Source of the DNA: Vicinamibacterales bacterium
GTDB lineage: Bacteria > Acidobacteriota > Vicinamibacteria > Vicinamibacterales > 2-12-FULL-66-21
Assembly: GCA_035699745.1 (NCBI GenBank)
Contig: DASSPH010000064.1
Coordinates: 1 to 52,905, forward strand
Length of the DNA: 52,905 nt
Direction of reading: 5' to 3'
The notes under the pieces were generated by a model, which did not search any database, was not told the DNA's origin, and worked only from the letters and a program-made list of their open reading frames with translations. Positions 1-52,905 of the stretch are shown here, piece after piece (positions within the stretch are counted from its first letter, which is position 1; each line of letters opens with the position of its first letter). A program made the translations under genes and the position numbers.

Positions 1-2
1 CG

Positions 3-1664
3 GGGGAGTGGCAGTCGCTTCGCGGCCAGGTCGACGAAGTCGACGAGGCGGCCGCACAGCGGTTCGCCGCGGCCGAGGCGCGCATGGACGCCCGCGCGGC
101 GGAGCGCCGCGCCGCCGACGAACGCGCGCTGAAGCAGCAGCTCCAGCGCCTGGAGCAGCTGATGGAGCGCGCCCAGAAGCGCGCCACGGCCGAAGACCTC
201 ACGCTGCGCGAGGCGGACCGCATCGCCCGCGACCTGCGCAACGCCATCGAGGCGCCGCCGGTGATGCCGGTGAAGGACCAGCAGGCGATCGTCGAGCGGC
301 TGCGCACGGCCCAGGCCGCGATCAGCCCGCGGCTCCACGAGCTGCGCGAGATGGACGAGTGGAAGCGGTTCGCGAATGCCGCCGTCCAGGAAGAGCTGAT
401 CGCCCAGGCGGAAGCGCTGGGGAAGAAATACGACCTCGACAAGCCCGAGGACATGGAGAAGGCGGCCCGCGAGCTCCACGACATCCAGGAGCGCTGGAAG
501 ACGGTGGCGGAAGCGCCGCGCGCGCAGGCGCAGACGCTGTGGCATCGCTATCGCCAGGCCGCCGATCCGATCCAGGCCCGGGCCCGCGAGTTCTTCGCCG
601 CCCGCGCCGTCGAGCGGGAAGCGAACCTGAAAATCAAGATCGCCTTGTGCGAGCGCGCCGAGGCGCTCGCCGACTCCACCGACTGGATCAAGACGGCGGA
701 GGAGATGAAGAAGCTGCAGGCGGACTGGCAGGCGTCCGGCCCGGTGCCGCGGCCCGAGACGCGCGCCGTGTGGAAGCGGTTCCGCGACGCGTGCGACAGG
801 TTCTTCACCCGGCGCAACGAGGATCTGGCGCAGCGCAAGGAAGTGTGGGCGGCGAACCAGGCGAAGAAGGAAGCGCTGTGCGCCCGCGCCGAGGAGCTGG
901 CCGAGTCACGCGACTGGGACAAGGCCGCCGCCGAGCTCCGCCGGCTGCAGGCGGAATGGAAGAACATCGGTCCGGTCCGGCGCAGCAAGTCCGAGGCGCT
1001 GTGGCAGCGCTTCCGCGGCGCGGCGGATCGCTTCTTCGATCGCTACAAGCGGCGGGACGAGATCGAGGTCGAGGCGCGCCAGGCCGATCGCGAGGCGCTC
1101 ATCACCGAGCTCGAGGGGCTGTTCCCCGCCGAAGGATCGGAGCCCGCCGCGGATCTGCTCGAGAAGGTGCGCTCGCTGCGCACCCGGTGGAACCAGTCGA
1201 CGACCGCCGTCCGCTCGGGCGCGGATCCGCTCAGCGCGAGATTCGTCAGCGCGATGGAACGGCTGCTGACCTCGTTCCCGGAGCCGTTCCGCGGCACCGA
1301 GCTCGACGTCGAAGCGAGCCGCACGCGGATGGAGAAACTGGTCTCGCGCATCGAGACGCTCGTCGCCGATGCGGCGCCGAAGACCGATACGCCGCAGGAC
1401 CTCGCCGCCCGGCTGCGCGAGGCGCTCGCCTCGAACACGATCGGCGGCCGCGGCGGAGACGAAGCCAAGTGGCGGACGATGGCGGAGGAAGTGCGCCAGG
1501 CGCAGTCCTCGTTCGCGCGCCTGGTCCCCGTCCCCGGCGAGGCCGGCCGGCAGCTGAACGAACGGTTCCACAAGGCGTGCAACCGCTTCTTCGACCAGTA
1601 CCGCCGGAAGGTCCCGCAGGGCTCGGGCGCCCCGCAGCGCGGCCGCCCGGTCGGGGCGCGGTAA
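3..1664 (+). CDS. DUF349 repeat protein (5' end outside window)
   Basis: The reading frame is open from the first bases of the window, so the true start lies upstream; the first internal ATG is at 84. The visible 553 codons are almost entirely charged and helical. They contain several copies of the DUF349 pattern, a Trp-containing helix (for example ERWKTV, QADWQASGPV, QAEWKNIGPV) followed by LWxRFRxAxDRFFxR. DUF349 proteins are predicted helical-bundle proteins of unknown biochemical role; those studied in bacteria have been linked to nucleic-acid or stress phenotypes, which I would not transfer here. There is no signal peptide in the visible part. The next gene converges on it with only 33 bp between the stop codons and no clear hairpin. 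Family is confident, function unknown. Confidence 0.85.
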   Translation, partial: GEWQSLRGQVDEVDEAAAQRFAAAEARMDARAAERRAADERALKQQLQRLEQLMERAQKRATAEDLTLREADRIARDLRNAIEAPPVMPVKDQQAIVERLRTAQAAISPRLHELREMDEWKRFANAAVQEELIAQAEALGKKYDLDKPEDMEKAARELHDIQERWKTVAEAPRAQAQTLWHRYRQAADPIQARAREFFAARAVEREANLKIKIALCERAEALADSTDWIKTAEEMKKLQADWQASGPVPRPETRAVWKRFRDACDRFFTRRNEDLAQRKEVWAANQAKKEALCARAEELAESRDWDKAAAELRRLQAEWKNIGPVRRSKSEALWQRFRGAADRFFDRYKRRDEIEVEARQADREALITELEGLFPAEGSEPAADLLEKVRSLRTRWNQSTTAVRSGADPLSARFVSAMERLLTSFPEPFRGTELDVEASRTRMEKLVSRIETLVADAAPKTDTPQDLAARLREALASNTIGGRGGDEAKWRTMAEEVRQAQSSFARLVPVPGEAGRQLNERFHKACNRFFDQYRRKVPQGSGAPQRGRPVGAR

Positions 1665-1697
1665 CCCTCTCGACGGAGACGGGCCGACGGCAGCGCC

Positions 1698-3428
1698 TCA
1701 GCGCTTCTCTGTCGCGGAATACGCGACCTTGCCGCCGACGATCGTGTACGCCACCTTTGCGGTGGGGATCTCGTCCTCGGGGATCCCGAGGATGTCCTTC
1801 GAGAGCACGGTGACGTCGGCGTACTTGCCCGGCTTGAGCGAGCCGCGGTTCTCCTCTTCGAAGCCGGCGTAGGCGGCGTGAATGGTGTAGGACTTCAGGG
1901 CTTCCATCCGCGACATCCGCTGATCGGGATAGAAGGTGCGGCCGTTGGCCAGCTTGCGGGTGACGCTGGCGTAGTAGCTGGCAATCGGATCGACGTCCTC
2001 GACCGGAGCGTCGGTGCCGTTGGCGATGATGGCGCCGGTCTTAAGCAGCTTCTGCCACACGTAGGCGCCCTCCTGCGCGCGCTGCGCGCCGAGGCGCTCG
2101 AGCACGTAGGGGGCGTCCGAGGTGCAGTGAATCCCCTGCATCGACGCGATCACGCCGAGCTTGCCGAAGCGCGGGATGTCCTGCGCGCTGATGTGCTGCG
2201 CGTGCTCGACCCGCCAGCGCAGATCCTTTTTCGTCGGGTTGGCCTTGAACGCGCGCTCGAAGATGTCGAGCGTCTCGCGGTTGGCGCGATCGCCGATCGC
2301 GTGGACGGCGAGCTGATAGCCGTGCTGCATCGCCAGACGCGCCGTCTCCTGGATCTCCGCCACCTTGGTGGTCTCGAGCCCCGACGAGGTCGGACGGTCG
2401 CTGTACGGCGCGAGCAGCCAGGCGCCGCGCGGTCCGAGCGCGCCGTCGATCGACTTCTTGATCGCGCGGACGGTGAGGAAGCCGTTGCCGTAGCCGATCG
2501 TGCGGTACTGCGCGAGCTTCGGCGCGAGGCTCTCGTTCGACTGCCGGATCATCATCCACAGCCGGACGCCCATCCTGCCCTCGTCGATCATCCCCTTGAC
2601 CCGGTCGATGGTCGCCAGATCCGATCCCGCGTCCTGGAACGTGGTGATGCCCTTCGACAGCACTTCCGCCGACGCGAGTTCGAGCGCGCGGCGCTCGCGC
2701 GCGCGGGTCTCGTCGGGGGTCGGCGGCGGCGCGCCCGCGCCGCGTTTGATCAGCCCCTGCGCCCGCTCGCGCAGCAGGCCGGTGGCGTCACCCGTCGCAT
2801 CGCGCAGGATCTCGCCGCCGGCGGGACTCTCGGTCGCGCGGCGGATGCCGGACAATTCCATCGCCTTGGCGTTCGCGAACGCGGCATGTCCGCTGGCGTG
2901 CGTGAGCAGCACCGGGTTGTTCGGCGAGACCTTGTCGAGCGAGGCGTGGGTCGGAAACCCCTCGACGCTGGGCTGCGGCCGCGCCGTCCATTTCTCCTGG
3001 TGCCAGCCGCGGCCGTAGATCCACTCGCCGGGCTTCGCGCGCGAGACCGCCTCGGCGACCATCATCAGGATCTTGTCCCACGACTCGACGTTCATCAGGT
3101 TCAGTTGCAGTTGCGCGCCGCCGACGCCGGCGAAGTGGCCGTGGCTCTCGATGAAGCCCGGAATGGCGAGCTGCCCCTGCAGGTCGATGACCCGGGTCGA
3201 CGGCCCGATCATCGCCTTGATGTCCGCCGCGGAGCCGATCGCCTGAATGCGATCCTTGCTGATGGCGATCGCTTGCGCCTCGGGCTGCGCATCCTCGACC
3301 GTCACGATGCGCCCGTTGGTCAGCACCAGGTCGGCGGGCGGGGCGACGGCGGTGCCGCCGCGCTGCGCCTGAACGGCAAGCGTCGCCGAAGCCGCGACCG
3401 CGGCAATCAGGAGAGTGGTCGTTCGCAT
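1698..3428 (-). CDS. exported amidohydrolase (YtcJ-like)
   Basis: The 576-residue protein has an N-terminal signal peptide ending near VQAQ (residues 1-22) and a metal-dependent amidohydrolase fold of the YtcJ/N-substituted formamide deformylase-like group. Visible family motifs are GFIESHGHF (metal-binding HxH after the first strand), AVHAIGDRANRE, WRVEHAQHIS and NGTDAPVEDVDP, the last carrying the catalytic Asp. The C-terminal composite domain reads GSLKPGKYADVTVLS, typical of the family. Such enzymes hydrolyse amide or related bonds of small molecules; the substrate cannot be told from sequence. The ATG start is preceded by a perfect TATAAT only 7 nt upstream and has no Shine-Dalgarno, so the mRNA may be leaderless. 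It lies 48 bp downstream of a second amidohydrolase on the same strand, but its own promoter suggests separate transcription. Confidence 0.88.
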   Translation of the reverse strand: MRTTTLLIAAVAASATLAVQAQRGGTAVAPPADLVLTNGRIVTVEDAQPEAQAIAISKDRIQAIGSAADIKAMIGPSTRVIDLQGQLAIPGFIESHGHFAGVGGAQLQLNLMNVESWDKILMMVAEAVSRAKPGEWIYGRGWHQEKWTARPQPSVEGFPTHASLDKVSPNNPVLLTHASGHAAFANAKAMELSGIRRATESPAGGEILRDATGDATGLLRERAQGLIKRGAGAPPPTPDETRARERRALELASAEVLSKGITTFQDAGSDLATIDRVKGMIDEGRMGVRLWMMIRQSNESLAPKLAQYRTIGYGNGFLTVRAIKKSIDGALGPRGAWLLAPYSDRPTSSGLETTKVAEIQETARLAMQHGYQLAVHAIGDRANRETLDIFERAFKANPTKKDLRWRVEHAQHISAQDIPRFGKLGVIASMQGIHCTSDAPYVLERLGAQRAQEGAYVWQKLLKTGAIIANGTDAPVEDVDPIASYYASVTRKLANGRTFYPDQRMSRMEALKSYTIHAAYAGFEEENRGSLKPGKYADVTVLSKDILGIPEDEIPTAKVAYTIVGGKVAYSATEKR

Positions 3429-3435
3429 GGCCGCG

Positions 3436-3441
3436 ATTATA
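3436..3441 (-). promoter_or_regulatory. -10 element, possibly leaderless promoter of the amidohydrolase
   Basis: Read on the minus strand this is a consensus TATAAT, with 7 nt between it and the ATG at 3428. No purine-rich ribosome site fits between them. No convincing -35 hexamer is visible 16-18 bp upstream. The spacing would put transcription initiation at or next to the start codon. Confidence 0.5.
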
Positions 3442-3476
3442 TGCAGTACCGGCGGTTCGGGCGGGTTGCCGCGATC

Positions 3477-4355
3477 TCAACCCGGGAACAGCCGCTCGAA
3501 GTTGCCGCCGAAGATCGCCTGCCGATCGGCGTCCGGCACACCGAGATCGCGGACGATCCGCTCCTGTTCCTCGTAGATCGGCCGCTGCCAGCCGCGAGGG
3601 AAGAACGACGAGTCCGTGCCGAACAGAACCCGCGACGGTCCGGCGACGGCGAGCGCGTGACGGAACACCGCCTCCAGCGTGAGGCCGGGATGGAACTTGA
3701 TCCAGCCGTTCGAGCTGGATGAATCGAAGTGAATCGTCGGACACTGATCCGCCGCCATCAGCGCTTCGCGGAAACAGCCGGCGCCGAAGTGCGGCACGAT
3801 GACCGGCACATTCGGATGGCCGAGCGCCGTCTTCGCCAGCGCCAGCGGATCGCCGAGCCGCAGATCGAAGCGGCTCGGCAGGCCGAGCTTCTTGCGCACG
3901 CCGACGGTCAGCACGCCGCAGTGCGCGAACACCGCGGCGCCATGCTCGCCGGCGGCGCGGAACACCCGGTCCACGCTCTCGTCGTCCAGGCGGTAGCCGT
4001 GCATCGCCGGAAAGAGACAGACGGCGCGCAGCCGCCGCTCCCTCAACGCGGCGAGCAGCGCGGCGTCCGCGTTCGGCGCGATCGGGTTGTGCATGAAGAA
4101 GCCCACGAACCGGGCCGGATGACGGGCCACGGCCTCGGCAACCGAGGCGGCGTCTCCCGGAATGCTCGCGATCAGCGCCGCGCGCGCCACCGTATGGCGA
4201 TCCAGCTCCGCGACCCAGCGGTCGGCCAGCGCCGGCGCGGTGCCGGGCTTCTCCCACTGGAGCCGTCCGGCGATGGCGTCGGCGCCACCGGCGTCGGGCG
4301 CGAGCAGTTCGAGAAAGCGCGACGAGAAGAAGTGGCAGTGCGCGTCGTTGATCAT
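3477..4355 (-). CDS. amidohydrolase-related TIM-barrel hydrolase (Amidohydro_2)
   Basis: The 292-residue cytoplasmic protein begins MINDAHCHFF, giving the HxH metal motif right at the N-terminus, as in the amidohydrolase-2 group (decarboxylase/lactonase-like enzymes such as ACMSD and LigI relatives). Further motifs are VFAHCG (mid-barrel His), VPHFGAG (His after strand 6) and the FGTDSSFFPRG segment with the catalytic Asp, followed by the characteristic C-terminal IFGGNFERLF. Length is normal for the family. No signal peptide is present, unlike the amidohydrolase downstream. Substrate unknown. It could equally be annotated as an amidohydrolase family protein without a named reaction. Confidence 0.85.
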   Translation of the reverse strand: MINDAHCHFFSSRFLELLAPDAGGADAIAGRLQWEKPGTAPALADRWVAELDRHTVARAALIASIPGDAASVAEAVARHPARFVGFFMHNPIAPNADAALLAALRERRLRAVCLFPAMHGYRLDDESVDRVFRAAGEHGAAVFAHCGVLTVGVRKKLGLPSRFDLRLGDPLALAKTALGHPNVPVIVPHFGAGCFREALMAADQCPTIHFDSSSSNGWIKFHPGLTLEAVFRHALAVAGPSRVLFGTDSSFFPRGWQRPIYEEQERIVRDLGVPDADRQAIFGGNFERLFPG

Positions 4356-4356
4356 G

Positions 4357-4410
4357 CGGCTTGCGGGTGCCGGGTGCGGCGTGCCGGAGTGTGGGCGCGG
4401 GGTGCGTCGC
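4357..4410. repeat. short degenerate GGTGCCGGGTGC-type tract
   Basis: The intergenic DNA between two divergent genes is built from imperfect repeats of a GGGTGCSGS core (gggtgccgggtgcggcgtgc and onward). A similar GGTGCC/GGCACC-rich tract occurs at 20791-20830. It looks like low-complexity intergenic DNA rather than an operator. Confidence 0.4.
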
Positions 4411-4426
4411 GTGACACTATTAGGCG

Positions 4427-4888
4427 ATGCTCGTCGGGTTGATTGCCGACACGCACGGGTTGCTTCGGCCGGAGGTGTACGAGGCGTTTCACGGCGTCGA
4501 CGTCATCCTACATGCGGGAGACGTCGGCGGGCGGCAGATTCTTACCGAGCTCCGCGCCATCGCGCCGGTGCACGCGGTGTACGGCAACGTCGACCGGCCC
4601 GGTGAATCCGGGCTGGCCGGGAGCATCGACCTGCGCCTGGAGGGGGTGAACGTTCACGTCAGTCACGGGCACGAACTCGGCAGCCCCACGGTCGCCAGGC
4701 TGCTCGGCGCCTACAGCGCCGACGTCATCGTCTTCGGCCATACCCACAAGGCGCTGATCGAACGGACACAGGGCGCGCTCGTGGTCAATCCAGGGGCCGC
4801 GGGACCGCGGCGGTTCGACGTCATGCCGAGCGTCGCGCTGCTCACGATCGACCGCGGCCGCGCCGAGGTGCGGATCGTCCGGCTGTGA
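4427..4888 (+). CDS. YfcE/MJ0936-family metallophosphoesterase
   Basis: A compact 153-residue calcineurin-like phosphoesterase. The dimetal motifs are all visible: IADTHG (D8, H10), HAGDVG, YGNVD, SHGHE and VFGHTHK near residue 107. The length matches the YfcE/MJ0936 phosphodiesterase group, which hydrolyses model phosphodiesters and whose natural substrates are mostly unknown. There is no signal peptide. The ATG is preceded by CACTATTAGGCG rather than a clear Shine-Dalgarno. It converges on the response regulator gene with 14 bp between the stops. Confidence 0.9.
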   Translation: MLVGLIADTHGLLRPEVYEAFHGVDVILHAGDVGGRQILTELRAIAPVHAVYGNVDRPGESGLAGSIDLRLEGVNVHVSHGHELGSPTVARLLGAYSADVIVFGHTHKALIERTQGALVVNPGAAGPRRFDVMPSVALLTIDRGRAEVRIVRL

Positions 4889-4902
4889 ACGCCGCGTGGT
4901 GA

Positions 4903-5583
4903 TCAGCCGGCGAACTTGTAGCCCATGCCGTGCACGGTGAGGATGAACTGCGGGTGGCGCGGGTTGGGCTCGATCTTCTGCCGCAGCCAGGCGACGTGGA
5001 CGTCGACGGTCCGCGTCGACGGCATCGAGTTGTAGCCCCACACCTCGTTCAGCAGCTCTTCGCGCGTCAGCGTCGCGCCGCGGTGCTCGAGGAAGTAACG
5101 CAGCAGCTGGAACTCGCGCGCGGAGAGCTCGATCGGCGCGCCGTCGCGCGTGGCTTCGGCCTTGCGGAAGTCCACCCGGACATCGCCGAACGCGAATCCT
5201 TCGGCGGGATGCGGCGCCGCCGGCGCGCGGCGCAGCTGCGCCTCCATCCGCGCCAGCAGCTCCGCCATGTCGAACGGCTTGGTGACGTAGTCGTCCGCGC
5301 CGAGCTTGAGGCCGACCACCTTGTCGATCACCTGGCCCCGCGCGGTCAACATGATCACGGGGGTCTCGATGCCGCGCTTGCGCAGCTCCCGGCACACGTC
5401 GAAGCCGCTCATCCGCGGCAGCATGAGATCGAGCAGGATCAGATCGAAGGCCTCGCGCGACGCGCGCTCGAGGCCGCTCTCGCCGTCCGCTGCCGCGTCG
5501 ACGCTGTATCCCTCTGTCGTCAGCCGGTCCGTCAGCGTCAGGACGATGCCCGCCTCGTCTTCGACGAGAAGGATTCTCTTCAC
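4903..5583 (-). CDS. OmpR/PhoB-type response regulator
   Basis: The 226-residue protein has an N-terminal receiver domain (residues 1-118; acidic pocket E8/D9, phospho-acceptor D52, switch T80, conserved K102 in TKPFD) and a C-terminal winged-helix DNA-binding domain (about 130-224; DVHVAWLRQKI, TVHGMGYKF). The start is a GTG at 5583. It overlaps the stop of the upstream histidine kinase as GTGA, which indicates translational coupling. A longer in-frame reading back to 5901 is a shadow of the kinase. As an OmpR/PhoB-family regulator it should bind tandem direct repeats with 10-11 bp periodicity; such a repeat lies at 7620-7646, upstream of both the kinase and the divergent receptor operon. 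Confidence 0.95.
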   Translation of the reverse strand: MKRILLVEDEAGIVLTLTDRLTTEGYSVDAAADGESGLERASREAFDLILLDLMLPRMSGFDVCRELRKRGIETPVIMLTARGQVIDKVVGLKLGADDYVTKPFDMAELLARMEAQLRRAPAAPHPAEGFAFGDVRVDFRKAEATRDGAPIELSAREFQLLRYFLEHRGATLTREELLNEVWGYNSMPSTRTVDVHVAWLRQKIEPNPRHPQFILTVHGMGYKFAG

Positions 5584-7559
5584 GACGTTTGAGGCGCGGC
5601 GTCGGCGACGCGGTCGTGTCCGTCCGCGGCATCGCCGCGGAACGCCGGCAGCGACACCGTGAAGGTGCTGCCCTGTCCCGGCGCGCTCTTCAGGGTGATC
5701 CGGCCGGCGTGCGCCTCGACGATCCGCTTCACCAGACTCAGGCCGAGGCCGGCCCCCTGGATCTGCGCGGCGACGACGCCCGGCGCGCGGTAGAAGGGAT
5801 CGAAGATCCGCGCGTGATCCGCGGCGGCGATGCCGATGCCGCGATCGCTGACGCTGATCTCGACGGTGGAGGCGGTGCGCGTCGCGGTGATGCCGATCCA
5901 TCCGGCCTCCGCGCCGTACTTGATCGCGTTGCCGACCAGGTTCTGGAAGACGCGGCGCAGCGCCGCTTCATCTCCCGGGACCGGCGGAAGGCCGTCCGCC
6001 ACCGCAATCTCCACCCTCAGACCCGGCGGCGCGGTCGCCTCCGCCGTCGCCGCCACCTCCCTCAACACACGATCGATCTCGACCGGGCGCGCCGTCATGC
6101 CGCGCTGGCCTGACTGCAGGCCGGCGAACTCGAGAATCTGCTCGACGAGGTCGGTGAGGCGGAGCCCTTCGCGACGTACGAGCTGGCCGTACTGCCGGAT
6201 GCGTGCTTCGTCGCTGACCACGCCGTCCGCCAGGTTGTCGGCGGCGGATCGGATCACCGCGAGCGGCGTGCGCAGCTCGTGCGAGACGGTGGCGACGAAC
6301 TCGAGCTGCTGGCGCGCCAGGTCGTGCGCGCGGCGCGTCGACACGATCAGAAAGGCCACGCTCAGGCCGAGGACGCCGAGGATCCCGGAGCTGATCGCGA
6401 GGTTGCGGCGGCGGGCGGCGTTGACCGCCGTCTCGAGCGATCCCGACGGATGTTTCACCAGCAGCCGCCAGTAGGACGGCGACGGCACACTCACTCTCGT
6501 ACTGAACGTCGTCGCGCCAGCGGCAAACAGCCGGTCGCCGCGCTGCGAGGACTGTCCGGGCGATCCCTGGACCACGATGGAGAACGGCGCGCCGCCGGCG
6601 GCACCGGCGGGGGACTGGCCAATCGTCTCGCGATAGATCGTGTGCGTGCGCTGTGACGGATTCGAGCGCGGGCTCGCGCTCAGGGCAGTGAAGCGGCTGA
6701 CTTCGGCGGCGAGCGGCTCGAAGTCTCTGGCGCGCACCTGAAACAACTCGACGGTGGCGTCGACCTTCGCGTCCGCCCCGGGGGAGAACTCGCGGGTCGA
6801 CCGGTAGAGCGGCGCCTCGCCTTGCGCAGGCAGCACCGCGAGCTGGTACTCGAAGCCGACACCGGTCCGGTTGAAGTGCTGCTGCGCGAGCGCCGGCAGC
6901 ATCTCGTTCTTCATGTACTCCGCGTCGAGCATCAGCACGGTGTGCCGGATGCCCGGCGCGAGGCGCGCGGGGATGCCGCGCATCTCGCTGAGCCGCGCGT
7001 CGATGTGGCTGACCATCAGCATCGGCGACTGCACGACCAGCGCGGGGACGGCCGGCCAGACGGCCGGAACCATCGCACGAAGGAGGAGCGCGGGCCCGGC
7101 GGCGCCGGACACGGGGGGCGGCGGCTGCTCCATCTGCTTGCGGATCGGTGCTGCGGCATCAGGCCATTCGGCGGGCTCGACGAATCGCGTCGCCGGGTTG
7201 TAGTGCTGCAGCGTGAGCGTGTCCCCCGGCGCCGCCTGGGGAACGATGTAGACGTCCTTGACGATGCGGGGGAAGCGGGAGGTGGCGAGCCAGCGATCGT
7301 ACCGCCCGGCGACGGCGGCGGCGGCGCCCTGCTCGGGATCGAGCGAATCGAGCTGAAACAGCAGGTAGGCGCGGGTGAGCTCGCGGTCGACGTCCTGCGC
7401 GAACGCGGTGGCGCGATCGTGGAGCGAGGCTTTCATGCGCTCGCGCTCCGCGCCGCTGATCTGTCCGAGCCACTTGTACTGCAGCGTGGCGAGCAGCGCG
7501 ATCAGGCCGAGGAGCCCGCCCGCGATGATCGCCATCGGCACCCGGAATTGCCGTCGCAT
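5580..7559 (-). CDS. membrane sensor histidine kinase
   Basis: The 659-residue kinase has a first membrane helix at about 8-27 and a long, probably periplasmic sensor region at about 30-385 with no domain I recognise. A second membrane helix follows at about 387-407, then a HisKA dimerisation domain with the phospho-acceptor H427 (VATVSHELRTPL) and a HATPase_c domain. ATPase boxes are N (QNLVGNAIKYG, N540/N544), G1 (SDRGIGI, about 572-577), F (IFDPFYR) and G2 (GAGLGLSLV). No HAMP domain is evident between helix 2 and HisKA. It is the first gene of a two-gene operon with the response regulator. Its ligand is unknown; the divergent secreted protein and TonB-dependent receptor are obvious candidate targets. 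Confidence 0.93.
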   Translation of the reverse strand: MRRQFRVPMAIIAGGLLGLIALLATLQYKWLGQISGAERERMKASLHDRATAFAQDVDRELTRAYLLFQLDSLDPEQGAAAAVAGRYDRWLATSRFPRIVKDVYIVPQAAPGDTLTLQHYNPATRFVEPAEWPDAAAPIRKQMEQPPPPVSGAAGPALLLRAMVPAVWPAVPALVVQSPMLMVSHIDARLSEMRGIPARLAPGIRHTVLMLDAEYMKNEMLPALAQQHFNRTGVGFEYQLAVLPAQGEAPLYRSTREFSPGADAKVDATVELFQVRARDFEPLAAEVSRFTALSASPRSNPSQRTHTIYRETIGQSPAGAAGGAPFSIVVQGSPGQSSQRGDRLFAAGATTFSTRVSVPSPSYWRLLVKHPSGSLETAVNAARRRNLAISSGILGVLGLSVAFLIVSTRRAHDLARQQLEFVATVSHELRTPLAVIRSAADNLADGVVSDEARIRQYGQLVRREGLRLTDLVEQILEFAGLQSGQRGMTARPVEIDRVLREVAATAEATAPPGLRVEIAVADGLPPVPGDEAALRRVFQNLVGNAIKYGAEAGWIGITATRTASTVEISVSDRGIGIAAADHARIFDPFYRAPGVVAAQIQGAGLGLSLVKRIVEAHAGRITLKSAPGQGSTFTVSLPAFRGDAADGHDRVADAAPQTS

Positions 7560-7619
7560 GCGGTGATCCTAGCACCGGGCGTCGGGGCTTTTGGCCGTGC
7601 CGCCGCAGGTTTTACCTCC

Positions 7620-7646
7620 TTAACAAACTCTTAGCCTCCGGTTAAC
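7620..7646. promoter_or_regulatory. three 11-bp-spaced TTAAC/TTAGC direct repeats, candidate OmpR-family operator
   Basis: In the 148-bp divergent region between the histidine kinase and the secreted protein gene, TTAAC begins at 7620, TTAGC at 7631 and TTAAC at 7642. The three half-sites are on the same strand and exactly 11 bp apart. That is the geometry of PhoB/OmpR-class binding sites, and the adjacent two-component operon encodes such a regulator. The block is AT-rich in an otherwise GC-rich region. The assignment is inferred from geometry and context. Confidence 0.5.
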
Positions 7647-7707
7647 CACTGCGCGCGGCCAAGCCGCGATGATGGCTCGTCTCATTCGGACGAAAGGGAA
7701 TCGCATC

Positions 7708-8712
7708 ATGAACCATCGAGCAGTGGCAGCAGTGGCGGCGGCGGCGGCGATCGCCTTCGCGCGGCCGGTCATCTACATCGCCCAGGAAGTGAACAAGGCG
7801 GCAGAGATCGTCGCCGCGGCGCGCAAGGCGATCGGCGACAGGAAGCTGGAAGGGCTGAAGACCTTCTCGGTGCAGGCCGGCCTTCAGCGCAACATGGCCA
7901 ACACGCAAGTCAGTTCGGACGTCGAGATCGTCCTCGAGCTGCCGGACAAGTACCTGCGGCAGGAAACGCCCCAGGGCGGCGGCATGATCCTCGCCGGCGG
8001 CGGCCTCTCCGGCTTCAACGGCGACCTGCCGCTGCAGAAGGCCAACGCCGGCGGCGTCCCCGGCGGCGGGATGGTGATCCGCATGGGCGGCCCGGGCGGC
8101 GCCGTGATGGGCAGCGGCGAGAAGCCGACGCCGGAGCAGATGGAGCAGATGAACAAGGCGCTGGTCCGCAACGGCCGCAGCGAGGCGTCGCGGCTGATGC
8201 TCGGCTGGTTCGCGGCGGCGCATCCGGCGGTGAACGCACAGTACACCTACGCCGGTGAGGCGGAATCGCCCGACGGCAAGGCGTACGTCATCGACGTGAA
8301 GAACGCCGACGGTTTCACCGCCCGCCTGTTCATCGATCAACAGACCAACCTGCCGCTGATGGTGACCTACAAGGCGCCGCAGCCGCGCATGATGACGGCC
8401 GGCGGCGCGCCACCGGCGGCCGCGTCGGGCGGCCACGTGATCCGATCGCAGGCGCCGGGCGGACAGCTCACGGAAGAGGAGCGCAGGAAGCTGCAGGCGG
8501 ACGCCGAGAAGCAGATCCAGGAGATGCAGCGGCAGCCGCCGGCGATGGCGGATTACGCGCTGTACTTCGAGGAGTGGCGCGAGAGCGACGGCGTCAAGTT
8601 CCCGTTCAGGATGCGGCGCGCGACCGACGGCACCACCACGGAGGAGTGGACGGTGAGCCGGATCAAGCTCAACCCCAGGATCGACGCGAAGCGCTTCGCG
8701 CCGGGCAGCTAG
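7708..8712 (+). CDS. secreted hypothetical protein upstream of TonB-dependent receptor
   Basis: The 334-residue protein starts at the ATG at 7708, preceded by AAAGGGA about 8 nt upstream; an in-frame ATG at 7669 would add 13 basic residues before the signal sequence. An Ala-rich hydrophobic N-terminus (about residues 4-20) looks like a signal peptide. The mature part starts with a helical segment (KAAEIVAAARKAIGD) and contains a Gly/Met-rich central stretch (about 90-131, including GGGMVIRMGGPGG). Its C-terminal half reads like a lipoprotein-localisation-type beta fold (YFEEWRESDGVKFPFRMR), a resemblance I hold only weakly. The gene is 10 bp upstream of the receptor, so the two form an operon. 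I do not recognise the family. Confidence 0.75.
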   Translation: MNHRAVAAVAAAAAIAFARPVIYIAQEVNKAAEIVAAARKAIGDRKLEGLKTFSVQAGLQRNMANTQVSSDVEIVLELPDKYLRQETPQGGGMILAGGGLSGFNGDLPLQKANAGGVPGGGMVIRMGGPGGAVMGSGEKPTPEQMEQMNKALVRNGRSEASRLMLGWFAAAHPAVNAQYTYAGEAESPDGKAYVIDVKNADGFTARLFIDQQTNLPLMVTYKAPQPRMMTAGGAPPAAASGGHVIRSQAPGGQLTEEERRKLQADAEKQIQEMQRQPPAMADYALYFEEWRESDGVKFPFRMRRATDGTTTEEWTVSRIKLNPRIDAKRFAPGS

Positions 8713-8722
8713 AGAGCGCGCC

Positions 8723-11362
8723 ATGAAGGCATTGATTGCGATGCTTGCGCTCGCCGCGTTCGCCGCGGGCGCCGCTCCGGCGGCCGCGCAGGCGCGTCAG
8801 ACGGGGACGCTGCGGATCGTCGTCAAGGATCCGAGCGGCGCCGTGATCCCCAACGCGACCGTGGTCGTGAAGGGGGCCGACGCCGCCACCCGCGACGTGC
8901 TGATCCGCGAGCTGACGTCGGACGGCCAGGGCGTGGCTTCCGCCGTCGACATGGCGCCGGGGCGTTACACCGTCACCGCGAGCTTTCCAGGGTTCGAGAG
9001 CCATACGCTGAGCGACGTTCGCGTCCGCGCCGGAGACAACCGGCGGGAGCTGACGCTGCCGATCGAGAAGGTCGCCGAGAGCGTCGCGGTGGGACAGGAT
9101 CCGCGCGCCGCCGCGTCGGATCCGAAGAGCGAGCGCTTCGGCAACGTGCTGTCCCGCGAACAGATCGAAGCGCTGCCCGACGACCCGGACGAGATGGAGC
9201 AGGTGCTCAAGCAGATGGCCGGCCCGGGGGCGACGCTCCGCATGGACGGGTTCCGCGGCGGCAAGCTGCCGCCGAAGGCGCAGATCCGATCGATCCGTTT
9301 CTCGACGGCGATGTTCGCCGCCGAGAACCACAGCGCGGGACACACCTTCATCGACATCTCCACCCAGCCCGGCCTCGGGCCGCTGCGCGGGAGCATGGAT
9401 TTCAGCTTCCGCGACGGATCGATGAACGCGCGCAATGCGTTCCAGCCGCAGAAGGGTCCGGAGCAGACGCAGCAGTACAACCTGAATCTGAGCGGAACGC
9501 TGCTGAAGGACCGGACCTCGTTCTCGCTCTCGGCGGGCGGCGCCTCGCTGTACGACTCGGCCAACATCTTCGCCGCCGTGCCCGGCAGCGCGGTTGCCGC
9601 GCCGGTGCGGCGGCCGTCGGACCGCCTCAACTTCAACCTCCGCGTCGATCACGCGGTCAACAAGTCGCACACGCTTCGCGGATCGTTCCAGCAGACCGGC
9701 GGCGAGCAGCGCAACCTCGGGGTCGGCAACTACGATCTCGCCGACCGCGCCTACGCGCGCACCACGTCCGAGAGCCTGCTGCGCATCTCGGAGAGCGGAC
9801 CCTGGTCGCGCCTCTGGTATGCCGAGTCGCGGCTGCAGCTCCGCCGGGCGGCGAGCGATACGGTCTCCGCCTTCGAAGGGCCGACCACGCGTGTGCTCGA
9901 CGCATTCACGTCGGGCGGCGCACAGGTCGCCGGCGGCCGGGAGAGCACCGACCTCGAGCTGGCCACCGACATCGATTACGCGCGGCGCGGGCATTCGATC
10001 CGCATGGGCGCGCTCGTCGAGGGCGGCCGCTATCGCAGCGACACGCGGACGAACTATCTCGGCACCTACACGTTCACCAGCCTCGATGAGTACGCGGCGC
10101 GGCGCCCGGCGACGTACACGCAGCGCACGGGCAATCCGCTCGTGACCTACTCGCAGTGGCAGGCCGGGCTCTACCTGCAGGACGACTGGCGCGTGCGCCA
10201 GAACCTCACGCTCAGCGCCGGCGTGCGGCAGGAGTTCCAGACGCATCTCGACGATCGCTGGAACTTCGGCCCGCGCGGCGGCTTCACGTGGTCGCCGTTC
10301 ACGAGCGGGAAGACCACCGTGCGCAGCGGCGTCGGCCTGTTCTACGACTGGCTCGAGGCGGAGACGTTCGAGCAGACGCTGCGCGTCGACGGCTCGCGCC
10401 AGCAGGACCTGGTGGTGGTGAACCCGTCGTTCCCGGATCCGTTCACCGGCAGCGGCGGGGAGCAAGTCCTCCCGCCGGGCAAGTACCTGCTCGCCGGAGG
10501 CCTGGTGATGCCGAGGCGGGCGATGGCGCTCTTCGCGGTGACGCAGCGGCTCTCCAACACCGTCAGCATCAACGCCAGCTACAACCACCAGAAGGGCCGC
10601 GATCGCTTCCGCGGCGTCAACACCAACGCGCCGTTGAACGGCGTGCGGCCGGACGCCACGCTCGGCAACGTGACGCAGGTGGAATCGACGGCCCGCCTCG
10701 AGCAGGACTCGATCAACGTCGGCATGAACTTCACCGTCCCGGCCCGGCGGACGTTCGTGTTCGCCAACTACGCCTGGACCAACCTGCGCAACGACGCGGA
10801 CGGCCCGTTCAGCCTCCCGGCTGACAGTTACGACCTCGCCGGGGAATGGGGACGCGGCGGCGGCGTTCCGCGCCACATCGCCAGCGCAGTCGTCAACACC
10901 TCGCTGATGCGCAACCTGCGGCTCGGCCTGTCGACCTCGGCGCGCTCGGGGACGCCGTACACGATCACGACCGGCCGCGACGACAACGGCGACACGGTGT
11001 TCAACGATCGGCCGGCCGGCACCCCGCGCAACAGCGTGACCGGCGCGGCGGTATGGGACATGGCGGCGCGTCTGACGTACGCGTTCGGCTTCGGCGAACG
11101 TCCGGCGTCCACGGGCACCCCCGGCGGACAGATGGTCGTGATGCGGATGGGCGGCGGCGCCGGAGATCTGCTCGGCGGCCTCGGCGGCGGCGGCGCGGAG
11201 AACAAGCGGATCCGCATCGAGCTGTTCGTCGCCGCCTCGAACGTGTTCAACAACGTGAACCCGATGGGCTACTCGGGGGTGATGACCTCGCCGTTCTTCG
11301 GACGGCCCACGATTGCCGGGCCGGCACGCAAGATCGACGTGGGAATGAAGATCGGCTTCTAG
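8723..11362 (+). CDS. TonB-dependent receptor with N-terminal carboxypeptidase-regulatory domain
   Basis: The 879-residue outer-membrane protein has a signal peptide (residues 1-24, ending AAAQA). A carboxypeptidase-regulatory-like Ig fold follows (about 28-115: GTLRIVVKDPSGAVIPNATV, PGRYTVTASFPGFE), then a plug region (LSREQIEALPDDPDEMEQVLKQMAG) and a long beta-barrel that ends in an aromatic residue (KIDVGMKIGF). This is the usual acidobacterial oma87/SusC-like layout for uptake of oligomers or metal chelates; the ligand is unknown. Residues about 801-824 form a Gly/Met-rich loop (MVVMRMGGG) that resembles one in the protein encoded just upstream. The stop codon overlaps the stop of the convergent lipoprotein gene by 4 bp (CTAG). 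Confidence 0.9.
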   Translation: MKALIAMLALAAFAAGAAPAAAQARQTGTLRIVVKDPSGAVIPNATVVVKGADAATRDVLIRELTSDGQGVASAVDMAPGRYTVTASFPGFESHTLSDVRVRAGDNRRELTLPIEKVAESVAVGQDPRAAASDPKSERFGNVLSREQIEALPDDPDEMEQVLKQMAGPGATLRMDGFRGGKLPPKAQIRSIRFSTAMFAAENHSAGHTFIDISTQPGLGPLRGSMDFSFRDGSMNARNAFQPQKGPEQTQQYNLNLSGTLLKDRTSFSLSAGGASLYDSANIFAAVPGSAVAAPVRRPSDRLNFNLRVDHAVNKSHTLRGSFQQTGGEQRNLGVGNYDLADRAYARTTSESLLRISESGPWSRLWYAESRLQLRRAASDTVSAFEGPTTRVLDAFTSGGAQVAGGRESTDLELATDIDYARRGHSIRMGALVEGGRYRSDTRTNYLGTYTFTSLDEYAARRPATYTQRTGNPLVTYSQWQAGLYLQDDWRVRQNLTLSAGVRQEFQTHLDDRWNFGPRGGFTWSPFTSGKTTVRSGVGLFYDWLEAETFEQTLRVDGSRQQDLVVVNPSFPDPFTGSGGEQVLPPGKYLLAGGLVMPRRAMALFAVTQRLSNTVSINASYNHQKGRDRFRGVNTNAPLNGVRPDATLGNVTQVESTARLEQDSINVGMNFTVPARRTFVFANYAWTNLRNDADGPFSLPADSYDLAGEWGRGGGVPRHIASAVVNTSLMRNLRLGLSTSARSGTPYTITTGRDDNGDTVFNDRPAGTPRNSVTGAAVWDMAARLTYAFGFGERPASTGTPGGQMVVMRMGGGAGDLLGGLGGGGAENKRIRIELFVAASNVFNNVNPMGYSGVMTSPFFGRPTIAGPARKIDVGMKIGF

Positions 11363-12063
11363 GGAGAACAGATCGTTCCGCGCGACAACCTGACGGGAAA
11401 GTTTCCGCCGAGGGCCTCGTTCTTGATCACGCCGCGGATGCAGCGCGGGTCGAGGACGCGGCCTTCGTAGGTGAGCGGCTGCGGGCCGTCACGCAGCCGA
11501 AGAACGACGACGTCGCCGGTGCGCGTGCCGGTCACGCTCGTGGTCGACGACACACGGTCCTTGTAGAAACCCTCGATGCTGCTGCCCCGCTGAATCAGGG
11601 TCAGCCACAACGGTTCATCGGGATATGGCCCGTTGCCCACCCAGGAACCGGTCACGTCGCCCTCGGTTGCCGTGCCCTGGACGAAGACGCCGATGGTGGC
11701 GTCGAACGTGGTGTCGGCGAGGACCTGGATCTGATTCTGCGTCCTGGTCGTGAAGAACGCCTTCGACCAGGACAGGTCGTACAGCCCTGCAGTCAGGTTC
11801 GTGAGCGCGAACCGGCCCGCGGTGTCGGTCATGACCGAGGCGCGGGTCGGGCCCGCGACGATCGCGACCGTGACGCCAGCCACGGGCAGCAGCGTCCACG
11901 TCTCCCTGATCACACCGGACAGCGTGTAGGTGGAAACGGGCGGCGGCAGGGGCGGCGTCGGCGTCGTCAGCGGCGGCGGGGTGGTCCCTGATTCCGACGA
12001 GTCGCCGCAGCCCGCGGCCGACACCATCGCGAGCACGATCAGGATGTGCGCAGCGCGCCCCAT
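11359..12063 (-). CDS. lipoprotein with carboxypeptidase-regulatory-like domain
   Basis: The 234-residue protein has a lipoprotein signal sequence with lipobox SAAGC (lipidated Cys at residue 19). A Pro/Thr-rich tether follows (about 26-44, TTPPPLTTPTPPLPPP), then a carboxypeptidase-regulatory-like beta sandwich (about 46-130: YTLSGVIRETWTLLPVAGVTV, DTAGRFALTNLTAGLYDLS). The C-terminal beta-rich region (GSWVGNGP to the end) I do not recognise. The ATG at 12063 has a GGGGAG ribosome site. A longer in-frame reading to 13194 is antisense-type noise over the MFS gene. It is likely a surface or periplasmic accessory protein. It lies 23 bp downstream of the MFS gene on the same strand. Confidence 0.8.
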   Translation of the reverse strand: MGRAAHILIVLAMVSAAGCGDSSESGTTPPPLTTPTPPLPPPVSTYTLSGVIRETWTLLPVAGVTVAIVAGPTRASVMTDTAGRFALTNLTAGLYDLSWSKAFFTTRTQNQIQVLADTTFDATIGVFVQGTATEGDVTGSWVGNGPYPDEPLWLTLIQRGSSIEGFYKDRVSSTTSVTGTRTGDVVVLRLRDGPQPLTYEGRVLDPRCIRGVIKNEALGGNFPVRLSRGTICSP

Positions 12064-12086
12064 CGGCTCCCCGCTTCTATCGTAGG

Positions 12087-13235
12087 CTAGGTCCTCTTCC
12101 GCAGCAAGGCGTCGGCGAACAGGAAATACGGCAGCGACAGCGCCGCGAGGATCGCCGCCACGCCGAACGCGCGGCCGAAGCCATAGCGGCCGATCAGCCA
12201 CCCCATGCTGGTGGAGCCCGTGCCGATGCCGGTATCGAAGCACGCGAGAATGGCGCCGAACGCGGCGCCGCGGCGGTCCGCGCCGACGTGCTTCATCACG
12301 TAGCTGGCGAACACCGGATAGGCGGTGCCGAACCCGGCGCCGAAAATGATCGCGGACGTCACCAGCCAGAACCGCGTGCCGCCGAACGTCAGGCACGCGA
12401 GCCCGAGCGTGATCAGGATCAGGCACGGCAGGAACACCCGCCGGTAGCCCCACCGGTCCCCGATGCGCCCGGACAAGGGCCGGGTGACCAGGATGATCAA
12501 TGCCAGGGCGGTGAGATAGATCCCCTTCGGCGTGACGCCGTTGGCGTCGGCGTAGAGCGCCGTGAAGCTGGTGATGCCGCCGTAGCCGAACGAATAGAGA
12601 AACAGCGTGAACGACAGGATGAGCACGCGCCACTCGATCAGACGCCCGTTGCGCGTGCCTTCCGCCTGCGGGCTCACGTGCTGCGCCGGCAGCCGCCAGG
12701 CGATCACCGCCATCAACACGTTCAACGCCGCGCTCTCGAGGCACAGCGCGCGCCAGCCGAACTGGTACACCCAGAAGCCGATCGACGGCGCCACCGCGAT
12801 CGCGGCAATCGTCGACAGCCCCCAGTAGGCAATCCCTTCGGCGCGGCGGCTCTCCGGGAGGATGTTGGTCATGTAGGCGGCCGACCCGGTCAGCAGTCCG
12901 GACCAGAACACGCCGTGCACCAGCACGAGCGCGAGCATGACCTTGTAGCTGGGAATCAGCGCGTAGGCGACGGTAAACAGCGTGATCGCGACGCCGGCGA
13001 TGATCAGCACGCGGCGCGTGCCGAGGCGATCCGACAGCGTGCCCGTGACCGGCGCCGAGAACGCGGACGCATAGGTCAGGAAGCCGAGGAACAATCCGGC
13101 CGCCGAGGTGCCGCCGCCCAGATCCAGGATGTGGAACGGGGCCGTCGGCAGCAGCTGAAACGCGGACAGGAAGACGGTGAACGAGAAGCCGCACATCACG
13201 AAGAAGCGCGGCGTGAACAGACGATCAGGCGCCAA
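12087..13235 (-). CDS. MFS transporter
   Basis: The 382-residue integral membrane protein has about 12 predicted helices and the MFS motif A, TLSDRLGTRRVLI, between helices 2 and 3, with a second copy-like GRIGDRWGYRRVF in the C-terminal half. The family covers small-molecule exporters and importers; the substrate is unknown. The likely start is a TTG at 13235, immediately after the TGA of the upstream permease (TGATTG). An internal GTG-ATG at about residue 13 (FFVMCGF) is possible, but it would remove the start of helix 1. The abutting arrangement suggests it is translated with the ABC permease. Confidence 0.88.
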   Translation of the reverse strand: MAPDRLFTPRFFVMCGFSFTVFLSAFQLLPTAPFHILDLGGGTSAAGLFLGFLTYASAFSAPVTGTLSDRLGTRRVLIIAGVAITLFTVAYALIPSYKVMLALVLVHGVFWSGLLTGSAAYMTNILPESRRAEGIAYWGLSTIAAIAVAPSIGFWVYQFGWRALCLESAALNVLMAVIAWRLPAQHVSPQAEGTRNGRLIEWRVLILSFTLFLYSFGYGGITSFTALYADANGVTPKGIYLTALALIILVTRPLSGRIGDRWGYRRVFLPCLILITLGLACLTFGGTRFWLVTSAIIFGAGFGTAYPVFASYVMKHVGADRRGAAFGAILACFDTGIGTGSTSMGWLIGRYGFGRAFGVAAILAALSLPYFLFADALLRKRT

Positions 13236-15677
13236 TCATTCTGATTTTAGCGCGATGACCGGATCGACGCGTGACGCGCGCCAGGCCGGCACCAGGCTGG
13301 CCATCGCGGCGACGCCGACCAGCGCGGCCGCGACGGCCGCAAACGTCGACGGGTCAGCCGGCGTGACGCCGTGCAGCAGGCCGCGGAGCAGCCGCGTGAC
13401 GCCGAACGCCAGCATCAATCCGGCGCCGATGCCGACGAGCGCCAGCGACACGCCGCTGCCGAGCACCATGCGCAGCACGCGGGCGCGGCCGGCGCCGATC
13501 GCGACGCGGATGCCGATCTCCCGCGTCCGCCGGCTGACGACGTACGACAGCACGCCGTAAATGCCGACCGCCGAAAGCGAGAGCGCGAGCGCGGCGAAGA
13601 TCGACAGCAGCACGCTCATGAACGTCGGCGTCGAGAGCGCCGCGCCCACCACCTCGTCCATCTCGCGCACGTCCGCAACGGGCAGATTCGGATCCATCTG
13701 CCGGATCGCCTCCCGCACGGGCGCCGCGAGCGCCGCCGGTGCGCCGCTGGTGCGCAGCACCAGGGTCATCGAGCGGATCGGGTTGCCGACCGAGAGATGC
13801 CATTGCGTATGCGGGACGTAGAACTTCTCCTTGATGACTTCGGTGACGCCGTTGTGCCGCACGTCGCCCACCACGCCGACGACGGTGACCCACGGCCGAT
13901 CGGCGCGTCCGCCGATCCGGAACCGCCCCCCGATCGGATCGCGTCCGGCCCAGTACCGGCGCGCCATCTCCTCGTTGACGAGCGCGACGAGCTGCGAGCT
14001 GGAGGTGTCGGTCGGCTCGATGCCGCGGCCGCGCACGATGCGTTCCCCCATCGCCTGCAGGTACCCGTCCGTCGCGATCTGCCAGTCCCCCTTGGCGTTC
14101 GTGCCGGGCGGCGGCACGTAGCCGTCCACCCGCAGGCCGAAGTCGCCGATCGTCGAGCCGAGCGGCAGCACCCGCGCCGCCCCCGCGGCCGTGACGCCGG
14201 GTACCGTGCGGATTCGATCCATCAGACGCGAATAGAACCCGACGACCTGCTCCGGCTGCGGATACGCCGCCTGCGGCAGCGCGATCCTCATCGTCAACAC
14301 ACCCGACGGGTTGAATCCGAGATCGATCCGCTGCAGCGACCACAGCGTGCGCAGCATGAGCCCGGCCCCGATCAGCAGGACGACGGCGAGGGCCATCTCG
14401 GCGACGACGAGCGCGTCGCGGAAGCGCCGGCGCGCGCCGCCCGTGGTTGCATTCGCGCTGCCTTCCTTCATCGACTCCGTGAGATCCGAACGCAGGATCC
14501 TCGCCGCCGGCGCGAGGCTGAAGATCACCGTCGTCATCAGCGCCAGCAGCATCGTGAACGCCAGCACGCGCCAGTCGACGGTCGTGCCCGCGACGCGCGG
14601 AATGCTGGACGGGTTCCAGGCGGCCAGCGCGCGCACGCCGACGGCCGCGAGCACGAGGCCGGCGATGCCGCTGATCGTGGCGAGCACGAGGCTCTCGGTC
14701 AGCAGCTGGCGAATCACGCGCCAGGCGCCGGCGCCGAGCGCCGTCCGCACCGCCATCTCGCGCTGCCGCGCTTCGGCGCGCGCGAGCAGCAGGTTGGCGA
14801 CGTTCGCGCAGGCAATCAGCAGGAGGAAGCCGACGGCGCCGAACAGCAGCCAGAGCGTCCGCCGCACGCCGCCGACCACTTCGTCGCGCAGCGTGAGCGT
14901 CACCGTGTCGAACTGCATCTGACGCGGATAGAGGCCCTGCTCCGTCCAGCTCCGCGCCAGGCCGTGCAGATCGTCGCGCGCCTGCGCGACAGTCACGCCG
15001 GGCTTCAACCGCGCCGCCGCGTAGAACGAGTGGCTTCCGTGATCGGTGCTCGATCCGTTCCACTGGACGGGCAGCCACAACGTGCTCGGCGCGGGATTCT
15101 GGAAGTCCGTCGGGAGGACGAACCCCGCCGGCATGATGCCGACGACCTGATACGGCGCGCCGTTGATCTGGATCGTGCGGCCGACCACGGACGGATCGCC
15201 GGCATAACGGCGCACCCACAGCCCGTAGCCGAGGATCACGACGTTCGGCCCGTTCGGCACGTCTTCCTGTGCGGTGAACAGGCGTCCCTTGACGGGCGCC
15301 GCGCCGAGCACGGAAAACAGGTTCGCGGTCACGAACCCCGACGCGACCCGCTCCGGTTCGCCGTCGCCGGTGAGGTTCACCTGCCCGTCCGCCCAGGCGC
15401 CGACGTCCGCAAGCGTGCGCGACTGCTGGCGGTAGCCGTTCACCTCGCCGTCCGACACCCACGTCTTGTCGAACGCCGTCCAGCGGCTCCAGATCATCAC
15501 CGCGCGGTCCGGATCGCTCCACGGCAGGGGCCGCAGCAGGACGGCATTCACGACACTGAAGATCGCGGCGTTCGCGCCGACGCCCAGCGCGAGCGTGACG
15601 ATCGCGACATAGGCGAAGCCCGGGTTCTTCGCCAGCGTGCGCAGCCCGAAGCGGAGATCCTGCAGGAAGGTTTCCAT
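13236..15677 (-). CDS. ADOP-type ABC transporter permease (two MacB/FtsX modules)
   Basis: The 813-residue protein has the duplicated permease architecture typical of acidobacterial ADOP proteins. An N-terminal LRFGLRTLAKNPGFAYVAIVTLALGVGANAAIFSVVN leader helix and MacB-like periplasmic domain (about 45-250) come first. A first FtsX domain follows (about 280-400, LLIACANVANLLLARAEAR). A second leader helix and periplasmic domain (about 420-660) and a C-terminal FtsX domain with RTREIGIRVAIGAG (about 690-805) complete it. The protein ends in the usual DPVIALKSE. No ATPase gene is adjacent, as is common for orphan members of this group. Likely role: MacB-like mechanotransmission or export at the inner membrane; the substrate is unknown. 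Confidence 0.93.
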   Translation of the reverse strand: METFLQDLRFGLRTLAKNPGFAYVAIVTLALGVGANAAIFSVVNAVLLRPLPWSDPDRAVMIWSRWTAFDKTWVSDGEVNGYRQQSRTLADVGAWADGQVNLTGDGEPERVASGFVTANLFSVLGAAPVKGRLFTAQEDVPNGPNVVILGYGLWVRRYAGDPSVVGRTIQINGAPYQVVGIMPAGFVLPTDFQNPAPSTLWLPVQWNGSSTDHGSHSFYAAARLKPGVTVAQARDDLHGLARSWTEQGLYPRQMQFDTVTLTLRDEVVGGVRRTLWLLFGAVGFLLLIACANVANLLLARAEARQREMAVRTALGAGAWRVIRQLLTESLVLATISGIAGLVLAAVGVRALAAWNPSSIPRVAGTTVDWRVLAFTMLLALMTTVIFSLAPAARILRSDLTESMKEGSANATTGGARRRFRDALVVAEMALAVVLLIGAGLMLRTLWSLQRIDLGFNPSGVLTMRIALPQAAYPQPEQVVGFYSRLMDRIRTVPGVTAAGAARVLPLGSTIGDFGLRVDGYVPPPGTNAKGDWQIATDGYLQAMGERIVRGRGIEPTDTSSSQLVALVNEEMARRYWAGRDPIGGRFRIGGRADRPWVTVVGVVGDVRHNGVTEVIKEKFYVPHTQWHLSVGNPIRSMTLVLRTSGAPAALAAPVREAIRQMDPNLPVADVREMDEVVGAALSTPTFMSVLLSIFAALALSLSAVGIYGVLSYVVSRRTREIGIRVAIGAGRARVLRMVLGSGVSLALVGIGAGLMLAFGVTRLLRGLLHGVTPADPSTFAAVAAALVGVAAMASLVPAWRASRVDPVIALKSE

Positions 15678-15684
15678 CTCTTCA

Positions 15685-15775
15685 CCGGGGGGCGTTCGCC
15701 CCTGCCCGGCACGTTCGCGGGCCCGCCGCGCCGCCGGCTCGCTCCGTCCGCGTGGCTCGTTGGCCGCTCGCTCGC
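15685..15775. repeat. dispersed intergenic repeat, copy A
   Basis: The gap between the divergent ADOP permease and the next gene holds a GGGGCG-TT-CGCCCC hairpin (15689-15702). It is followed by a CACG-TTCGCGG block and a CGGCTCGCTCCGTCCGCGTGG-like block with GCTCGTTGGCCGCTCGCTCGC. The same order of modules recurs at 42973-43086, where only this intergenic DNA is shared. It looks like a non-coding dispersed element. Confidence 0.5.
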
Positions 15776-15831
15776 ATCGTGTGACTTAGACGATCGTCGA
15801 TTCCGCAGGGTTGACGGAATAAGATGAAGAG

Positions 15832-16323
15832 ATGGATCGGGATCTCTCCAATTACAGGCCCTCGAAGCTCTTTCGCCGCATGCCGCTCGAACGCCGCGTC
15901 GACGCCGCCGGTCTCTTCTGGAACGACGAACACTCGGCCGACCAGCAACTGGAGGCGGTCGCGTCCATCGCCACGCACATGAAGTTCCGGCCGCGCAGCG
16001 TGCTGGCGCTCGCGCCGGACAAGCGCGCGCGCTATCTTGCACAGCTGCCGACCATCTCGGACGCGATCGCCGCCCGGGCGCTGGTCAGCTATCACCTGGA
16101 GCGGCAGCGCGCGATGATGGGAGCGTTCCTCGATCAGCTCGGCATCGCGCACGACAACGGCCTCATCAGCGAGGAGAACGTGCCGAAGCCGGATCCCGGC
16201 AAGGTGAAGACCGCCGTGGAGCACCTCTCGGCCCACTATCCTGCCGAGGACGTGTCGCTGTACCTCGCCACGCTCGTCTCGCAGGATCCCGAGACCTGGG
16301 ACGCGCTAATCGACGAGAGCTGA
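15832..16323 (+). CDS. conserved-looking hypothetical protein
   Basis: A 163-residue soluble, helix-rich protein without a signal peptide or membrane segments. It has a basic N-terminus (YRPSKLFRRMPLERR) followed by alternating charged helices (RALVSYHLERQRAMMGAFLDQLG). GC3 and codon use look like the neighbours, and the frame is stop-free with a GAAGAG ribosome-site-like sequence just before the ATG, so I treat it as real. I recognise no motif and assign no function. Its 3' end overlaps the convergent amine oxidase gene by 18 bp. Confidence 0.7.
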   Translation: MDRDLSNYRPSKLFRRMPLERRVDAAGLFWNDEHSADQQLEAVASIATHMKFRPRSVLALAPDKRARYLAQLPTISDAIAARALVSYHLERQRAMMGAFLDQLGIAHDNGLISEENVPKPDPGKVKTAVEHLSAHYPAEDVSLYLATLVSQDPETWDALIDES

Positions 16324-17640
16324 AATCTCCGCCGCGGCCCGCAGGCCCGATTCGATCGCGCCGTTCATGTAGCCCTGCCCTTTGATGCTCGTGTGCTCGC
16401 CGGCAAAGACGATGCGCCCTGCCGGACGGGCGAGCCACGCGCGCCACATGGGGTCGAACCCGGGGTCGAAATAGGCATACCCGCCGCGCGACAGCGGGTC
16501 GTGATCCCAGGCCACGACCTGGGACGCGATCAGCCGAGACGGCCGTCCGAGCCAGTCGAGCTGCCGGATCACGCCGCGCTCCCCTTCGGCATGCAGCGTG
16601 TCCTGCAGCGCTTTCGACGCACCGCCGCCGGCGAGGAAGCTCAGGATGCCCTGCGGCCCGGGCTGGTGCTCGTTGCCGTCCCACACGGCGCCGGTGGGAA
16701 GATCGGTGCCGAACGCGAGCGGGCGCCGCGGCTTCCTCCAGAAGCGGCGATCGAACTGCAGCAGGAGCCGCGTCGCGCAGCCGTAACGGAGATGTTCGAT
16801 GGCCTGGCGCTGCGGCTCGGGCAGCGGGGGATCGAAGAAGACGCCGCGCGCCGTCGAGGCCGGCAGCGCGCAGACGACGAAGTCGGCGGTCAGCTCGGTG
16901 TGCGGCTTTCCCAGCGCCTCGACCGTAACGGTGACGCGGTCGTCGTGACGGCGGATCCGCCGCACGACCGTGCTCAGCAGCACCGCTCCGCGCAGGCGCT
17001 TCACGATTGCCGTTGCGAGCCGGTCGTTGCCCCCCTTGATCCTGAAGATGTGCCCGCGCCCGGGCGGACCCGACCCGGCGAACTGCTCGACGAGCGGGAG
17101 CATCGAGAGGTCCTCGGGGTCGGCCAGGAAGAATCCGCGGAATCCGCGAACCCCGGCGCGCAGCGCCGCGGGTGCCTTGGCGCGCTCCAGCCAGTCGGCG
17201 ACGGACTGCCGTCCGAGCTTCGCCGCGACCGGACTGTCCCACCGTTCTTCCGCCAGCTTGAAGTCGCGCACGGTGGTCCGCAGCAGCTCGCCGATCCTCG
17301 CCATCGCGCCCGGACCGGTCTGCACCCGCCGGCGGCCGCGTGCGTCCGGGCCGTAGAATCCGAAGCCGCTTCGCAGGATGCGGACCGGCTCGAGGCCAAG
17401 CTCCCGGGCGAGAGTGAGCACGTGCTCCTGCTCGTCCTCGATCAGGTCTGCGCCGGCCTCGGCGTGCTGCCGCGCCGCGAACTGGTTCCGCAGCGTCCAC
17501 ACGCGGCCGCCGACGCGGTCGCGCGCCTCGATGACGGTGACGGCGGCGCCGCGGGCTTCCAGCGCCCTCGCCGCCGAGAGTCCGGCGAGCCCCGCTCCGG
17601 CGACGATGACGCTCTTCCCTGCCAGCTCACGCGATGCCAT
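16306..17640 (-). CDS. flavin-containing amine oxidase family protein
   Basis: The 444-residue flavoprotein has an N-terminal FAD-binding Rossmann motif (VIVAGAGLAGLSAARALEARG, about 11-31) followed by VIEARDRVGGRVWT, the signature of monoamine oxidase/phytoene desaturase-type enzymes. The C-terminal FAD motif is FAGEHTSIKGQGYMNGAIESGLRAA. No signal peptide is present. The length fits bacterial amine oxidases; the substrate (amine, polyamine or amino acid) cannot be read from the sequence. It is on the same strand as the S66 peptidase gene with 16 bp between them, so co-transcription is likely. Confidence 0.87.
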   Translation of the reverse strand: MASRELAGKSVIVAGAGLAGLSAARALEARGAAVTVIEARDRVGGRVWTLRNQFAARQHAEAGADLIEDEQEHVLTLARELGLEPVRILRSGFGFYGPDARGRRRVQTGPGAMARIGELLRTTVRDFKLAEERWDSPVAAKLGRQSVADWLERAKAPAALRAGVRGFRGFFLADPEDLSMLPLVEQFAGSGPPGRGHIFRIKGGNDRLATAIVKRLRGAVLLSTVVRRIRRHDDRVTVTVEALGKPHTELTADFVVCALPASTARGVFFDPPLPEPQRQAIEHLRYGCATRLLLQFDRRFWRKPRRPLAFGTDLPTGAVWDGNEHQPGPQGILSFLAGGGASKALQDTLHAEGERGVIRQLDWLGRPSRLIASQVVAWDHDPLSRGGYAYFDPGFDPMWRAWLARPAGRIVFAGEHTSIKGQGYMNGAIESGLRAAAEISALVD

Positions 17641-17656
17641 CCGACAAGAGTAGCGC

Positions 17657-18694
17657 TCAGCCGACCGCCGGGTCGAGCAGTCTGATCGTTCCGGCCGAGG
17701 CGTCGATCTCGACGGGTGCGCCGACCGGCAGCGTCCATTGCGGCTGCGCGTGGCCGATCATCGCCCCCTGCCATGCCGGCACGCCGAGCGGCCTGATGTG
17801 ATCGCGGATGATCTCCTCGAGCGTCAGCGACGCGTATCCTTCGCCGGGCCCGCATTCGGAACAGCCGCCGAAGACGAATCCTTTGATCTTCGCCAACACG
17901 CCCGCGAGCTTGAGCTGGGTGAACATCCGATCGACGCGATACAGATCCTCTCCCACATCCTCACAGAACAGAATCGCGTCGTCCCACTCGGGCAGGTAGG
18001 GGGAGCCGAGAATGGCGGTGAGCACCGTCAGGTTGCCGCCGAGCAGCCGGCCGCGCGCCCTGCCCGGGGTGTGGGTCAGCGTGCGGAACTCGACCTGGAC
18101 GAGACTGTTGCGGTCGTTCGACAGCCCCTGCTTGTTCGAGTACGTGACGGCTTCCGCGCCCATCAGGACCCGGCGGTAGTAGTCGAGCGACCACGCGTCC
18201 CAGCGGCCGAGACCGATCGGTCCGTGAAAGGTGATGAGGCCGGCTTTCGCATGGATCGACAGCAGCAGCGCGGTGATGTCGCTGTAGCCGATCAGCACTT
18301 TGGGATTGCGCCGGATGGCGTCGAAGTCGAGATAGGGAAGCAGCCGCGCGCTCCCCCAGCCGCCGCGAATCGCGTGGATGCCGGCGATGGAACGATCGGC
18401 GAACGCCTTGTTGATGTCCTCCGCCCTCGCCTTGTCGGCGCCGGCGAGATAACCGTGGCGCTCCATCATGTGCTCGCCCTGCCGGACCTTGAAGCCGAGC
18501 GCCTCGAGCGACTCGCGGGCGATCTGCAGGTCGAGGCTGTTGAACGTCGCGCTCGCCGGGCTGACCAGCGCGATCGTGTCTCCGGCGGCCAGCCGTCTCG
18601 GCTTGATCGGCGCCGCGGCGGCGGCGCGGACGGAGCGGATCCCGGAAGCGGCCGCGGCCACGCCCAGCGACTGAACGAACTGTCGGCGGTTCAT
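17657..18694 (-). CDS. Tat-exported LD-carboxypeptidase (peptidase S66)
   Basis: The 345-residue protein starts at the ATG at 18694; a longer in-frame reading runs into the upstream gene. It begins MNRRQFVQSLGVAAAASG, a twin-arginine signal. The mature part is a muropeptide LD-carboxypeptidase/microcin-immunity (MccF) family serine peptidase. The nucleophile is S138 in IGYSDITALL; the catalytic Glu is in ILFCEDVGEDLYRVDRM and the His in MIGHAQPQ. It is expected to trim the terminal D-Ala from murein tetrapeptides. Most characterised LdcA enzymes are cytoplasmic, so the Tat signal is notable. It lies 13 bp downstream of the HEAT-cyclophilin gene. Confidence 0.9.
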   Translation of the reverse strand: MNRRQFVQSLGVAAAASGIRSVRAAAAAPIKPRRLAAGDTIALVSPASATFNSLDLQIARESLEALGFKVRQGEHMMERHGYLAGADKARAEDINKAFADRSIAGIHAIRGGWGSARLLPYLDFDAIRRNPKVLIGYSDITALLLSIHAKAGLITFHGPIGLGRWDAWSLDYYRRVLMGAEAVTYSNKQGLSNDRNSLVQVEFRTLTHTPGRARGRLLGGNLTVLTAILGSPYLPEWDDAILFCEDVGEDLYRVDRMFTQLKLAGVLAKIKGFVFGGCSECGPGEGYASLTLEEIIRDHIRPLGVPAWQGAMIGHAQPQWTLPVGAPVEIDASAGTIRLLDPAVG

Positions 18695-18707
18695 GCGGCG
18701 AATCTTA

Positions 18708-20822
18708 TCAGCCGCTGCACTTGGTGAGATGGATCGATCTGATGCCGTCTCCTTCCTGGATCCGATCCACCACCGAGAGATCCTCGATCGACGCAAAGAC
18801 CGTGTAGTCGTAGTCGAGGCGATTGTTGTCCACGAGGTTGATGAAGAACTGGGCGTCGCCGGTGTTGCGCCCGCGCGTCGACAGCCCGACGGCGCCGCGG
18901 ACGTTTCTGCCCCCCACCTCGTCGCGCAGGTACTCCTTGTGGCCGGCATACTCGTTCGCGCCGGGGCTCCCGCCCTGAATCACGAAGTTGGGAACGACGC
19001 GATGGAACGTCAGGCCGTCGTAGTAGTGGTCCTTCGTCGCCAGTTTGAGGAACCGGTCGACGGCGATCGGCGCGCTGGCCGGCTGCATCTTCATCCGGAA
19101 CGCGCGGCCGGTCGTCAGGTTCACGGTGACGCACTGGCGCAGGTCGAGGAATTCCTGCGGCCAGCCGCGCGTGGGGGCGGCGGGCGCAGCCGTGACCGCG
19201 CGGCCGGTCGCCTGGGTGATCACCTGTGTGGCGCGGCCGGCCACCTTTTCGTCGAAGTCCTTCAGCAGCGGCAGCATCTCGGCCGCGTCATCGCCGGTCG
19301 TGTGCACCGCGATGGCGTCGAGAAGCGCGAGGCGCGTGTCCCGCGCGCTCTCGCTGCCTTCCCTGGTGACCCGCATCAGCGAGGCGATCAGCGGGCGGGA
19401 CAGCGGGGTGCTGCGCGGCAGCTCCTGGAGCAGGCGCGCCGCCGTCCGCAGCAGCTGCGCGTCCGTGCGCTGGAGCGCGGCGAGGAGCGGGCGCAGCGCC
19501 TCGTCGCGCTTCAACCGATACAGCGCCTCGACGGCCGCCTCACGCACGTTGTCGTTGGCGTCGTATGCGAGCTTCTCGAGGTGGACGAGATCGGCCGAGA
19601 CGGCCGCCGCGCCAGCCGCGTACATCCGCACCCACCAGACGGGGTGGCTCGCGAACGCCTCCATCAAGGCTGCGGCCTTCTCGGGCGAGCGTTTCGCGAG
19701 CGCGACGAACGCGTGCGTCTCGCGATGCCAGGATCCGACCGTGGGAGGCACTCGCGCATCGGCCATCACCAGGCCGGTGATGTCTTCGTCGTCCTTGCAG
19801 TGATCGCCGAGCGCGTCGATCGCGGCGAGCGCCACGTGGAGATCCCGATCCTCCCTCCGATCGAGAATCGGGCCGCATCCGTTCGTTCTGGCGGCACGGC
19901 GGACGTACGCGCGCAGCGCTTCGTAGCGGACCTGCGCGGAAGGATCGCCCAGCCCTTCCTCGATCAACCGCAGCCGGGAGGCGTCGTCGAGTCCGGCGCC
20001 GCTGCCGGTAAGGACGGTCATGGCGAGCCGCCGTACCTGTGCGTCTTCGTGCTCGAGCGCGATGCGCTCGGTCTCCTCGCTGAGGCCGCGGCCGTTGATC
20101 AAGGCGGACAGCGCCAGGAACGCCGCCGCGCCGGTATCGTTCAACGACTGCCTGTTGACCGTCTTCTCGAGCTCGGCGACGGTATCCGGGTCGAGCGCCG
20201 ACACTTTCGTATTGGTGCGCGCCAGGATCTCGAGTGCGCGAAGCCCCGATACGTAGAAGCTGCCGAGACGGAAGTCCGGCCGCGAGAACAGGGTGATGCG
20301 GAGGATGAGGCTCTCGGCCTTGCGCATCTGTCCGGGTGTCGCGTAGGCGATGCGCCCGAGGGGAACCATCACCTGCGCCGCCTCACCGATGGTTCGCTGG
20401 CTGAGCGGCTTGTCTCCCTGCACGAACAACCATTCGAGGGCGGTCTGCACGAGCCGCGGATCCGAGGCGGGATCGAATCCTTTCAACGACTGGGCGATGG
20501 CGTCGGCGCGTGCGGCCACCGAGATGTCCGGCAATGAAATGAGCGGCAGCACGAGGCGGGGATCTTCGAGGCGTCCCAGCGCGCGGACGGCGGCATCGGC
20601 GACCTCGCGGTTCGCGGACCGCGTCAGCGGCATCAGCACGTCCGCCGCGGCCCATCCCTTCTCCGCGTTGAGGACCTCGACGGGCGTCGCGCCGGCCGGC
20701 TGGGCCGCCTGGCGCCGCACTTCGAGCGGGATCTGACGCGGCGCGCGGGTCTGCTGGCCGGCACCCAGCAGCGCCGCCGGAATCAGGACTGCAGCCGGCA
20801 CCCGGACCCAAACACCTGGCAC
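18708..20822 (-). CDS. HEAT-repeat protein fused to a cyclophilin-type peptidyl-prolyl isomerase
   Basis: The 704-residue exported protein has a signal-like N-terminus (about 1-27), then HEAT-type helical repeats over about 60-500 (for example VADAAVRALGRLEDPRLVLPL, VRYEALRAYVRR, VREAAVEALYRLKRDEALRPL). A C-terminal cyclophilin domain (about 530-700) carries YYDGLTFHRVVPNFVIQGGSP, the catalytic Arg/Phe segment, and GDAQFFINLVDNNRLDYDYTVF. It probably acts as a periplasmic folding factor with a protein-binding scaffold. The GTG start at 20822 has a GGAGG site 6 nt upstream; a second GTG at 20801 is possible. The first codons overlap a GGTGCCGGGTGCC-type repeat, so the exact N-terminus is uncertain. 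Confidence 0.88.
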   Translation of the reverse strand: MPGVWVRVPAAVLIPAALLGAGQQTRAPRQIPLEVRRQAAQPAGATPVEVLNAEKGWAAADVLMPLTRSANREVADAAVRALGRLEDPRLVLPLISLPDISVAARADAIAQSLKGFDPASDPRLVQTALEWLFVQGDKPLSQRTIGEAAQVMVPLGRIAYATPGQMRKAESLILRITLFSRPDFRLGSFYVSGLRALEILARTNTKVSALDPDTVAELEKTVNRQSLNDTGAAAFLALSALINGRGLSEETERIALEHEDAQVRRLAMTVLTGSGAGLDDASRLRLIEEGLGDPSAQVRYEALRAYVRRAARTNGCGPILDRREDRDLHVALAAIDALGDHCKDDEDITGLVMADARVPPTVGSWHRETHAFVALAKRSPEKAAALMEAFASHPVWWVRMYAAGAAAVSADLVHLEKLAYDANDNVREAAVEALYRLKRDEALRPLLAALQRTDAQLLRTAARLLQELPRSTPLSRPLIASLMRVTREGSESARDTRLALLDAIAVHTTGDDAAEMLPLLKDFDEKVAGRATQVITQATGRAVTAAPAAPTRGWPQEFLDLRQCVTVNLTTGRAFRMKMQPASAPIAVDRFLKLATKDHYYDGLTFHRVVPNFVIQGGSPGANEYAGHKEYLRDEVGGRNVRGAVGLSTRGRNTGDAQFFINLVDNNRLDYDYTVFASIEDLSVVDRIQEGDGIRSIHLTKCSG

Positions 20823-20837
20823 CCGGCACCTCCGAGG

Positions 20838-22760
20838 TCAGCGTCGGCCTGAATACTCCAGCATCTGGGTCTTCAAATCCAGCGGATACGAGATCCGGAC
20901 ATCGGTAATCCCGCCGGCGGCGTCGCGAACGGCCTCGAGGCGCGGCTGGACGAACCCGGTGTAGGACGGCATCTTCAACCGGTCCACGCGCTCGACGATT
21001 TCGTCGCGCAGCGCCGGATCGAAGTGGACCCCGTAGGTCTCGAACAGCGCCTTTGCGGCCTCGTAGTCCCCTTCCGCCTTGATGCGCTGCACGTCCGCGA
21101 GCAGCCGTCCCACGCCCTCCTGGAACGCCTTCACGTCGACGACGACGTAGTAGGTCTTGCCGTCGCGGCGGCGCACCTCGATGGCGCGCGAGTTGGCGAT
21201 CAGCCAGCCGACGATCATCTGCCGGTTGCGCATGTGGTCTTCCTCGATCTGCGAGCCTTCGCGGATCCGGCGCAACTGCACCAGCGCATTGCGCGCGTAC
21301 GCCTCGTATTCCGCGCGGACGATCTCGGCCTGATCGGCCTGCTCGATCAGCCCCAGCTCCACGAGCTTCGCGTCGGGAACGAAGTAGAGCGCGACCAGAT
21401 CGGCGCGCGATTCCTCGAGCGCCGAATACTGTTCCTTCAGCACCGTCTGCGGGCTGCCCTGGAGCCGCTCGGAAATGCGGCCGGATCCATGGCCGATGAC
21501 CTCGTGCATGTCGGTGGTGATCTCGCTCGCCAGGCTGCTCCACTTCTCGGCGCGCTCCGCCTCCTCCACGCTCCAGGCGAACTCGCGCCGGAACTCGGGC
21601 AGCGTCGACTTGTCGTACGCCTGGTTCGCGTTCGAGAGCGAGACCGATTTGCTGCCGTGCTGCTCCCGGATGGTCTGGTCGTTCGGCAGGTTGATGCCGA
21701 CCGGCGTCACCGGCCCCGAGTCGCCCGTTTCGATGACGACGTCGATGGCGTTGGCGGACACGCCGCGCACTCCCTGCTTGCGGTATTCCGGGGCCCACGG
21801 CATGCGATCCTCGAACCACTGCGCGGCGGCGGCGAGCTTGCGGATCCCTTCGGTCTTGTGCGGGTTGACGTAGTAGACCAGCGCCTCCCACGCGCCCTTG
21901 ATGCCGCGCGCGTCCATGTAGACTTCGACGAAGCCGTTGATCGTGTCGACCGGCGAGTCGCGATCCTGCACCCAGGCGATGTCGTAGGCGATCCGATCCG
22001 CCGTCTCGCCGGTCTGATAGAAGCGAATCAGCGCGCGCAGGGCATGCGCCATCGGCTCGGTCGCAAACGGGATCGCCGCTTCGAGGTGCTTGACGATCTC
22101 GCGGATGTACCGGTCGTACATGCCGCCCGTCCGGTAGACCTCCTCGACGAGCCGGCCGCCGCGCTTCACCAGGCGCGAGTTCAAGGGATAGGCCTCGGTG
22201 AACTGCTCGAGGTCCGCCATGGTGACGCCGTCGTACAGGTTGTTGGCGCTGGCTTCGAGGATGTCCTTCCCGGGACCGGGCGTCTTGTTGGTGACGATCG
22301 GATCGACGTCCGGATCGAAGAAGTACGGCGTCAGGCGATCCAGATCGCCGGGGATGCGCGCGCCGTTGCGCTCCGCCTGCCGGGCGGCGGCGGCGAACGC
22401 CTCCGGCGTGCACTTGAGCACGAACTTGCGCGCGGTCAGATTGTTGTACGGCCCGGTGTTGATCCAGAACAGCTTGGTGTAGCGCTCGATCTCGGCCAGC
22501 GTCGCGGCGTCGACGCCGGAGGGGTGGGTGAGGATCTCCTCCAGCACGTCCCTCATCTCGAGGTTGTGGGCATAGCGCTGGTCGTAGTAGATGTCGCGCC
22601 CGGCCAGCGCCGCCTGATAGAGGTGGTAGATCAGCACCTTCTCGCGCAGCGGCAGGTCCGCGAAGCCGTCGGCGTAGAGCTGGACCACGGCGGCTTCGTC
22701 AACGCGTTCGAGCAGGTAGCGGCGGGTATCGACCGCGGAGGCTGGTGTCGGCGCGCTCAT
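20838..22760 (-). CDS. M49-family (dipeptidyl-peptidase III-like) metallopeptidase, cytoplasmic paralogue
   Basis: The 640-residue protein has no signal peptide. It carries the M49 zinc motif HEVIGH (HExxxH with an extra residue, H419/E420/H424), followed by GSG and the second motif EESRAD (E449/E450), which supplies the third ligand. Length and motif spacing fit the dipeptidyl-peptidase III/Nudix-linked Zn-hydrolase family. The likely role is release of dipeptides from oligopeptides in the cytoplasm. Its ATG overlaps the TGA of the upstream gene (ATGA, 22757-22760), which encodes an exported paralogue, so the pair is translationally coupled. The downstream HEAT-cyclophilin gene starts 15 bp later. 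Confidence 0.9.
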   Translation of the reverse strand: MSAPTPASAVDTRRYLLERVDEAAVVQLYADGFADLPLREKVLIYHLYQAALAGRDIYYDQRYAHNLEMRDVLEEILTHPSGVDAATLAEIERYTKLFWINTGPYNNLTARKFVLKCTPEAFAAAARQAERNGARIPGDLDRLTPYFFDPDVDPIVTNKTPGPGKDILEASANNLYDGVTMADLEQFTEAYPLNSRLVKRGGRLVEEVYRTGGMYDRYIREIVKHLEAAIPFATEPMAHALRALIRFYQTGETADRIAYDIAWVQDRDSPVDTINGFVEVYMDARGIKGAWEALVYYVNPHKTEGIRKLAAAAQWFEDRMPWAPEYRKQGVRGVSANAIDVVIETGDSGPVTPVGINLPNDQTIREQHGSKSVSLSNANQAYDKSTLPEFRREFAWSVEEAERAEKWSSLASEITTDMHEVIGHGSGRISERLQGSPQTVLKEQYSALEESRADLVALYFVPDAKLVELGLIEQADQAEIVRAEYEAYARNALVQLRRIREGSQIEEDHMRNRQMIVGWLIANSRAIEVRRRDGKTYYVVVDVKAFQEGVGRLLADVQRIKAEGDYEAAKALFETYGVHFDPALRDEIVERVDRLKMPSYTGFVQPRLEAVRDAAGGITDVRISYPLDLKTQMLEYSGRR

Positions 22761-24805
22761 TTGGACGTCAGGCTCGCATCGTACATCGCGCCGTACTCCA
22801 GATACTGGCGGACCGCGTCACGCGGATAGCTGATCGTGACGGCCGGCACGTCCTTCGTCGGCCCGGGCCCCAGCGTCAGCCTGGTGTTGACGGCCGCCCA
22901 GTAGGACGGCAGGTTCAGCGTCTTGTAGCGGGCGACGACCTGGTCCCGGAGCGCCGGATCGAAGCGGACCCCGTACTTGTCGACCAGCGCCTTGATCGCG
23001 TCGTAGTCCCCTTCCGCCTTGATCCGCATCAGCTCCGCCAAGAGCGTGCCGACGCCTTCGCGCATCTTCGCGTAGTCCTTCACGCGCACGTAGGTCTTGC
23101 CGCCCTTCTCGAAGTACTCGATGGCGCCGGTCGTATCGCGGATGTAGTGCGCGATCAGCTGGCGGTCGCGCTGGTGGTCCTCCTCGATGGTCTCGCCGCG
23201 CGGAATGCGGCGGAGCTGCGTCAGCGCCGCCCGCGCCGCGTTGTCGTACATCGCCTTCGCGACCTCGTCCTGGCTGGTGACGAGCTTCAGCTCCTTCAGT
23301 TTGGGGTCGCCGATGTTCCAGAGTCCCATGAGGTCGGCGCGTGCCTCCTCCAGCGTCGAGTAGTACTCCTTCAGGGCGCGTGCCGGATTGCCCTGCACCT
23401 TCTCGGTGAGCTTGCCCGACCCGTGGCCGATCACTTCGTGCATCGCGGTCAGCAGGTCCTCGGCTTCCTGGCTGTACTTCTTCGAGCGCGCCGCTTCCTC
23501 CGGAGACGCGGCGAACTCGTCGATCGACGATCCCGCGGCGCCGAGCGCATGGCTGCTGCCGAGCAGCAGGAAGTTCTTGGTGCCGTACTTCGCGTGAATC
23601 TCCTGTTCGTTGGGGAGGTTGACGCCGATCGTGTTGACGTGGAAGTCGCCGGTTTCGATCAGGACCTCGACGGCCTTGACCACCGGGGGCGTGAAGTCGC
23701 GCTTCTTGTAGGCGTCGGCCCACGGCGCCTTGTCTTCGAAGTAGGCGGCATTCTTCGCCAGACTGCCCATCACGCTGGTGACCGGACGATCCGTCACCGT
23801 CACGAAGCTCTGCGAGCTGCCCTTGGCGCCGCGCGCGTCGCGATACACCTCGATGAAGCCGTTGGCGAAGTCCACGGTGGCGTCGCTCCGCATCCAGTCG
23901 GCGCCGAACTGCAGCCAATCGGCGGGCTCGCCGGTCTGGTAGAAGCGGATCAGGCTGCCGATCGCCTTCGCCTGCGCCGGATCGGCCAGCGCACGCGCCT
24001 TCTCGAGGAACCCGATCGCGTGGCGCAGGTAGGTGGCGTAGAGTCCCGGCGGGATCTTTCCATCCGCCGTGCCGGCGCGGTAAACCTGCTCGCGCACGCT
24101 GCCCGCGTCCTTGACCAGGCGCGAGTTCAACGGATACCGCTCCTGGAACGCCTTCAGGTCCGCGAGCGTCACGCCCTGGTAGAACGTGTTCGAGCTCGCC
24201 TGCAGGATGTCGAGGCCGGGGGGCGGCGTCTTGGCGGTAATCTGCGGCTCGAACGCCGCGTCGAAGAAGGCGGCGCGCAGATCATCCAGTTCCCTGGCCA
24301 CCGCGTCTGCCGTCGCGAGCGCCGGGAGATCTCCGGACGGCGTCCGGTAGGCGCCCGCGGCGTGCGCCTTCTGCACCGCGGCGCGCAGCTCCTCGACCGT
24401 GAACGAGGGCAGGAACTTCTGCCCGGTGGTCTCGTTGTGATTGCCGCGGTTCGCCCAGAAGAGGAGCGCGTACTCGCGAAACTTCGGCAGAGACGCAGGG
24501 GCGATCCCGTCCCGATGCGCCATCACACCTTCGAGGATCCGCTTCTGCCGAAGCCCGAAGCGCGAGAGCTGGTCGTAGACGATCGGGTCGATCGCGATCG
24601 CGGCCTGCGTCAGCCAGTAGGCGAGCGCTTTCTGTCGATCGGTGAGCGCGGCGAAGCTGGGCGACTCGAGCTGGATGAAGCCCGTATCCCCGACTCGCTC
24701 CACGAGGGGTGATTTCGACGCGTCCGGGCGCGCGGGCGTCTGCGCGGCGCCGAACGCGCCGGGCAGCGCGAGGCAGGTCAGCAGCAAGAGCAAACGGCGG
24801 TACAT
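22757..24805 (-). CDS. M49-family (dipeptidyl-peptidase III-like) metallopeptidase, exported paralogue
   Basis: The 682-residue protein begins with a signal peptide (MYRRLLLLLTCLALPGAFGAA). The body is homologous along its whole length to the next gene: YPLNSRLVK, RFYQTGE and the zinc motif HEVIGHGSG (H456/E457/H461) with EEARAD downstream. The two differ mainly in the N-terminal export signal, which indicates a tandem duplication with divergence in location. The expected activity is periplasmic or secreted dipeptidase-type cleavage of oligopeptides. A TAAGAT hexamer lies 6 nt before the ATG and no Shine-Dalgarno is evident. It leads an apparent operon running through the second M49, HEAT-cyclophilin, S66 peptidase and amine oxidase genes. 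Confidence 0.9.
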   Translation of the reverse strand: MYRRLLLLLTCLALPGAFGAAQTPARPDASKSPLVERVGDTGFIQLESPSFAALTDRQKALAYWLTQAAIAIDPIVYDQLSRFGLRQKRILEGVMAHRDGIAPASLPKFREYALLFWANRGNHNETTGQKFLPSFTVEELRAAVQKAHAAGAYRTPSGDLPALATADAVARELDDLRAAFFDAAFEPQITAKTPPPGLDILQASSNTFYQGVTLADLKAFQERYPLNSRLVKDAGSVREQVYRAGTADGKIPPGLYATYLRHAIGFLEKARALADPAQAKAIGSLIRFYQTGEPADWLQFGADWMRSDATVDFANGFIEVYRDARGAKGSSQSFVTVTDRPVTSVMGSLAKNAAYFEDKAPWADAYKKRDFTPPVVKAVEVLIETGDFHVNTIGVNLPNEQEIHAKYGTKNFLLLGSSHALGAAGSSIDEFAASPEEAARSKKYSQEAEDLLTAMHEVIGHGSGKLTEKVQGNPARALKEYYSTLEEARADLMGLWNIGDPKLKELKLVTSQDEVAKAMYDNAARAALTQLRRIPRGETIEEDHQRDRQLIAHYIRDTTGAIEYFEKGGKTYVRVKDYAKMREGVGTLLAELMRIKAEGDYDAIKALVDKYGVRFDPALRDQVVARYKTLNLPSYWAAVNTRLTLGPGPTKDVPAVTISYPRDAVRQYLEYGAMYDASLTSK

Positions 24806-24811
24806 GGATCG

Positions 24812-24817
24812 ATCTTA
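24812..24817 (-). promoter_or_regulatory. -10-like hexamer TAAGAT before the exported M49 gene
   Basis: On the minus strand TAAGAT (4 of 6 consensus bases) ends 6 nt before the ATG at 24805. There is no ribosome site in the gap, consistent with a leaderless start. Weak on its own; listed because several genes in the window share the geometry. Confidence 0.3.
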
Positions 24818-24829
24818 ACCGGCCCGCGC

Positions 24830-26278
24830 CTACAACTCCTGCCGCTCCCCGTGCTCCGGCGCGTGCGCCTGCCAGCCGAGCTCCCGCTGGATGCGCGCGG
24901 CGAGCGCGTCCTGCGCCGCCGGCTCGCCGTGAACGATGAAGGTGTGCGCCGGCGCCGCCTTGAAACCGCCGAGCCAGCGCATGATCTCGCCGGCATCGGC
25001 ATGCGCCGACATCGAATCGATGCGCTCGATGCGTGCCGCCACCGGCACCCACTGGCCGTGGATCTTGATGCTCTTCTCGCCGTCGACGAGCCGGCGCCCG
25101 CGCGTGCCGGCCCCCTGATACCCGGCGAAGAGCACCGTGTTCTGCCGGTTCGGCAGCGCCGCCTTCAGGTGGTGCAGCACCCGCCCGCCTTCCGCCATTC
25201 CGCTGGCGGAAATCACGATCGCGGGGGCCTGCGAAGCGGTCAGCTGCTTCGATTCTTCGACGTTGGCGATCACGTGGAAGCGTTCGGTGCAGAAGGCGCA
25301 CATCTCGCGCTCCTGCCGCGCGATCTTGCGCCGGACGCTCTCGGAGTGAGGCGCCGCCGCATCGAGCGGCGCCTTGTCGTCGCGCTCCTCCGGATGCATC
25401 TCGGGATCGAGTTCGTGCACCCGCTCGCTGTAGCGCTGAAGCGCCGCGGCCGCCATCGGGCTGTCGACGAAAACCGGCAGCACCGGAATCCGCTTCTCCT
25501 CCTCGAGCCGCTTGACCCAGTAGAGCAGCTCCTCGACGCGCCCGATGGCGAACGCCGGAATGATCAGCTTTCCGCCGCGCGCCGCGGTGTCCTTGACGAT
25601 CTGTTCGAGGCGGACGCCGTCGTCGTCCTGCGCGTGCTCGCGATCGCCATAGGTGGATTCCACCAGCAGGAAGTCCGCCGCCTCCACCATCGTCGGATCC
25701 GGCAGCACCGGGCGTCCGAACCGCCCCAGGTCGCCGCCGAACACGATCGTCCGGCCGTCGATCTTCATCCGGAGGAACGCCGAACCGAGCAGGTGTCCGG
25801 CGTTGATGAACTCCACTTCGATTCCGCTGGCGACCGGCACCGGGCGTTCGTAGCCGATGGGCTGCAGCTGCGACACGGCGCGGAGCGCATCGACTTCGCG
25901 ATAGAGCGGCAGCGCCGGCGCGTGCTTCGAAAAGCCGCGCCGGTTCGCATACTCGGCGTCCTCTTCGTGGATGCGGCCCGAGTCGGGGAGCACGATGCGG
26001 CAGAGATCCTGGGTGCCTTGCGTGCAGAAGACCCGCCCCTTGAACCCCTGCGAGACGAGACGCGGCAGGTAGCCGCAGTGATCCAGATGCGCGTGCGTCA
26101 GGACGATCGCCTGGATGCTCGACGCCGGTATGGGAAAGTCGGCCCAGTTGCGGAGCCGCAGCTCCTTGAGCCCCTGGAACAGGCCGGCATCGACGAGAAT
26201 GCGGGCGCCGCCGGCTTCCACGAGGTACTTCGAGCCGGTCACCGTCCGCGCCGCGCCGAGAAACGTCAGCGAAATCAT
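24830..26278 (-). CDS. beta-CASP metallo-beta-lactamase-fold hydrolase (CPSF/YsxB-like ribonuclease family)
   Basis: The 482-residue protein has an N-terminal metallo-beta-lactamase fold with THAHLDHCGYLP (H62, H64, D66, H67), FINAGHLLGSAF and VESTYGDR. A beta-CASP domain is inserted (about 230-380, IPAFAIGRVEELLY, SASGMAEGGRVLHHL), and a C-terminal RMMBL-like segment reads SAHADAGEIMRWL and FIVHGEP. This is the CPSF-73-type group, generally predicted to be RNA-processing nucleases. The start at 26278 overlaps the stop of the D-cysteine desulfhydrase-like gene as ATGA, so it is translated by coupling. A longer reading to 26950 is a shadow frame. Confidence 0.92.
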   Translation of the reverse strand: MISLTFLGAARTVTGSKYLVEAGGARILVDAGLFQGLKELRLRNWADFPIPASSIQAIVLTHAHLDHCGYLPRLVSQGFKGRVFCTQGTQDLCRIVLPDSGRIHEEDAEYANRRGFSKHAPALPLYREVDALRAVSQLQPIGYERPVPVASGIEVEFINAGHLLGSAFLRMKIDGRTIVFGGDLGRFGRPVLPDPTMVEAADFLLVESTYGDREHAQDDDGVRLEQIVKDTAARGGKLIIPAFAIGRVEELLYWVKRLEEEKRIPVLPVFVDSPMAAAALQRYSERVHELDPEMHPEERDDKAPLDAAAPHSESVRRKIARQEREMCAFCTERFHVIANVEESKQLTASQAPAIVISASGMAEGGRVLHHLKAALPNRQNTVLFAGYQGAGTRGRRLVDGEKSIKIHGQWVPVAARIERIDSMSAHADAGEIMRWLGGFKAAPAHTFIVHGEPAAQDALAARIQRELGWQAHAPEHGERQEL

Positions 26279-27252
26279 GCGAACAACCCCACCTGTCCTC
26301 CCGTGTGCCAGAAGAGCGTGATGCCGCGCGCCAGCTCGCCGCGCCGCGCGCGCGCGATCAACCCGGCCATCGCCTTTGCCGTGTACGTGGGATCGAGGAA
26401 CAGCGCTTCCGAACGCGCGCAGGCTTCGATCGCCGCCGTGGATTCCGCAGTCGGCACGCCGTACCCTGCGCCGACGAACCCGTCGTCTATCTCGAGACGC
26501 GCGTTCGCGAGCCGCCCGGCGCTGACACCGATCAGGCGCTCGAGATCCGCGAGGATCCGCCGGATCTCGGCGGCAATCGCCGCCGCCGGATCGTCGGCGC
26601 TGATGCCGATCACCCTCGTCGCGAGCCCGTGCAGCGCGCAGCCGGCGACGATTCCGGCCTGCGTGCCGCCCGACGACGTCGCGAGGACGATGGTGTCGGG
26701 CGCCGGCATCTGGGTGAGAAGCTCGGCAATCGCCAGCGCATACGCGGCAGCGCCATGCGCCGTGGACGCGCCGAGCGGGATGACGAACGGGTGGCGCCCC
26801 CCGGCCCGCAGCTCCCCGGCCGCCTGCTCCATGGCCGGGACGCGCGCCTCGCGCGACGCGACGTAGCGGATCTCGGCGCCGAGCAGGCGATCGAGCAGCG
26901 CGTTGCCGGTGGGACGGTCCTGCGGCGTGCCGTTCGCCACCAGAACGCATCGCAGCCCGAGCCGGGCGGCGATCGCGGCCGTGGCGCGCGCGTGATTCGA
27001 CTGCACGCCGCCGGTCGTGATCAGCGTGTCGCAGCCGGCGGCGAGCGCCTGCGCCGCGACAATCTGGAGCTTGCGGATCTTGTTCCCGCCGAACCCGATC
27101 GGGATCGCGTCGTCACGCTTGACGACCAGCGAGGCGTCGACGCCCAGCGTCCGGGCCAGCCGGGCGAGATCCTCGATGGCGGGAGGGGACCACGGCAACG
27201 GAAGACGCGGGATCGCGTGCAGCCGCTCCAGCGCGGCTCGGTCAGCGGGCAC
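26275..27252 (-). CDS. PLP-dependent D-cysteine desulfhydrase / ACC-deaminase family enzyme
   Basis: The 325-residue fold-type II PLP enzyme has the Schiff-base lysine in FGGNKIRKL (K58), the substrate-loop motif TTGGVQSNHARATAA and the phosphate-binding ATSSGGTQAG. C-terminal motifs are VGAGYGVPT, LDPTYTAKAM and FWHTGG. These match D-cysteine desulfhydrase/1-aminocyclopropane-1-carboxylate deaminase homologues; which substrate is used cannot be decided here. The start is a GTG at 27252, with a TATACT hexamer 9 nt upstream and no Shine-Dalgarno. It is coupled to the beta-CASP hydrolase downstream and divergent from the MTHFR-like gene. Confidence 0.88.
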   Translation of the reverse strand: MPADRAALERLHAIPRLPLPWSPPAIEDLARLARTLGVDASLVVKRDDAIPIGFGGNKIRKLQIVAAQALAAGCDTLITTGGVQSNHARATAAIAARLGLRCVLVANGTPQDRPTGNALLDRLLGAEIRYVASREARVPAMEQAAGELRAGGRHPFVIPLGASTAHGAAAYALAIAELLTQMPAPDTIVLATSSGGTQAGIVAGCALHGLATRVIGISADDPAAAIAAEIRRILADLERLIGVSAGRLANARLEIDDGFVGAGYGVPTAESTAAIEACARSEALFLDPTYTAKAMAGLIARARRGELARGITLFWHTGGQVGLFA

Positions 27253-27261
27253 AGAAACGCT

Positions 27262-27267
27262 AGTATA
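27262..27267 (-). promoter_or_regulatory. -10 element TATACT, possibly leaderless promoter
   Basis: Minus-strand TATACT with 9 nt between it and the GTG at 27252. The 79-bp divergent region is AT-rich here (tagtatatgag), unlike its flanks, and may also serve the plus-strand MTHFR-like gene. Confidence 0.45.
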
Positions 27268-27331
27268 TGAGTTTGCCTGCTGCAGCCGCTTCGCGGCGGA
27301 GGCGGGACGCCAAGGTGGCGAGGTATCACGG

Positions 27332-28174
27332 GTGAGCTTGCTGGTCGATCAACTCAATACCGCCGGGCAGGTGATTGCCGTCGAGCTGCGCCCGCCGCGC
27401 GCGGAACTGGAGACCGCGGCGAGCATGGACGCGTGGATCGACACCTACCACGCGGTGCGCGGTCTGACGCGCAAGGGCACGTTCGTCTTCCTGACCGACA
27501 GCGCCGTCGGTCTGAAGGAAGAGGACAACCTGCGGCACCTGGTGATCAATCTCGGCACCGACGTGCCGCGCTCGCGCGTCGTCCCGTTCCTGACGTGCAA
27601 GCACACCGCGGACTTCTGCTTGTCGTACGCGGATCGCGCGCAGCAACACGGGTTCGAGACGCTGGTGGTGCTGGGGGGCGACAAGCACGTGGGTCCGCCG
27701 CGCTGCGTGGAGCACGCCTGGCAGCTGCGTGAGATGATCCGCGCCCAGGACGGGCAGCTCGGGCTCGGCGGGTGGGCCAACCCTCACTCGAATGCGGCCG
27801 CACAGGTGCAGCACCTGCTCGAGGACCGCGTGACCGCGGAGTTCTACCTCACGCAGATCGTCTCGCATCACAGCCGGCCGGCGGTCGAAGCGTTCCTCGC
27901 CGAAGCGGAACGGCGCAAGCTGGCGCTGCCGGGAATGTTCGGCATCTTCTATTACCGGTCCGCCAACGTCCGCACGCTCGAAACCCTGCGGCAGTTCCTG
28001 CCCGTGCCGGTCGAGGAACTGCGGCGTGAGTTCGCCGCCGGAGCGACGCCCGACGCGATCTGCGCCCGCTCGATACGCGAGCTGACCGCCGCCGGTGTCC
28101 GGCATTTCTACGTCAGCAACCTGCCGGTTTCACGAGCCGCGGCGACATTGGAGCGTGTGCTGGCGCTCGTCTAG
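27332..28174 (+). CDS. methylenetetrahydrofolate reductase-like TIM-barrel protein
   Basis: The 280-residue protein starts at the GTG at 27332, with a GAGG site 8 nt upstream; the in-frame reading back to 27017 is antisense to the neighbour. The layout is that of MetF-type flavoprotein reductases: an N-terminal strand with catalytic-type Glu (IAVELRPPR), the FLTCKHTADFCLSYADRA segment, the GGDKHVGPP loop (compare GGDxP of MetF), GGWANPHSN (compare GxAxxPExH) and the final YVSNLPVSR. Identity to classical MetF looks low, and it may be closer to the shorter mycobacterial-type enzymes. The likely reaction is reduction of 5,10-methylene-tetrahydrofolate. The stop is 16 bp before the aminotransferase gene. 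Confidence 0.7.
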   Translation: MSLLVDQLNTAGQVIAVELRPPRAELETAASMDAWIDTYHAVRGLTRKGTFVFLTDSAVGLKEEDNLRHLVINLGTDVPRSRVVPFLTCKHTADFCLSYADRAQQHGFETLVVLGGDKHVGPPRCVEHAWQLREMIRAQDGQLGLGGWANPHSNAAAQVQHLLEDRVTAEFYLTQIVSHHSRPAVEAFLAEAERRKLALPGMFGIFYYRSANVRTLETLRQFLPVPVEELRREFAAGATPDAICARSIRELTAAGVRHFYVSNLPVSRAAATLERVLALV

Positions 28175-28190
28175 TTGGTAGGATCAGCCC

Positions 28191-29420
28191 ATGGGTGAGT
28201 TTCTCGACACCGTCCCGTTCTCCGGCATCATCCGCATCCGCGACATGATGTACAGCGTCGAGGATCCGTTCCGTCTCGACCAGGGGGACGTGAGCTTCGA
28301 CGCGCCCGACACCGTCAAGCACGCGATGCGGCGGGCGATCGACGAGAACCGCAGTCATTACCTGCAGACCACGGGACTGCCGCGCCTGCTCGAACTGCTG
28401 GCCGGGAAGCTGCGGACTCGCAACGGCATTCCGGTCGGCTCGCCCGACGAGATCATGGTGACGACCGGCGGCATCCACGCCCTGTTCATCGCCTGCCAGG
28501 CGCTGCTCGAGCCCGGCGATGAGGTCATCGTTCCCGATCCCGAGTGGCCGCCGTGCGCCGGCAACATCAAACTCGCGCGCGGCGTGCCGGTGCCGTGCCC
28601 GCTGCGCGAGCCGCTCGGGTGGCGCTACGATCTCGACGAGCTCGCCGCCAAGATCACGCCGAAGACGCGCGCCATCTACCTCAATTCGCCGCACAACCCC
28701 ACCGGAGGCGTGCTGGGCCGGGCCGATATCGAAGCGATCGCGGCGCTGGCCGGGCGGCATGGGCTGTGGATCCTCTCCGACGAAGCCTACGAGGATGTGA
28801 TCTTCGACGCCGCGGAGCACGTGAGTCCGGCGTCGCTGCCGGGCATGTACGAGCGGACGATTTCGCTCTACACCTTCAGCAAGACCTACGCGATGACGGG
28901 GCTGCGGCTCGGATACGTCGCCGCCAGGGACGCGCAGCTGCGCGACCGGATGAAGAAGGCGCTGTTCTACACCGCCAGCAACATCGCCTCGGTGGTGCAG
29001 TTCGGCGGCATCGGCGCGCTCGAGGGATCGCAGGAGGCCGTGGCGCAGTTCCGCACGGAGCTGCAGGCGCGCCGCGACCTGTTCTACGACGGGATTCGCG
29101 CCAGCGCCGGCGGCGTGCTCACCGGCGAACCGCCGCGCGGCGCCTTCTACGCGTTCCTGCGCATCGACCCGTCGTGGGCGCCGCCGGGTGGCGCCAGGGA
29201 ATCGATTTCCTGGTCGATGACCGAGTACCTCATCTCGCGCGGCCGGATCGGGTGCGTTCCGGGCGTGGACTTCGGCGCCACCGGCGAAGGCTACGTGCGC
29301 TTCTGCTTCGCCCGCGACCGGCGCGAGCTGACCGGCGCGCTGGAATCGATGCGCGCGCTCTTCAGTTCGGCTCCGATTCACAGTCGGCCAGCAGCTCCAG
29401 CAGCAGCTCCGGGCTCGTGA
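28191..29420 (+). CDS. class I/II PLP-dependent aminotransferase
   Basis: The 409-residue fold-type I aminotransferase has TTGGIHALFIACQALLEPGDEV, the cofactor-binding YLNSPHNPTGG (Asn) and LSDEAYEDVIF (Asp/Tyr). The Schiff-base lysine K231 is in YTFSKTYAMTGLRLGY, and a C-terminal Arg is in YVRFCFAR. The amino donor is unknown; the group includes aspartate, aromatic and alanine aminotransferases. The last 19 codons, a Pro/Ala-rich tail after RALFSS that is atypical for the family, lie antisense to the 3' end of the REC-KaiB gene (59 bp overlap). A TAGGAT hexamer or a GGTAGGATC ribosome-like site precedes the ATG. Confidence 0.9.
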   Translation: MGEFLDTVPFSGIIRIRDMMYSVEDPFRLDQGDVSFDAPDTVKHAMRRAIDENRSHYLQTTGLPRLLELLAGKLRTRNGIPVGSPDEIMVTTGGIHALFIACQALLEPGDEVIVPDPEWPPCAGNIKLARGVPVPCPLREPLGWRYDLDELAAKITPKTRAIYLNSPHNPTGGVLGRADIEAIAALAGRHGLWILSDEAYEDVIFDAAEHVSPASLPGMYERTISLYTFSKTYAMTGLRLGYVAARDAQLRDRMKKALFYTASNIASVVQFGGIGALEGSQEAVAQFRTELQARRDLFYDGIRASAGGVLTGEPPRGAFYAFLRIDPSWAPPGGARESISWSMTEYLISRGRIGCVPGVDFGATGEGYVRFCFARDRRELTGALESMRALFSSAPIHSRPAAPAAAPGS

Positions 29421-30159
29421 TGTGCCCGAGGATGAACGTCCGCGGCCCGGGACTCCGGCGGACGAGCGTCGGCGTGAAGGCCACGGAGTCTTCCACGCCC
29501 GCGTTCGGGTTCTCCGACAGGTTGCACACGGTCAATTTCACCCGCGACGAACTGTAACGCTCCAGCACCTTGCGGATCGTCTTGACCGCGGCAGACGATC
29601 GCGGAGAGCGTGAGCTGATGTAGAGGATCAGATCGACCGGCTCCGGGCAGTCGGGGGGATCGCCGCCGCCGGTATCGCCGATCATGCCGGGACGAGTCGC
29701 GGGCGGCATCGAGGCGCGGCGCCGGCGGGTCCCGTTCCCCCCTTCCATCCGCTGCCGCACCCGCTCGATCAACTCGTCGAGATCGAACGGCTTGTAAATG
29801 ACCTCGTAAGCGGCGTCGGTTTCGACGTGCGGGTGCGCGGTGACAATCAGGACCGGCGTCCCCTGTATCAGCCCTTCGGACTCGGCTTCCTGCAACAGCC
29901 ACAAGCCCGATTGCCGCGGCAGCGCATAGTCGGTCAGGATCAAGTCGAATTCCTGCTCGCGCAGCGCATTGAGGCCGCACTCCGCGGTGTCGCAGGCAAT
30001 GACGGCGAAGCCGGACATGTCCAGCAGCGTGGCGATCATCTCGCGGATGTCGCGGTCGTCTTCGACCAGGAGAACGGTCGGCAGGGCGAGCCGATCCTCG
30101 TGCCCCGAGAAGTCCCACGTGTTCGCGCCGCTGCCACCCGGTCGGGATGTTCCTTCCAT
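29362..30159 (-). CDS. fusion of a response-regulator receiver domain and a KaiB domain
   Basis: The 265-residue protein starts at the ATG at 30159; a longer in-frame reading extends through the kaiC and SDR genes in a wrong frame. Residues about 28-138 are a complete receiver domain: acidic pocket E33/D34/D35, phospho-acceptor D77 (ILTDYALP), switch T107 and K123 in YKPFD. A 35-residue Arg/Gly/Pro-rich linker follows. Residues about 176-262 match KaiB, with the thioredoxin-like start LILYISSRSPRSSAAVKTIRK, a central KLTVCNLSENPNAGVEDSVAFTPTL (conserved TPTL, residues 229-232) and ILGHITSPELLLELL. Known KaiB is a free roughly 100-residue protein that binds KaiC. Here it is tied to a phosphorylatable domain and encoded 146 bp after kaiC. 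No output DNA-binding domain is present. Domain calls are confident; function is inferred. Confidence 0.9.
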   Translation of the reverse strand: MEGTSRPGGSGANTWDFSGHEDRLALPTVLLVEDDRDIREMIATLLDMSGFAVIACDTAECGLNALREQEFDLILTDYALPRQSGLWLLQEAESEGLIQGTPVLIVTAHPHVETDAAYEVIYKPFDLDELIERVRQRMEGGNGTRRRRASMPPATRPGMIGDTGGGDPPDCPEPVDLILYISSRSPRSSAAVKTIRKVLERYSSSRVKLTVCNLSENPNAGVEDSVAFTPTLVRRSPGPRTFILGHITSPELLLELLADCESEPN

Positions 30160-30187
30160 ACGCGCTACCCTGACTCCCCTGAGAGCA

Positions 30188-30224
30188 AATCGGTTGCCGG
30201 ATCCGCTCGATCCCGTAACCGATT
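30188..30224. promoter_or_regulatory. 16-bp inverted repeat between kaiC and REC-KaiB gene
   Basis: The left arm AATCGGTTGCCGGATC (30188-30203) and right arm GATCCCGTAACCGATT (30209-30224) pair at 14 of 16 positions around a 5-nt loop. It lies in the 146-bp gap between the kaiC stop and the downstream start. In RNA it would form a stable stem without a U-tract, so it may be an attenuator, processing site or regulator-binding dyad rather than a simple terminator. Confidence 0.55.
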
Positions 30225-30225
30225 G

Positions 30226-30239
30226 AAATCGTTCGATTT
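30226..30239. promoter_or_regulatory. small AAATCG-TT-CGATTT dyad next to the inverted repeat
   Basis: A perfect 6-bp dyad with a 2-nt centre lies directly beside the larger inverted repeat and shares the ATCG-GATT theme with its arms. The spacer is too short for an RNA hairpin, so if functional it would be a protein-binding site. Confidence 0.35.
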
Positions 30240-30305
30240 GAAACAGGAGTGGGTAACCGGCTTCCCTTCGCCGTCTACTGCCGATACAGATGACCTTTCG
30301 CCGTG

Positions 30306-31757
30306 TCAGTCCGTCGTACGGCGATGGTGCTCGTTGACGCGCGCCGCTTCCGCGGGGGTCATCTTGGTCACCCGGAGGCCGCCGGGTTCGATATCGAGCC
30401 GGTAGGGATTGCTCTCGTGATCCGACCCGCGCATCTTGATCAGCCGCATGGTGCGGTTCATCTCGTAGCTGTCGAGGGTGTAATCGAGCACCAGGATGAC
30501 ATCGGCGATCGTCGACAGATACGGCGCGGTGTGCTCCACGCTGTTTCCCTGCGTCGTCTGGGTGATGAACGCGCTGCGCCCATGCTCGCGCAGGATGGCG
30601 GCGACGCCGATCATGAACTGCCGGAACCCCTTCTCCGACGAGGCGTGCTCGATCGACGAGATGCTGTCGAGGACGATGAGCGACGGCTTCAGCTCCTCGA
30701 GCCCGAGGCGCAGATCGACCAGCAGATCCTCCAGGCTCGTCGCCTCGGGGTAACGGCAGATCACCTTGAGATTGCCGGCCTCGATGAACTTCTCCATCGG
30801 CATGCCGATCTCGCGGTAGTTGCGCAGCAGAATCGGGCGGGTCTCTTCGAAGCCGTAGTACACGACGCGCTCGCCGCGGGCGGCGCCGGCCCGGGCGTAC
30901 AAGCCGGCGAGCATCGTCTTGCCGCTGCCGGTCGGTCCGCGCACGATGATGATCGAGTTGCGCAGCCAGCCGCCGTGCGTCAGCGCGTCGAGCCCCTGGA
31001 CGCCGCTCGAGTATCGTTCGACGTTGGCGTCGGCCGGATGCTCCTTGGCGTCGAGCGGAAACACGGCGAGGCCGCGGCTCGTGACGGTGCAGGGATACTC
31101 CCCTTTGTAGTGCGCGCTGCGGCGGTACTTGTTCACTTCGATCGATCGCCGCCGCCTGTCGCCGTCGACGATGTTGCGCAGCACGAGGGTGAGATCGCAG
31201 ACGTAGTCCTCGACCCCCATCGTCGTCAGCGGACCGTAGTCCGCCGCGGACTCCGCCAGGATGATCGCGGTCAGTCCGAGCGTGCGAAACGTATAAACGA
31301 GATGGAAGAAGTGGCTGCGCAGCGCTTCGGGCGCCGGCCGCGGGCTGAACAGCGCCGTCGCTGAATCGAGGACGATCGCCTTGGCGCCCGTCTCCTTGAC
31401 CATCGCCTCGACGCGGTGGACCAGCCCGAACAGGTCGTAATCGCCGGACACGATCGTCGGCCCGTCCATCGGACGGCCGATGTTCGCGAAATGCAGCTTC
31501 TTCTCCTTGACGAGCCGCGAAATCCCGAGCGACAGCGCGTCGCCGCTGTCCTGCAGGTCTTCGGGGGTCTCTTCGACGGCGAGCACGATCGTCGGCGTCC
31601 CCTGCCGCGCGAGGTTGCCCGCGATCTGAAGCCCCACCACGGTCTTGCCCGTGCCGCTCTTGCCGACGATCAGCGTCGATCGTCCTTCGGGGATCCCTCC
31701 GAGAGTCAGGATGTCGAGTCCGGGGACACCGGTTTCGAGCTTTCTCAGCGCGCTCAT
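30306..31757 (-). CDS. kaiC: KaiC-family two-domain ATPase
   Basis: The 483-residue protein consists of two tandem RecA-like domains, CI (about 1-245) and CII (about 246-465). CI has Walker A GKSGTGKT (32-39) and catalytic E62/E63 (VEETPED). CII has Walker A GPTGSGKT (274-281) and E304/E305 (FEETRPILLRNYREIGM). The CII segment TAPYLSTIADVI aligns with the cyanobacterial phosphorylation region: T410, S415 and T416 correspond to T426, S431 and T432 of Synechococcus KaiC, so autokinase/phosphatase chemistry is plausible. The C-terminal KaiA-binding tail of about 30 residues is missing, and no kaiA is nearby. The gene starts 9 bp after the SDR gene. Its partner is most likely the REC-KaiB protein encoded next. 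Confidence 0.95.
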   Translation of the reverse strand: MSALRKLETGVPGLDILTLGGIPEGRSTLIVGKSGTGKTVVGLQIAGNLARQGTPTIVLAVEETPEDLQDSGDALSLGISRLVKEKKLHFANIGRPMDGPTIVSGDYDLFGLVHRVEAMVKETGAKAIVLDSATALFSPRPAPEALRSHFFHLVYTFRTLGLTAIILAESAADYGPLTTMGVEDYVCDLTLVLRNIVDGDRRRRSIEVNKYRRSAHYKGEYPCTVTSRGLAVFPLDAKEHPADANVERYSSGVQGLDALTHGGWLRNSIIIVRGPTGSGKTMLAGLYARAGAARGERVVYYGFEETRPILLRNYREIGMPMEKFIEAGNLKVICRYPEATSLEDLLVDLRLGLEELKPSLIVLDSISSIEHASSEKGFRQFMIGVAAILREHGRSAFITQTTQGNSVEHTAPYLSTIADVILVLDYTLDSYEMNRTMRLIKMRGSDHESNPYRLDIEPGGLRVTKMTPAEAARVNEHHRRTTD

Positions 31758-31766
31758 GAGCTCTGC

Positions 31767-32507
31767 CTATTTGACGTGGCGTCCGCCGTCGACGCGAATG
31801 GTTTCGCCGGTGACGAAGTCGGCTTCCAGAAGGAATATCACGGTACGGACGATCGCCTCGGGGCCGCCCCACCGTCCCAGCGGCGTCGCCTTCTCCACCG
31901 CCCGCACCTCCTCCTCGCTCGTGCCCGGCGGCGCGACGATCGGCCCGGGGGCGATGGCGTTGACGAGGATGTTGTCGGGCGCAAGTTCCAGCGCGAGCGC
32001 TTCGGTGAGCGCGATCGCTCCCGCCTTGGCGACGTAGTAGGGGAGGTATCCGGGATACCGCGGACGGCCGCTCGCCGCGACCCAATCGGCGAAATTGACG
32101 ATGCGGCCGCCGCCGCGCCGGCGCATGTGCGGCACCGCCGCCCGCGCGCAGAGGAACGCGGCGCGCAGATCGACGTCCATCGCCGCGTGCCAGACCCGCT
32201 CGTCGGTTTCGTCGAACTTGACGGCGGTGTACACCGACGCCATGTTGATCAGCACGTCGAGGCGGCCGAACGCCTCGGCGGTCCCGTCCACGAGCGCGCG
32301 GCACGCGGCGGGATCCCCCAGGTCCGCGGCCGCGATGTGCGCCCGGCGGCCGGCCGCGACGATGTCGGCCGCGGCCGCTTCCGCCTCGGTTCGAGAGCGG
32401 TTGAACGACAGGGCGACGTCCATCCCCGCCGCCGCGAGCGCGCGGGCGACTGACGCACCGATTCGCTTTCCGCCCGTGATGAGGGCGGCCCCTCCAAGGA
32501 TCTGCAT
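31767..32507 (-). CDS. short-chain dehydrogenase/reductase (pteridine-reductase-like)
   Basis: The 246-residue SDR has an atypical nucleotide-binding motif, ALITGGKRIGASVA, resembling the GxKRIG form of pteridine reductases such as FolM/PTR1. It then has LINMAS (in place of NNAG), the catalytic Tyr/Lys in LPYYVAKAG and the cofactor loop AIAPGPIVAPPG. Arg in FNRSR after strand 2 suggests NADPH preference. A reduced-pterin substrate is possible but not proven; other SDRs share these features. It sits 3 bp after a secreted hypothetical gene and 9 bp before kaiC in one tight cluster, so it is probably co-transcribed with kaiC. Confidence 0.88.
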   Translation of the reverse strand: MQILGGAALITGGKRIGASVARALAAAGMDVALSFNRSRTEAEAAAADIVAAGRRAHIAAADLGDPAACRALVDGTAEAFGRLDVLINMASVYTAVKFDETDERVWHAAMDVDLRAAFLCARAAVPHMRRRGGGRIVNFADWVAASGRPRYPGYLPYYVAKAGAIALTEALALELAPDNILVNAIAPGPIVAPPGTSEEEVRAVEKATPLGRWGGPEAIVRTVIFLLEADFVTGETIRVDGGRHVK

Positions 32508-32510
32508 CCG

Positions 32511-33113
32511 TCAGGCTTCGATTTTACCGATCAGGACGAGGCCGAACCGCAGGCTGGCGCCGGCGGCGGGGACTTCCAGCACGATCGCTTTGTGCCCCAG
32601 CTCCGTCGTCACGACGGACAGCGGCGGCGCCTGGGCGGCCGGCGGATCGACGCTCAGCACTGCGGGGTGCGAGCCGCCGATCGCCTCCTTGGAGATCTCG
32701 ACCGTCCCATCGTGGCCGCGCGGGGCGGGATCGGTGTCGAGGGCGGCGGGAGACAGCAGGAGGAACTCACGGAAGGGCGAGACACCCAGGTGATCGCCGT
32801 TCGCCGGCTGGATTCCATAGCGCAGGGTGAAGGTGCCCGCCTTCACGACCCGGCCGCGGATGTCGCGGAAGTCCTTGTCGATCCGGACGGCGCCGAGGAG
32901 CGTGCCTTCCTTCAGCTCGCTCCAGGATGCCGCCGCGAGCTGCTTGACGAACCAGAAAGAGAGCGCGTTCGCCCCCACACTTGCACGGACGCCGCCCGCC
33001 GAGAGCTGCGCCGCTACCAGCGGCGCCAGTTGCGGCGGCAGCGCCTCGCTGTGTTTCGCGGCCGAGAGGTCAGCAGTGGATTGGAGAAGGAACAGCGCAA
33101 CCGCGAGCAGCAT
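32511..33113 (-). CDS. secreted hypothetical protein in the kaiC operon
   Basis: The 200-residue protein has a short hydrophobic signal-like N-terminus (MLLAVALFLLQS). It is predominantly beta-rich, with segments such as GTLLGAVRIDKDFRDIRGRVVKAGTFTLRYGIQP and FGLVLIGKIEA at the C-terminus. The lysine/glycine-turn pattern around AGTFTLRYG vaguely recalls DUF2911-type proteins, which I do not claim. No catalytic motif is visible. It is spaced 9 bp after the DUF1326 gene and 3 bp before the SDR gene, all on the same strand, so it belongs to the same transcription unit. Confidence 0.75.
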   Translation of the reverse strand: MLLAVALFLLQSTADLSAAKHSEALPPQLAPLVAAQLSAGGVRASVGANALSFWFVKQLAAASWSELKEGTLLGAVRIDKDFRDIRGRVVKAGTFTLRYGIQPANGDHLGVSPFREFLLLSPAALDTDPAPRGHDGTVEISKEAIGGSHPAVLSVDPPAAQAPPLSVVTTELGHKAIVLEVPAAGASLRFGLVLIGKIEA

Positions 33114-33122
33114 GCGTCGCGA

Positions 33123-33782
33123 TCATTTCAGCTCGAAGGCGCCGTAGAACGAGGCGCGCTTGTCGCCCATCGACCACTGCGTCCCGAGCGACGTCCCCGA
33201 CCATGCCTCCGCGTTGGTGTGGCCCATCGCGGTCTGCGTCGTCTTCGCGAGCGGATCGTACCAGCGCATCGCGCCGCAGTTCGGCGAGTGATCCATCTTC
33301 GTCGCGACCTCGAGCGAGGCCTCGCCGGCGGTGACGGCGAACCGGTCGGCGTCGCGGGTGAACGAGATCGGTACGGCCTTGACGTCGACGATGTCGCGGA
33401 CGACAGGGGAGAGCGACTTCGCCATCGCGACGAGCGCGGTGCGCTGCGCTTCGGTGGCGCGGGCGTCGACGCGGATCGCGGTGCGGATCCTCTGCGGTCT
33501 GGCGCCGCCGATTTCGTGCGTGCTCAGGTTCAGGTCGCTGGCCACCACCGCGACGACCGACAGCCCGTCGAGCGGGACGCCGTCGACCTGTCCGCTGCCG
33601 ACGCGCCACGCCAGAATCGCTTCACGCCCGAGCGCCTCGCCCTCGCTGCCCTGGATACAGCCGCCGGCGAAGACCTCCGCGGTCCGCGCCTCGACGTAGT
33701 CGCCGGTAACGGCGGTGTTGCCCGCGGCGGCGAGCAGGGCGGGTGCTGCGGCGATGAACGCGGTAATCAGCGTCTTCTTCAT
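33123..33782 (-). CDS. exported DUF1326-like protein
   Basis: The 219-residue protein starts at the ATG at 33782, with a GAGG site 6 nt upstream. It has a signal peptide (MKKTLITAFIAAAPALLAAAG), then a body resembling DUF1326: GDYVEARTAEVFAGGC, AILAWRVGSGQVDGVPLDGLSVVAVV and, near the end, NCGAMRWYDPLAKTTQTAMGHTNAEAWSG. Two Cys (CIQGSE and NCGAM) are retained. The biochemical role of DUF1326 is unknown. It leads the cluster that continues into the secreted hypothetical, SDR and kaiC genes, preceded by a TACAAT -10-like hexamer. Confidence 0.8.
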   Translation of the reverse strand: MKKTLITAFIAAAPALLAAAGNTAVTGDYVEARTAEVFAGGCIQGSEGEALGREAILAWRVGSGQVDGVPLDGLSVVAVVASDLNLSTHEIGGARPQRIRTAIRVDARATEAQRTALVAMAKSLSPVVRDIVDVKAVPISFTRDADRFAVTAGEASLEVATKMDHSPNCGAMRWYDPLAKTTQTAMGHTNAEAWSGTSLGTQWSMGDKRASFYGAFELK

Positions 33783-33799
33783 AGAGCCTCTTCGTATCA

Positions 33800-33805
33800 A
33801 TTGTA
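33800..33805 (-). promoter_or_regulatory. -10 element TACAAT upstream of the DUF1326-SDR-kaiC cluster
   Basis: Minus-strand TACAAT lies 17 nt before the ATG at 33782, leaving room for a normal leader with the GAGG ribosome site. A GGGCGA-T-TCGCCC dyad (33811-33823) is directly upstream and could be the terminator of the preceding operon or an operator. No clear -35 is seen. Confidence 0.4.
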
Positions 33806-33810
33806 GCGTG

Positions 33811-33823
33811 GGGCGATTCGCCC
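33811..33823. terminator. small GC-rich hairpin after the aldehyde oxidoreductase operon
   Basis: GGGCGATTCGCCC forms a perfect 6-bp stem with a 1-nt centre, 9 bp after the stop of the small Cys-rich gene. There is no T-tract, so termination is only a possibility. Confidence 0.3.
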
Positions 33824-33831
33824 GGAGATCG

Positions 33832-34059
33832 CTAATGCTCGCAGCAACCTCTGCCGGTCGCGCAGGCTTCGGCATTCACCGGCATCCCATCGGGCCCGAA
33901 GTTCTTCTGCGTGCAGGCGCACCAGAAGGCGGTGGCCGGGATCGGATCCTGGTACCGCGCCATCTCTTCCGGATGCGAGTCGGCTTCGGCGTACATCCCC
34001 TTGTGCCGGAGCTTGGCGCACTGCGCCGGACCGACGTGACGTGAGTGCAGGGTGTTCAT
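33832..34059 (-). CDS. small Cys-rich protein at the end of the aldehyde oxidoreductase operon
   Basis: A 75-residue protein whose ATG overlaps the TGA of the FAD-subunit gene (ATGA, 34056-34059), so translation is coupled. It contains QCAKLRHKGMYAEAD and a C-terminal cluster FWCACTQKNFGPDG, EACATGRGCCEH, seven Cys in total plus several His. This suggests metal or cluster binding. There is no signal peptide. I do not know the family; the coupling to a PaoABC-type operon suggests a role in maturation or assembly of that enzyme, which is inference. Confidence 0.75.
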   Translation of the reverse strand: MNTLHSRHVGPAQCAKLRHKGMYAEADSHPEEMARYQDPIPATAFWCACTQKNFGPDGMPVNAEACATGRGCCEH

Positions 34060-35045
34060 GCCCAGTTCCCCTTCAGCCCGGCGGCAACCATGATCGCCCG
34101 CTTCACCGCGGTACGCGCGATCTGGATCTTGTAGGCATTCTGCGACATGGCTTTGGCGCTCTGCACCGCCGCATCCGCCGCTTCCATCGCCGTCTGCTCG
34201 GTAATCGCCTTGCCGGCGAGGACGCGCTCGGCCGCCTCGGCGCGCCACGGAATCGGCGCGACCGATCCCATGACGATGCGGGCGCCGCGGACGGTGCGGC
34301 CGTTGATGTCGAGCGCCGCGGTCGCCGTGGCGATCGGCCAGTCGTGCGACTGCTTGAAGCGGACCTCGTACGTCGCGCTCTTGACCGCCGCCGGCGCCGG
34401 CAGCAACAGGTGCGTCATCAGCTCGTTGGGCTGCAGCACCGTCTCGCCGAACAGGTTCCGATCGGGCATCAGGAAGTACTGGTCCGCCGGAACCTCACGC
34501 TCGCCGGCCGGCCCGGCCACGCGCATCCGGGCCGCGAGCGCCACCGCCGGCACCGCCAGACTCGACGGGTGCACGATGTGGCACGGACCGGGTCCGAAAA
34601 TCGCGTGGTACTGGTTCTCGCCGTCCACCGCGAAGCAGCGCGAGCCGCCCTTCTTGAGGCACGCGAATTCCTCGTTGCGGAAGTACCAGCAGCGCGGACG
34701 CTGATTGATGTTCCCGCCCACCGTCCCGGCGTTGCGGATCTGCGGCGTGCCCACGTCGGCGGCCGCCTGCGACAGCGCCGGATACATCCGCGCGACGTCG
34801 GCGTGCGCGGCGAGATCCGCGATGGTCACCGCGGCGCCGATGCGCAGACCGCCGTCAGGCGTCCGCGCGATCGTGCGATCGAGGTTCTTGACGTTGACCA
34901 GGCGGTCCGGCTGGGCGATGTAGTCCTTCATCAGCGCCAGCAGATCCATCCCGCCGGCGAGCGGCAGGATCCTGCCGCGTTCCGTTCCGAGCGCGGCGAT
35001 CGCTTCCTTCTCGTTCGCGGCGTTGACGTAAGCAAAGGGCTTCAC
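34056..35045 (-). CDS. paoB: FAD-binding subunit of PaoABC-type aldehyde oxidoreductase
   Basis: The 329-residue subunit of the xanthine dehydrogenase family has the FAD motif LPLAGGMDLLALMK (about 27-40) and TPQIRNAGTVGGNI (about 100-113). An insertion RCWYFRNEEFACLKKGGSRC continuing to GPCHIVHPSS contains four Cys (C119, C129, C137, C155). In E. coli PaoB the equivalent insertion carries an extra [4Fe-4S] cluster, so the same is likely here. The GTG start at 35045 overlaps the molybdenum-subunit stop as GTGA. It passes electrons between the Fe-S and molybdenum centres. It lacks its own signal and should be exported with the Tat-tagged small subunit. Confidence 0.88.
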   Translation of the reverse strand: MKPFAYVNAANEKEAIAALGTERGRILPLAGGMDLLALMKDYIAQPDRLVNVKNLDRTIARTPDGGLRIGAAVTIADLAAHADVARMYPALSQAAADVGTPQIRNAGTVGGNINQRPRCWYFRNEEFACLKKGGSRCFAVDGENQYHAIFGPGPCHIVHPSSLAVPAVALAARMRVAGPAGEREVPADQYFLMPDRNLFGETVLQPNELMTHLLLPAPAAVKSATYEVRFKQSHDWPIATATAALDINGRTVRGARIVMGSVAPIPWRAEAAERVLAGKAITEQTAMEAADAAVQSAKAMSQNAYKIQIARTAVKRAIMVAAGLKGNWA

Positions 35046-37300
35046 AGCGTCCCTCCCGCGCGCTCCTGCTGCAGCGCGGCCAGCACGGTATCCGGCGTGA
35101 CGGGCAGCTTGCGGATCCGGACGCCGGTCGCGTTCGACACGGCGTTGGCGATCGCGGCGGCGGTCGAGATCACGGGCGGCTCGCCGAGCCCGATGACGCC
35201 GCGCTCCGGCTGATCGACGAGCGTCACGTCGATCGCCGGGATGTCGGAAATCCCCGGCACCAGATACCACTCCATGTTCGGGTTGACCATCTGCGCGGTG
35301 TTGCGATCGAGGATGCGGTTCTCGAACAGCGCGAAACCCAGCCCCATGATGATGCCGCCGTACATCTGGCTCTCGGCGGTCAGCCGGTCGACGATCATCC
35401 CGCAGTCCTGCACGGAGACGATCTTCCGCACGCGCGTGATGCCGGTCTCGATGTCGACTTCGACGTCCGCGAACTGCACGCCGCTCGTGCCGACGCCGGA
35501 CAGACCCTGCGTCCACTCCCCGGCGGCCTGGATCGGCGTCGTCCCGAGCAGCTTGCACGCGTCCCGCCAGGCGATGCCCTTCGCGGGCGTGCCCTTCACC
35601 TGGATGCGCCCCCCCTTCGCTTCGAGCGCGTCGGGGGTCGTCTCGAGCTGCGGCGCCACCCTCGCGAACAGCTCGCGCAGCGCGTTCTCGGCGGAGACGC
35701 GAACCGTCGGCGACACCGATCCGACGGTGATGCTGCCGCCGCTGCCCGGGGCGAAGGGATAACTGGTGTCGCCGATCGCGGCGGTCACCGCGTTGAGCGG
35801 CAGCCCCATGGTCTCGGCCGTGATCATCGCCACCAGCGTGCGGGTGCCGGTGCCGATGTCCTGCGTGGCGATCTTGTTGATGACGCTGCCGTCCGGGTGG
35901 ATCTCGCACATGGCGCGGGTCTGGCGGTTGCCGCCGCCGGCCCACACGTTGGCGGCGCAGCCCAGACCGCGCTTGATCGGTCCCGCGGCCGCATCACCGG
36001 TTGGATGGCGGCGGCTCCAGCCGATCTTCTCGGCGCCCATGGCGAAGTACTTCCGCCACTGCGCGTTCGGCGCTTCAGGCGCGAGGTTGCGCAGCCGCAG
36101 CTCGAGGGGATCGAGCCGCAGCCGATCGGCGAGCTCGTCGATCACCGTCTCGGTGATGAAGCACGCCTGCGGATGGCCGGGGGCGCGGAAGGCCCGCTGC
36201 GGTCCCGCGTTGGTGTACACGTCCACGTGCGTCTGCCGGCGATTGGCGAACCCCCACGTGCCGCCGGCCGGCGGCGCGTAGACGGGATAAGGCACCGAGA
36301 AACCGGCGCCCGCGCCGGCCCCGCCGGTGCCCCACGTCTCCGAGTCCCACCCGACGAACTTGCCTTCGGCGTCGACCCCCGCTTTCACGCGCGCGAATGC
36401 CGACGGCCGGTTCCCGGTGATCAGATGCTCGTGCTTGCGGTCGAGCATGATCTTCACCGGCGCGCCCGCCTCCTTCGCCAGCCGCGCGGCGATCACCACC
36501 TGGACATCGGCCCCGAGCTTGCTGCCGAAACCGCCGCCCATGTACTCGGTGACGACGCGCACGTTCGGGCGGGGCACCTTCAGCGCGTCCGCGATGCCGT
36601 CCCGCGACGCGTTGATCCCCTGCGTCGAGATGAAGAGCGTCAGCTTGTCGCCGTCCCACTCGGCGATCCCGCCGTGCGTCTCGAGCGACGTGTGCGTCTG
36701 CACCTGCGTCTGATACAGCCCTTCGACGACGTGCGCGGCGGTCTTCAGCGCCGCCTCGACATCCCCCTCCTGGCGGACGTTGGGCTTGCTGACGTTGCCG
36801 TTGGGAAATGCCGGCGGGGTGTTCGGGTTGCGTGCCTGCTCGATGGTGGCGAGCGGCTGGAGCACGTCGTACTCCACTTTGATCAGGCGCACCGCGTCGC
36901 GCGCAATCTCTTCGGTCGTGGCCGCGACCGCCGCGACCTCCTCCCCCTGATAGTTGATGCCGGATCGCGCCGCGTCGACCGGATCCTTGATCGCGATGAC
37001 GGCGCGGACGCCGGACAACGCCTTTGCCGCGGACAGATCGATCGCCTTGACGCGCGCGCGCGGGTGAGGGGAGCCGAGGATCTCGCCGTACAGCATCCCC
37101 GGACGAATCAGGTCGTAGGTGTACCTGGCGCGGCCGCTCGCCTTGTCCGGTCCGTCGAGCCGTTTGATGGACTTGCCGAGAAGGACGCGGTCGGCGACCG
37201 GCGGCCAGTTCCGCGGCGGCGCCGCCGGAGCCTGCGCGGCGGCGGGCGGCTGCTGCTGGCCGCCCTGCGAGGTGTCAGCGGAGGTGGGATGCTCAGCCAC
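35042..37300 (-). CDS. paoC: molybdenum-cofactor-binding subunit of PaoABC-type aldehyde oxidoreductase
   Basis: The 752-residue large subunit has an N-terminal Pro/Ala/Gln-rich extension (about 1-35) and then the aldehyde oxidase/xanthine dehydrogenase a/b hammerhead domain (RLDGPDKASGRARYTYD). The Moco-binding domains carry EYMGGGFGSKLGAD, RAFRAPGHPQ, QDIGTGTRT and the catalytic glutamate E707 in GLGEPPV. It probably oxidises aldehydes or aromatic heterocycles with molybdopterin cytosine dinucleotide. The GTG start at 37300 overlaps the end of the Fe-S subunit gene by 8 bp. Together the three subunits make a PaoABC-type complex. No PaoD-type chaperone gene is seen in the window. Confidence 0.92.
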   Translation of the reverse strand: MAEHPTSADTSQGGQQQPPAAAQAPAAPPRNWPPVADRVLLGKSIKRLDGPDKASGRARYTYDLIRPGMLYGEILGSPHPRARVKAIDLSAAKALSGVRAVIAIKDPVDAARSGINYQGEEVAAVAATTEEIARDAVRLIKVEYDVLQPLATIEQARNPNTPPAFPNGNVSKPNVRQEGDVEAALKTAAHVVEGLYQTQVQTHTSLETHGGIAEWDGDKLTLFISTQGINASRDGIADALKVPRPNVRVVTEYMGGGFGSKLGADVQVVIAARLAKEAGAPVKIMLDRKHEHLITGNRPSAFARVKAGVDAEGKFVGWDSETWGTGGAGAGAGFSVPYPVYAPPAGGTWGFANRRQTHVDVYTNAGPQRAFRAPGHPQACFITETVIDELADRLRLDPLELRLRNLAPEAPNAQWRKYFAMGAEKIGWSRRHPTGDAAAGPIKRGLGCAANVWAGGGNRQTRAMCEIHPDGSVINKIATQDIGTGTRTLVAMITAETMGLPLNAVTAAIGDTSYPFAPGSGGSITVGSVSPTVRVSAENALRELFARVAPQLETTPDALEAKGGRIQVKGTPAKGIAWRDACKLLGTTPIQAAGEWTQGLSGVGTSGVQFADVEVDIETGITRVRKIVSVQDCGMIVDRLTAESQMYGGIIMGLGFALFENRILDRNTAQMVNPNMEWYLVPGISDIPAIDVTLVDQPERGVIGLGEPPVISTAAAIANAVSNATGVRIRKLPVTPDTVLAALQQERAGGTL

Positions 37301-37907
37301 GGGTGCCTCCCGTTCCCGGATTCAGCGTCGCTTCGAGCACCCGCACGTACGTGCCGCAGCGGCAGATGTTGCCGTCGAGCGCGCGCCTGGCCTGCTCGAC
37401 CGTCGGCTTCGGCGTGCGCTCGAGCAGCGCCACCGCGGACGTGACGAAGCCGGGCGTGCAGAAGCCGCACATCAGGCCGTCCTTGTCGCAGAACGCCTGC
37501 TGCACCGGATGCAGCACCGTGCCCTGGGTGAAGCTCTCGACGGTGCGGATCCGCCTGCCTTGCGCCTCGATCGCGAGCGTGGAGCAGGCGTAGATCGTCT
37601 TGCCGTCCGCGATCATGGTGCAGGCGCCGCAGGCGCCGCGGTCGCAGACGCGTTTCGCGCCGGTGAGCGGCGGGGTGACGCGCGTGCGCAGCGCGTCGAG
37701 CAGCGTCACCCGCGGCTCGACCTGAAGCCGCACCATCTGGCCGTTGACGTTGAGGGAAATCGGAACCGCGCCCGGCCCGTGGACGTTCGCGGCCTGCGCA
37801 TCGACGTTGGATGTCTGGCTGAGCACGCCGGCCGCCACGCCGCCCGCGCCGACCGTCTTCAGAAAGCTGCGCCGGCTGAACCCCGGCTCGTCTTTTCGTC
37901 TCGGCAT
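37293..37907 (-). CDS. paoA: Tat-exported [2Fe-2S] subunit of PaoABC-type aldehyde oxidoreductase
   Basis: The 204-residue subunit begins with a twin-arginine signal, SRRSFLKTVGAGGVAAG (about 11-27). A plant-type [2Fe-2S] domain with CDRGACGACTMI and C108 (C88, C93, C96, C108) follows. The second all-helical [2Fe-2S] domain has CGFCTPG and CRCGTY (C147, C150, C182, C184). The Tat signal on this subunit alone implies that the folded three-subunit enzyme is exported together. It is the first gene of the operon paoA-paoB/C-type-small Cys protein. The ATG at 37907 follows GGTACC-type DNA with a GAGGTACCCC ribosome-like site. Confidence 0.92.
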   Translation of the reverse strand: MPRRKDEPGFSRRSFLKTVGAGGVAAGVLSQTSNVDAQAANVHGPGAVPISLNVNGQMVRLQVEPRVTLLDALRTRVTPPLTGAKRVCDRGACGACTMIADGKTIYACSTLAIEAQGRRIRTVESFTQGTVLHPVQQAFCDKDGLMCGFCTPGFVTSAVALLERTPKPTVEQARRALDGNICRCGTYVRVLEATLNPGTGGTRG

Positions 37908-37945
37908 GGGGTACCTCTGAGCAGGCGAATCTTACTGCAGTTGTC

Positions 37946-38407
37946 CTACATCTTGCGGGCGCGGGCGCGGCCGCGGGCCGCCGCTTCGAACGACTGGCTG
38001 CGCCTGTGATCGACCGACCACGCGCCCGGCCCGATCAGCGCCAGGCAGACGAGCGCCGCCAGCAGCACCATCGCGAATTCGAATCCGCCGCCGCGCGCCG
38101 CGCGATCGGCGAGGAAGAACCCGTTGGCGGCGTGCACCTTCCAGATCGCCACCGCCATGTCGAGCGCCAGCGCCAGCGCCGCCCAGCGCGTCAGCCCGCC
38201 GAGCACCAGCAGGATGCCGCCGCCGAACTCGGCGACGGCAAGCAGGACCGCCAGTGGATGCGGATACGGCAGGCCCAGGGCGGTCAACATGGCAGCGGTG
38301 CCCTGCAGCCCCGGACCGCCCCAGATCCCGAACAGCTTTCGCGCGCCATGCGCGATGAACACCGCTCCGACGCAAACCCGGAGCACGGCAGGTCCGTACG
38401 ACGACAT
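37946..38407 (-). CDS. DoxX family membrane protein
   Basis: The 153-residue protein has four predicted membrane helices and the DoxX pattern: LRVCVGAVFIAHGARKLFG in helix 1, AMLTALGLPYPHPLAVLLAVAEFGGGILLVLG in helix 2 and FEFAMVLLAALVCLALIGPG in helix 4. The ATG at 38407 is the better start; a TTG at 38431 would add eight residues ahead of helix 1. DoxX proteins are associated with thiosulfate:quinone oxidoreductase or with membrane oxidative-stress complexes. This one is an orphan, 39 bp downstream of nothing obvious and divergent from the Tat-exported aminotransferase. Confidence 0.85.
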   Translation of the reverse strand: MSSYGPAVLRVCVGAVFIAHGARKLFGIWGGPGLQGTAAMLTALGLPYPHPLAVLLAVAEFGGGILLVLGGLTRWAALALALDMAVAIWKVHAANGFFLADRAARGGGFEFAMVLLAALVCLALIGPGAWSVDHRRSQSFEAAARGRARARKM

Positions 38408-38469
38408 CTCGTGAAGCGTATTGTGCCTCAAAAGAACCGGGAGTAGGCTGGGCGCGTCAGGAGTTGCAC

Positions 38470-39756
38470 ATGCTCAGCCGCCGCCGTTTCCTCCGCGCGG
38501 GTACGTCCGGCGCGGTCGCCATGACCGCGTTCACCAACGAGAGCCTGTCGCGGGTCGCCGCCGCGGCGGCACGAGCGGCCGACACATCTGCCGCCGAGCT
38601 GGCGAAGGACGAGGCCTACTGGCGGGAGATCCAGCAGGCCTTCACCCTCGACCGGACGATCGTCAACTTGAACAACGGCGGCTGCTGCCCCAGCCCGCGC
38701 GTCGTCCACGAGACGCTGAAACGGTATCTCGACCTCTCCAACCAGGCGCCCGTGTATCACATGGGGCAGATCCTGGAGCCGAACATCGAGAGCGTCCGGC
38801 GGCGGCTCGCCGCCGCGTTCGGCTGCGATCCCGAAGAGATGGCGATCACGCGGAACGCGAGCGAGGCGCTGCAGATCGCGCAGCTCGGGATCGATCTCGC
38901 GGCCGGCGACGAAGTCGTCACGACGAATCAGGACTACGGGCGGATGCTCGACACGTGGGACCAGCGCGTGCGCCGGGACGGCATCACGGTGAAGAAGATC
39001 TCCTTCCCGGTGCCGCCGCCGTCGATGGACGACCTCGCCGATCGCTTGATCTCGGCGATCGGTCCGAAAACGCGCGTCCTCCACTTCTGCCACATCACCA
39101 ACCTGACGGGCCAGATCTTCCCGGTGAAGAAGATCTGCGACGCGGCGAGGGCGAAAGGGGTGAAGACGATCGTGGACGGCGCGCACGCATTCGCGCACTT
39201 TCCCTTCACGCTGGCGGACCTGGGCTGCGACTACTACGGCACCAGCCTGCACAAGTGGCTCCTGGCGCCGATCGGCACCGGCTTCCTCTATGTCAGACGC
39301 GAGAACATCGAGGGGCTGTGGAGCCTCACGCCGGCGCCGGCATCCCGCACGAAGGACATCCGCAAGTTCGAAGAGATCGGCACGCACCCGGCGGCGAACC
39401 ACAACGCCATCGCCGAGGCGCTGACCTTCCACGAAGGCATCGGCAGCGAGCGCAAGGCCGCGCGGCTGCGCTACCTGCGCAACCGCTGGGCGGAACGGTT
39501 GAAGCCGACCGGGCGCTTCCGCCTCCACACCAGCCTGGATCCGGCGCAGTCGTGCGCGATCGGAACGGTCCAGGTGCTTGGCCTGGACACGGGCAAGGCG
39601 GTCCAGCAGCTCTGGGAGAAGTGGCGGATCATCGCGACGCCGATCAACCACGCCGAGTACACCGGGATCCGCGTCACGCCGAACGTCTACACCACGCTCG
39701 AGGAGATCGATACCTTCGCGGCCGCGATGGAGCGCGTCAGCGCGGGCGCTGCCTGA
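38470..39756 (+). CDS. Tat-exported class V aminotransferase-fold PLP enzyme
   Basis: The 428-residue protein starts at the ATG at 38470, with AGGAG 6 nt upstream. It begins MLSRRRFLRAGTSGAVAMTAF, a clear twin-arginine signal. The body is fold-type I PLP enzyme of the isopenicillin-N-epimerase/cysteine desulfurase-like class V group: NNGGCCPSPRVV, ITRNASEALQIA, VVTTNQDYGRM, the cofactor-binding DGAHAFAHF and the Schiff-base lysine K262 in SLHKWLLAPIG. PLP enzymes fold with cofactor in the cytoplasm, so Tat export fits. The substrate is unknown. Confidence 0.9.
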   Translation: MLSRRRFLRAGTSGAVAMTAFTNESLSRVAAAAARAADTSAAELAKDEAYWREIQQAFTLDRTIVNLNNGGCCPSPRVVHETLKRYLDLSNQAPVYHMGQILEPNIESVRRRLAAAFGCDPEEMAITRNASEALQIAQLGIDLAAGDEVVTTNQDYGRMLDTWDQRVRRDGITVKKISFPVPPPSMDDLADRLISAIGPKTRVLHFCHITNLTGQIFPVKKICDAARAKGVKTIVDGAHAFAHFPFTLADLGCDYYGTSLHKWLLAPIGTGFLYVRRENIEGLWSLTPAPASRTKDIRKFEEIGTHPAANHNAIAEALTFHEGIGSERKAARLRYLRNRWAERLKPTGRFRLHTSLDPAQSCAIGTVQVLGLDTGKAVQQLWEKWRIIATPINHAEYTGIRVTPNVYTTLEEIDTFAAAMERVSAGAA

Positions 39757-39764
39757 CTCGAACG

Positions 39765-39801
39765 GAGACGCGCCGGCGGCCCGCTGCCGTCGGCGCGTCT
39801 C
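39765..39801. terminator. bidirectional hairpin between convergent genes
   Basis: GAGACGCGCCGGCGGC (39765-39780) and GCCGTCGGCGCGTCTC (39786-39801) pair at 15 of 16 positions around a 5-nt loop. It lies between the stops of the class V aminotransferase and the M16 partner, the place where a shared terminator is expected. There is no strong T-tract on either side. Confidence 0.6.
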
Positions 39802-39808
39802 AGCCCAA

Positions 39809-41278
39809 TTACTTACTGATTGGATTGCCGTCCGCGTCGAAGACCTGGACGGTGCCGAGCTTCTTCAGCGCCGGCTCCACCTTCGCCAGGTCGCCGACCG
39901 CCACGATCTGCAGCCGCTCCGGCGTCCAGTACTTCTGCGCGACGCGCTGCACGTCAGCGGCGGTGACCGCTTCGATCTTCGACGCGTAGGTGTCCCAGTA
40001 ATCGGCCGGCAGACCGTAGAAGTGCCGATCGATGTAGTTCGCGAGAATCGCGTTGGGGTTCTCGAGCAGCAGCGCAAAGCTGCCGACGATGGCGCGTTTG
40101 GCGTTGTCGAGATCTTTCGCCGGCACCGGGACGTCGCGCATCTGCTTGATCTCGGCGAGCAGGTCCGTCAGCGCCGGATCCGTCACCTCCGAGCGCACGT
40201 CGGTCGATGCCGTCCAGGCGCCGCGGATCCGGCTGGAACTGAAGAAGCTATTGGCGCCGTAGGTGTAGCCCTTCTGCTCGCGCAAGTGCTCGAACAGCCG
40301 GCCGAACGGACCGCCGAGAATGCGGTTCGCGACCGTGAGCGGAAAGAAGTCGGGGTCCTTGCGCTCGATGCTCTGCGTGCCGACACGCAGGCTGGTCTGC
40401 ACGGAGTTCGGCCGGACGACGAGCGAGACGCTCGGCCCGGACAGCGCCGCCGCCTCGGTCTGCGCCGGCAGCGCCGCGCCCGACTTCTTCCATCCCGCGA
40501 ACGCGGCCTCGGCCTTGGCCTTGACCTGCTCGAACGTCATGTCGCCGGTCACGCCGAGCACCGCGCGGTCGGGCACGAAATGCGTCTTGTGGAACTCGAC
40601 CAGCGCGTCGCGGGTGAGCGCCTCGAGCGACGCCGGCGTCGCGGATACGCGCGCCATCGGATGGTCGCCGTAGATCACCTTGTTCAACCGCTCGGACGCG
40701 AGGAAGCCGGGCTGGGTGCGCTGCTGCATCAGAAGCGCCCGCGTCCGCGCCTTGAACCGGTCGATCTCCGTCTGCGGGAACGACGGGTTCATCAGCACGT
40801 CCGCCATCAACGCCAGCACCGTGTCGATGTTGTTGGTCAGTCCGTTGCCGTTCACCGTCGCGGACGGCGACGTGATCCCGGAGTTGACGCTGACCGCCGA
40901 CGCCAGACGATCGAGCTGTTCGGAGATCTGCTCCGAGGTCTTCGTCGTCGTCCCCTCGCGCATCAGCGTCGCGGTGAACCCGGCGAGCCCCGGGATGCCG
41001 GCGGGATCGTAGTAGCCGCCGGCCCCGTCGATGATCATCGAGAAGTTCACCTGCGGCGTGCGCCGATCCTCGAGGAAGATCAGGTGGACGCCGTTCGAGA
41101 GATCCGCCTCCTGCGGCTTCGGCAGCTTGACGCGCAGCAGATCCTTGTTGACCGGCGCCTTGTTCTTGAGCACCGTGCCTTCGGCCTTCGTGGTCGCGCC
41201 TCCGGGGGGCGCCTGCTGCCCTTCGACGTAGGCGCCGAGGGCGGCGACGAGTGCGATGGCGAACAGATGGCGCTTCAT
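39809..41278 (-). CDS. non-catalytic M16-family peptidase partner
   Basis: The 489-residue exported protein (signal peptide about 1-20) has the M16 pitrilysin fold. The zinc motif is lost: where HxxEH is expected the sequence reads PGLAGFTATLMREGT. It keeps the C-terminal-type Arg/Tyr segment FGRLFEHLREQKGYTYGANS, which in two-gene M16 enzymes contributes to the active-site clamp. It is encoded directly downstream of a catalytic M16 subunit (the stop and start overlap in TAATG), so the two should form a heterodimer. Expected role: ATP-independent degradation of peptides in the periplasm. Confidence 0.92.
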   Translation of the reverse strand: MKRHLFAIALVAALGAYVEGQQAPPGGATTKAEGTVLKNKAPVNKDLLRVKLPKPQEADLSNGVHLIFLEDRRTPQVNFSMIIDGAGGYYDPAGIPGLAGFTATLMREGTTTKTSEQISEQLDRLASAVSVNSGITSPSATVNGNGLTNNIDTVLALMADVLMNPSFPQTEIDRFKARTRALLMQQRTQPGFLASERLNKVIYGDHPMARVSATPASLEALTRDALVEFHKTHFVPDRAVLGVTGDMTFEQVKAKAEAAFAGWKKSGAALPAQTEAAALSGPSVSLVVRPNSVQTSLRVGTQSIERKDPDFFPLTVANRILGGPFGRLFEHLREQKGYTYGANSFFSSSRIRGAWTASTDVRSEVTDPALTDLLAEIKQMRDVPVPAKDLDNAKRAIVGSFALLLENPNAILANYIDRHFYGLPADYWDTYASKIEAVTAADVQRVAQKYWTPERLQIVAVGDLAKVEPALKKLGTVQVFDADGNPISK

Positions 41279-42621
41279 TACTGGCCTCCCTTCGGCGGCG
41301 CTGCCTTCGGCAGGGTGATCACGACCGAACGGTTCTCCCTGGTCAGGTACTTCTTCGCGACGCGCTGCACGTCAGCGGCGGTGACCTTGAGAATCTTGTC
41401 GGTGCGCGTGTTGATCAGGTTCGGGTCGTTGTAGAACATCGCGTACTCGCCGAGCTGCACCGCGCGGGCCAGGGTGCTCGTCGCCTGCGCCGCCTGGTTC
41501 CGCCGCGCGCCGTTGTGCGCCTTCTCGATCTCCCACGCGGCAATCGGCCCGTTCTTCACCTTCTCGATCTCTTCGTAGATCGCCGCCTCGACCTCTTCGA
41601 CCTTCTTGCCCGGCGCGACCATGGCGAACGCGCTGAACAGCCCCGGCCCCTTGCTGTCGGCGGCGAACGCGCCGGCGCTGGTCGCCAGCTGCTTCTCGCG
41701 CACGACCACCTGGTTGATGCGCGAGCTGCGTCCCGACGAGAGGACGTCCGACAGCACGTCGAGCGCCGGGCTGTCGGCGGACTGCGCCGGCGGAACGATC
41801 CACGACACGTCGAGCCGCGGCAGGCGCGCCAGCGGGTCCTCGATCGTGCTGCGGCGCTCCGCGGTGTGCGGCGGCTCGGTCAGGTCGGGCCGCTTGGGAT
41901 CGGGCTGGCGCGCGATCGCGCCGAAGTACTTCTCGATGAGCGCCATCGTCTTTTTCGTGTCGACGTCGCCGACGATCGAGAGCACCGCGTTGTTGGGCGC
42001 GTAGTAGGTCTTGAAGAACGTCGCCACGTCGTCCACGTTGGCGGCGCTGAGATCTTCCATCGAGCCGATCACCGAGTGCTTGTACGCGGGATTGTCGTAG
42101 GCCTGCTCGCCGGTGACCTCGAAGGTCTTGCCGTAGGGCTGGTTGTCCATCCGCAGCCGGCGCTCTTCCTGCACCGCGCCGCGCTGGTTGTCGAGGTTCG
42201 CCTTGTTGATGTCGAGCGACTTCATCCGGTCCGCTTCGAGGAACAGCGCCAGCTCGATCTGATTGGCGGGAACCGTCTCGTAGTACAGCGTGCGGTCCTG
42301 ATTGGTGGTGCCGTTCATCGACCCGCCGTTGGTGAAGATGAGCGCGGGATGCTCGCCGGGCCCGACGTTCTCGGATCCCTTGAACATCATGTGCTCGAAC
42401 AGGTGCGCGAAGCCGGTGCGCCCTTTGCGCTCGTCCGCCGACCCGACGTAGTAGTTCACCGCCACCGACACGGTCGGCGCGGTGTGGTCTTCGGAGATGA
42501 TCACCCGAAGCCCGTTCTTCAGCTTGACGTCCGTGAACTTGATGACGGGGCCGTCCGCGGCGCCGGCGGAGACGACGGCGAGCAGCGCGAACACGAGACC
42601 CGCGCGGAATGGGCGGAACAT
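41278..42621 (-). CDS. catalytic M16-family metallopeptidase
   Basis: The 447-residue exported M16 peptidase starts at the ATG at 42621, with a perfect AGGAGG 5 nt upstream; a GTG at 42648 is less likely. A signal peptide (about 1-21) is followed by the inverted zinc motif HLFEH (H73, E76, H77) in GFAHLFEHMMFKGS. The third ligand Glu is in RGAVQEERRLRMD. It pairs with the zinc-less partner encoded next. The family degrades unstructured peptides. The region upstream is a 508-bp gene-free stretch. Confidence 0.93.
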   Translation of the reverse strand: MFRPFRAGLVFALLAVVSAGAADGPVIKFTDVKLKNGLRVIISEDHTAPTVSVAVNYYVGSADERKGRTGFAHLFEHMMFKGSENVGPGEHPALIFTNGGSMNGTTNQDRTLYYETVPANQIELALFLEADRMKSLDINKANLDNQRGAVQEERRLRMDNQPYGKTFEVTGEQAYDNPAYKHSVIGSMEDLSAANVDDVATFFKTYYAPNNAVLSIVGDVDTKKTMALIEKYFGAIARQPDPKRPDLTEPPHTAERRSTIEDPLARLPRLDVSWIVPPAQSADSPALDVLSDVLSSGRSSRINQVVVREKQLATSAGAFAADSKGPGLFSAFAMVAPGKKVEEVEAAIYEEIEKVKNGPIAAWEIEKAHNGARRNQAAQATSTLARAVQLGEYAMFYNDPNLINTRTDKILKVTAADVQRVAKKYLTRENRSVVITLPKAAPPKGGQ

Positions 42622-42711
42622 GGTTGCCTCCTGCAGATTGCGGTGCACCGCAGCATCCTAGAAGGCCTGTGGACGGCTGGCAAGTGGGGCCGGTCCCGCC
42701 GTTGGCCCCAC

Positions 42712-42827
42712 GGGCGAGGGGCGAGGGGCGAGGGTCGAGGTTCGGGAAGCGGGAATCCGGAAGCGGGAAGCCAGAGCCGGAAACCGGAAACCCGAAACCG
42801 GAAACCGAAACCGAAACCGGAAACCGA
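42712..42827. repeat. degenerate purine-rich tandem tract
   Basis: Starts as repeats of GGGCGAG/GGTCGAGG, passes into GGAAGCGGGAA and then into a run of CCGGAAACC/CCGAAACC units (for example ggaaaccggaaacccgaaac). The unit drifts in length (6-10 bp). One strand is almost wholly purine, so it could form unusual DNA structure. Not coding. Confidence 0.6.
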
Positions 42828-42972
42828 CCGCGTACAGACAAAAGCGGGCCGGATCGAGGACGGAACGCAAAGCACCCTGCGAAAGTGCTGACGTTTATAT
42901 CGATGGATCGACCCCGGAGGATTCCGGTGCCGTCTCCTGCGATCCGTCCCCGATCCGGCCCGCCTTCGTTAT

Positions 42973-42993
42973 CCGAGGGGCTTCGCCCCTCGG
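42973..42993. other. perfect 9-bp-stem hairpin in dispersed repeat copy B
   Basis: CCGAGGGGC-TTC-GCCCCTCGG is a perfect 9-bp stem with a 3-nt loop. A related hairpin (GGGGCG-TT-CGCCCC) begins copy A at 15689, so the hairpin is part of the repeated element rather than a gene-specific terminator. Confidence 0.55.
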
Positions 42994-43086
42994 ACTCCCC
43001 TGCACGCTTTCTCGCTCGCGGCACCCACTGAAGGTCGAGGGCGCCGCTCGGCTCGTTCGCGTGGCTCGTTCGCGACCGCTCACTCG
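42973..43086. repeat. dispersed intergenic repeat, copy B
   Basis: Hairpin, then TGCACGCTTTCTCGCTCGCGG, then a spacer, then CGCTCGGCTCGTTCGCGTGG followed by CTCGTTCGCGACCGCTCACTCGC. The same modules in the same order occur in copy A (15685-15775) with a shorter spacer. Both copies lie between genes. Confidence 0.5.
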
Positions 43087-43129
43087 CCTCCCGAGGTAGG
43101 GCGGCAAGCGGTGAGCGGCAGGCGGTTGC

Positions 43130-43795
43130 TTACGCCAGGACCTTGATGACGACGCGGCGGTTCTGGGCGCGGCCGTCCCGGGTCTTGTTCGGCGCGATCG
43201 GCTTGTCTTCGCCGTAGCTGATCACGTTCATCTTGTGCAGCGGGATCTGCTGGTTCTCATAGAGGTACCGCTTCACCGCCTCGGCGCGATCCAGGCCGAT
43301 CTTGTAGTTCGTCAGCTTGTCGCCGACGTTGTCGGTGTGCCCTTCGATCTCGATGAAGCCGCCGTTCGGGTTGGCCTTCAGCTGCTGCACGAGCTCGTCG
43401 ATCTGGGTCTGCATCTCGGCCGGGATCTTCGACTGGCCGAACTTGAACCCGCCCTTGTCCTCGCTCATCACGACTTCGTAGACCAGCCGCTTGGAGCGCG
43501 CTTCGATCGCGTCGGCGCGGGCGTTCACCTTGCCGGCGGCGCCGTAGGCTTCCTCGGCGCGCGAGTTCGCCGCCTGGGCGCTCTGCGCCGCGGCCTGTGC
43601 CTTCTGATCGACCTCGCCGATGCGCCCCTCGTTGGCGCGCGTGCGCTGCTGCGTCTCTTCGACCGAGCGCGAGAGCGTGTCGACCTTCTGATCGACCTCG
43701 CCGACGCGCTGACGCACCATCTTCTTGGTCGCGCAGGCGCTCGTGCCCACCACGGCCAGCCCCGTAATCACTACCGCCGATACGAACCTCTTCAT
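43130..43795 (-). CDS. OmpA-family lipoprotein
   Basis: The 221-residue protein has a lipoprotein signal with lipobox TSAC (Cys at residue 21). An Lpp-like coiled-coil region follows, with heptads such as VGEVDQKVDTLSRSVEETQQR and IGEVDQKAQAAAQSAQ (about 30-95). The C-terminal OmpA/Pal-type peptidoglycan-binding domain (about 105-220) has IEIEGHTDNVGDKLTNYKIGLDRAEAVKRYL and GRAQNRRVVI. It should tether the envelope to peptidoglycan. The ATG has a GAAGGAG site. It is 32 bp downstream of the VWFA protein gene on the same strand. Confidence 0.92.
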   Translation of the reverse strand: MKRFVSAVVITGLAVVGTSACATKKMVRQRVGEVDQKVDTLSRSVEETQQRTRANEGRIGEVDQKAQAAAQSAQAANSRAEEAYGAAGKVNARADAIEARSKRLVYEVVMSEDKGGFKFGQSKIPAEMQTQIDELVQQLKANPNGGFIEIEGHTDNVGDKLTNYKIGLDRAEAVKRYLYENQQIPLHKMNVISYGEDKPIAPNKTRDGRAQNRRVVIKVLA

Positions 43796-43827
43796 CGCAG
43801 TTCTCCTTCGTTAGAGCTTCTAAAGGG

Positions 43828-44802
43828 TTACGAACCGGCGCGCGCGCCGGTGGTGTATCCGCTCCTGGCGCGCACGGTAAGATTCCGGTCCTTCGTCTTC
43901 ACGTCCAGTGGACGCCAGCCGCGCTGGGCCGACGCAGTAAAGGCGAGCACGTACTGGTGCCGCAGCTCGTCTACGATCTGGCGCGCGGCGATGCTCTCGT
44001 GCGCCGGCGCACTGGTCATGAACAGGTCGCCGCCGGTCCATCGCGCCAGCGAGCGCAGCGGACTCTCTTCGATCTGTTCGCGCGCGTCCTCACGGTCGCG
44101 CTCCCCTTCGGTCAGCACGGTCACGACGTACACCGGCACGTCGATCCCGCTGGCGACGGCGGACACCTGCTCCGGCTTCAGCAGGCTGCTGGTGTCCAGC
44201 CCGTCGGTGAATACGACGACCGCGCGGCGGTGCCGGTCTCCGGCCGGCGTGTTGGCGACCCCCTCGGCCGTCTCGGCCACCGCGTCGTAGAGCGACGTCT
44301 GCCCGTAGGGCACGACGCGCGAAATGGCGCTCTCGATCGCTCCCGCGTCGGCGGTGAACGGCTGCAGGGACTGCAGGTTCATGTCGAAGCTGTAGACCGC
44401 CGCTTCGTCCGTTCCGTCGGCCAGGTTCAGCGCGCTCAACAGGTGCCGCGCCGCCTGCCTGGCTTCCTCGAGGCGGCTCGACAGCCGCATGCTCCCGCTC
44501 ACGTCGAACAGCAGCGCAACCCGCACGGGCGCGTTCTCATCCGCCCGGAAATCGATGATGTCACGCCGCGTCCCCCCCTCCTGGACGACGAAGTCTTCCT
44601 TCCGGAGATTCCGCGCGAATCGGCCGCGCTTGTCTCGGACGACCGCCGCAACCCGTACGAGGTCCACGGCGGAACGGAAGGTCGGCCTGGCCGTCTGAGA
44701 GGGGGCTCCCGATGGCGGGAGAGCATCCTGGGACGCGGCAGGTGACGGCACGTAAAGGAGGAGCAGCGTGAGGGCTGAGGTCACCGCTGAGCGTGTCGTC
44801 AC
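43828..44802 (-). CDS. secreted VWFA-related domain protein
   Basis: From the GTG at 44802 the protein has 324 residues; a TTG at 44838 would add 12 residues that lack any ribosome site. A signal peptide (about 5-25) precedes the acidobacterial-type VWFA-related domain. The DLVRVAAVVRDKRGRFARNLRKEDFVVQEGG prologue is followed by the MIDAS motif DVSGSM, then YSFDMNLQSLQPF and VVVFTDGLDTSS, giving a complete metal-dependent adhesion site. The C-terminal DVKTKDRNLTVRARSGY is characteristic of the family. Role unknown, probably protein-protein contacts at the surface. Confidence 0.88.
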   Translation of the reverse strand: MTTRSAVTSALTLLLLYVPSPAASQDALPPSGAPSQTARPTFRSAVDLVRVAAVVRDKRGRFARNLRKEDFVVQEGGTRRDIIDFRADENAPVRVALLFDVSGSMRLSSRLEEARQAARHLLSALNLADGTDEAAVYSFDMNLQSLQPFTADAGAIESAISRVVPYGQTSLYDAVAETAEGVANTPAGDRHRRAVVVFTDGLDTSSLLKPEQVSAVASGIDVPVYVVTVLTEGERDREDAREQIEESPLRSLARWTGGDLFMTSAPAHESIAARQIVDELRHQYVLAFTASAQRGWRPLDVKTKDRNLTVRARSGYTTGARAGS

Positions 44803-44911
44803 GCGGGGGTGTATTCCAAAGGCGCTGCCAAGCGCCAATACTTAAGCTAATCAACTACTTACCGGGAGCATCAGTCTACGGACGAGTCTCCAGACCGCCC
44901 AAAGCGAGTAA

Positions 44912-44952
44912 GATTTACATCATTTGGCCACTTCCCCGCAGCAGGATTTACA
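44912..44952. promoter_or_regulatory. GATTTACA direct repeat, 33 bp apart
   Basis: GATTTACA occurs at 44912-44919 and again at 44945-44952 in the divergent region between the VWFA and AlaA-like genes. The 33-bp distance is three helical turns and the region is AT-rich. It could be a regulator site; chance is not excluded. Confidence 0.3.
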
Positions 44953-44966
44953 CCTCCGGGCACTCT

Positions 44967-44972
44967 GATAAC
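44967..44972 (+). promoter_or_regulatory. -10-like GATAAC before the AlaA-like gene
   Basis: GATAAC (4 of 6 consensus bases, preceded by CTCT) ends 9 nt before the ATG at 44982, with no Shine-Dalgarno between them. The 9-nt spacing equals that of the TATACT elements at 27262 and 47591. Confidence 0.3.
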
Positions 44973-44981
44973 ATTCCGCCG

Positions 44982-46208
44982 ATGCGAGCGACCGCTGCGA
45001 TACCCGTCGCGCGACGCGTCAGCGGCTTCGTCTACGCCATCCGCAACATCGTCGCGGAGGCGCGCAAGGTGGAAGCGGCCGGCAAAGTCGTGAGGTACTT
45101 GAACATCGGGGATCCGATCACGTTCGGGTTCCAGACCCCGCCGCACATGGTGGCCGCCGTGGAGCGGGCCATGCGCGACGGCCACAACGGCTACGCGCCC
45201 TCTGTCGGGATTCTGCCGGCGCGCGAAGCGGTCGCCGGCGAGCTCACGCGGCGCGGCATGCCCGTCACTGCCGACCGCGTGGTCATCACCTCCGGCACAT
45301 CCGAGGGGATCGAGCTGACGCTCACCGCCCTGGCGGAGGCCGGCGACGAGGTGCTGATTCCGTCGCCGACCTATCCTCTCTATACGGCGGTGCTCGCCAA
45401 GATCGGGGCGCGCCCGGTGTTCTACCGGAAGGATCCCGCCAATGGCTGGCTGCCGGACGTCGCGGAGATCGCGCGCCTCGTCACGCCGGCCACCCGCGCG
45501 ATCGTCGTCATCGATCCCAACAACCCGACCGGCGCCACCTATCCCGACAGCGTGCGGCGCGGGCTCATCGAGATCGCCGACGCCCACAACCTGCCGCTGC
45601 TCGCCGACGAAGTCTACGGCGACCTCGCCTACGACGGACCGGTGCCGCCCATGGCGAGTCTCTATCCGGACGCGCCGATCGTGTCGTTCTCGTCGCTGTC
45701 GAAGGCGTATCTGGCGCCGGGATGGCGTGCCGGGTGGATGGCGGTCGGGCGCACCGAACGCCTCGACGATCTGCTCGCCGCGGTGAAGAAGCTCGCCGAC
45801 GGACGCCTGTGCTCGACCGGGCCGATGGAGCACGCCATTCCGGCGGCGCTCAACGGCGATCGCTCCCACGAAGCCACGTTCCGCGCCGCCCTGCGCGAGC
45901 GGGCGGAGCTGACCGTCGCGCGGCTGAACGCGATCGACGGAATCAGCACGGTCCCCCCGAGCGCCGCGTTCTACGCGATGCCGCGCGTCGCGCTGCCTGA
46001 GGGGGCCACCGACGAACAATACGTCCTCGGGCTGCTGCGCGCCACGGGCGTGCTGTGCGTCTACGGCTCCGGCTTCGGCACGCGTCCCGAAGACGGCTTC
46101 TTCCGCGTCGTGTTCCTCGCCAGTCCGCCGGAGCTGGCGGAGATCTACGATCTCGTCGCCGGCTTCACTCGCGACTTTCTCGCCCGCGGCGGCTCGACCC
46201 GGGTGTGA
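44982..46208 (+). CDS. class I/II aminotransferase (alanine-aminotransferase-like)
   Basis: The 408-residue fold-type I enzyme resembles E. coli AlaA: RYLNIGDPITFGF near the N-terminus, NGYAPSVGILPAREAVA, TSGTSEGIELTLTAL, VVIDPNNPTGATY and LADEVYGDLAYDG. The Schiff-base lysine K241 is in SLSKAYLAPGWRAGWM and the C-terminal Arg is in FFRVVFLAS. The likely donors are alanine or glutamate. The start is the ATG at 44982; earlier in-frame codons run through the divergent promoter region. The stop overlaps the GTG of the AI-2E-family gene (GTGA). Confidence 0.88.
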   Translation: MRATAAIPVARRVSGFVYAIRNIVAEARKVEAAGKVVRYLNIGDPITFGFQTPPHMVAAVERAMRDGHNGYAPSVGILPAREAVAGELTRRGMPVTADRVVITSGTSEGIELTLTALAEAGDEVLIPSPTYPLYTAVLAKIGARPVFYRKDPANGWLPDVAEIARLVTPATRAIVVIDPNNPTGATYPDSVRRGLIEIADAHNLPLLADEVYGDLAYDGPVPPMASLYPDAPIVSFSSLSKAYLAPGWRAGWMAVGRTERLDDLLAAVKKLADGRLCSTGPMEHAIPAALNGDRSHEATFRAALRERAELTVARLNAIDGISTVPPSAAFYAMPRVALPEGATDEQYVLGLLRATGVLCVYGSGFGTRPEDGFFRVVFLASPPELAEIYDLVAGFTRDFLARGGSTRV

Positions 46209-47257
46209 CTACGCGCTCCGTCGACGAGGCTCGCGCGCTCATCCGCTACGCGATCCTGATGACGGCGCTCGCCGGCATCGTCCTGTGGTGCGCCTACATC
46301 GTCCGCGACGTGCTGCTCATCGTCTACGTCAGCATCGTGCTGGCGATCGGCTTCAGCCCGATCGTGCGGATCATCGAACGGCAGCGGATCAGCGTCACCA
46401 AGCGCTTTCCCCGGTGGCTCGCGATTCTGGTGCTCTATCTCGCCATCCTGGGCACGATCGCGCTGGTGGTGATGCTGGTGTTTCCGCCGCTCGTGCGGCA
46501 GGCGCAGGCGCTGTGGGAGAAGCTCCCGGAGATGTTCGAACGCGCGCAGCAGTTCCTCATCAGCAAGGGCTGGCTGAAGGAGCACCTGACGATGCGCGAG
46601 GCGGTGGAGCGGGCGCCGGGCGGCGGCGGCGACGCGGTGGGCCAGGTCGCGCGCACCGCCGCGAGCCTGGCGGGCGGAATCTTCGGCGTCTTCACGATCC
46701 TGATTCTGACCTTCTACATGCTGGTCGACTCGTGGGCGCTGCGGGAGTCCGCGCTGCGGCTGCTGCCGAAGAAGCATCGCGCCCGCGCCGATGCGGCGAG
46801 CCGCGTGGTGATGGTCAAGGTGAGCGCCTGGCTGGGCGGACAGCTGCTGCTGGCGGGAACGATCGGCGCAACCTCCGCGATCGGGCTGTGGGCGCTCGGC
46901 ATTCCCTTCTTCTACGTGCTCGCGCTCATCTCGGCGGTCGGCGAGATGATTCCGATCGTCGGGCCGTTCCTCGCCGCCATTCCGGCGATCGCGGTGGCCT
47001 CCACGGTCTCGCTGCAGAAGGTGATCGTCGTCATCGTCTTCTTCGTCGTGCAGCAGCAGCTCGAGAATCACATCCTGGTGCCGAAGATCATGTCGCGGCA
47101 GGTGGGCGTGAGTCCGGTGACGGTGATCGTGTCGCTGCTGATCGGCGGAAGTCTGCTCGGGGTGGTCGGCGCGCTGCTCGCGGTGCCGACCGCCGCGATC
47201 CTGCAGGTCATCGCCGCGGAAGTGCTGTCCGACGAGGAACTGGTCTCAGAGAAATAG
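46205..47257 (+). CDS. AI-2E family (PerM/UPF0118) transporter
   Basis: The 350-residue membrane protein has about 7-8 predicted helices and the family landmarks YVSIVLAIGFSPIVRIIER, FYMLVDSWALRESALRLLP and the highly conserved IPFFYVLALISAVGEMIPIVGPFLAAIPA. The final QQQLENHILVPKIMSRQVGVSP is also typical. The family contains the reported AI-2 exporter TqsA and Na+/H+ antiporter-like proteins, so the substrate is undecided. The GTG start at 46205 overlaps the aminotransferase stop by 4 bp, so it is translationally coupled. Its 3' end overlaps the convergent small membrane protein by 12 bp. Confidence 0.92.
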   Translation: MTTRSVDEARALIRYAILMTALAGIVLWCAYIVRDVLLIVYVSIVLAIGFSPIVRIIERQRISVTKRFPRWLAILVLYLAILGTIALVVMLVFPPLVRQAQALWEKLPEMFERAQQFLISKGWLKEHLTMREAVERAPGGGGDAVGQVARTAASLAGGIFGVFTILILTFYMLVDSWALRESALRLLPKKHRARADAASRVVMVKVSAWLGGQLLLAGTIGATSAIGLWALGIPFFYVLALISAVGEMIPIVGPFLAAIPAIAVASTVSLQKVIVVIVFFVVQQQLENHILVPKIMSRQVGVSPVTVIVSLLIGGSLLGVVGALLAVPTAAILQVIAAEVLSDEELVSEK

Positions 47258-47551
47258 AATCGCGATCCAGGGCAGGACCGCGACGGCGACGTAGAAGGCC
47301 GACAGCGCCGCCAGGATCCGGTGCACGGCGGTCAGGTGCAGCGCGATCCCGAAGGCGCCCGCCGTCATCTTCGCCGCCGCCAGCGCCGGCCCCTCGCCGA
47401 TCGAGGTCATCAGCCACGCCAGCAGCGGGTTCCCCTCGATGCCGACGCCGTAGAGACTTACACCTACGTAAGTGAACACGCCGTCACACGCCTGGGCGAC
47501 GAGGAAGACGACGACCACAATGTCGGCAAACCGGGCGGTGGGGAGCCGCAT
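47246..47551 (-). CDS. small membrane protein (DUF5658-like)
   Basis: A 101-residue protein with three to four predicted membrane helices. The pattern FLVAQACDGVFTYVGVSLYGVGIEGNPLLAWLM (a D-x-x-x-T in helix 1 followed by E-x-N-P-L) resembles DUF5658-type proteins. The ATG at 47551 is preferred over a TTG at 47569; neither has a strong ribosome site. Function unknown. The 3' overlap with the AI-2E-family gene is convergent. Confidence 0.7.
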   Translation of the reverse strand: MRLPTARFADIVVVVFLVAQACDGVFTYVGVSLYGVGIEGNPLLAWLMTSIGEGPALAAAKMTAGAFGIALHLTAVHRILAALSAFYVAVAVLPWIAILFL

Positions 47552-47590
47552 GGAGGGCGGTGGTATCAACCCGGATGCCAGCCGCGGCTT

Positions 47591-47596
47591 TATACT
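47591..47596 (+). promoter_or_regulatory. -10 element TATACT before the Kbl-like gene
   Basis: TATACT, with 9 nt (ggctggctt) between it and the ATG at 47606 and no Shine-Dalgarno. This is the same hexamer and the same distance as for the D-cysteine desulfhydrase-like gene on the other strand, which supports a leaderless-promoter reading. Confidence 0.45.
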
Positions 47597-47605
47597 GGCT
47601 GGCTT

Positions 47606-48787
47606 ATGCGCACCGATCCGCTGGCCTACCTGGGGAGAGAGCTGGACGCCCTCCGAGAGCAGAAGCTCTTCAGACAGTTACGGATACTCGACGGCGAACA
47701 GAAGGCTCACACCTCGGTCGACCACCGCTCGGTAGTCAACCTCTCGTCGAACAATTATCTCGGTCTCACGACACATCCCAGGCTGCGGCAGAAGGCCCTC
47801 GAGGCGGTCGAGAAGTATGGCGTGGGCACGGGATCCGTCAGGACCATCGCCGGAACCATGGAAATTCACATGGAGCTCGAACGGCGGCTGGCGGAGTTCA
47901 AGAAGGTCGAAAAGGTGGTGGTCTTCCAGAGCGGCTTCGCGGCGAACGCCGGGACCGTCTCCGCCATCCTCACCAAGGAAGACGTGGTCATCTCGGACGA
48001 GTTGAACCACGCCAGCATCATCGACGGCTGCCGTCTCAGCCGGGCCACCATCAAGGTCTTTCCCCACAAGGACGTGGACGCCGCCAGACGGATCGTCAAG
48101 GATCTCCCGGCGTCGCAGCGCAAGCTCCTCATCACCGACGGCGTGTTCAGCATGGACGGCGACCTGGGGCCGCTTCCGGCGCTCTGCGACCTGGCCGAGG
48201 AAACCGGGTGCATCATGATGGTGGACGATGCGCATGCGAGCGGCGTGTTCGGGAAGAACGGGCGCGGCACGATCGACCATTTCGGCATGCACGGGCGGGT
48301 GGACGTCCAGGTCGGCACGCTGTCGAAAGCGGTCGGCTGTCTGGGCGGCTACGTCGCCGGCAGCCGCGACCTGATCGACTTTCTCTATCACCGGGCGCGC
48401 CCGTTCCTGTTCTCGACGTCGCATCCCCCCGCGGTGGTGCTCGCGTGCATCGCGGCGCTCGACGTGCTGATGGAAGAGCCGGAAATCATCGAACGGCTCT
48501 GGGACAACACTCGTTTCTTCAAAGAGGGGCTGCACCGGCTCGGCTTCGACACCGGCTTGAGCGAGAGCCCGATTACGCCGGTGATCGCCGGCGAAGGGGC
48601 GAAGGCGATGGAGCTGTCCGACAAGCTCTTCGAGCGCGGCGTCTTCGCGCAGGGAATCGCCTTCCCGACGGTGGCGCGCGACAAGGCCCGCGTGCGGACG
48701 ATCGTGACCGCGACCCACACGCGCGAGGACCTGCAGTACGCGCTCGACGCATTCGCCGCCGTCGGCCGCGAAATCGGCCTGATCTAG
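47606..48787 (+). CDS. kbl: alpha-oxoamine synthase, glycine C-acetyltransferase-like (Kbl/BioF family)
   Basis: The 393-residue PLP enzyme of the alpha-oxoamine synthase family has NLSSNNYLGLTTHPRL, GVGTGSVRTIAGTMEIHMELERRLA, SDELNHASIIDG, MMVDDAHASGVFG and the Schiff-base lysine K241 in GTLSKAVGCLGG. FLFSTSHPP follows. The RTIAGTMEIHMELE sequence favours glycine C-acetyltransferase (2-amino-3-ketobutyrate CoA ligase) over 8-amino-7-oxononanoate synthase, but the two are hard to separate by eye. No tdh or other bio gene is adjacent. The 76-bp gap to the next gene is a degenerate repeat. Confidence 0.8.
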   Translation: MRTDPLAYLGRELDALREQKLFRQLRILDGEQKAHTSVDHRSVVNLSSNNYLGLTTHPRLRQKALEAVEKYGVGTGSVRTIAGTMEIHMELERRLAEFKKVEKVVVFQSGFAANAGTVSAILTKEDVVISDELNHASIIDGCRLSRATIKVFPHKDVDAARRIVKDLPASQRKLLITDGVFSMDGDLGPLPALCDLAEETGCIMMVDDAHASGVFGKNGRGTIDHFGMHGRVDVQVGTLSKAVGCLGGYVAGSRDLIDFLYHRARPFLFSTSHPPAVVLACIAALDVLMEEPEIIERLWDNTRFFKEGLHRLGFDTGLSESPITPVIAGEGAKAMELSDKLFERGVFAQGIAFPTVARDKARVRTIVTATHTREDLQYALDAFAAVGREIGLI

Positions 48788-48855
48788 AGCGGAAGGCGGA
48801 CAGCGGACGGCGGGAAGCGGACGGCGGAAAGTGGACAGCTGACAGCGGAAGACGC
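48788..48855. repeat. degenerate GCGGACGGCGGAAA tract
   Basis: The intergenic DNA consists of imperfect repeats of a GCGGAC(G)GCGG(G)AA unit (gcggacagcggacggcggga and onward). It starts right after the Kbl-like stop and ends at the RsbU-type gene's start region. Not coding. Confidence 0.55.
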
Positions 48856-48863
48856 ACACACGA

Positions 48864-50048
48864 ATGGGGAAGCAGGCTAATCCCTCGGGCGCGCACTGGT
48901 TCGACATGTGGACCAGGGACGTGGCGCGGGACGTCACGGCGGAGGATCTCGGGCGGCTGTTCACGCACGATTCGCGCGAGGCCTACCGGTTCTTCTCGCG
49001 CGGGCTGGACGAGGACCGGCTCGCGCGCGAGCCGTGGTGGCGGCGTCAGCTGCTCCGGATGCGGCAGGTCTTCGTCGCGTTCACGCTGAAGCTGTCGCCG
49101 GCGCGGCGCGCGTTGTACCTGATCTCGCTCGTGGTCGCGCTGATCGGCGTGATCAAGCTCTATCGCGGCTGGACCATGGTCTCCGTCCCGTTCGGCACGC
49201 CTTTCTTCAACGTCGTCGTCGTCGCGCCGCAGTGGGCCGACGGCACGTTCGCGCTCCTCGTCAGCATCGTGCTGGTGAACCTGCTGGTGCTGCTCGAGGT
49301 GGCCGATCGGCTGTCGCTGAAAGGGGAGCTCGAGGTCGCGCGCGAGATCCAGCTCGCGATGCTGCCGACGGGGACCTACACCGCCGGCGATGCGGAAATC
49401 TGCGGCGTGACGCGGCCGGCGAATACCGTCGGCGGGGATTTCTACGACGTGCTGCCGCTGATCGACGATCCCGAAGGGCGCGTGATCGTCACCATCGGCG
49501 ACGTGGCGGGGAAAGGCAGCCCGGCGGCGCTGCTGATGGCGTTGCTGCTCGCCGTGCTGCGGACGCTCGTCGACGAGAAGCTCGAGGCGTGCGCCCTCGT
49601 CGCGCGGCTGAATACGCAGATCTGCCGCCACACGCCGGGATCCAGGTTCATCACCCTGTTCTACGGCGTCTACACGCCGGCCACGGGCGCGCTCACGTAC
49701 GTCAACGCGGGACAGAACCCGCCGCTGCTGCGCCGCGCCGACGGCACGATCGAACGGCTCACCGGAACCGGGATCGCGCTCGGGATGTTCGAGGGCAGCA
49801 CCTACGATGCCGTCACCACCTCGGTGGGGCACGGCGATCTGCTGGTGCTCTACAGCGACGGCATCACGGAGGCGGAGAATCCCGCCGGACAGCCGTTCGA
49901 AGAGACCGGGCTCGAACGGCTCGTCGCGGCCCGCGGGAGCGACAGCCCAGCCGTGCTCGCGCCGGCGATTCTGCACGCGGTCGAAGGGCACGCCAGGGAT
50001 TCGCGGTTCACGGACGATTTGACGGTGTTGATCCTCAAAAGAACGTAG
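48864..50048 (+). CDS. membrane-anchored RsbU/SpoIIE-type PP2C phosphatase
   Basis: The 394-residue protein has a soluble N-terminus (about 1-80), two membrane helices (about 84-100 and 128-148) and a C-terminal SpoIIE/RsbU PP2C-type serine phosphatase domain. The catalytic-domain marks are LEVAREIQLAMLPTG, NTVGGDFYDVLPL, VTIGDVAGKGSPAALLMA (metal-binding Asp), TYVNAGQNPPLL and the final LVLYSDGITEAENPAGQPF with DDLTVLILKR. Such enzymes usually dephosphorylate anti-sigma-factor antagonists. No antagonist or anti-sigma kinase gene is adjacent. Confidence 0.92.
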   Translation: MGKQANPSGAHWFDMWTRDVARDVTAEDLGRLFTHDSREAYRFFSRGLDEDRLAREPWWRRQLLRMRQVFVAFTLKLSPARRALYLISLVVALIGVIKLYRGWTMVSVPFGTPFFNVVVVAPQWADGTFALLVSIVLVNLLVLLEVADRLSLKGELEVAREIQLAMLPTGTYTAGDAEICGVTRPANTVGGDFYDVLPLIDDPEGRVIVTIGDVAGKGSPAALLMALLLAVLRTLVDEKLEACALVARLNTQICRHTPGSRFITLFYGVYTPATGALTYVNAGQNPPLLRRADGTIERLTGTGIALGMFEGSTYDAVTTSVGHGDLLVLYSDGITEAENPAGQPFEETGLERLVAARGSDSPAVLAPAILHAVEGHARDSRFTDDLTVLILKRT

Positions 50049-50144
50049 TTCGTCACTTGCCTGCCGGAGGTCGCGGGACGGGCGAGCGATGGTGGGCGAA
50101 CTGCCGCCGCCCGTTCCGGTGTCTAATAACTAGCGTCCCCGCCG

Positions 50145-52772
50145 ATGGTGGTCCGCCTGCTGGCCTGCGCGTGTCTGGTTCTGCTGCCGTGCACGGCGGC
50201 GGCGCGGCAGTCCGCTCAGCCGGTCGAGCCCGACGCGCTGACCCAGCTCGTCTTCTTTCTCGACAGAGCCACGGAAACCGGAGACGCCGGCGCCATCCGC
50301 TCGCGCGTCTCGCCGGATGTGCCCGCGGCGCTCGTGTCCGAGTTCGTCCAGGGGCTCACCTTCCCGAAGCCCACGCACTCCGCCGTGAAGGAGCGCGATC
50401 GCGCGCCGCTCGCGGACGGCGGCGGCGTCCGGCTGCTGATCGAGACGTTCACCGAGCGCGGCGGCGAAGGCCGGGTCGCGTCCTGGCGTCTCGACGCCCA
50501 GCCCGGCGCGGCAGGCGCGCCCTGGACGATCATTGGCCTCGAGCGGCTGACGGTCGTCAACGGGTTGTTCCGGCTCGCCCTCGACGTTTCCACCGAGTAC
50601 GAGGTGCGGAACCTCGTCGTGCGCGCGCCGGACCTGACGCTGACGCTGCCGAACGGCACGGCGTTCGTGTCGAAGACCCCGGACGGGCCGACCGCCGTCG
50701 TGCTCCTCGGACGCGGGCGGATGGAATTCGCGCCGAAGCAGGAATCGGAGCAGGGACAGATCCGCATCTTCTCGGGCAGCGACGCGCTCGGCGCCGATTT
50801 CAGCTCGGTGTTCTTCCGGGTGAACCCGGGCGAATTCGACTTCCGCTTCGATGCCGCGTCGCTCAAGCCGCGCCCCGCCGACGCCGGCCGCGCCAGACGC
50901 GCGGTGCAGGTGTTCGACGCCAATCTGTCGCGCAGCTTCCAGATCGATCTGAACGATCTCAGTACGTCGGACTGGTCGCTGGTGCCGTCGCTCGGCGACG
51001 TCGTCGCCGAGGTGGTGACCTCGCGGTACGGCACGCTCACCTACGCCCGCTCGGGATCGGAGCCGGAAGACATCTCGTTCTTCGACCGGCGGCGTCACCG
51101 CAACATCGCCGTCTACACCTCGGCCGACAAGCTCGCCGCGCGCGGGCGGTTCTTCAGCGAGGACGATCGCGTCGAGTACGACATCACCAGGTACGACATC
51201 GAGGCGTCGTTCGCCCCCGACCGGAGCTGGATCGAGGGCAGCGCGCGCCTGACGCTCCGCGCACGCAATCCCTACTTCTCCACGCTCACGGTTCGCCTGG
51301 CGGATCCGCTCGTCGTGCGCAGCGTCACCTCTCCGCAGTTCGGGCGTCTGCTCCACCTCCGCGTCGTCGGACAGAACAACGTGCTGATCGGTTTTCCGTC
51401 GACGATCGTTTCACAGGCCGAGATCGACATCGTCATCACCTACGGCGGACGGCTGCCGCCGCAGGCGGTCGATCGCGAGGCGATCGCCGTGCAGCAGGAG
51501 CGCATCGACGACGCGATCCAGATTCCGGTGGAGCCGCAGTACACCTACAGCAATCGCAGCTACTGGTATCCGCAGGCGCCGGTCACCGATTACGCGACCG
51601 CAAAGCTGACGGTGAACGTCCCCGGCGACCTGGACGTCGTCGCCAGCGGCTCCCAGGCCGGGCCCGCCGCCGTGCTGCCGGCGGCGCCGGGGCAGCGGCC
51701 GCGCAAGCGCTACGTCTTCGAGACGACGAAGCCGACGCGCTATCTCGCGGTCCTGATCAGCCGGTTCCAGTCGAGCGCGCCGACTCCGCTCATGCTGACC
51801 GACGACGGGCAACCGCTGACGCTGATCGTCGCCGCCAATCCCCGCCAGGTCAGCAAGATTCGGGCGCATGCGGCGAAGGCGGCCGACATCCTGAAGTTCT
51901 ACGGCTCGCTCCTGGACGACGCGCCGTACGAGTCGTTCACACTCGCGCTCACCGAGAACGAGACGCCGGGCGGGCACAGCCCGGCCTACTTCGCGCTGCT
52001 CAACCAGCCGATCCCGCTGTCGCCGTTCGTCTGGACGAACGATCCGGTGGCCTTTCCGAACTATCCATCGTTCTTCATCGCGCACGAGATCGCGCACCAG
52101 TGGTGGGGACAGGCGGTCGGCTGGAAGAACTATCACGAGCAATGGCTCAGCGAGGGGTTCGCGCAGTACTTCGCCGCGCTGTATGCCGAGCGCGAGCGCG
52201 GCCCGGAGCAGTTCGGCGGCGTGTTGCGGCAGATGCGCAAGTGGGCCATGGATCTGTCGCCGCAGGGCCCGGTCTACCTCGGGTACCGCCTCGGGCACAT
52301 CCGCAGCGAAGGGCGGACGTTCCGCGCGCTGGTCTACAACAAGGGCGCGATGGTGCTGCACATGCTGCGGCGGCTGGTCGGCGACGAGGCGTTCTTCGCC
52401 GGCTTGCGCGAGTTCTACTCGAGCTGGCGCTACAGGAAAGCGGGCACCAACGACTTCCGCGCCGCGATGGAGAAAGCCTCGGGGCGATCGCTCGAGCAGT
52501 TCTTCGATCGCTGGATCTTCGGCAGCCGCCTCCCCGACGTCCAGTTCAGCTCACGCGTCACCGGCCGCGAGCTGCACGTGCGCTTCGAGCAGAAGGGGGA
52601 CGTCTTCGACGTGCCGATCACCGTCACGATCACGTATGAGGACGGGCGCGTGGAGGACGTGGTCGTCCCCGTCACCGACCGCGAGGTGCAGCGCACGATT
52701 GCCTTGAAGGGGCCGGTGCGAACCGTCGAGGCCAACAAGGACGCAGGCGCGCTCGCAGACATCCACAAGTAA
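50145..52772 (+). CDS. exported M1-family aminopeptidase
   Basis: The 875-residue protein has a signal peptide (about 1-20, ending TAAARQ). A long N-terminal extension (about 25-330) is beta-rich and not recognised. It is followed by the M1 fold: an N-terminal saddle (about 345-540), the substrate-binding loop LALTENETPGG in place of the usual GxMEN, and the zinc motif HEIAH (H647, E648, H651) with E670 in WLSEGFAQYF. The C-terminal beta domain ends at 875. It should remove N-terminal residues from periplasmic or extracellular peptides. The altered exopeptidase loop may change specificity. The ATG at 50145 is preceded by TCTAATAACTAG. Confidence 0.9.
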   Translation: MVVRLLACACLVLLPCTAAARQSAQPVEPDALTQLVFFLDRATETGDAGAIRSRVSPDVPAALVSEFVQGLTFPKPTHSAVKERDRAPLADGGGVRLLIETFTERGGEGRVASWRLDAQPGAAGAPWTIIGLERLTVVNGLFRLALDVSTEYEVRNLVVRAPDLTLTLPNGTAFVSKTPDGPTAVVLLGRGRMEFAPKQESEQGQIRIFSGSDALGADFSSVFFRVNPGEFDFRFDAASLKPRPADAGRARRAVQVFDANLSRSFQIDLNDLSTSDWSLVPSLGDVVAEVVTSRYGTLTYARSGSEPEDISFFDRRRHRNIAVYTSADKLAARGRFFSEDDRVEYDITRYDIEASFAPDRSWIEGSARLTLRARNPYFSTLTVRLADPLVVRSVTSPQFGRLLHLRVVGQNNVLIGFPSTIVSQAEIDIVITYGGRLPPQAVDREAIAVQQERIDDAIQIPVEPQYTYSNRSYWYPQAPVTDYATAKLTVNVPGDLDVVASGSQAGPAAVLPAAPGQRPRKRYVFETTKPTRYLAVLISRFQSSAPTPLMLTDDGQPLTLIVAANPRQVSKIRAHAAKAADILKFYGSLLDDAPYESFTLALTENETPGGHSPAYFALLNQPIPLSPFVWTNDPVAFPNYPSFFIAHEIAHQWWGQAVGWKNYHEQWLSEGFAQYFAALYAERERGPEQFGGVLRQMRKWAMDLSPQGPVYLGYRLGHIRSEGRTFRALVYNKGAMVLHMLRRLVGDEAFFAGLREFYSSWRYRKAGTNDFRAAMEKASGRSLEQFFDRWIFGSRLPDVQFSSRVTGRELHVRFEQKGDVFDVPITVTITYEDGRVEDVVVPVTDREVQRTIALKGPVRTVEANKDAGALADIHK

Positions 52773-52905
52773 CGGGTTCTACGGGTTCTACGGGTTCCTC
52801 GGGTTCTACGGGTTCGGGGTTCGACGGGTTCGGGGTTCTACGGGTTCGGGGTTCTACGGGTTCGGGGTTCTACGGGTTCGGGGTTCGACGGGTTCGGGGT
52901 TCGAC
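52773..52905. repeat. tandem repeat cut by the window end
   Basis: Directly after the M1 aminopeptidase stop, a 10-bp unit (CGGGTTCTAC) repeats about four times with a variant (cgggttcctc). It then changes to a 16-bp unit (GGGTTCGGGGTTCTAC, or with CGAC) repeated to the end of the window. Copies are nearly identical, so the array is young or actively homogenised. Confidence 0.85.

Follow-up and report, generated by a model that had tools for sequence, protein, structure and literature searches.

A receiver (REC) domain of the response-regulator type and a KaiB domain are encoded in a single reading frame next to kaiC, in the stretch of 52,905 nucleotides of a Vicinamibacterales genome analysed here (the window). 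The fusion itself, its conservation, its linkage to one type of KaiC and its intact receiver active site are established, and so is the finding that in relatives KaiB and KaiC carry receivers from different lineages. No publication on a REC–KaiB fusion was found in the literature searched, where broader listings were judged by titles and passages, and the initial annotation, which knew of no described example, can be followed on this point. Precedents for the fusion are SasA, the pseudo-receivers (PsR) of KaiA and CikA, KaiA3 and archaeal iKaiC-REC; SasA, first proposed as the known comparable fusion, is thus a valid precedent but not the sole one.

How signals enter and leave KaiB–KaiC systems outside cyanobacteria is an open question (Schmelling et al.). 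With receivers covalently attached to KaiB, and to KaiC in relatives, this question becomes testable with two proteins, through the state of one aspartate versus KaiC ATPase and phosphorylation, or through the state of KaiC versus phosphotransfer. The reading preferred here, which is given slightly less than an even chance, is that the protein serves as a KaiB subunit for the adjoining KaiC, with a receiver that connects the KaiC ring to some histidine kinase whose gene lies elsewhere.

The fusion gene and the adjoining kaiC

The main features of the locus are as follows.

29362..30159, minus strand: REC–KaiB fusion gene, 265 aa, with ATG at 30159, stop at 29362 and no internal stop
29755..30075, minus strand: REC (receiver) domain, residues 29–135, Pfam PF00072 (Response_reg)
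29641..29739, minus strand: linker, residues 141–173, predicted to be disordered in its middle (pLDDT <50 at 144–166)
29398..29625, minus strand: KaiB domain, residues 179–254 according to Pfam (PF07689); the modelled elements span 175–262
30306..31757, minus strand: kaiC (P0002), two-domain, 483 aa, upstream of the fusion, with a gap of 146 nt to the fusion start

The position, the strand and the receiver residues D77, T107 and K123 had been given correctly in the initial annotation, and the domain search it called for places both domains above the Pfam cut-offs in one chain. Response_reg scores 66.1 bits (cut-off 30.2) and KaiB 47.6 bits (cut-off 27), or 50.1 bits in the genome search, where this chain is the sole KaiB match at E <= 0.001 in 6.3 Mb. 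Pfam detected REC and KaiB alone in the chain, with no HisKA or HATPase, and no KaiA domain (C-terminal four-helix) at E <= 0.001. Searched against PDB sequences, the KaiB half retrieves KaiB chains, the best being 8fwj_M (KaiB-RS, 4.2e-11), and the REC half retrieves receivers, the best being PhoB (1e-13). SasA-N matches the KaiB half weakly in sequence (E 0.046).

That two separate genes had been joined by a frameshift, a concern raised from the start, is refuted by an independent genome, G010 (locus L046, contig JABFWM010000416). It carries the full-length fusion as a single ORF with an identical start Met and 64–65% identity, beside the same KaiC type; a local frameshift or assembly artefact is thus ruled out. 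Between the two proteins, the linker changes most rapidly after the N-terminal tail, with a pN of 0.42, compared with 0.23 for REC and 0.19 for KaiB. The dN/dS values of about 0.35 for REC and about 0.18 for KaiB indicate purifying selection on both domains.

The neighbouring KaiC matches PF06745 in two stretches (290.6 bits) and passes PRK09302 of NCBIfam (420.5 over 408), but misses the stricter TIGR02655 (342.3 for a cut-off of 546.25). Its CII motif, HTAPYLSTIAD, keeps the Ser–Thr pair at the phosphosite. No histidine kinase lies beside the fusion: the sole HATPase_c match in the window, at 5643–5975, is about 24 kb away and adjoins its own PhoB-type regulator. This lack of an adjoining kinase counts against a KaiB subunit equipped with a receiver. 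Candidate kinases do exist, since the whole genome holds 61 HATPase_c matches. The host is a soil-type bacterium.

The receiver domain

The active site of the receiver comprises the acidic pair E33/D34, D77 (29929–29931), T107 (29839–29841) and K123 (29791–29793). The acidic pair, Asp, Thr and Lys are retained in four of the six receivers of REC–KaiB type A, the window protein included, and Asp is replaced by His in two, which means that not every member depends on phosphorylation. The α4 region is short and the residue at K-3 aliphatic in all six, which makes the standard output route doubtful. In the window protein, the T–K spacing is 16, K-3 is occupied by V, and the model has no helix between strands 103–107 and 119–122 (β4 and β5). 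The other receivers of the same genome were compared in 94 rows, which represent 90 of 95 receiver places (five partial or weak ones were left out, and four rows repeat domains of overlapping loci). The spacing is 22 in 78 of these rows, 17 in two, 19 in one and 16 in none, and V, L or I is found at K-3 in 16. Some viral receivers also have a short α4 region. These spacings of 17 and 19 and the short viral receivers weaken the short α4 region as a hallmark on its own; neither the α4 helix nor the K-3 aromatic residue is required for receiver membership, as other receivers vary too.

In the receiver tree, REC–KaiB type A, the KaiC-REC receivers (found among those of hybrid kinases) and a standalone REC of genome G493 belong to different lineages. 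Two subgroups of type A have bootstrap values of 99 each, with SH-aLRT values of 33 and 77. The branch uniting all six is weak (69/99) and includes one long-branch row; their common origin rests therefore mainly on the spacing and on K-3.

The short α4 region, the loss of the K-3 aromatic residue in all six and the loss of Asp in two complicate a simple phospho-gate picture. They are also the features expected if the receiver acted through protein or ligand contact and not through phosphorylation, which is considered unlikely. It would then pack on its own KaiB half in the way of CikA PsR on fold-switched KaiB, and would either stabilise the fold that binds KaiC or compete with KaiC itself; it might also sense a small molecule, as KaiA does. 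The KaiA PsR is indeed described as devoid of α4 (PMC11372060), and CikA PsR is reported to bind fold-switched KaiB by β2–β2 pairing (PMC6378743). However, D34, D77, T107 and K123 are exactly kept in the window protein and in three others. A short α4 region does not by itself make a pseudo-receiver, because Asp is kept in the two own-genome receivers of spacing 17 and in some viral ones with short α4, and because the CckA receiver is a close structural match to the fusion model. The domain arrangement on which such packing would depend is not confident in the whole-fusion model (pTM 0.55). Receivers fill the 50 matches listed in the structure search with the whole model, and no KaiA or CikA PsR is among these, an absence that carries no weight.

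The KaiB half and its distribution

The KaiB half is 29–31% identical to four ordinary KaiB sequences and falls in a clade of its own (15 of 72 rows, support 100/100), which led to the rejection of an ordinary tandem kaiB of non-cyanobacteria as its identity. The ordinary tandem layout was encountered as kaiC, kaiB, kaiB and a hybrid kinase at loci L087 and L088, and with a response-regulator gene in the last position on a Pararhizobium plasmid. Two adjacent KaiB matches are common among the genomes of the phylum that have KaiB.

The resting state of this KaiB receives mixed indications. All three fold-switching prolines (P58, P65 and P67 of R. sphaeroides) are present in the window protein, and in 15, 10 and 10 of the 15 clade members, respectively; the three retained prolines fit a KaiB that still switches, a point against the preferred reading. 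In the alignment, the window protein has L and A where S. elongatus KaiB has its ground-state residues G88 and D90. Gly and Asp are each found in one of the 15 clade members at these positions, compared with 48 and 35 of the 57 other KaiB rows, and judging from these sequences the clade has largely lost both residues. As conservation of these positions is described as not high even among KaiB1 proteins (PMC5520375), the loss bears on the resting state and not on family membership. The G89A/D91R substitutions, which concern the equivalent Gly and Asp, are reported to give fold-switched KaiB in T. elongatus (PMC6378743).

The thioredoxin-like fold initially expected for the KaiB part was obtained over residues 175–262 with AF2, which tends towards that fold in any case. 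The KaiB-only model, from a three-sequence alignment, is of modest confidence, with a pLDDT of 68.6. The KaiB half is closest to fold-switched KaiB by Foldseek and to SasA-N by VIA-align (1t4y, Z 8.1 over 97 residues, with an rmsd of 4.1, tied with thioredoxins). Since AF2 is reported to yield the fold-switched state even for a KaiB preferring the ground state (PMC10808063), and only three KaiB rows were available, the modelled fold is weak evidence on the resting state.

The KaiC type of the window was detected in five of 193 genomes of the class, at 64–78% identity, the next best match being at 36%. A divergent KaiB lies at the same locus in all five. It is fused to REC in four, so that the architecture sought in other genomes with a conserved kaiC neighbourhood does recur, and it is encoded separately from REC in one, G493, where KaiB, KaiC, REC and KaiB are neighbouring ORFs. 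Three more REC–KaiB chains above both Pfam cut-offs are found in G426 and G427, and a fourth chain of G426 has its KaiB just below the cut-off (25.9 for 27). Two of the five genomes also encode KaiC-REC: G427, and G426, where Pfam confirms a two-domain KaiC with a C-terminal REC.

Could the KaiB half have left the Kai system? It would then only serve an ordinary orphan response regulator as a thioredoxin-like domain for output or binding, with kaiC an incidental neighbour. The divergence of the KaiB half points in this direction, as do genomes G011 and G351, which keep the KaiB part with no match to the window's KaiC type. The same holds for the type-B REC–KaiB-like genes of G374 and G427, a type defined by a small custom profile and a tree, with no KaiC detected within the 18 kb fetched around them; the G374 protein has no Pfam KaiB match. 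This departure from the Kai system is nevertheless very improbable, since all five genomes that have this KaiC carry the divergent KaiB at that locus too. In G507, a truncated KaiC start adjoins a lone KaiB, which is thus a remnant, and the CxxC motif is absent from all 72 KaiB domains examined. The preferred reading, a receiver-bearing subunit of the KaiC ring, is itself weakened by the KaiB half of G011.

These comparisons draw on few genomes, part of them fragmented. Among 396 Acidobacteriota genomes, fusion-type KaiB was detected in G000 and G351 only, with a score gap from 78.7 to 55.1 bits, and KaiC P0002 at E <= 1e-90 in one. A KaiB match at E <= 0.001 was found in 55 genomes of the phylum, and loci were collected for 30, G000 included. 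In the other 29 sets, a phmmer search at E 1e-3 that used the REC of the fusion as query gave no REC hit in any KaiB-hit ORF; distant receivers could escape this query and threshold. Beyond these genomes, the single scan of genome contigs, made with strict patterns, returned only the two known relatives. Viral contigs contained no KaiB or KaiC relative. The REC half gave no confirmed relative there, and the receiver alignment gave 49 loci, 14 of which were used only as rows of a folded alignment. Among plasmids, the KaiB half retrieved 14 records, in most of which the KaiB match is in contact with a gene for an HWE or PAS kinase, and KaiC gave two matches at E <= 1e-60 (34–35% identical).

Possible roles and known systems

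As a receiver-bearing KaiB subunit, the protein would bind the CI ring of the adjoining KaiC through its thioredoxin-like C-terminal half, in the manner of the fold-switched KaiB of Synechococcus/Thermosynechococcus and Rhodobacter; the fold-switched form is described as the KaiC-binding state (PMC10076222). Once bound, the KaiB half would alter both the ATPase of KaiC and the state of autophosphorylation in its CII domain. D77 would be phosphorylated by a histidine kinase from elsewhere in the genome. Because the model lacks helix α4 and another residue takes the place of the K-3 aromatic, the state of the receiver would probably reach the KaiB half via another face. The α1–β2–α2 face, which CikA PsR uses on fold-switched KaiB, is a plausible contact. 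The receiver may thereby set the amount of KaiB available to KaiC, as a timer input.

The signal might also run in the opposite direction, with the KaiB half docking according to the state of KaiC, and the ring displaying or hiding several receivers and so steering a histidine kinase together with its pool of phosphate. This would be a read-out resembling that of SasA with the two halves swapped, the KaiC-REC of relatives being a constant version of it. SasA indeed reads KaiC via its KaiB-like domain, and its non-cyanobacterial homologues are described in PMC5520375 as devoid of this domain, which leaves the output of such systems unexplained. The KaiC-REC fusions of G426 and G427 fit this direction as well, and receivers deprived of the usual α4–β5–α5 route could still be phosphate sinks. 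An output role is quite unlikely, however, since R. sphaeroides KaiB is reported to change KaiC ATPase and dephosphorylation, which is more than mere reading (PMC10076222), the locus has no linked kinase, and a sink is at odds with the Asp loss in two of the six copies.

With receivers attached to KaiB and KaiC in several ways, these Kai systems appear to be wired directly into phosphate-relay signalling. A wider proposal, put forward as rather doubtful, is that the Kai ring of one Acidobacteriota class is connected straight to phosphorelays because receivers from different lineages were repeatedly attached to its subunits (REC–KaiB, KaiC-REC, and REC beside KaiB). REC–KaiB would be the one-protein counterpart of CikA or KaiA PsR plus fold-switched KaiB, in which KaiB is kept in the fold that binds KaiC, while an α4-less receiver determines how much of it is available. 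If true, KaiC timers would have an input or output route free of both KaiA and SasA. The fusion might also show that a CikA-like pairing of receiver and KaiB was reached by gene fusion outside cyanobacteria.

Compared with known systems, the fusion shares with Synechococcus SasA a thioredoxin-like KaiB-type domain and a two-component module in one chain. SasA carries a kinase where the fusion carries a receiver, the order is reversed with the signalling module N-terminal, and no kinase lies beside the fusion locus. As in KaiA and KaiA3, a receiver or pseudo-receiver is N-terminal on a Kai component, but the C-terminal domain is KaiB and not the KaiA four-helix bundle. KaiA3 is described as a REC fused to the KaiA C-domain, with Asp retained in most members (PMC11372060). 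CikA PsR likewise partners a receiver fold with KaiB (PMC6378743, PMC12632262), as two proteins and with a PsR devoid of Asp, whereas here the link is covalent and the active site intact. Archaeal iKaiC-REC, of similarly narrow distribution, joins REC to a Kai-family protein (PMC5847659), namely an inactivated KaiC-like ATPase, in contrast to KaiB here and to the two-domain KaiC-REC of a relative. The Rhodobacter/Cereibacter sphaeroides KaiBC timer also combines KaiB and KaiC without KaiA, and provides the best PDB sequence match. Unlike the fusion, its KaiB is a separate protein, reported as monomeric in solution and, for the wild type, mostly in the ground state (PMC10076222, PMC10808063).

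The fusion gene and its counterpart in a second genome

The gene under study encodes, by translation, one 265-residue protein. As the initial annotation had claimed, a complete response-regulator receiver (REC) and a KaiB domain lie in one chain, next to kaiC. Both domains score above their Pfam cut-offs.

Features of the REC-KaiB protein and its surroundings
29362-30159, minus strand: REC-KaiB gene
Residues 29-135: response-regulator receiver (Pfam, 66.1 bits, above cut-off)
Residues 179-254: KaiB domain (Pfam, 47.6 bits, above cut-off)
Next gene upstream, 146 nt apart, same (minus) strand: two-domain KaiC, 483 aa
28191-29420, plus strand: convergent aminotransferase gene, whose end overlaps the 3' end of the fusion by 59 nt (29362-29420)

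When the halves were searched separately, the top PDB sequence match of the receiver was PhoB (1e-13), and the KaiB half, the only KaiB match in the genome, retrieved KaiB chains, the best being Rhodobacter sphaeroides KaiB (8fwj, 4e-11). The active-site set of the receiver is complete (acidic pair E33/D34, D77, T107 and K123), and the structure model predicts disorder in the central part of the linker.

An artefactual frameshift joining two genes is ruled out, since a second genome of the same family of Acidobacteriota (G010, MAG contig JABFWM010000416) carries the same fusion, with the same start Met and 64-65% identity. The conserved kaiC neighbourhood is also found there: the same KaiC (78% identity) precedes REC-KaiB, and the flanking ORFs look similar by eye. 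Between the two genomes, dS and dN are 0.78 and 0.28 for the receiver and 1.20 and 0.21 for the KaiB domain; judged from this comparison, purifying selection acts on both domains. The linker (dS 1.40, dN 0.63) changes faster than either of them.

Receiver-like domains in Kai systems are already described for KaiA, CikA and KaiA3 (PMC11372060, PMC12632262, PMC6378743), as are a KaiB-like domain on the kinase SasA (PMC5520375) and a REC on inactivated KaiC in archaea (PMC5847659). A receiver joined to KaiB was not found in the open-licence literature searched, in line with the earlier statement that no described example was known; it may, however, already be catalogued in protein-domain databases. 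According to PMC5520375, some cyanobacterial KaiB proteins are elongated by a 150-residue N-terminal extension with no known domain identified.

Distribution and multiple receiver lineages

A profile of the fusion-type KaiB matched 29 of 193 genomes of the class (E <= 0.001), with best scores of at least 68 bits in eight of them (the window's own genome G000, G010, G011, G493, G427, G351, G426 and G507) and of at most 55.1 bits in the others. Five of these eight (G000, G010, G493, G426 and G427) are also the only ones of the 193 with a window-type KaiC, at 64-78% identity (next best 36%), the G427 match, which lies at the end of a contig, being partial. Across 396 genomes sampled from the phylum, only G000 and G351 had fusion-type KaiB. 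These counts come from few genomes, all Acidobacteriota, several being fragmented MAGs (G426 is 78% complete).

Locus architectures in the eight genomes (L numbers, loci fetched; KaiC-REC, KaiC with a C-terminal receiver)
G000 and G010: KaiC, then REC-KaiB
G493: row of KaiB, KaiC, REC ORF and KaiB ORF
G426: KaiB, then KaiC-REC (L082:10627-12522), convergent with two tandem REC-KaiB genes
G427, one contig end: REC-KaiB, KaiB, start of KaiC
G427, start of another contig: end of KaiC-REC (L080:2-787), then REC-KaiB
G011, L013:3754-4359: KaiB half and tail of receiver retained; no match to window-type KaiC in the genome
G507, L084:8963-10148: KaiB pieces; a KaiC start runs into the end of a receiver
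G351, L081:184-558: KaiB alone near a contig end; no match to window-type KaiC in the genome

The two G427 parts, on separate contigs in the data, are taken for two ends of one locus, and the G011, G507 and G351 loci look like remnants. Both domains of the G426 KaiC-REC protein were confirmed by Pfam.

A fully supported branch (100/100) separates the fusion-type domains (15 of 72 rows) from the rest of the KaiB tree, which was built on few columns and contains some long branches. One long branch is a G426 frame (L083:4017-5720) whose KaiB-like domain follows an N-terminal stretch in which no REC was detected. In the receiver tree (58 rows), the six receivers of chains like the window's (type A) group together, through a weak branch (69/99) that includes one further row. 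The KaiC-REC receivers sit apart from them, among hybrid-kinase receivers (98/87), and the standalone G493 receiver is placed elsewhere. Given these separate placements, this Kai system seems to have acquired receivers on more than one occasion. Another REC-KaiB-like set (frames L085:8286-9572 in G374 and L086:7674-8990 in G427) has a further, different receiver and hybrid kinases nearby, and no KaiC was found within the 18 kb retrieved; its assignment is tentative because Pfam does not recognise a KaiB domain in the G374 protein.

An unusual receiver

The spacing between the conserved Thr and Lys is 16 residues in all six type-A receivers and 22 or 23 in the other 52 tree rows. Three residues before the Lys, the six have V, I or L, and the others Y, F or H. 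Among 94 receiver rows from the window's own genome, none has a spacing of 16, two have 17 and 78 have 22, while 16 have V, L or I three residues before the Lys, so that neither feature is unique by itself, although each is uncommon. No helix lies between beta4 and beta5 in the modelled window protein, as described for the KaiA pseudo-receiver (PMC11372060). This trait is not limited to clock proteins, since the CckA receiver (6tne) is among the close structural matches listed (rmsd 1.1 over 106) and some viral receivers are equally short in this region. The usual output face of the receiver looks disabled.

One main rival explanation is that these domains are pseudo-receivers. In G426 (L082:9939-10613) and G427 (L080:868-1536), the phospho-acceptor Asp is replaced by His in the second REC-KaiB copy, which favours that explanation for those copies; Asp-keeping copies lie alongside.

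KaiB fold and possible coupling to KaiC

The KaiB half was modelled in the thioredoxin-like fold; the model of this half alone is of modest confidence (3 alignment rows, pLDDT 68.6). The best Foldseek matches were fold-switched KaiB (5jyt, 9.6e-4), KaiC-bound R. sphaeroides KaiB (8fwj, 1.9e-3) and 5jwo; VIA-align placed the SasA N-terminal domain first (Z 8.1), level with thioredoxins. The model is no proof of the resting state, because AlphaFold2 returns the thioredoxin-like fold even for Thermosynechococcus elongatus KaiB, which prefers the other one (PMC10808063). The fold-switched T. elongatus mutant G89A/D91R is reported to change the equivalents of Synechococcus elongatus G88 and D90 (PMC6378743), where the window KaiB has L and A. 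Gly at G88 occurs in 1 of 15 clade rows versus 48 of 57 others, and Asp at D90 in 1 of 15 versus 35 of 57. The three prolines whose isomerisation is described as limiting KaiB switching (PMC11551320) are all retained in the window, which points the other way. On balance, the window KaiB probably favours the binding fold without necessarily being locked in it.

Given the intact receiver on the KaiB chain, the simplest reading is that a kinase encoded elsewhere would set the state of D77, which would change the availability of KaiB to KaiC. Fold-switched R. sphaeroides KaiB is reported to bind the KaiC CI ring and to speed ATP hydrolysis (PMC10076222). As the receiver's customary output face seems disabled, its contact with KaiB may resemble that of CikA, whose alpha1-beta2-alpha2 face binds KaiB (PMC12632262) by beta2-beta2 pairing (PMC6378743). 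The other main rival is an output role, KaiC displaying the receivers.

The genome has 61 HATPase_c and 96 REC matches. Within the window, a single HATPase_c match was found, 24 kb from the fusion, beside a PhoB-type regulator.

4906-7559, minus strand: adjacent PhoB-type response regulator and histidine kinase, the latter containing this match

The CII phosphosite motif of the window KaiC, HTAPYLSTIAD, retains its Ser-Thr pair, presumably equivalent to S431/T432. Contig 48, on which no KaiB was found in the search of the genome, carries a second two-domain KaiC that matches strongly over both of its halves and adjoins a hybrid kinase.

L014 (G000:C48:60000-78000), ORF 7568-9076: second KaiC
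L014, ORF 5977-7653: hybrid histidine kinase with REC
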